From a virus: a stretch of DNA of 22,971 bases. The translations under genes were made by a program, and so were the position numbers. Below the pieces are notes generated by a model. It was not told where the DNA came from and searched no databases. It saw nothing but the letters and a program-made list of their open reading frames with translations. The stretch is taken from positions 1 through 22,971 of the IMG/VR virus record IMGVR_UViG_3300001533_000857. One strand, given 5' to 3'. Positions 1 through 22,971 of this stretch are shown here, piece by piece (within the stretch, counting starts at the first letter, position 1; each line of letters starts with the position of its first letter).

Positions 1-33
1 GCTGATGAACAGCGCAAAAAGGCAAAGGCATGA
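1..33 (+). CDS. 3' end of an upstream gene (probably small terminase), partial
   Basis: An open frame enters from the left edge and reads ADEQRKKAKA before a TGA at 31-33. Only ten residues are visible, a hydrophilic, lysine-rich C-terminus. It overlaps the terminase start by 4 bp (ATGA), which indicates translational coupling. Small terminase subunits usually lie directly upstream of the large subunit and often end in a basic tail, so that is the likeliest identity, but this is inferred from position only. Confidence 0.5.
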   Translation, partial: ADEQRKKAKA

Positions 34-1670
34 CAACGTTAACAGCGCTTAAAGATGAGGATATATTACTTGCCAATCAATTCTATCAGGAAAACCCGCA
101 CACATACGCAACGGATTTGTTTGCCGTTCCGATTTTAGAGGATATACAAGCGGACGTTTATGAGGATTTTTTTAAGCACAGGAAGTTTGCTTTATGCACA
201 CATCATGCTTTTGGTAAAGATTTACTTGCCGCGATGTTTTCTTTAACGCTCACTAATTTGAACCAAAATGAATGTGAGGGAACCGTATTAGGTCCGACAT
301 TCCCGCAGGTCCGCGATATTCATTTTAAGGAACTCGGCGCGATACTTGATAACACAAACCAGGAACGGACTATAATCCCCGGCAAGTTAACCACATCGCC
401 TTTAATGTATAAAATAAACCGTAAATGTTTTGTAGTGGGGAAGAGCCCAAAACAAAGCGCAAAAGGCGCTCCGACACCACAGTTATTATCCGGGTTTCAC
501 TCTTTAAATAAATTTGTAATCGTAACGGAAGCGTCAGCGGTGAGCGACCAAGTCATGGAACAGATTGAGGGTATAACCAACACCGCCGGGAATGTATGGA
601 TAGAATCCCCGAACATGGTTATAAACGGGTTAATCGATATGGAATCAATACGCAGGGAAGGGGAAAAGATAAAAGACCTTGCCCCTGAAATACAGGTTGA
701 ATATTTCGCGAACAAACACTATGAAATTAAAAACCCGCATTTGTTATCCCCGGGTTGGGTGATAGAAAAATATTTATCATGGGGTGAAAGCCCATTGTTT
801 CGGTCAAAAGTAATCGGTGAATGGGTTGAAGACAGTAACAATCAGTGGGTATCATTAGAGCGTATGGATGAATTGATGATGGGCCGGGTAAAGGGTGTAT
901 GGCAGTCAGAGGACGCGGGATATGCGCGATATAACGGGATACGGACAATCGGCGTGGGGATTGACTGTGCGCGGGAAGGGTCGGATGATACTGTTGTGTC
1001 ATCGTTTGAGGGCAACCGCGAATTTAAGCCCGCCCATGTTTTTGATAAGACTTACAAACAGACTGACAAAGGCAAAAAGTTTGTAGAGGACAGCCGATTT
1101 ATCGGTAAGTGGGTAATTGATAATTATGTCATACCGCATTTTGACCGCATTATGGTTATATCGATTGACATGACAGGCGGTTATGGTGTAGGCATATACG
1201 ATTATTTAACCAATCATCCGGCAGTTAAAAACAGCAAGTTTGCTCATGTTGTCGGGGTTAAATTTAACCAATTGTCAACGGTATCCGCACGCGGGTTAAA
1301 AGACAAGCACGGCAAGCCCATGATGTTATACCCCGATATGGCAACGCAGATGATTGCGCAGATATCACATCAGATAAACAGCGATGACGGCATATTATTT
1401 TTCGATGACGATGATTTTAAAAATGAAATAACAAACAGGGGAAAAGAACTTGACGGGGAAAGCAGGGAAAAGATTGAAAGCAAGAATACTTATAAGCAGC
1501 GGGCGGGTAAAAGCCCGGATAGAATGGACAGTAAATTACTTGCATGGCATGGGGTAATGTTAAAAACACGGAAAGCACAGGCGCGGCAAGTTGATACAAC
1601 GATTGAAAAAAAAGGCGGTTCCGCTATAACGTCAATGGCGGGTACGATTGACGGCGAGGATGATTATTAA
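30..1670 (+). CDS. terL: Terminase large subunit (ATPase-nuclease packaging motor)
   Basis: 546 aa, a normal length for a large terminase, which cuts concatemeric DNA and drives it into the prohead through the portal. The C-terminal RNase H-like nuclease is clear: GVGIDCAREGSDDT (D312), VISIDMTGG (D380) and SPDRMDSKLLA (D497, D500) supply the metal-binding acidic residues. The N-terminal ATPase is recognisable by layout but deviant. The Walker A position reads THHAFGKD (57-64), with Asp where Ser/Thr normally binds Mg, and the Walker B position reads FVIVTEAS (162-169), with Thr in place of the usual Asp before the catalytic Glu167. The start is set by the ATGA overlap with the preceding gene. 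It abuts the portal gene with a 1-bp overlap. The family call is firm; whether the ATPase works in the usual way is open. Confidence 0.9.
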   Translation: MTTLTALKDEDILLANQFYQENPHTYATDLFAVPILEDIQADVYEDFFKHRKFALCTHHAFGKDLLAAMFSLTLTNLNQNECEGTVLGPTFPQVRDIHFKELGAILDNTNQERTIIPGKLTTSPLMYKINRKCFVVGKSPKQSAKGAPTPQLLSGFHSLNKFVIVTEASAVSDQVMEQIEGITNTAGNVWIESPNMVINGLIDMESIRREGEKIKDLAPEIQVEYFANKHYEIKNPHLLSPGWVIEKYLSWGESPLFRSKVIGEWVEDSNNQWVSLERMDELMMGRVKGVWQSEDAGYARYNGIRTIGVGIDCAREGSDDTVVSSFEGNREFKPAHVFDKTYKQTDKGKKFVEDSRFIGKWVIDNYVIPHFDRIMVISIDMTGGYGVGIYDYLTNHPAVKNSKFAHVVGVKFNQLSTVSARGLKDKHGKPMMLYPDMATQMIAQISHQINSDDGILFFDDDDFKNEITNRGKELDGESREKIESKNTYKQRAGKSPDRMDSKLLAWHGVMLKTRKAQARQVDTTIEKKGGSAITSMAGTIDGEDDY

Positions 1671-3934
1671 TGGCTGATAAAAATTTAAAGGGCAAGGCAA
1701 AGCGGCCTATTGGGTCAGCAGGCACATCGTTAGCATCGGGGTATATGCAAGAGGAACATATAGCATCTTTGCAGGGAACGCAGAAAAGCATTTTATACGA
1801 CGAGATGAGGCGGACAAGCGACACGGTCGGCACAATGGAGCGGGCGCTTAAAAACCCGGCCCGGCAGGCGACATATAAAGTTGAGCCGGGATTGAAGGGC
1901 GATAAACTGTCCGAAGAGCAAGCGCAGTTTTTTAATTGGTTATTTTTTGACGGGGAAGTCATGCAGAAAAGTTTCACGGGGTATGTTACGGACTTTTTAA
2001 CTATATTAAACCACGGGTTTTATATCGGCGCGCCCACGATTGAGGCGGTTGAACACCCGAAGTTGGGGTGGAAGTGGGGATTGACCGACATTGATTTTCG
2101 TTCACAAAAAACAATTGAACGGTGGAATATTGACAAAAAAACCGGCAAACTCAAATCCGTTTATCAAAACTGCACAGGTACGGATTTTGATTTTCAGGGT
2201 AATATTCCTGTTGAAGATTTGGAAATTTTATCGCTTGACATGGAAGGCAAAAACTGGGAAGGGAAAAGCATATACCGGAATAGTATCGGGTTATATAAGG
2301 CGATAAAATTAATTGATAAGATAAGCATAGCAGGGTTTGAGCGGTCGGCGCTTGGCATACCGCATATCAAAATGTCGCGTGATTATGAAACAAACGAAAT
2401 AGAAAAAGCCGCATTGATTGCCGCAGTTAAAGGATTACAGGCGCATAAAACCTGTTATATCCTCACTTACGATGACATAAATATTGATATGTTAAAAATT
2501 GATTTTGATGCTGAAAAGGCAGACAAGATGATTGACAAACGGTCAACGCGAATGTTAATGACAATTTTAGCGGATTTTTTAATGCTTGGACACACGAACT
2601 CCGGCAGTTGGGCAATGCACAACGGGAAAAAATCAATGTTTTTAATGTCGCTGATTTATTACATAAACATTTATGTGTCCATGCTTGACCGGCTCATGAA
2701 GAGAATAACAATTATGAATTGGGGAACTATGGAATATTACCCGTATTTTAGTGTTACGGGGGTTAAAGAAGAGTCGCTAAAAGCAGAGGCAGAAGTTGCG
2801 GGGTTGTTAGTTGAAAAAGGAATAATAAGCAAAGGGCAGTCATTGGAAGACTTTTTCCGCCAGCGCGCGAATTACCCTGAAATGACAGAAGAGGAAAAAG
2901 AGGCAAAGGAAGCCGGCAAGGAAGCGATAAAAAACATGATAAATAAACCTGCGGGCGATGATGACAAAACAAACAAGGTTGACGATGATGACAAGCAGAC
3001 CGTAACTGATGATAATAAAAAGGACGCGGGAAAAGAAGCGAATACCCCGGAAGATAAGCGGCAGAAAATGGCAGAGGAAAAACGCTTTTACCGTCCGTTA
3101 ACCAAGTATGAGGAAAAAGCGGATTTTACGAAAATCGATAACGATTTTACCGTTAGCATTGTGGACTGGAACACGAATGTTAAAAACGGGTTAGCGAAGA
3201 TAATTGAAAAGCATACGATTGATATGCGAAACGCGTTAAAAAGCGGCGGCAATCCTTACAAAGTTGTTGAAAGCATTGAAATATCAAGCGGTGTAAAAGA
3301 CTTTCAACGTGAAGTTTTGGAAAATATAAAAGGCATGGTTAAGACGGGCAAACGGCAAGCGGCAAAAGAACTTGACAAAAAGAAGTTTGCCGATGATGTT
3401 TTTGGCCCGGGAATATATACATGGATTGGTATTACAGCAAAAAACTTTACCAAAGGGAAAGTCAATGACCTTGACAAACTGATGACAGGCGCGGCAATAA
3501 ACAAACTTAACACATTACAGGGGAAAAAGATAAAAGACAGCGATATTAATTTTATCGTGGCGGCATCGCAGACAACCGCGCTTAATTATGTTAACAACGA
3601 AAATAATCTTGGCGGGAATTTAATTACTGAACAGGCCATTAATGGCGGGCGTAAAGATACTTACTTACAAAACGATGATGTTATAGGGTTTCAGTATTCC
3701 GCGATATTGGATGATAGGACAACGGAAATTTGTCAGGAACTTGACGGACGGACGCGGGAAGTTGATGACTTTCAGAGCGCTGATTCAGACCCTCCGAACC
3801 ATTTCGGTTGCAGGAGTGTTTTAATTCCTATTTTAGCAAGTGAAGGCGCGCCTGAATGGACTGGGTTTTTAGGTGTGAGCAGTAACGCGGCGACTGTAAA
3901 ACAATTCAAGGAGGCTTGTTATGCTATTGTTTAG
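1670..3934 (+). CDS. Portal protein fused to MuF/SPP1-gp7-like minor head protein
   Basis: 754 aa, longer than a lone portal. Residues ~1-410 look like a DUF935/Mu gp29-type portal, including the IERWNIDKKTGKLKSVYQ strand and the segment around SIYRNSIGLYKAIKLIDK. An acidic, low-complexity linker (~415-470, rich in D, K and E, with DDDDK) follows. Residues ~490-754 form a second domain ending in the hallmark of MuF/SPP1 gp7 proteins: ILDDRTTEICQELDGRT (C688) followed by PPNHFGCRS (H711, C714), a probable metal-binding Cys/His set. The portal is the dodecameric gateway for DNA; MuF-type proteins enter the head and act in assembly or ejection. In most phages these are two adjacent genes. The reading frame is continuous with no internal stop. 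The precise portal family is less certain than the MuF domain. Confidence 0.85.
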   Translation: MADKNLKGKAKRPIGSAGTSLASGYMQEEHIASLQGTQKSILYDEMRRTSDTVGTMERALKNPARQATYKVEPGLKGDKLSEEQAQFFNWLFFDGEVMQKSFTGYVTDFLTILNHGFYIGAPTIEAVEHPKLGWKWGLTDIDFRSQKTIERWNIDKKTGKLKSVYQNCTGTDFDFQGNIPVEDLEILSLDMEGKNWEGKSIYRNSIGLYKAIKLIDKISIAGFERSALGIPHIKMSRDYETNEIEKAALIAAVKGLQAHKTCYILTYDDINIDMLKIDFDAEKADKMIDKRSTRMLMTILADFLMLGHTNSGSWAMHNGKKSMFLMSLIYYINIYVSMLDRLMKRITIMNWGTMEYYPYFSVTGVKEESLKAEAEVAGLLVEKGIISKGQSLEDFFRQRANYPEMTEEEKEAKEAGKEAIKNMINKPAGDDDKTNKVDDDDKQTVTDDNKKDAGKEANTPEDKRQKMAEEKRFYRPLTKYEEKADFTKIDNDFTVSIVDWNTNVKNGLAKIIEKHTIDMRNALKSGGNPYKVVESIEISSGVKDFQREVLENIKGMVKTGKRQAAKELDKKKFADDVFGPGIYTWIGITAKNFTKGKVNDLDKLMTGAAINKLNTLQGKKIKDSDINFIVAASQTTALNYVNNENNLGGNLITEQAINGGRKDTYLQNDDVIGFQYSAILDDRTTEICQELDGRTREVDDFQSADSDPPNHFGCRSVLIPILASEGAPEWTGFLGVSSNAATVKQFKEACYAIV

Positions 3935-4070
3935 CGATTGGAAAACACGGGTGAGGCTTGGCAAAAGCATATCAATTCCAATGAGTTTTTTTGCCGATAT
4001 TATCGCTCATCAAATGGGCGCAAAACGAAAATGGAAGGTGAACAAACATGCCGGGAATAGACTCCACTGA
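3921..4070 (+). CDS. Small 49-aa protein of unknown function
   Basis: A short ORF beginning MLLFSDWKTRVRLGKS and ending NKHAGNRLH. It overlaps the portal end by 14 bp and the protease start by 23 bp. Support comes from a strong ribosome site: AAGGAGG lies about 8 bp before the ATG at 3921, inside the 3' end of the portal gene. The protein is basic, with a short hydrophobic centre (SISIPMSFFADIIA) that could be a weak amphipathic helix. I do not recognise a family. It may be a small head-module protein, or its translation may serve to couple the portal and protease genes. Confidence 0.55.
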   Translation: MLLFSDWKTRVRLGKSISIPMSFFADIIAHQMGAKRKWKVNKHAGNRLH

Positions 4071-5421
4071 TAATGTGTTTCGCGTAAGGCAAAAGGATTA
4101 CAAATTAGATGATTATAAAAGCATAGCGACAATAACGCTTACAAACGGGATACAGCAAGTAACGGGATATAAAGACAACGGCGAGGAAGTGTTATCATTG
4201 ATTTTTGCCAAAAACAAATACAAAAAAGCCGAGGATGTTAAGCAGTGGATTGATAAGCATGATAAATATCGTTATAACGCGGTTAACGAATTGACCGCGG
4301 CGGCTTTTTATGATGAGTTTGCGAATACCGAATTTGTTGAAATGTATGAACTGCCGGTTGAATTGTTTGAGGAAATAAACCCCGACGATTGGTTATTTAT
4401 CTGCCGGGAGTTTGACCTTGACGGACGCGGAACTGTAACGAAAGCAGACCTCGAGGAAATGAAAACGAATTATGAAAATAATGTGCGCGGTATTAAACTC
4501 GACATTGACTATGACCACAAGAAACGGCGCGATGACGCGGCCGGGTGGTATGGTGATATGAAAATAGAAAAGATGAGCCTGCAAGACGGGCGCGAGGTAT
4601 GGGCGCTGTTTACGAAACCAGAGTGGACAGCAGAGGCCCGGAAAGCGCTTACAGAAAAGTCTTACAGGTATTTCAGCCCTGAAATTGGTTTTAAGTATTA
4701 TGACAACGAAAAAAAGAAATGGTTTAAGAATGTTTTATTTGGCGGCGGACTGACAAATAGGCCCGAAATTAAGGGACAGCCCCTTATTGGCATGGCCGCG
4801 GCCGAAGAGGACAACAAACAAACACAGGAGGTCAAGATGAAACTTTCAGAACTGTTCAAAAAGATTGGCGTGTCATTTTCTGAAAATGATGATGATAATG
4901 TTTCGGCATTGTCAACAAAGTTTGAAGACATGACAAAAGCGATTGAAAAAAAGGACTCTGACATTAAAGAACTGTCGGAGAATATAGAAAAACTAAACGG
5001 CGAGAAGGACGAGGCTGAAAAAGCCAAAACCAAACTTGCCGAAAAGGTCGGGAAAATGGAAGAGGACGAGAAAAAAAGGGTTGAAGCGGAAAAAGTAATC
5101 AAGGCAAATGAACTTTGCAAAAAGGCGATAAAAGAAGAAAAGGTTACTCCCGCGGACGCGAACTATCAGGAAAGTAAAGGGTGGTTTTTTGAGATGTTTA
5201 AAGACAGCGCCGCCGCCGGCGAGAAGTATCTTGAATCTATGCCGAAACTGACAAAAAAGGCCGCGGGTTCAAGTGCGGACGCTGACTTGTCAGATGAGGA
5301 CAAAAGATTTGAAGGCATAAAGGCGCTTGCGGAAAAGAAAATGGAAGCCGATAAAAACCTGTCATTTGACGAGGCTTTTAAATCGGCATCCACAGAATAC
5401 ACAGAAGGGGGTAATGACTAA
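4048..5421 (+). CDS. Mu gpI-type prohead protease with C-terminal scaffold domain
   Basis: 457 aa. The N-terminal ~260 residues match the Mu-like prophage I protease family: the DLDGRGTVTKADL segment (the family's DGRG region), a likely catalytic His157 in DIDYDHKKRRDDAAGWYG, Ser210 in YRYFSPE, and LTNRPEIKGQP (235-245). This enzyme processes scaffold and capsid proteins during prohead maturation. Residues ~264-457 are charged and mostly coiled-coil, as expected of a scaffold. The start at 4048 has a GGAAGGTG site about 8 bp upstream. The gene ends in a TAATG overlap with the next. The two-part plan, protease then scaffold, matches Mu genes I and Z and lambda C/Nu3, and an internal start is present (separate entry). 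Confidence 0.88.
   Translation: MPGIDSTDNVFRVRQKDYKLDDYKSIATITLTNGIQQVTGYKDNGEEVLSLIFAKNKYKKAEDVKQWIDKHDKYRYNAVNELTAAAFYDEFANTEFVEMYELPVELFEEINPDDWLFICREFDLDGRGTVTKADLEEMKTNYENNVRGIKLDIDYDHKKRRDDAAGWYGDMKIEKMSLQDGREVWALFTKPEWTAEARKALTEKSYRYFSPEIGFKYYDNEKKKWFKNVLFGGGLTNRPEIKGQPLIGMAAAEEDNKQTQEVKMKLSELFKKIGVSFSENDDDNVSALSTKFEDMTKAIEKKDSDIKELSENIEKLNGEKDEAEKAKTKLAEKVGKMEEDEKKRVEAEKVIKANELCKKAIKEEKVTPADANYQESKGWFFEMFKDSAAAGEKYLESMPKLTKKAAGSSADADLSDEDKRFEGIKALAEKKMEADKNLSFDEAFKSASTEYTEGGND
4837..5421 (+). CDS. Nested scaffold protein from an in-frame internal start (Mu gpZ-like)
   Basis: Inside the protease gene, AGGAGGT (4826-4832) sits 5 bp before an in-frame ATG (4837; codon 264). This would yield a 194-aa protein beginning MKLSELFKKIGVSF. 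It contains a long charged coiled coil (~residues 30-100, rich in E, K, D and A) and an acidic C-terminal part. The position falls exactly at the change from protease domain to scaffold domain. In Mu, gpZ is the scaffold encoded as the C-terminal part of gene I, and lambda Nu3 is similar within C. The product would line the prohead interior and be cleaved by the protease. The ribosome site is as strong as those of genuine genes here, so an independently made scaffold is likely, though expression is inferred. Confidence 0.8.
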   Translation: MKLSELFKKIGVSFSENDDDNVSALSTKFEDMTKAIEKKDSDIKELSENIEKLNGEKDEAEKAKTKLAEKVGKMEEDEKKRVEAEKVIKANELCKKAIKEEKVTPADANYQESKGWFFEMFKDSAAAGEKYLESMPKLTKKAAGSSADADLSDEDKRFEGIKALAEKKMEADKNLSFDEAFKSASTEYTEGGND

Positions 5422-5795
5422 TGGGAAGCATGAACGGAACACCGACAACTGAAGCATTTGTGGCTGAAGCCACGATAGTGCAGTATACCATTGTTAAGAT
5501 GGGAACTACTGACAGTCAGGTAACAACTTGCGGAGATGATGAGCGCGGGATTGGCGTTGCTATGAATGGCGGCGCGGCTGGGGCGACAATTGATGTTGTA
5601 ACCAAAGGCACGGCAAAAGGAATTGCAAACGCCGAACTTGCCACACTTAACGCGTCAATTGTATCCGAGGCAAACGGACTTGCTGGCGCTGCTGACACTA
5701 ACAACCAGCACTGTATCGGGTATACCCGCGAACTTGCAAGCGCGCAGGGCGATGTAATTGTAATCGATGTTGATATGCATGTTTACGGTGCATAA
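5421..5795 (+). CDS. Capsid decoration-type protein
   Basis: 124 aa, small-residue rich (Gly, Ala, Thr, Val), starting MGSMNGTPTTEAF. The pattern ERGIGVAMNGGAAGATIDVVTKGTAKGIA followed by CIGYTRELASAQGDVIVIDV resembles the beta-rich capsid decoration/head-stabilising proteins (DUF2190-like) that sit between protease/scaffold and capsid genes in many phages. Such proteins bind the outside of the expanded capsid. The start overlaps the protease stop by one base (TAATG), with a G-rich site just upstream; an in-frame ATG at 5430 is an alternative. A 29-bp gap then leads to the capsid gene. Family assignment rests on composition, repeat-like strand pattern and position. Confidence 0.65.
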   Translation: MGSMNGTPTTEAFVAEATIVQYTIVKMGTTDSQVTTCGDDERGIGVAMNGGAAGATIDVVTKGTAKGIANAELATLNASIVSEANGLAGAADTNNQHCIGYTRELASAQGDVIVIDVDMHVYGA

Positions 5796-5824
5796 AAAAA
5801 TAATTAAAAAGGAGGATAAGGAAA

Positions 5825-6784
5825 ATGAATAAAACAGCATCAACAAGAAATGACCCCGTTCTTACGCAGATAATGCTCGGGTCTATGAATCAGTCAGACC
5901 AGTTTATCGCTGACAGGATTTACAAGAGCATTGCCGTGCAGAAAAAGACAGGGGATATAAGGACGTTTGGAAGCACATCGCAGCGTATAGTTAATACTAT
6001 ACAGGGCAGCGGGGAAAGCAAGACCCTGACATTTGAAGTAACGAAAGCCGACGCGTGGAGTCTAAAAAAACACTCGCTGAAAGCATTGATTACCGATGAT
6101 GACATGGACCAGCTCGGAACGCAGGAAGCAAAAAATATCGGTATTGATGCAGTTACCGAAGCGCTTTTACTTGCCCGCGAGTATGCCGTTGCTAATTACA
6201 TGACAGACACTGACAATTACACTAACGATGTAACGCTGTCAGGAACAGAGCAGTGGGACGATTACACAAGCTCCGACCCGATTGATGACCTCATCACGGC
6301 GAGGGCAACGGTGCGCGAGGCTTGTGGCAAAAGGCCGAACATGGCAATAATGGGGCCGGAAGTGTTTGATTGCTTAATCAATCATCCGGACTTACTTACT
6401 GCCGCACGGTATGCAGGCGAGGATACAGTATCTTTCAGCAGGCTGAAAAGAATATTGTTCCCAGGCCAGCCGGAAAGCAAGGTTGAAGTGCTTGTAGGTG
6501 AAGCCAGGTATGAAAGCGCGAAAGAAGGCGCGGCATCCTCAATGGCAGACCTCTGGGGAAACAACTTTATTTATCTGTATGTTGACTCTGCACCGAACCC
6601 GCGCAAACCGCAGTCAACATGGGGCGCGAAGTTTCACCGCGGCAAAGCTGACATTGCCGTTAAGACATGGACAACCCCTGACATCGACCCGTCAACGTGG
6701 GAAAAAGGCGAGTGGGAATATGATGACGTTGTATTAAGTGAAATATGCGGCTATCTGATAAAGAACGCCCGTGCGGCTATCTGA
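5825..6784 (+). CDS. Major capsid protein (HK97-fold expected)
   Basis: 319 aa with a strong AAGGAGGAT site upstream. Position after protease/scaffold and decoration genes, length, and internal pattern all fit a major capsid protein. Residues ~85-120 form the helix-rich ALITDDDMDQLG...AVTEALLLAREY section, then come SSDPIDDLITARATVRE and RPNMAIMGPEVFDCLINHPDLL, typical of the spine helix and P-domain of HK97-like capsids. No N-terminal delta domain is evident, consistent with the separate scaffold. Codons are shifted toward CTG and GAC compared with flanking genes, as expected for high expression. The last residues (ARAAI) and stop result from a 26-bp tandem duplication (separate entry). The exact capsid family is not identified. 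Confidence 0.85.
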   Translation: MNKTASTRNDPVLTQIMLGSMNQSDQFIADRIYKSIAVQKKTGDIRTFGSTSQRIVNTIQGSGESKTLTFEVTKADAWSLKKHSLKALITDDDMDQLGTQEAKNIGIDAVTEALLLAREYAVANYMTDTDNYTNDVTLSGTEQWDDYTSSDPIDDLITARATVREACGKRPNMAIMGPEVFDCLINHPDLLTAARYAGEDTVSFSRLKRILFPGQPESKVEVLVGEARYESAKEGAASSMADLWGNNFIYLYVDSAPNPRKPQSTWGAKFHRGKADIAVKTWTTPDIDPSTWEKGEWEYDDVVLSEICGYLIKNARAAI

Positions 6785-6795
6785 TAAAGAACGCC
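6746..6795 (+). repeat. 26-bp tandem duplication across the capsid stop codon
   Basis: The 24-bp unit TGCGGCTATCTGATAAAGAA+CGCC occurs at 6746-6769 and again at 6772-6795, separated by CG, giving a period of 26. Because 26 is not a multiple of 3, the second copy is read in a new frame and supplies the present TGA (6782-6784). Removing one copy would make the gene end ...GYLIKNAVA with the TAA now at 6801-6803. Confidence 0.9.
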
Positions 6796-6812
6796 GTGGC
6801 ATAACGGATTGA

Positions 6813-6849
6813 AGTGTTAGGGGGCAGCGGCAGAACTGCCCCTGACACT
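6813..6849 (+). other. Intercistronic GC-rich hairpin after the capsid gene
   Basis: AGTGTTAGGGG(G)CAG at 6813-6827 pairs with CTGCCCCTGACACT at 6836-6849, giving about 14 bp with one bulged G and one G-T wobble around an 8-nt loop. No T tract follows; the next gene's AAAGGAGG comes within about 15 bp. It may act as a 3' stability or processing element, or as a weak terminator. Confidence 0.7.
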
Positions 6850-6871
6850 AAAACTTAAAGGAGGTTTTAAA

Positions 6872-7321
6872 ATGGCAGGCAAGAAAACGGCAGAGGAAAC
6901 AGAAAAAACAGAAGTGAAAGGACTGAACAAAAAAGACGAGGGCAAGAAGGTAACCACGCGGACAATTACCGAAGGGGATTATATCCTCAAAGGTGATGTC
7001 AAGGTCGGGCAGGAAGTAACTATTCCCGCCGGGAAAAAGTTTGACATGAAACGCGAACCCGTGCTTGTAAGGAAATTAATGGATGTCGGCGGGGAAAGCA
7101 TGACACAGACAGGGAACATATTCACGCTGACGAAAGCGTTGAAAATCAACAAAGGCACGCGCATTCCGAAAGGCACGGTGCTTGTTGAAAGCGAAAACAA
7201 GGATTTGATTGAGACTTTGAAAAAAGAAAACCCGCATGTTTTAGGCATTGAGGAAAAAGTCAAGGAAGTAACTATAGTCACAAAAGACAAAGCCGGCGAT
7301 GATATAACAGGCGAGGTTTAA
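6872..7321 (+). CDS. Head protein of unknown function (Mu gp35 position)
   Basis: 149 aa, strong AAAGGAGG site. The first ~30 residues are charged and probably disordered (MAGKKTAEETEKTEVKG). The remainder looks beta-rich with regularly spaced short strands (YILKGDVKVGQEVTIPAGKKF, then TLTKALKINKGTRIPKGTVLVE), suggesting a small beta-barrel or twice-repeated sandwich. I do not recognise a family. It lies between the capsid gene and the gp36-like connector, the slot of gp35 in Mu-like head clusters, and is flanked on both sides by intercistronic hairpins, which suggests its transcript is handled separately and that it may be abundant. A decoration or head-tail joining role is possible but inferred only from position. 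Confidence 0.75.
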   Translation: MAGKKTAEETEKTEVKGLNKKDEGKKVTTRTITEGDYILKGDVKVGQEVTIPAGKKFDMKREPVLVRKLMDVGGESMTQTGNIFTLTKALKINKGTRIPKGTVLVESENKDLIETLKKENPHVLGIEEKVKEVTIVTKDKAGDDITGEV

Positions 7322-7327
7322 CAGAAA

Positions 7328-7373
7328 ATGCCGAGTGCCGTGCGGGCAACTGCCTGCCTGTGCGGCCCGGCAT
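7328..7373 (+). other. Intercistronic GC-rich hairpin
   Basis: An outer stem ATGCCG (7328-7333) pairs with CGGCAT (7368-7373). An inner 12-bp stem GCCGTGCGGGCA (7337-7348) pairs with TGCCTGTGCGGC (7355-7366) using three G-T wobbles around a 6-nt loop. No T tract follows. The next gene's AAAGGAG lies immediately downstream (7379-7385). Confidence 0.72.
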
Positions 7374-7392
7374 CCTTTAAAGGAGCTGAATA

Positions 7393-7842
7393 ATGGCAAG
7401 AACCGATTATGCAACAGTTGCAGAAGTGGAATCGTTAACTTGGAGTTTTACCACAGACACAACCCCGACAACAGCGGAAGTTACGGCAAAGTTAACCAAT
7501 ATGCACGATAGAGTTGATAATAATATATATAACCGATATTCCACGCCCGTAACCGATACGGAAAGCATCGCCACGCTTAAAGATATTGTTTTAGCGTTTA
7601 TGGTTGATTGGGTATATCGGTGTAAGTATGGGTTTAAAGATATCCCGGAAGCGGTAACGGAAGCGCGCAAAGACGCAAAAGAAACTTTGCTTGAAATACG
7701 GCGCGGCGGGATTGCGTTGCAGGGAGCAACACAGCAAAGCACGGGCGGATTAATTGAATATAACAGCGCGCTTAAGACAAGCGATGATACGGATTTTAAT
7801 ACTAACTCAAGCACGGACGATTATGGGAAGGATACTTACTAA
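7393..7842 (+). CDS. Mu gp36-like head-tail connector (DUF1320-type)
   Basis: 149 aa. The pattern matches gp36/DUF1320-type connector proteins: an N-terminal MARTDYATVAEVESL opening, a helical section ending in NNIYNRYSTPVTD, a hydrophobic helix LKDIVLAFMVDWVYRCKYG, and the AKETLLEIRRGGIAL motif near the C-terminus. The last ~25 residues are polar and disordered. Proteins of this type form the ring between portal and tail completion proteins. The ribosome site AAAGGAG is about 7 bp upstream. It ends with a TAATG overlap into the next gene. Confidence 0.75.
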   Translation: MARTDYATVAEVESLTWSFTTDTTPTTAEVTAKLTNMHDRVDNNIYNRYSTPVTDTESIATLKDIVLAFMVDWVYRCKYGFKDIPEAVTEARKDAKETLLEIRRGGIALQGATQQSTGGLIEYNSALKTSDDTDFNTNSSTDDYGKDTY

Positions 7843-8354
7843 TGCCGAATATATCAATCACATGGGAAGATGCAAGTCAGCGCAGATTTGACAGCATAAT
7901 GAGCCAGTCAATTTTTGTGTTTGGCAATATCCGTCCGGAGTTATCGGCGGTCGGCAGTCATTTTTACAGGTCTAATAACAGGCAGTTTAATTTAAATCCG
8001 GGCAAGTATGCGGATTTACGGGATACATATAAAGAGTGGAAGCAGGGAGTGTTTGGGTTTGTGTATCCGATATTAGTCGGCACGGGTGCGCTTGCGGACT
8101 CATTAACCAATCAGCGCAGCGCTAACACAATATACGAGTTAACAAATACATCGTTAACGATAGGGTCAAAAGTGCAGAGTAAGAAAGGCGCGCCGTATCC
8201 ATTTTTTATCCACGCGGGATATAAGGCAAGAGACGGCTCGCGCGTTCCGGCCCGGCCGTTATTACCAAAAGATGAAAGCGATTTGAAAGCATATAAAAGA
8301 ATATTCTGGCAGACCTTGCAGAAACGGGTCAACAGAGTTTGGAGTAAAAACTGA
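7842..8354 (+). CDS. Tail completion / virion morphogenesis protein (Mu gpG-like)
   Basis: 170 aa. The central VGTGALADSLTNQ motif, then PYPFFIHAGYKARDGSRVPARPLLP, is the signature of the phage virion morphogenesis and HK97 gp10-like families: a TG-x-L-x-x-S segment, a His-containing strand and the R-P-A/R-P-L-L ending. These proteins complete the head-proximal end of the tail. The start shares one base with the preceding stop, and the end overlaps the next start (TGATG), so the three connector genes are translationally coupled. The N-terminus (~1-50) is less conserved-looking. Confidence 0.75.
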   Translation: MPNISITWEDASQRRFDSIMSQSIFVFGNIRPELSAVGSHFYRSNNRQFNLNPGKYADLRDTYKEWKQGVFGFVYPILVGTGALADSLTNQRSANTIYELTNTSLTIGSKVQSKKGAPYPFFIHAGYKARDGSRVPARPLLPKDESDLKAYKRIFWQTLQKRVNRVWSKN

Positions 8355-8842
8355 TGAGCGGATTTGTTGATGTAGAATTAATAGCAGAAGCGGTCAAGGA
8401 TAAAATCACTGCTGATTACAACGCAAAGTTGCTCAAAATAGACGCTATGAAAAACGATAATATAACATTAAAAAAAATACAAACAACAGGTAAAAATATT
8501 AACTGGCTTGGCGTTAACGAAAAAGACGCGCAGGGATATAACCCGTTTTTTGTAATTGATTTAATGTCTCACGGAAGTATTGAGGCGCTGGGCGGTGTAG
8601 GCGGCGCGGATATTGAACTTGGAATAGCCATTACACTAAAAGACCCCGGGGACGACACGGGCAAACGCCGGATGTTAAGGTATTTATTAGGATTAGAGCG
8701 GATGTTTCAGGAAGGAATGCGGATATTAAATTTAGCGGTGTCATCATCGGTGCATTTACCGTATGTTCCGAAAACGGATTTTAAAGACCCGCAAATAACA
8801 CTGCTGACTTGGGGGCTTGGGCTGGGCTTCAAAATCGGCTAA
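8354..8842 (+). CDS. Probable tail terminator-position protein
   Basis: 162 aa. An N-terminal helix (VDVELIAEAVKDKITADYN) is followed by beta-rich segments including NPFFVIDLMSHGSIE, ADIELGIAITLKDPGDD and a C-terminal LLTWGLGLGFKIG strand. This alternation and the slot between the gpG-like protein and the tail tube gene match tail terminator or joining proteins (lambda gpU / Mu gp37 position). I do not recognise a specific family from sequence. Its start overlaps the preceding TGA. Confidence 0.6.
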   Translation: MSGFVDVELIAEAVKDKITADYNAKLLKIDAMKNDNITLKKIQTTGKNINWLGVNEKDAQGYNPFFVIDLMSHGSIEALGGVGGADIELGIAITLKDPGDDTGKRRMLRYLLGLERMFQEGMRILNLAVSSSVHLPYVPKTDFKDPQITLLTWGLGLGFKIG

Positions 8843-8859
8843 AAAAAAGGAGGTTTTTA

Positions 8860-9129
8860 ATGACAAAAATTTTAAGCAAAAAAGAAACGATTGAAACGCT
8901 TGAGGCGCTTGGAGTTAAGAGTGATGTGCCATTTGAGGACATGAACACAAGCGAATTAAAAGCGCTGATTGAAAAAGTGAATGATGTCAAACCACAGGAA
9001 AAACCAGAAGTAAAACCGCCGGTAAAAACAGCGGTTAAAGAAGTTAAAATAAAAAGTAATAATTCTCTTGCTGAAATTAGGGCTGAATTTCGCAGGGATT
9101 ATTACGGCAGGAAAGGAGGCAAAAAATAA
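8860..9129 (+). CDS. Small lysine/proline-rich protein, probable tail-module accessory
   Basis: 89 aa starting MTKILSKKETIETLEALGVK. An upstream GTG-initiated reading is possible but would begin inside the previous gene; the ATG at 8860 has an AAAAGGAGG site about 6 bp upstream and is preferred. Residues 1-45 resemble a SAP/HeH-like helix-extension-helix fold (EALGVKSDVPFEDMNTSELKALIEK), followed by a repetitive K-P-E-V linker and a basic tail (FRRDYYGRKGGKK). Small HeH-domain proteins are frequently found beside tail and capsid genes. It overlaps the tail tube start by one base (TAATG), so it is co-translated. Function unknown. Confidence 0.7.
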   Translation: MTKILSKKETIETLEALGVKSDVPFEDMNTSELKALIEKVNDVKPQEKPEVKPPVKTAVKEVKIKSNNSLAEIRAEFRRDYYGRKGGKK

Positions 9130-10085
9130 TGAGTCAGACAAAATCAATTAAAATGTTTGGTGTTCATTCCGGCGTGTTTATTGACTTAACCACAGGAATG
9201 CCGCTTTGCAAACCGTTGAAAATGCTGGGCGATTGCAATTTTTCGACCGAAACAGAAGAAGCAAGCATAAAGGGCGGGTCATCAAAGTTTATCGAAGCCA
9301 CGGAAGTAACAGCGGTCAACACAAATGTTTCATTGTCAATAAAAGAAATGGAACATAACGCGGTGGCGTTGATGATGGGCGCACAGCAGAATGTTGAGGA
9401 AAACAGCGCAGAAGCGTCCGGTTGGGTCGGTTCTCTTGCGAGCTCAACAGCGACAGGCATGATCAACGAACTGACAAACTGGCAGGGGGATACGATTTTT
9501 GACGAGGCAACGGGTATTGCAAGCGTCGAAGTAGAGTCGGACGGTGATGTCGGTGATTTAAAAGGCGGTATCTATGTTGTCAAGCAGACAACTGACGCAA
9601 CTCATGTTGATGTATATTGTTATACTGACATTGAGTTTGCGCAGAAAAGCACAGATGACGCGCTGACATTTCAGGATGACGCTTGTAAAATCACGGCAAC
9701 TGCGCTTGAAATCGAAACAGACACAGCAGTATCAATTCCCAACACGGGGTTGACGCTGACAGGCGGTTCAGGCACGATTGCGCTTGACACAGCCGAAAAC
9801 ACAGCGGCGTTCCGCGTGCGTGCGGTCAATGACGGGAATTACATAATTCCTATCGGTAAAGACCCGGTTGATTTCAAAAAGTTTGGACTGGTTCTTCACA
9901 GTGCGAGGCAGGGCGATGGTTCTTACGCGGAGCTTTATCTGCGTAAGGTTCACGCGGCCGGATTTCCGTTCCCGCTCCCGGAAGGTAATTATGGCACGGC
10001 AGATGTGTCATTTACCGTGGAAAGAGATGGGCTTCACGGGATAGGCGAGTATAGATATATCAAAGGTAAGCATTTTGATATATGA
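9129..10085 (+). CDS. Major tail tube protein
   Basis: 318 aa with an AAGGAGGC site about 9 bp upstream. It precedes the frameshifting chaperone pair and tape measure, the canonical position of the tail tube gene. The sequence is beta-rich: an opening IKMFGVHSGVFIDLTTGMPL, a strand set ending SLSIKEMEHNAVALMMGA, and a closing GTADVSFTVERDGLHGIGEYRYIKG. Between ~110 and 240 there are Thr/Ala/Gly-rich strands with TDATHVDVYCYTD and SIPNTGLTLTGGSGTI, which could be an inserted Ig-like or surface domain and explain why it is longer than many tube proteins. It is followed by a terminator-like hairpin. Role assigned mainly from context and fold pattern. Confidence 0.78.
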   Translation: MSQTKSIKMFGVHSGVFIDLTTGMPLCKPLKMLGDCNFSTETEEASIKGGSSKFIEATEVTAVNTNVSLSIKEMEHNAVALMMGAQQNVEENSAEASGWVGSLASSTATGMINELTNWQGDTIFDEATGIASVEVESDGDVGDLKGGIYVVKQTTDATHVDVYCYTDIEFAQKSTDDALTFQDDACKITATALEIETDTAVSIPNTGLTLTGGSGTIALDTAENTAAFRVRAVNDGNYIIPIGKDPVDFKKFGLVLHSARQGDGSYAELYLRKVHAAGFPFPLPEGNYGTADVSFTVERDGLHGIGEYRYIKGKHFDI

Positions 10086-10089
10086 CGTT

Positions 10090-10110
10090 AGAGGGGCTTA
10101 TTGCCCCTCT
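10090..10110 (+). other. Intercistronic perfect hairpin after the tail tube gene
   Basis: AGAGGGGC (10090-10097) pairs perfectly with GCCCCTCT (10103-10110) around a TTATT loop. The following bases are A-rich (GAAATAATAAAAAA), not a T tract, so intrinsic termination would be weak on the + strand. It lies 5 bp after the tail tube stop. Confidence 0.78.
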
Positions 10111-10139
10111 GAAATAATAAAAAACTTGGAGGCAGGATA

Positions 10140-10565
10140 ATGGCAGAGTTGGACAGCAGACCGCCGGCGAATGAATTTGAACTGGACGGGGTAAAGTATT
10201 TGTTAAAAAAATATAACAGGTTCATAGCGAAAAAGTTTGTTGACAAATACGGGGCGGAAAAAATGCGTAAGATAATCGGCGGCCAGTTAGATGGCATCCC
10301 GTCAGAAGAAGCGGACAACATTTATCTTGAAGTCGGGTATGAGTTATTGCCGGATGAAGGCAAGCAGACATATCCGACTTTGGACGCTTTAATGGGAAAT
10401 TTGAATGAGATTGACACTATTAATCTGGGGTTAGCGACAGGGGCGGCAATGGGCTGGGCAACTAAACCCGCTTATATGTTATCCGAGATGTTGAGATTGC
10501 AGGAAAAAATCAACAAGAACCCTGAAAAAAAAAATATAGAATTATCACCGAACGAGAAAAAGTAA
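10140..10565 (+). CDS. Tail assembly chaperone (lambda gpG-like)
   Basis: 141 aa with a GGAGG site about 7 bp upstream. It starts MAELDSRPPANEFELDGVKYLLKK and has a helical body with DALMGNLNEIDTINLGLATGAAMGW. It sits between tail tube and tape measure, the invariable place for the tail assembly chaperone, which coats the tape measure during tube polymerisation. Near its end the codons GAA AAA AAA AAT contain a slippery run, and the -1 frame is open from there to 10903, as in the lambda G/GT pair. The assignment depends on context plus the frameshift signal more than on sequence similarity. Confidence 0.8.
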   Translation: MAELDSRPPANEFELDGVKYLLKKYNRFIAKKFVDKYGAEKMRKIIGGQLDGIPSEEADNIYLEVGYELLPDEGKQTYPTLDALMGNLNEIDTINLGLATGAAMGWATKPAYMLSEMLRLQEKINKNPEKKNIELSPNEKK

Positions 10566-10903
10566 CTGATGTTCTTTTAGAAACTGGCTGGACTTTTGAT
10601 GAATTAAACAGCCACACAGATTTTGAGATTGATTTGATTTACCGGCGCATGCAGGAAAAAGAAAACGATAAACTGCTAATGGAAGCGTTGCGGGTTGAAG
10701 GTAAGCAACGGATAATGCAGCGGCCGGAAGGTGATTACATTAAAGATTTGTATTTAGAAAGTATCAGGGAAAATATTGTTGAAAAGAAAATTGAAGGGAA
10801 GGATAAGGAAGCATTTGACAAGGTAATAAATGAGCGGTATGAGTTGATGAAAAAAAGCGGCGTAAAGGCGCTGAAAAATGTTAGAACAGAGGAGTTGCGG
10901 TAG
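10140..10903 (+). CDS. Tail assembly chaperone fusion made by -1 frameshift (gpGT-like)
   Basis: The heptamer A-AAA-AAA (10526-10532) is in the correct phase for -1 slippage. Slipping there joins 131 codons of the upstream gene to 123 codons of the -1 frame (starting at 10532), giving a ~254-aa fusion that ends at the TAG at 10901-10903. No stop interrupts the -1 frame between the site and 10901. The added part carries TDVLLETGWTFDELNSHTDF and a long charged helical segment, a pattern common in T extensions, which recruit tube subunits to the tape measure. A separate start in this frame has no convincing ribosome site; the nearest candidate is a TTG at 10634 in mid-domain. Efficiency and any stimulatory structure are not visible to me. 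Confidence 0.82.
10526..10532 (+). promoter_or_regulatory. Programmed -1 frameshift slippery site A-AAA-AAA
   Basis: Ten consecutive A's (10525-10534) include a canonical X-XXY-YYZ heptamer in the zero frame of the chaperone gene. The -1 frame downstream is open for 123 codons and encodes a plausible T domain. Confidence 0.8.
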
Positions 10904-13242
10904 TGGCTGAAACAGAAGACCTGATATGGCGATTAAAAGCCGAAAACAGCGATTTAAAAAATAAACTTGCTCAATCAAAAAGCGAGGTAAAAAGTTTTTC
11001 TGCTGTTGTAAAAAAGAATTCCGAAGAACTAACAAAAGTCGGACAGATTTCAGGTTTGGCGTTTGCCGCAGTTGCCGCCAATATTGGGATTGCTTCAAAA
11101 AAATTCATTGATTTCGATTCAGGGATGAGAAACTTTAATTCCATCGCAAAATTAAACAATAAAGAGTTTGATACTATGAGCGATAAAGTTTTAGAATTAA
11201 GTAAAGTATATCCGCAAACAGCGCAAACATTAACGGAAGGGCTTTATCAGGTTGTATCGGCCGGAATTTCCGCTGGAGATTCCATTGAAGTTTTAGACGC
11301 GGCGGCCCGGGCCGCAACCGCGGGGATGTCGGACACTAACACATCGGTTAAAGCAATCGCGGGAACATTGAATGCTTTTGGTTTTGAGGCAAACGAGGCA
11401 GGACGGGTTTCGGATATAATGTTTAAAACAGTAGAACGAGGCATGGTAACCTTTCCTGAATTAGCACAAAGTATAGGGCAGGTCAATGCGGTTGCTTCTG
11501 TGGCAGGAGTTTCTTTTGAGGAAATTTCCGCGGGCATGGCAACGCTTACAAAAAACGGAATTAACGCCGCGGAATCCGCGACGGCATTAAGGTCCTTAAT
11601 GTTGAGTTTGGTTAAACCGTCCGAAGAATTAAAAGAAGTTTACAAGCAAATGGGGGTTGAAAGCGGCGAGGCGCTTTTAAAAGAAAGGGGGTTGCAAGGG
11701 GCGTTAGAAGAAATAACAAAAATAAGCGGAACATCTGCGACAGAACTAAGCAAGCTAATAACGGAAAAACGCGGATTTCAGGGCGCGGCTATTTTAGCGG
11801 GCAAAGGTGCAAAATCATTTGCAGAAGATTTGGGGGAAATGGCTGATTCGGCAGGGGCGGCGCAAGATGCTTTTGATGAGCAATCGAGATCGACAAAAAT
11901 TGCAGTTGATAAAATGAAGTCAAGTATTGACGCTCTGTATATTGGGATTGGGAAAGATTTCGGCCCCGCAATAACACTTGCGGCGAATTCAATCGGAAGT
12001 TTGGCTAACATAATGTCAAAAGTCAATTCCGCGTCTGGCGGCATGTTGTCGGCTATGTTGACAACGGGAGCTGCTTTGACAGGGTTAACATCTGCGGCGG
12101 CGTTTTCTGCGGTAGGTTTAATTAAGTTAAAAGGGGCGATTGCGACATCAACCGTTGCGACAAAAATATTCGGAACAGCTTTAAAAATGCTGCCTATTTT
12201 TGCAATTGCTGCTGGCGTGGCGGCGTTAACCGGCGCGTTGTTTGCTTTGGGTAGTCACATGCAGGATGTAAGTAATAAAAATAAAACTTTGGAAGCGTCA
12301 AACAAAGGCGTTATAGACAGCCATAAAAAAAGTATTGAAAAATTTAAAGAATTAGGCGAGGAAGAGGTTGAGTTTGTAGGGCGGACAATGAAAGCAAGCG
12401 AAGCTGTAAAAATACTTGAAGGGGCTATTCAGGGACTGGAAAAACAGGAACTTAATTTAAAAAAAGATAAAACAGATGTCGGCAAGCAGGAAATTACAGA
12501 CAAAAAAAATCAAACAAAAGAACTAACGCAAACGGAAATTGAAAAATCTGAATTAATAGCTCAAATAAGAGAAGATGCAAATTTAGAAGCAATAGAAAAA
12601 AGACAACTTATTAATGATTTGGAAATTGAGGATGAGAAAAAATTAGCAGAAAAGATAATGGATATTAAATATGCGCTAATAGAAAATGAAAAAGCGGCGG
12701 ATAAAATACGAGCAGAAAACACAAGAGCGGCAATTATGGGGGTCGGGGATATTTTTGGTTCATTCGCGACGATAGTCGGCGAAGCGTCAGAGCAGGCGTT
12801 TAACATGAGCAAGGCGCTGAATTATGGGCAGGCGATAATGTCAACTGCGGCAGGTATAGCAAAGTCGTTAGAATTACCGCCGCCGTTAAATTTTATTGAA
12901 GCGGCGGCAAAAGCGGCTGCGGGAGCGGCACAGGTTGCGACAATTTCGCAAACAAAATATAACCCGGCAGGAGCGGAGAAAGGCGTGTTTGATTTTCGCG
13001 CGCCGGGAAATAATGAAAAATTAGTCACCACGCTTGGGAGAGGTGAAAGCATAATTCCGGAAACAATGACAGAGGCAATGAAGAGCGGTAAAGCAGGGCT
13101 TGAGAAGTCGGTAAATATAACGATAAAAGTTGAGAAGTTTATCAGCACGGACGCTTATTTACGGGAGTTGTCAAACGAAGTCAGGGGCGCGGTGCAGAGG
13201 GGAATAATTAAAGCGAGCGCATTTACGGGGGCGACATCATGA
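10903..13242 (+). CDS. Tail tape measure protein (TP901 core type)
   Basis: 779 aa starting at a GTG that shares its first base with the chaperone stop, with GAGG upstream. Residues ~1-40 are coiled coil. Residues ~60-330 match the TP901 tape-measure core, including LSKVYPQTAQTLTEGLYQVVSAG, AGTLNAFGFEANEAGRVSD and MATLTKNGINAAESATALRS. Residues ~380-450 are a long hydrophobic stretch likely to insert in the host membrane during ejection. Residues ~460-620 are a charged coiled coil. The C-terminus carries GRGESIIPETMTEAMKSGK, typical for the family. Tape measures set tail length at roughly 1.5 angstrom per residue, which would suggest a tail of about 115-120 nm if unprocessed. No lytic transglycosylase or peptidase domain is visible. 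Confidence 0.92.
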   Translation: MAETEDLIWRLKAENSDLKNKLAQSKSEVKSFSAVVKKNSEELTKVGQISGLAFAAVAANIGIASKKFIDFDSGMRNFNSIAKLNNKEFDTMSDKVLELSKVYPQTAQTLTEGLYQVVSAGISAGDSIEVLDAAARAATAGMSDTNTSVKAIAGTLNAFGFEANEAGRVSDIMFKTVERGMVTFPELAQSIGQVNAVASVAGVSFEEISAGMATLTKNGINAAESATALRSLMLSLVKPSEELKEVYKQMGVESGEALLKERGLQGALEEITKISGTSATELSKLITEKRGFQGAAILAGKGAKSFAEDLGEMADSAGAAQDAFDEQSRSTKIAVDKMKSSIDALYIGIGKDFGPAITLAANSIGSLANIMSKVNSASGGMLSAMLTTGAALTGLTSAAAFSAVGLIKLKGAIATSTVATKIFGTALKMLPIFAIAAGVAALTGALFALGSHMQDVSNKNKTLEASNKGVIDSHKKSIEKFKELGEEEVEFVGRTMKASEAVKILEGAIQGLEKQELNLKKDKTDVGKQEITDKKNQTKELTQTEIEKSELIAQIREDANLEAIEKRQLINDLEIEDEKKLAEKIMDIKYALIENEKAADKIRAENTRAAIMGVGDIFGSFATIVGEASEQAFNMSKALNYGQAIMSTAAGIAKSLELPPPLNFIEAAAKAAAGAAQVATISQTKYNPAGAEKGVFDFRAPGNNEKLVTTLGRGESIIPETMTEAMKSGKAGLEKSVNITIKVEKFISTDAYLRELSNEVRGAVQRGIIKASAFTGATS

Positions 13243-13484
13243 TAAATCCGTTGCGGTCTGCTGTGCCTGTGCATGGCGGGAATAAATTAAAAGCGTTGAC
13301 AACGGATAAAATTATAACTGAAATGAAAGCGGTTGAAACGCTTGATGTTAAACTTACGGTTGAAAAAATAAAGTTAAAATTAGGGGCTTGGTATGATTAT
13401 AATAAAATATTAGCGCCGGGAATTGCAACGGATGAGATGTTTAGGCGTCAAATGGAGGATATATTAAATGGCAAACTCAATTAG
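13239..13484 (+). CDS. Small tail-region protein of unknown function
   Basis: 81 aa. The start overlaps the tape measure stop (ATGA), and the end overlaps the next gene's start by 17 bp. Sequence begins MINPLRSAVPVHGGNKLKAL and contains a central amphipathic helix (TDKIITEMKAVETLDVKLTVEKIK). No family recognised. Tight coupling between tape measure and distal tail genes suggests a structural or assembly role. Confidence 0.7.
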   Translation: MINPLRSAVPVHGGNKLKALTTDKIITEMKAVETLDVKLTVEKIKLKLGAWYDYNKILAPGIATDEMFRRQMEDILNGKLN

Positions 13485-16305
13485 TAAAACAGGTGATGGC
13501 AAAATAGCATTTGAGGACTTTGCGGGACAGGTTGACGACGACGCGGCCACCAGCGACGATTTTTCTATAACCACACCTGCCGGGTTAAACTTTATTATAA
13601 AAACCATCGGCGGGCGGAAGTGCGTCGCGCCGGAAGATAACACGTTTTCAATATCAGCGTTAAATAATTATTTTTCAAAAGAAATGACGAACGCGGCGGC
13701 GGAAATTTTTCTACAATATTTTTACAACACCGCCGTCGGTCACGGCCGCGAGATTGCTTTTGACATAGACGCGATGCGCATGGGCTGGTGGTGGGGCGTC
13801 GGCAACCTTCAACACTTCTGGGGTTGTCGTTTTCACCATACTAACCCGGCGGAGGTAAACGATAACCAGTGGTATTTTCGCCAGGCGTTTTTTTTAGACG
13901 GCGTCACCGGCGACACCGAGCAAAACGAAGGCATTATTAAGCATGAAACAAACGGCCGAATTATAACAAGCGGCGCACATAACATAGTGTCGGCAACGCG
14001 GCGCATACCCACGGCAAACGCGACGTACAAAATCGGCATGCACGCCTCCGACGGGACAAATTTTTATATAACAGGGCTATTATTATGTAAAAATAAATAT
14101 ATGGCCTTTGACGGCGATATTATAAGCGGCATGACCATCCAATTATTAAACGCAAGCACAGACGCAGTCGAACATACCGTACGTTTCACGGCGACAACGG
14201 GGCAGATTGATTTATTTGGCGTTGAAATGCCGTGCAGTTACAAAATACAGGTTATCGGAACAGACGGCACGACTTTATTAACCACGGCAGCACAAACGAT
14301 TTATGGCGGTGATACATGGACATACAACGGTGATACGGCGGCCGGCGCAACCGCCACTTACCCGAGAATAAAAGAAAATAACAATGTCATTATTGTTGAC
14401 AAAACCCTTAACCCGTATTTTGATATTTTAGCCGCTTTTGAAGGCACGGACGGGCATACTTGGGTTCCCGACACAAGCACGGTGATTGATATTTATCCCG
14501 CGAACAGCGATACGCAGATTGTTTCCGGCGCGGCAATGTCGGTTAAGACAGGCAGTGTCCAAAAATACCGCTGGCATACCGCCGCTCACGATGACGGATA
14601 TTATGTTTACAAAATCACAGCGACTGACGACGGAAGCGATTACATAAAAACCGGACATATCAAACTGACATCTGGTGATTTTATCGGCGCGAATAAAGCA
14701 GATGACAGCACGATTGAAATTACAGCGGAATGGTATGATACTGACGGAATAGCCGCCGCGCCTGATACCAGTTTTTTAATTCGAATTTATAAGGGCGGGT
14801 CAGATGATATTGTTGTGGCGTCGGCTAATATGTCTGAAAAAGACAGCGTAACAGGATATTATAAATACGCATGGGATATATCATCTGTAACTGACGGCCT
14901 GTATAATGTCATTGTTGTGGCTGTTAACAGCGCGGAAACGGATTATAGGACTTACACTATCCCGATTAAGCGCGGAAGCGATACCCCGACACTTAATGGG
15001 AGTGTTAAATTTTTTGACACGAATTTAATTGAAAGCGCAACGGCGACAGAACCCGCAATTGCGTTGTTTGCAGGCGATACGGATATAATTGAAAACATCC
15101 GAGATAATCAGGACGGGTCAAAAATAACACTTAATCCGTCATGGGATGATACAACAGCGGTTGAACTTGACGGGGACATGGATGACAATACCACATGGGC
15201 GGGTGATACAAACCTTGTTTTGGCGGATAATTCAACAACCTATTTAATCGGTGCGGCAAGCGTTGAGGTTGACGGATACGCCGAGGCAACCGCTGACGAG
15301 GATATTGTTTTGGATTTGACAGGCAGTGAAGCGGATATTACTGATAAAGAGTTTGGCATGGTTGCGGTTTATTTTACAGACTCGCCGGAAAATGTAACAG
15401 GAATAAAAATGACAATCGCGGACAGTTCCGCGAACGAAGTCAGCGCGACGGTTACAACAGACAAAGACGGAACGGCCTTTGCCGCCGCCGCATGGACTTA
15501 CTTGCTGTTTGATTTAAGCGGTGATGGGGATATTGATTACTCCGACATCCAGACCGTAACGCTGACGCTGACACTCGACACAGATGAAACTCTTGACAAT
15601 GTGTTATGGGACGGCTTGCGGTTTGTGTCAAATATTTTAGACTTTGAATATCAGTTTACAGCCGCGCAGTCGGTAAAACTGATTGAACTGAAAAACACAG
15701 ACACAAAAAGATATGCGTTTGAAAAATCAACGAACGGAAGCACATGGACAACAATTCAGGAAAGCGAAAACTTAACCGCTGATTATGCGCTGTATTACGA
15801 CCATACGGGGGAAAGCGATGTTTACTTCCGCGTGCGCGTGGGATTAGTCAATCAGGACGGCGATATCGGCGTTGATATCGGCGATATATTGATTTTGGAT
15901 TATTTAAAAACGGGGATGTGGGAAAATGCGGATTATCAGCATAAACCATTTTTTGAATATAACAAAGAGGCACAGGATAACTGGCTCAATAAAAAATTTG
16001 TTTCCAATACAGGGAAAACTTTTAATTGTGAAATTGTATGTGGTGAGTATGTTTATAGCCAAAATGATTATGACATAATTGAGGAGATATGCGACAGGAA
16101 ACAGCCGTTTTATATGTGGCTCAACGGCGATAGGGGGAGCGATATTGATTACCCCGGCAAGGCCTGGAATGAAGAAAACCTGTATCTTGTCCACAATTTA
16201 AGCGAGTTAAAAGACGGTCATGTTAGTTATCAGGATGATAACTACAACAGGACCGAAGAGAATGTTTTAATGCTGGTTGAAGCGGCATGGATAGAAGAAG
16301 AATGA
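13468..16305 (+). CDS. Large multidomain distal tail protein (fibre/baseplate-like)
   Basis: 945 aa with a GGAGG site inside the preceding gene. The N-terminal ~240 residues look like a jelly-roll/LamG-like fold, Trp- and His-rich around MRMGWWWGVGNLQHFWGCRFHH. Two or three Ig-like beta-sandwich repeats follow (~310-510, with similar strands DGYYVYKITATDDGSDYI and DGLYNVIVVAVNSAETDY). Residues ~575-720 form a carbohydrate-binding-like sandwich holding a calcium-loop motif DLSGDGDIDYSD (682-693). The last ~200 residues include a discoidin-like segment and a conserved-looking C-terminal module with WLNKKFVSNTGKTFNCEI. Position after tape measure and before the hub suggests a distal tail protein with carbohydrate-binding domains for host recognition. 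Codons in the first ~600 bp are richer in C-ending triplets than the rest. Confidence 0.75.
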   Translation: MANSISKTGDGKIAFEDFAGQVDDDAATSDDFSITTPAGLNFIIKTIGGRKCVAPEDNTFSISALNNYFSKEMTNAAAEIFLQYFYNTAVGHGREIAFDIDAMRMGWWWGVGNLQHFWGCRFHHTNPAEVNDNQWYFRQAFFLDGVTGDTEQNEGIIKHETNGRIITSGAHNIVSATRRIPTANATYKIGMHASDGTNFYITGLLLCKNKYMAFDGDIISGMTIQLLNASTDAVEHTVRFTATTGQIDLFGVEMPCSYKIQVIGTDGTTLLTTAAQTIYGGDTWTYNGDTAAGATATYPRIKENNNVIIVDKTLNPYFDILAAFEGTDGHTWVPDTSTVIDIYPANSDTQIVSGAAMSVKTGSVQKYRWHTAAHDDGYYVYKITATDDGSDYIKTGHIKLTSGDFIGANKADDSTIEITAEWYDTDGIAAAPDTSFLIRIYKGGSDDIVVASANMSEKDSVTGYYKYAWDISSVTDGLYNVIVVAVNSAETDYRTYTIPIKRGSDTPTLNGSVKFFDTNLIESATATEPAIALFAGDTDIIENIRDNQDGSKITLNPSWDDTTAVELDGDMDDNTTWAGDTNLVLADNSTTYLIGAASVEVDGYAEATADEDIVLDLTGSEADITDKEFGMVAVYFTDSPENVTGIKMTIADSSANEVSATVTTDKDGTAFAAAAWTYLLFDLSGDGDIDYSDIQTVTLTLTLDTDETLDNVLWDGLRFVSNILDFEYQFTAAQSVKLIELKNTDTKRYAFEKSTNGSTWTTIQESENLTADYALYYDHTGESDVYFRVRVGLVNQDGDIGVDIGDILILDYLKTGMWENADYQHKPFFEYNKEAQDNWLNKKFVSNTGKTFNCEIVCGEYVYSQNDYDIIEEICDRKQPFYMWLNGDRGSDIDYPGKAWNEENLYLVHNLSELKDGHVSYQDDNYNRTEENVLMLVEAAWIEEE

Positions 16306-16306
16306 C

Positions 16307-19006
16307 ATGGCCGTTGAAGTAATAAAGAAAAAAACATATTCAAAAGATGACATTAAATTTTATTTAAAACGGAAAACGCAAACAAGCGGGCGGTATAGAG
16401 GTTCCGGCGGATCAGTTGAAGTAACAAACATCGGGAATATTGCAGCTGATGAAGACGGCAATATTTATGTGTTAGATACCGGCGATAATGATGTAAAAAA
16501 ATATGACAAAACAGGAAAATATATAACCGCGTATGCTTTGGCCGCCATGACAGCGCCGGCAAACATTTTTATTAGCCGGGGGGTTGCGTTTATTTCGGAT
16601 ATTGACTCAGTCGGTGATGACCAAGTATTTATTTATTCAATTCAAAATTTTACTTTGATTTATACAATCGCGGAAAATTTTCAACAGGTTTTAGATATGC
16701 AAAAAGACAGTTATGACAACTTGCTTTTGCCGTCTTATGTGGGTGATACTATGTATATCCGCGCTCACGGAACTTACAGAACGGAAGCGGACACTATATC
16801 ACAAGTACCTGTCGGCGTGGGGTGCGATAAAGAAGGATATACTTATGTGGCTGATGATGACAGCGCGAACGCCGCGAATACGCGTATAAGGAAGTTTGGA
16901 CTGAATGGCATGGAAGTAACAGCGGGAAACTGGCCGATATCACCAGGATATAATATAACGGGGTTATGCGTTGACGCGGACGAGGAATATTTTTATGTAA
17001 CTAATACAACAAATAACCGTTGTGAAAAATATGATTTGGACGGCAATCATAACAGAATCGTTTCCGTTTGGCATGAATCAAATTTATTAGATGTGCAGGT
17101 AAATGATAGTTATTTATTTGCATTCAGTTCAGACGGGAGTATTTCGCGAATAAGGGTTTTTGACAAAACCAATTATGCGTTAGTCCGGCTTATCTCGACA
17201 GCATTAGACAACGCAACCAAAATCGCCGTTACTAATTCCGCAAACGACCTTATTTTTTCAAACGGTGAAACAGGAGGGGTAACAGCAAACCAAAATATCC
17301 GCGTCCATAAAGTTTCAGACGGGTCAACAGTAACAAGTTTTGTTACGGGGAAGACAGGGGCAAGTGGCGGGATATGCGTCATCGGCGATAACCTTAATAC
17401 TTTCGTGGCAATCCCTGACGCGACAAATAATACAATCTTAAAATATAAATGGGATAAAACAAATAAAACATTTATACGGCAACACACATTTGGCGCGGAC
17501 GGCACGGGCAACGGGCAGTTTAAAGCGCCCGGGGCGATGACTTTAAGTCCGTATTCAGATGACGTTATTATTTGCGATACAACTAACGCGGATGTTCAAT
17601 TTTTTACATGGGGGGATAACTTTACAACATCATATTTCGGGTCTGCAGGGGCGGGCAACGGCGAGTTTGACGGGTTGCGCGGAGTCGGCGTTGACGGCGA
17701 AGGAAATATATTTACTGCGGAAGCATTGGAACCGGATAATAACCGCGCACAAAAGTTTGACCATGAATTTAATTATGTATCGCAACAAGCCGTTGACGGC
17801 GGGGTTAGAGATATTGACGTGAATTCCGATGATAAAGTTTTTATTGGGGTATTTGGAACGGCGCAAATATTAATCCATGAAAACGGAACATCAACAACTT
17901 TCGGCGCGTATTATTCCTGTTTTTACGCAAAATCAATTATTCAAAGTCTTGATATTTATGACGGCGGGATTTTTACCGATGAGAACCTTGACAATCTTTA
18001 TTTCGGCAGTGCAACGGCGGCATACTTTTATGTTTATGGAGTATCATCAAATTTTAGCGAAACCGCTGAACTTGACTGGTATGACATAACGCGCTATGTA
18101 TTATTGTCTGATAACCTTGAATTTGAATTGACAAGTGATGACAGCGATTTTTCATTGGGCGCTTTTAGTTTCGGGAGCGTATCCGTAACGCTTAACAATA
18201 AAAACAATACATTTAATCTTGAAAGCGATACAGACAGCATATTTTATGACTCCCTTTACCGGACTTGCCGAAACGGAAGTTTAATTAAAATAACAGTTTC
18301 TGGTGCTGATTTTTTTATTGGTTATATTGACGGGCTGGCAATACAACACACAGAAAACACGATTACATTTACACTGATTGATGTTCTGCGGAAACTTGAA
18401 TTGTTAGCGCTTGCGGATATTGGCGCGGAAGATAATGACACGGTTAAAACTATTATTGGAAAAATAATAGACAATTATTTTATGGAAGGGTATTTAACTT
18501 ATGACTCTGACGATATCGCCGTAACTTATGATGCCGTTGTTGATGATGTTTCCAAATTGCCAAATAACGCAAAAGACATTCTTATATTTTTATCAAAAGT
18601 GGGCCTGTTTTCTTTTGGCACATACAACGGCAATGCTTTTTATACGCATAGTTTTATAAACACATTGCAAAACAGGACATCGGATTATATGATAACTGAT
18701 AATAATTTACTCGACAAGCCCGAAATCAATTCGGGTGAACACAGACAGTTTTCAAGCGTTGTTTATGGTTCACAGGAATTCAATTTTGACGGCCGGGTTA
18801 GATGGATTTACCCCGAAGAGCGTAAAATTGATATATCCGGCGAGTCAATAACTGATACAGATGTTAGACAGGCAATCGTTGATAAATATGAAAACATAAC
18901 ATCGTTTCCAACCAAAGAATTAAGCAATATTATTATTCCGATGTTTAGTTTAACGGATATAAAAATATTGGAAAAACAATTTGTATTTAACATAATTGAA
19001 TTTTAG
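16307..19006 (+). CDS. NHL beta-propeller fused to phage tail hub domain, C-terminus frameshifted
   Basis: 899 aa as read. Residues ~40-580 carry NHL-type propeller blades, each with a G-x-x-x-D-x-x-G-x-x-Y/F-x-x-D/T pattern: IAADEDGNIYVLDTGDNDV, VGCDKEGYTYVADDDS, LCVDADEEYFYVTNTTNNR and VGVDGEGNIFTAEALEPDN, plus the linker motif GNGQF/GNGEF. From ~588 a different domain starts (ELDWYDITRYVLLSDNLEF, then GSVSVTLNNKNNTFNLESD), the opening of minor tail/baseplate hub proteins that carry the tail tip. The frame ends NIIEF-stop at 19004-19006, but a matching C-terminal stretch continues in the -1 frame to 19155 (separate entry). No strong ribosome site is evident; the start is 1 bp after the preceding stop, suggesting coupling. 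The propeller probably displays a receptor-binding surface. Confidence 0.8.
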   Translation: MAVEVIKKKTYSKDDIKFYLKRKTQTSGRYRGSGGSVEVTNIGNIAADEDGNIYVLDTGDNDVKKYDKTGKYITAYALAAMTAPANIFISRGVAFISDIDSVGDDQVFIYSIQNFTLIYTIAENFQQVLDMQKDSYDNLLLPSYVGDTMYIRAHGTYRTEADTISQVPVGVGCDKEGYTYVADDDSANAANTRIRKFGLNGMEVTAGNWPISPGYNITGLCVDADEEYFYVTNTTNNRCEKYDLDGNHNRIVSVWHESNLLDVQVNDSYLFAFSSDGSISRIRVFDKTNYALVRLISTALDNATKIAVTNSANDLIFSNGETGGVTANQNIRVHKVSDGSTVTSFVTGKTGASGGICVIGDNLNTFVAIPDATNNTILKYKWDKTNKTFIRQHTFGADGTGNGQFKAPGAMTLSPYSDDVIICDTTNADVQFFTWGDNFTTSYFGSAGAGNGEFDGLRGVGVDGEGNIFTAEALEPDNNRAQKFDHEFNYVSQQAVDGGVRDIDVNSDDKVFIGVFGTAQILIHENGTSTTFGAYYSCFYAKSIIQSLDIYDGGIFTDENLDNLYFGSATAAYFYVYGVSSNFSETAELDWYDITRYVLLSDNLEFELTSDDSDFSLGAFSFGSVSVTLNNKNNTFNLESDTDSIFYDSLYRTCRNGSLIKITVSGADFFIGYIDGLAIQHTENTITFTLIDVLRKLELLALADIGAEDNDTVKTIIGKIIDNYFMEGYLTYDSDDIAVTYDAVVDDVSKLPNNAKDILIFLSKVGLFSFGTYNGNAFYTHSFINTLQNRTSDYMITDNNLLDKPEINSGEHRQFSSVVYGSQEFNFDGRVRWIYPEERKIDISGESITDTDVRQAIVDKYENITSFPTKELSNIIIPMFSLTDIKILEKQFVFNIIEF

Positions 19007-19155
19007 GTAATCAAATATTACCATCAAAAGAAACTTGTATGGATGACAGCGGGGAACGGGTTCTTTATCGTGTGTTAGGAGTTAAATATGTTATTGGTAA
19101 ATTTTTTTTAATTGTTTTAAAACTCAAGGAAATGATTGATATTGATGTTACGTGA
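19003..19155 (+). pseudogene. Displaced C-terminal 50 residues of the tail hub protein (-1 frame)
   Basis: Read in the -1 frame from 19003, the sequence gives LGNQILPSKETCMDDSGERV, then LYRVLGVKYVIGKFFLIVLK, then LKEMIDIDVT and a TGA at 19153-19155. This is a coherent protein tail, with the GVKY...LKLKE strand pairing typical at the end of hub-type tail proteins, but it has no start codon with a ribosome site. The upstream frame stops at GAA TTT TAG; one extra T in that TTTT run (19001-19004) would join the two exactly. A TGA at 18997-18999 in the -1 frame limits the slip to the last two codons. I see no canonical slippery heptamer, so a one-base loss (real, or a sequencing error in a homopolymer) is likelier than programmed recoding. 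Confidence 0.75.
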
Positions 19156-19173
19156 ATATAACAGGAGGTTGAA

Positions 19174-19422
19174 GTGCATGAAATCGCGAATGAAAAAGTA
19201 AAAAATTGCACGCAGGGGCAATTAATAAAAGCAGAGGTGGAAGGCATGAAAAAAACAATATTGGCATTTCAGGATGTTGACACTAAAATTTTTGACAAGA
19301 TAGATGAAAGCAATAAAGAACATCGGGGGCGGTGGTTTTGGTTTTTTGGCGTGCTAATAACACAATCGCTTGCTCTTTTAGGCGGTATGTTTATGATAAT
19401 TCTAAAATTGAAGGGGTTATAA
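19174..19422 (+). CDS. Small one-TM protein, XhlA/holin-accessory-like
   Basis: 82 aa starting at GTG 19174 with AGGAGG (19163-19168) 5 bp upstream. Residues ~1-50 are charged and helical (EVEGMKKTILAFQDVDTKIF, then DKIDESNKEHRGRW); residues ~52-79 form one transmembrane helix, WFWFFGVLITQSLALLGGMF and following. This plan, an N-terminal coiled coil with a single C-terminal TM and short basic end, matches hemolysin XhlA-like phage proteins that accompany holins. It opens the lysis/accessory cassette after the tail genes. An out-of-frame ATG at 19178 leads only to a few codons and is rejected as start. Confidence 0.65.
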   Translation: MHEIANEKVKNCTQGQLIKAEVEGMKKTILAFQDVDTKIFDKIDESNKEHRGRWFWFFGVLITQSLALLGGMFMIILKLKGL

Positions 19423-19423
19423 A

Positions 19424-19767
19424 ATGCGGTTAACGCGTAAAATATACGGCCCGAATTTTGTTGTGGGGGAATTGTATAACGATGAATTTTTATGTTATAT
19501 TTTGGAAGGAATTAAACGCGTTCCCGCAGGGCTTTACCCTGTTGAGTTGACTTACTCCCCTCGGTTTAAAAAATGCACATCGGCAATTTTATTAAAGACA
19601 CGAAAGGCTGTTTATTGCCGGGGATATCAATCGGCTGGCGTGATGACGCTTGTTGTGTCTGGCATAGTGCGATTGCATTAAAAAAAATACTGGCCGAAAT
19701 GAAAAAAAATAAAGATAATATAATACAAATACAAGAAACAATGCGGGCAACGGATGGGTTGTTATGA
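19424..19767 (+). pseudogene. DUF5675-family protein, frameshifted and internally shortened
   Basis: The first frame reads MRLTRKIYGPNFVVGELYND, then EFLCYILEGIKRVPAGLYPV and ELTYSPRFKK, which matches the N-terminal half of DUF5675 proteins (T-x-G-E-L-Y, LE, PAGxY, SPRFKK). At the A6 run (19568-19573) the family sequence continues in the -1 frame as MHIGNFIKDTKGCLLPG and WHSAIALKKIL, matching the conserved IHxGNxxxDTxGCxLxG half. In the zero frame the protein instead runs into unrelated residues and stops at 19681. Members I recall have roughly 10-15 residues between SPRFKK and HxGN that are missing here, so an internal deletion as well as a frame change is likely. DUF5675 proteins are common in phage lysis/tail regions; their function is not settled. 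The ATG at 19573 could restart translation, but no ribosome site precedes it. Confidence 0.72.
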
Positions 19768-19775
19768 CTAAAATT

Positions 19776-19795
19776 AATCTTGATTTTTCAAGATT
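19776..19795 (+). terminator. AT-rich hairpin after the DUF5675 gene
   Basis: AATCTTGA (19776-19783) pairs perfectly with TCAAGATT (19788-19795) around TTTT, 8 bp after the stop. The stem is AT-rich and the following bases are ATTATATATA rather than a T tract, so this is only a weak terminator candidate. Confidence 0.35.
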
Positions 19796-19834
19796 ATTAT
19801 ATATAATTACAAAAAATAAACCATAGGAAAAAAT

Positions 19835-19855
19835 GAGCCGGGGCGGCTCGCGAGC
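19835..19855 (+). other. GC-rich overlapping inverted repeats in an AT-rich gap
   Basis: GAGCC (19835-19839) pairs with GGCTC (19845-19849) around GGGGC, and the overlapping 10-mer GCTCGCGAGC (19846-19855) is a perfect palindrome. The two structures are mutually exclusive. The surrounding 147-bp gap (19768-19914) is otherwise AT-rich with no gene. Confidence 0.5.
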
Positions 19856-19914
19856 TATTTGTTGATTGTGAAAAAATTTAGAAAAAAATTAAACGAAAGG
19901 AGTTGATACAACGA

Positions 19915-20394
19915 ATGAAAAAGATACTTGCAATGTGTGTTTTAGTAGTATTGAGTTTTACGGGATTCGCAATAGCCGATGAACCGACTGGCAGGGTTGT
20001 GCCTGTGGTTATGCCTATAGGCACTGCGACAGTCATGCACCGCGGAGTAACGCTTACAAGCACAGAGGTAATATGCAAGATAACCGCAGAAAACCCCTGC
20101 ACGGTTGCAGTGTCCGGGTATTTTTTCTTAACCGGAATTACCGATGCTGACTACACAACGCCGACAGCCGAGAATGGTATGAAATATGATTTTTACCTTC
20201 CGGCAAGTTCCGGGCCAATCACGCTGTTTGAGTCAACAGTATTTCCGAAATACCGCAGCCCGTCAACAATGGTGGGAGCGACTTATACCGCGATTGAACC
20301 GACAGGAAGCGCAGATCATTTTTGGATTACAAGCGCAGCCGCAGAAGACACACCGTTTTTCAGACTTACAATCAGAGACACAAAAGACAAATAA
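19915..20394 (+). CDS. Secreted phage protein with Sec-type signal peptide, unknown function
   Basis: 159 aa from the ATG at 19915. AAAGGAG (19896-19902) is 12 bp upstream, long but workable; a TTG at 19903 abuts that site and would add four residues (MIQR). Residues 1-21 are a classic signal peptide, MKKILAMCVLVVLSFTGFAIA, with likely cleavage before DEPTG. The mature ~138 residues look like one beta-sandwich domain (TVMHRGVTLTSTEVICKITA, CTVAVSGYFFLTGI, DHFWITSAAAEDTPFFRLTI). Two cysteines in the mature part (ICKI and NPCTV) could form a disulfide, consistent with export. No lipobox is present. It sits between the accessory genes and a holin-like gene. Superinfection exclusion or another envelope function are guesses. 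Confidence 0.75.
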   Translation: MKKILAMCVLVVLSFTGFAIADEPTGRVVPVVMPIGTATVMHRGVTLTSTEVICKITAENPCTVAVSGYFFLTGITDADYTTPTAENGMKYDFYLPASSGPITLFESTVFPKYRSPSTMVGATYTAIEPTGSADHFWITSAAAEDTPFFRLTIRDTKDK

Positions 20395-20428
20395 AAAACG
20401 CCCCGGCTTAAAAATAAGGGAGTGAAAA

Positions 20429-20437
20429 ATGGAATAA
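20429..20437 (+). promoter_or_regulatory. Three-codon mini-ORF (ATG GAA TAA) abutting the holin-like start
   Basis: AAGGGAG (20416-20422) is about 6 bp before ATG 20429, the best-spaced start here, but its third codon is TAA (20435-20437). The GTG that opens the holin-like gene follows immediately in the same frame, so its translation probably relies on termination-reinitiation. Confidence 0.6.
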
Positions 20438-20644
20438 GTGAAACGAGGAAACAGAAAATATCAACTAATACAAATGACATTGATTTTCGGGTTTGTTCTC
20501 GATTTACTTGTTCTGTTTTTTCAGTTGTTTACAAAACAGCCGTTTCAACTTGTTCTTGGATTTTCTTTTTACTCCTCTATAATTGGATTGGGGAGTGCGG
20601 GGCTGACGGTTGAACATTTCGCGAAAAAGGATGTGAAAAAATGA
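20438..20644 (+). CDS. Two-TM holin-like membrane protein
   Basis: 68 aa from GTG 20438. A short basic N-terminus (MKRGNRKYQ) is followed by TM1 (~10-32, LIQMTLIFGFVLDLLVLFFQ and following) and TM2 (~37-58, LVLGFSFYSSIIGLGSAGLT), with a charged C-terminus AKKDVKK. Size, two helices and charged tail fit small phage holins, which form the membrane lesion that lets the cell-wall enzyme act. It overlaps the hydrolase start by ATGA, so the two are coupled, as holin-endolysin pairs often are. An overlapping frame starting at GTG 20422 encodes an unlikely Cys/Ser-rich product and is rejected. The start lacks its own ribosome site (see the mini-ORF entry). Confidence 0.68.
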   Translation: MKRGNRKYQLIQMTLIFGFVLDLLVLFFQLFTKQPFQLVLGFSFYSSIIGLGSAGLTVEHFAKKDVKK

Positions 20645-21282
20645 TTGGTAAAAAAGAAACTCCGAAAACACAAGACCCGTTTTTAAAACAACCGCTTAAA
20701 TTCAAAACTTTTAGTTTTGGCGATGTGGTTTTGGTGCGCGGCCGCGAGGGTAATTGGTTTGAGCGGTTTGTCAGGTGGGGGATCCGAAGCATAAGCGAGA
20801 GTCTGGTTGACCACGCTGTAATTATGGGCGATGTGGAAAATGGCGATCAGATGGCGTATGAGTCCGACCTGACAAACGGCAACCACAAATTCAAATTCAA
20901 AAAATACATTGATGACCGGACGGGGTTGCTGATATTCCGAAATAAGTTTTTAGGTTATGAATTGACAGCACAGACGCTTTTAAGAGCCGCGGTAAATGGG
21001 CGGGTAGGCCGGCGATATGATTTACCCGCGCTTTTAAATTTTATAAAAATGAAAATGGGAAAAGAACCCGACCCGGACAAAACCAAACAAAACTTTTGCA
21101 GTGAATATATAGTTGAGTGCTATAACTGCGCAGGGATAATATCAACAAATAAACCGAGCTGGCATACCGCGCCCGGCGACCTAAAAAAATTCTTTCTGTC
21201 CGTGCCAGGGAAAAAGGCGGGCTGGAAACTAATAGACCATCAAAACATCGGGAAAGAATTGTGGGAAGTAATAAATAAGTGA
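20641..21282 (+). CDS. Permuted NlpC/P60 (YiiX/C92-like) cysteine hydrolase, lysin candidate
   Basis: 213 aa. The order of motifs is that of circularly permuted papain-like amidases: FSFGDVVLVRG opening strand, catalytic-type His58 in SLVDHAVIMGD, then Glu74 in AYESD, then GRRYDLPALLNF, and finally Cys153 in NFCSEYIVECYNCAG. In the permuted family His precedes Cys, as here. Related enzymes cleave amide bonds in peptidoglycan peptides or act on lipids. It follows the holin-like gene with an ATGA overlap and no other cell-wall hydrolase is visible in the window, so it is the best candidate endolysin or virion-associated hydrolase. No signal peptide or binding domain is present, consistent with holin-dependent release. 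The substrate is not shown by sequence. Confidence 0.75.
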   Translation: MIGKKETPKTQDPFLKQPLKFKTFSFGDVVLVRGREGNWFERFVRWGIRSISESLVDHAVIMGDVENGDQMAYESDLTNGNHKFKFKKYIDDRTGLLIFRNKFLGYELTAQTLLRAAVNGRVGRRYDLPALLNFIKMKMGKEPDPDKTKQNFCSEYIVECYNCAGIISTNKPSWHTAPGDLKKFFLSVPGKKAGWKLIDHQNIGKELWEVINK

Positions 21283-21428
21283 ATAAAATTGTTTGTAAAA
21301 ATTGCGGGACGGAACTAATTATTTTATTAATCCCCGGACAAAGCGTTGTTGGAAAGTGTGAAAAATGCGGCAGGACAGTTTCATGGTCAGGCAAAAAAAC
21401 AACAAAATCAGCCCCAAAAAAGCAATAA
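21279..21428 (+). CDS. 49-aa zinc-ribbon protein, Mu Com-like
   Basis: Starts at GTG 21279, overlapping the hydrolase stop by 4 bp (GTGA), with GGGAAGT about 10 bp upstream. It begins MNKIVCKNCGTELII and carries CxxC pairs at C6/C9 and C27/C30, followed by a basic tail (SGKKTTKSAPKKQ). The layout closely resembles Mu Com, a zinc-ribbon RNA-binding translational activator of mom, which opens with a similar CKNC and a second CxxC about 20 residues on. No mom-like gene is visible here, so a DNA-modification link is not supported. It is the last gene before a 485-bp non-coding gap. Confidence 0.7.
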   Translation: MNKIVCKNCGTELIILLIPGQSVVGKCEKCGRTVSWSGKKTTKSAPKKQ

Positions 21429-21491
21429 AAAAACCCCTTTAAAATATAGCGTATTTTAGCACAAAAAAAATCGGCTGTATATACAAAAATC

Positions 21492-21705
21492 AAATTTCGC
21501 CCTACAATGCCTTTTAAGGCGATATTATTGTTTACCCCTGCCATTATACCTTAATATCTAAAAACGCCTTATTTTATTACAACCGAATTTCAAAACGCCC
21601 GTATTTCGCGTTTAAATGCCCTTTTAAGGCGATATTATTTTTTTTATTTACCCTTATTTGGCCCCTGTTTTTAAGCCAAAATAATAAACCGCTTTATTTT
21701 ATTGG
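21492..21705 (+). repeat. Degenerate tandem repeat, period about 110 bp
   Basis: Two blocks share the same order of elements: ATTTCGC, then AATGC(C), then an identical 19-mer CTTTTAAGGCGATATTATT (21511-21529 and 21621-21639), then TTTACCC, and finally CTTATTTTATT / CTTTATTTTATT (21568-21578, 21692-21703). The shared GCCTT-TT-AAGGC forms a small hairpin in the first copy, with a one-base bulge in the second. The second copy is followed by T8. Confidence 0.72.
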
Positions 21706-21745
21706 GATTTTATTGATTTGTGTTTTTGTAAAACATCGGCAATAA

Positions 21746-21764
21746 GTATATACATTGTATATAC
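21746..21764 (+). promoter_or_regulatory. Operator-like palindrome, copy 1
   Basis: GTATATAC-ATT-GTATATAC: two copies of an 8-bp self-complementary half site around a 3-bp spacer. It is identical to the palindrome at 21828-21846, 82 bp downstream. A dimeric repressor is the likely ligand. A leftward -10-like TATACT is present on the minus strand but lacks a good -35. Confidence 0.75.
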
Positions 21765-21818
21765 CTTAAGCGTTAGCACTGCCTAACAAAAATAAATAAA
21801 AATAAATGTAAAAAACAC

Positions 21819-21847
21819 TTGACAAATGTATATACATTGTATATACT
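21819..21847 (+). promoter_or_regulatory. Consensus sigma-70-type promoter for the early module
   Basis: TTGACA (21819-21824), a 17-bp spacer, and TATACT (21842-21847): a near-perfect vegetative promoter reading rightward into the gene at 21914. The expected start point is around 21854-21856, leaving a purine-rich leader of about 60 nt with a GGAGG site (21903-21907). Confidence 0.85.
21828..21846 (+). promoter_or_regulatory. Operator-like palindrome, copy 2, inside the promoter
   Basis: A second identical GTATATAC-ATT-GTATATAC fills most of the spacer and covers five of six bases of the -10 box. A protein bound here would block RNA polymerase, so this is a probable repressor site controlling the early genes. 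Confidence 0.8.
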
Positions 21848-21913
21848 TATATTGTGGAAAGGGAAAAGAGGAAAGAAAAAAAAGGCGGCGGCCATTAAAC
21901 GCGGAGGTGGAAG

Positions 21914-22096
21914 ATGGAAAAGAAATACGCAGAAGTAAACGCAATAGAAGTAAACACATTTTTTGACAGGGCAATGGCGGTATGGGAAAGAAATGGAAGA
22001 AAAAAATATGACACAGAAATTATTGAACGGATGAAATGGGCAATACGCAACGGACACACACATCATGCAAAAAATCTTTCGTATTTTATAAAATAA
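21914..22096 (+). CDS. Small early protein of unknown function (60 aa)
   Basis: First gene after the early promoter, with a GGAGG site about 6 bp before the ATG. Sequence begins MEKKYAEVNAIEVNTFFDRA and continues as a charged helical protein with an RKKYDTEIIERMKWAIRNG segment and several histidines (GHTHHAKNL). No family recognised. Small charged proteins directly under repressed early promoters are often host-takeover or regulatory factors, but nothing here shows that. Confidence 0.7.
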   Translation: MEKKYAEVNAIEVNTFFDRAMAVWERNGRKKYDTEIIERMKWAIRNGHTHHAKNLSYFIK

Positions 22097-22109
22097 AGGG
22101 AGGTGAAAA

Positions 22110-22181
22110 ATGAACGCGGTTGAATTTTTTATGTGGGTGGCAATAATAATAATGATTGCCATGGTAGTCAAAAATTTTTAA
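22110..22181 (+). CDS. 23-aa single-TM microprotein
   Basis: ATG 22110 with a strong AAAGGGAGGTG site 5 bp upstream, ending at the TAA 22179-22181. The product is essentially one transmembrane helix: MNAVEFFMWVAIIIMIAMVV followed by KNF. It lies between the 60-aa gene and the ATPase gene, with spacing (13 bp each side) like that of real operon genes. The ribosome site is as good as those of neighbouring genes, which argues it is translated. Function unknown; small phage membrane peptides can alter host membrane proteins. Confidence 0.6.
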   Translation: MNAVEFFMWVAIIIMIAMVVKNF

Positions 22182-22194
22182 GGGAGGCAGGACA

Positions 22195-22971
22195 ATGTTT
22201 AAAAAAGCAACGAAAGAGAAGTCAAAATTAAGGGCGGCATTTTTCGGCCCGCCGGGAGCAGGAAAAACTTTCACGGCTTTACGCGTGGCAACGGGGATTG
22301 CAAGCGTTGACAAAGGCAGGATTGCGGTTATAGATACGGAGCATGGCACGGCAAGCAAGTATTCCGATTATTTTGATTTTGACACGATTGACCTCAAAAT
22401 AAAAAAAATAGAGAATTACACGGAGCTGATGAATGCCGCACAGTCGGCAGGGTATAAGGTATTAGTTATTGATAGTCTTTCCCACGCGTGGCAGGAATTG
22501 GTTGATGAAATTGAAATACTGGCAAAAGCAAAATATCAGGGAAATACGTTCAGGGCGTGGGGTGAAGGCACGCCGAAGCAGCGGGATTTTATTGACGCGC
22601 TGTTATCGTTTGACGGGCATGTTATCGCCACTATGCGCAGCAAGATTGACTATACCACAGACCAGAATGACAAGGGGCGGTTGCAGGTGAAGCGCGTGGG
22701 GCTGAAACCGGAGCAGGGAAAAGATATAGAATATGAATTTGACTTTTTGCTTGAAATTAATCAGGAACACTATGCAACGGTTTTAAAAGACCGCACGGGG
22801 AAGTATCAGGATAAAAACCTTGAAAAACCTGATGAGAAGTTTGGTGCGGAACTGGCGGCATGGCTCGGAATATCAGAAACTAAAACAACGGAAACAAAAC
22901 CAGTTGAAAGCAAGCCGGCAACGGCAGGGGAACGGCTGAAAGACGATGACAAGCCCGCGGAAAAACCGGAA
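22195..22971 (+). CDS. RecA-fold ATPase, AAA_24 / Sak4-like, 3' truncated by window end
   Basis: 259 codons are visible, open at the right edge. GGGAGGCAGG lies just before the ATG. Walker A is FFGPPGAGKT (16-25), Walker B is KVLVIDSLSHAW, and a HVIATMRSK segment is the likely sensor strand. This matches the phage nucleotide-binding AAA_24 family, which includes Sak4-type single-strand-annealing/recombination ATPases often encoded beside SSB and nucleases. After ~225 residues the sequence becomes a low-complexity linker rich in E, T, K and P (SETKTTETKPVESKPATAGE), suggesting a C-terminal tail that binds a partner such as SSB. It would bind single-stranded DNA and promote annealing or recombination during phage replication. 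Confidence 0.85.
   Translation, partial: MFKKATKEKSKLRAAFFGPPGAGKTFTALRVATGIASVDKGRIAVIDTEHGTASKYSDYFDFDTIDLKIKKIENYTELMNAAQSAGYKVLVIDSLSHAWQELVDEIEILAKAKYQGNTFRAWGEGTPKQRDFIDALLSFDGHVIATMRSKIDYTTDQNDKGRLQVKRVGLKPEQGKDIEYEFDFLLEINQEHYATVLKDRTGKYQDKNLEKPDEKFGAELAAWLGISETKTTETKPVESKPATAGERLKDDDKPAEKPE

Follow-up and report, generated by a model that had tools for sequence, protein, structure and literature searches.

Phage large terminases with an apparent reciprocal exchange of carboxylate and hydroxyl residues at the Mg-ATP site

The window, the whole stretch of 22,971 nucleotides of viral DNA analysed here, encodes an ordinary terminase large subunit (TerL) with a new variant of the ATP site. 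The Ser or Thr that normally follows the P-loop Lys (position K+1) is replaced by Asp64, and the first Asp of Walker B by Thr166. Homologous sequences and a structural model together make it fairly probable that this is a functional tailed-phage TerL in which a hydroxyl and a carboxylate are swapped reciprocally around Mg-ATP. Homologues carrying the same pair, and others carrying half-way combinations, indicate that the two changes represent a reciprocal Asp/Thr exchange with natural intermediates, not two unrelated losses.

The gene lies at 30..1670 on the + strand and its product of 546 residues is identified as a phage TerL by its homologues, by a match to phrog_5902 (E 3e-6) and by an AlphaFold model. 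Searches with tblastn found, besides other terminases, those of phiCD27 and phiEf11, which are about 20-25% identical along some 90% of the length; the match to phiCD27 terminase B has an E-value of 5e-13 and covers 90% of the window TerL. Many TerL loci from viral contigs match it over most of the length. Pfam and NCBIfam models gave no match to this protein, nor did Pfam models to the TerL of a homologous contig, L037, and degenerate scans with the single sequences of the window TerL and its major head protein returned no close relatives. The window TerL forms a long branch, with 2-2.8 changes per site, and its placement in trees is unsure. The AlphaFold model, built from 60 homologues (mean pLDDT 80.9) and compared with PDB structures, has an N-terminal ASCE P-loop ATPase domain with a catalytic Glu, followed by a C-terminal RNase H-like nuclease domain. 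It superimposes on the ATPase domain of P74-26 TerL (Z 20.1, rmsd 3.0, 222 residues) and on the nuclease domains of E217 TerL (Z 21.0, rmsd 3.7, 218 residues) and Sf6 gp2 (Z about 21); the folds are alike at sequence identities of about 11-18%.

The neighbouring genes are those expected beside a TerL. Directly after it comes a single ORF of 754 residues in which a Portal_Mu portal is fused to a Mu F/SPP1 gp7-type minor head protein (1670..3934, + strand; PF06074 E 1.3e-10, PF04233 E 2.9e-8, TIGR01641), then a Mu I-like head protease/scaffold (4048..5421, + strand; PF10123 E 6e-26) and the major head protein (5825..6784, + strand; phrog_1005 E 1.5e-54). Mu gp36-like and neck genes also follow in the window. 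In the window and at loci L098, L037 and L331, portal and other head genes come after the TerL with the swapped pair; the TerL of L098 is less divergent than that of the window.

The P-loop, THHAFGKD, occupies residues 57-64 (198..221, + strand) and aligns to SGHGVGK[ST] of canonical homologues; Walker B, FVIVTEAS, occupies residues 162-169 (513..536, + strand) and aligns to VVDEAS, with Glu167 as the catalytic Glu. Two alignments place GKD in the GK[ST] column and TEA in the DEA column. The protein thus lacks the GK[ST] that canonically ends a P-loop, and its Walker B begins with neither Asp nor Glu, as the original prediction had proposed from this sequence by itself; the interval it gave, 180-530, ends within the second motif. 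In the AlphaFold model residues 57-62 form a loop that joins a strand (52-56) to a helix (63-77), which identifies the P-loop and puts Asp64 in it, while Thr166 and Glu167 come directly after strand 160-165, where the Walker B strand ends. The alignments and the predicted fold agree on residues 57-64, and the idea that the true P-loop lies elsewhere is thereby set aside. The nuclease acids, also said to be intact, are so by conservation: Asp312 (963..965, + strand) and Asp380 (1167..1169, + strand) are invariant both in alignment A1 and in the 60-sequence alignment A5, and in the DRMD of SPDRMD (1518..1529, + strand) Asp497 is invariant in A1 and at least 90% conserved in A5, with Asp500 at least 90% conserved in both.

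One parallel drawn earlier, with lambda gpA, does not apply. In deviant P-loops of the lambda type the Lys is displaced and stands first in the motif, while Lys63 of the window TerL remains at the normal GK position, aligned with the GK of its homologues, and the residue after it alone is changed. Among the closest comparisons are TerLs of the phiCD27/phiEf11/vir525 type (phrog_5902, related to phrog_2), which share the two-domain layout, the order of motifs and the nuclease residues but read S[GC][HQ]GVGK[ST] and VDEA where the window TerL reads THHAFGKD and VTEAS. In Sf6 the P-loop has GKS and Walker B has EE, where the window TerL has GKD and TE. A third motif, GPT at residues 88-90 (291..299, + strand), is APT in most canonical homologues. 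GPT is present in most members that combine GKD with TEA (written GKD/TEA below), with APT in L108, L115, L190, L277 and L344; APT is found in most members with GKS or GKT and in those listed with GKG/DEA and GKD/DEA. At locus L057 (4678-7299) a GKD/TEA TerL is interrupted inside this motif, at GP|T, by a LAGLIDADG intein of about 336 residues.

Homologues were collected without regard to these motifs, by scanning viral and bacterial contigs, as well as phage records, with alignments. Among 241 distinct homologues both positions are readable in 233 or 234, the query included, and 6 or 7 others lack one of the positions. A single GKA sequence (L011) was rejected as a P-loop variant and set aside from the counts, its Ala being the junction of an intein-like insertion directly after the P-loop GK. 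For K+1 and Walker B respectively, the remaining 233 comprise Thr/Asp 89, Ser/Asp 78, Thr/Glu 7, Gly/Asp 13, Asp/Asp 11, Asp/Thr 33 and Asp/Ser 2. Walker B begins with Asp or Glu in all 174 homologues with GK[ST] and with Asp in all 13 with GKG; where the P-loop ends in GKD (46 sequences), it begins with Thr or Ser in 35, counting the query, and with Asp in 11. The association is strong by Fisher's test (p = 2e-32), a value that ignores phylogeny and treats related sequences as independent. Within the initial motif-blind set, three loci (L037, L057 and L050, the last of them truncated) had GKD together with TEA, or TEA alone. Synonymous codons vary where the residues are kept, with GAC or GAT for Asp at K+1 and ACA, ACC, ACG, ACT, TCC or TCG at Walker B. 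Because motif-blind homologues carry the same pair in differing synonymous codons, GKD/TEA is a real natural variant, not chance or error, and the double change is not confined to one sequence. The suggestion of a divergent motor, or of a subfamily with altered metal coordination, gains support from this recurrence. A strict one-to-one covariation, seen with 160 sequences, was dropped after wider sampling yielded GKD/DEA and GKG/DEA.

Similarity-based sampling is biased, and for this reason we also searched 2.9 million viral contigs in matched scans, using three DNA patterns that were alike except at the two codons. Since the patterns fix the Gly codon and restrict the residue after K+1, the numbers serve as comparisons and not as population frequencies: among in-frame ORFs of the query's TerL family, at least 81 had GKD with TEA, 33 had GKD with DEA and one had GK[ST] with TEA, and after re-scoring and removal of duplicates these became at least 60, 30 and no unique sequence. 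L433, the GK[ST]/TEA hit that resembled a relative, has GKT/TEA and was rejected as a member of this family, being a Terminase_6N protein of another branch.

A tree built without the K+1 and Walker B columns requires 10 changes involving Asp at K+1 and 7 involving Thr or Ser at Walker B, or 5 and 5 when unselected rows alone are used; an earlier tree had given 4 changes, at least 2 of them forced by well supported branches. Judged from these reconstructions, the same exchange arose more than once, apparently in steps. Plausible intermediates are the GKG/DEA sequences (13, from Chloroflexota) and the GKD/DEA sequences (11, plus 30 from the pattern scan). The distribution suggests a path in which the P-loop residue passes from Ser or Thr through Gly to Asp, and the Walker B Asp then becomes Thr or Ser; the codons of the first leg, AGY for Ser, GGY for Gly and GAY for Asp, would each lie one base apart. 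The reverse step, from GKD/TEA to GKD/DEA, seems to occur as well, because one GKD/DEA sequence (L222) is nested inside the GKD/TEA clade.

The main GKD/TEA clade is found in genomes of Chloroflexota (Dehalococcoidia/SAR202). Chloroflexota TerLs also include the group with a GKG P-loop (L189, L194, L217 and others), which has no hydroxyl at K+1 and a normal DEA; the L217 gene is followed by a portal gene. Some Dehalococcoidia chromosomes carry 5-6 TerL-like copies of the GKD type each, as in OY282442 (L178-L180, L183, L185) and OY282355 (L196, L212, L216, L221-L223). The neighbours of L178 and L212 are non-head genes, namely a topoisomerase, a DNA methyltransferase/HNH gene and an ORF resembling an elongation factor. 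These scattered copies may be dispersed or domesticated.

The GKD/TEA scan also returned two TerL families that have no pairwise similarity to the query. Members L301 and L331 of the first read RQ[TS]GKDF and VLLTEA[AD]FF, and their canonical relatives read ARQTGKT and LDEFAF; both hit Terminase_6N, with L331 scoring under the curated cut-off, and belong with the B3/Mu gp28-like terminases, a group represented by Alteromonadaceae phage B23, Pasteurella phage AFS-2018a and Pseudomonas phage B3. The isolates B23 and AFS-2018a have ARQTGKTF and LDEFAF. The P-loop of the B3 type in L357 (phage B3) and L360 reads SRQIGLSW, with no Lys at the canonical place. The second family, L273, reads SRQWGKDF and LFTEAAF, and its relative ARRFGKSF and ADEAGF. 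In a profile alignment across the families the GKD motifs coincide, as do the TEA motifs. Between the query and L331 BLASTP detects no similarity (E 0.45) and the match is one of profiles, at the level of the superfamily; the window TerL stands outside the B3/Mu gp28-like group. A single shared inheritance of GKD/TEA by the window TerL and L331 was considered, but the two lack pairwise similarity and the relatives of L331 are canonical. Because L301/L331 and L273 carry GKD/TEA while their relatives are canonical, the exchange has arisen in separate TerL families. Contig L331 (286-7160) and the window (30-6784) have in common the families of their portal (phrog_113) and major head protein (phrog_1005); their TerLs belong to different families and both are GKD/TEA. 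A search for an isolated phage with GKD/TEA found none: among the phage-collection records whose ATP-site motifs were read, not one has GKD, and the Salinibacter ruber phage examined has GKT/DEA.

A reverse scan found TEA together with canonical GKS or GKT in GpA-family terminases (PF05876; L374, L390, L394), and the Terminase_3/6N proteins L401 and L433 likewise have TEA with an ordinary GKS/T. These proteins rule out a strict restriction of TEA to GKD across all terminases. They indicate that in other families loss of the Walker B Asp does not depend on an Asp in the P-loop, and they weaken any strict model of compensation.

According to the main text of Kozlova et al. 2022 (PMC9599734), the K+1 Ser or Thr of P-loop NTPases coordinates Mg2+ and is linked by a short hydrogen bond to the Walker B Asp, and this pair, described as almost strictly conserved, has a central role in proton transfer; the exceptions named are nucleotide kinases, with Gly at K+1, and proteins whose Walker B has Glu. 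The window TerL differs at these same two positions beside Mg-ATP in having the residues exchanged, and a K+1 Asp combined with a Walker B Thr is not among the exceptions named there. No published description of GKD/TEA terminases was found in the open-access literature, to which the search was largely confined.

In the proposed mechanism, Asp64 would stand in for the hydroxyl that is normally a ligand of Mg2+, and Thr166 for the Asp that normally accepts a hydrogen bond from this hydroxyl and helps to hold the metal. The site keeps Lys63 and Glu167, and would still have a carboxylate opposite a hydroxyl. Most likely Asp64 would take over binding of Mg2+, reaching it from the P-loop with or without an intervening water, in a geometry that we infer, and with Thr166 as the hydroxyl partner ATP hydrolysis and DNA translocation would continue. 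An active motor is the simplest reading of the swapped TerLs, as far as sequences can speak to activity. Perhaps, and here we are more tentative, DNA-packaging motors have exchanged the catalytic pair of P-loop NTPases recurrently, with an Asp at K+1 that would bind Mg2+ and act as proton trap and a Thr or Ser at Walker B as its hydroxyl partner, a state reached several times from GK[ST]/DE through GKG/DE or GKD/DE to GKD/[TS]E.

The alternative that survives best, although we consider it unlikely, holds that there is no compensation: both positions would be loosely constrained, each change would have been tolerated separately, and their co-occurrence would reflect mainly shared descent. The commonness of GKD/DEA fits this explanation, and because of it an Asp at K+1 does not require a Thr at Walker B; the GKG/DEA proteins, which lack any hydroxyl, and the TEA found beside GKS/T in GpA, Terminase_3 and Terminase_6N proteins point the same way. 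A phylogenetic pair test, underpowered with just 4 independent pairs on starred branches (typically 3 concordant, none discordant and 1 uninformative), is not significant (p = 0.25), which also leaves room for this explanation. Against it, Walker B Thr or Ser occurs in 0 of 187 unselected family sequences with Ser, Thr or Gly at K+1, and the GKD/TEA pair recurs in separate TerL families. Rather improbable is an altered use of metal in place of a one-for-one swap, in which the P-loop Asp would raise the acidity of the site and adapt it to Mn2+, to some other metal or to a different resting state. It would be chemically plausible for a carboxylate to lie in the first metal shell, and GKD/DEA intermediates would place two carboxylates at the metal, but the swapped pair leaves the numbers of carboxylates and hydroxyls unchanged.

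That the ATPase is dead or vestigial, with another protein powering packaging, is very improbable. Two of the most conserved residues of the ATP site do depart from the canon, and the scattered TerL-like copies of some Dehalococcoidia chromosomes, some of them beside non-phage genes, would be compatible with such a loss; yet Lys63, Glu167, the remaining ATPase fold and the nuclease are conserved, many viral contigs keep the swapped motif with head genes nearby, and the sole other ATPase of the window (22195 onward), judged by eye from its sequence, is AAA/RecA-like and not of the packaging type. A sequencing error or decay of the gene in one contig, which the lack of a close relative in scans might suggest, has a negligible chance given the open frame of 546 codons, the conservation of the nuclease and the recurrence of both changes in unrelated contigs.

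The exchange carries a warning for annotation: filters that demand GK[ST] or DE would miss such TerLs or mislabel them as inactive. Since DNA packaging by terminases is fast and works against high force, a slow side reaction would be insufficient for these motors. The swapped (GKD/TE), two-carboxylate (GKD/DE) and no-hydroxyl (GKG/DE) forms may serve as natural test cases for the role of each position, and the swapped motors would bear on the theory, set out in the main text of PMC9599734, that a proton shared between the Walker A Ser/Thr and the Walker B Asp is the core of catalysis.
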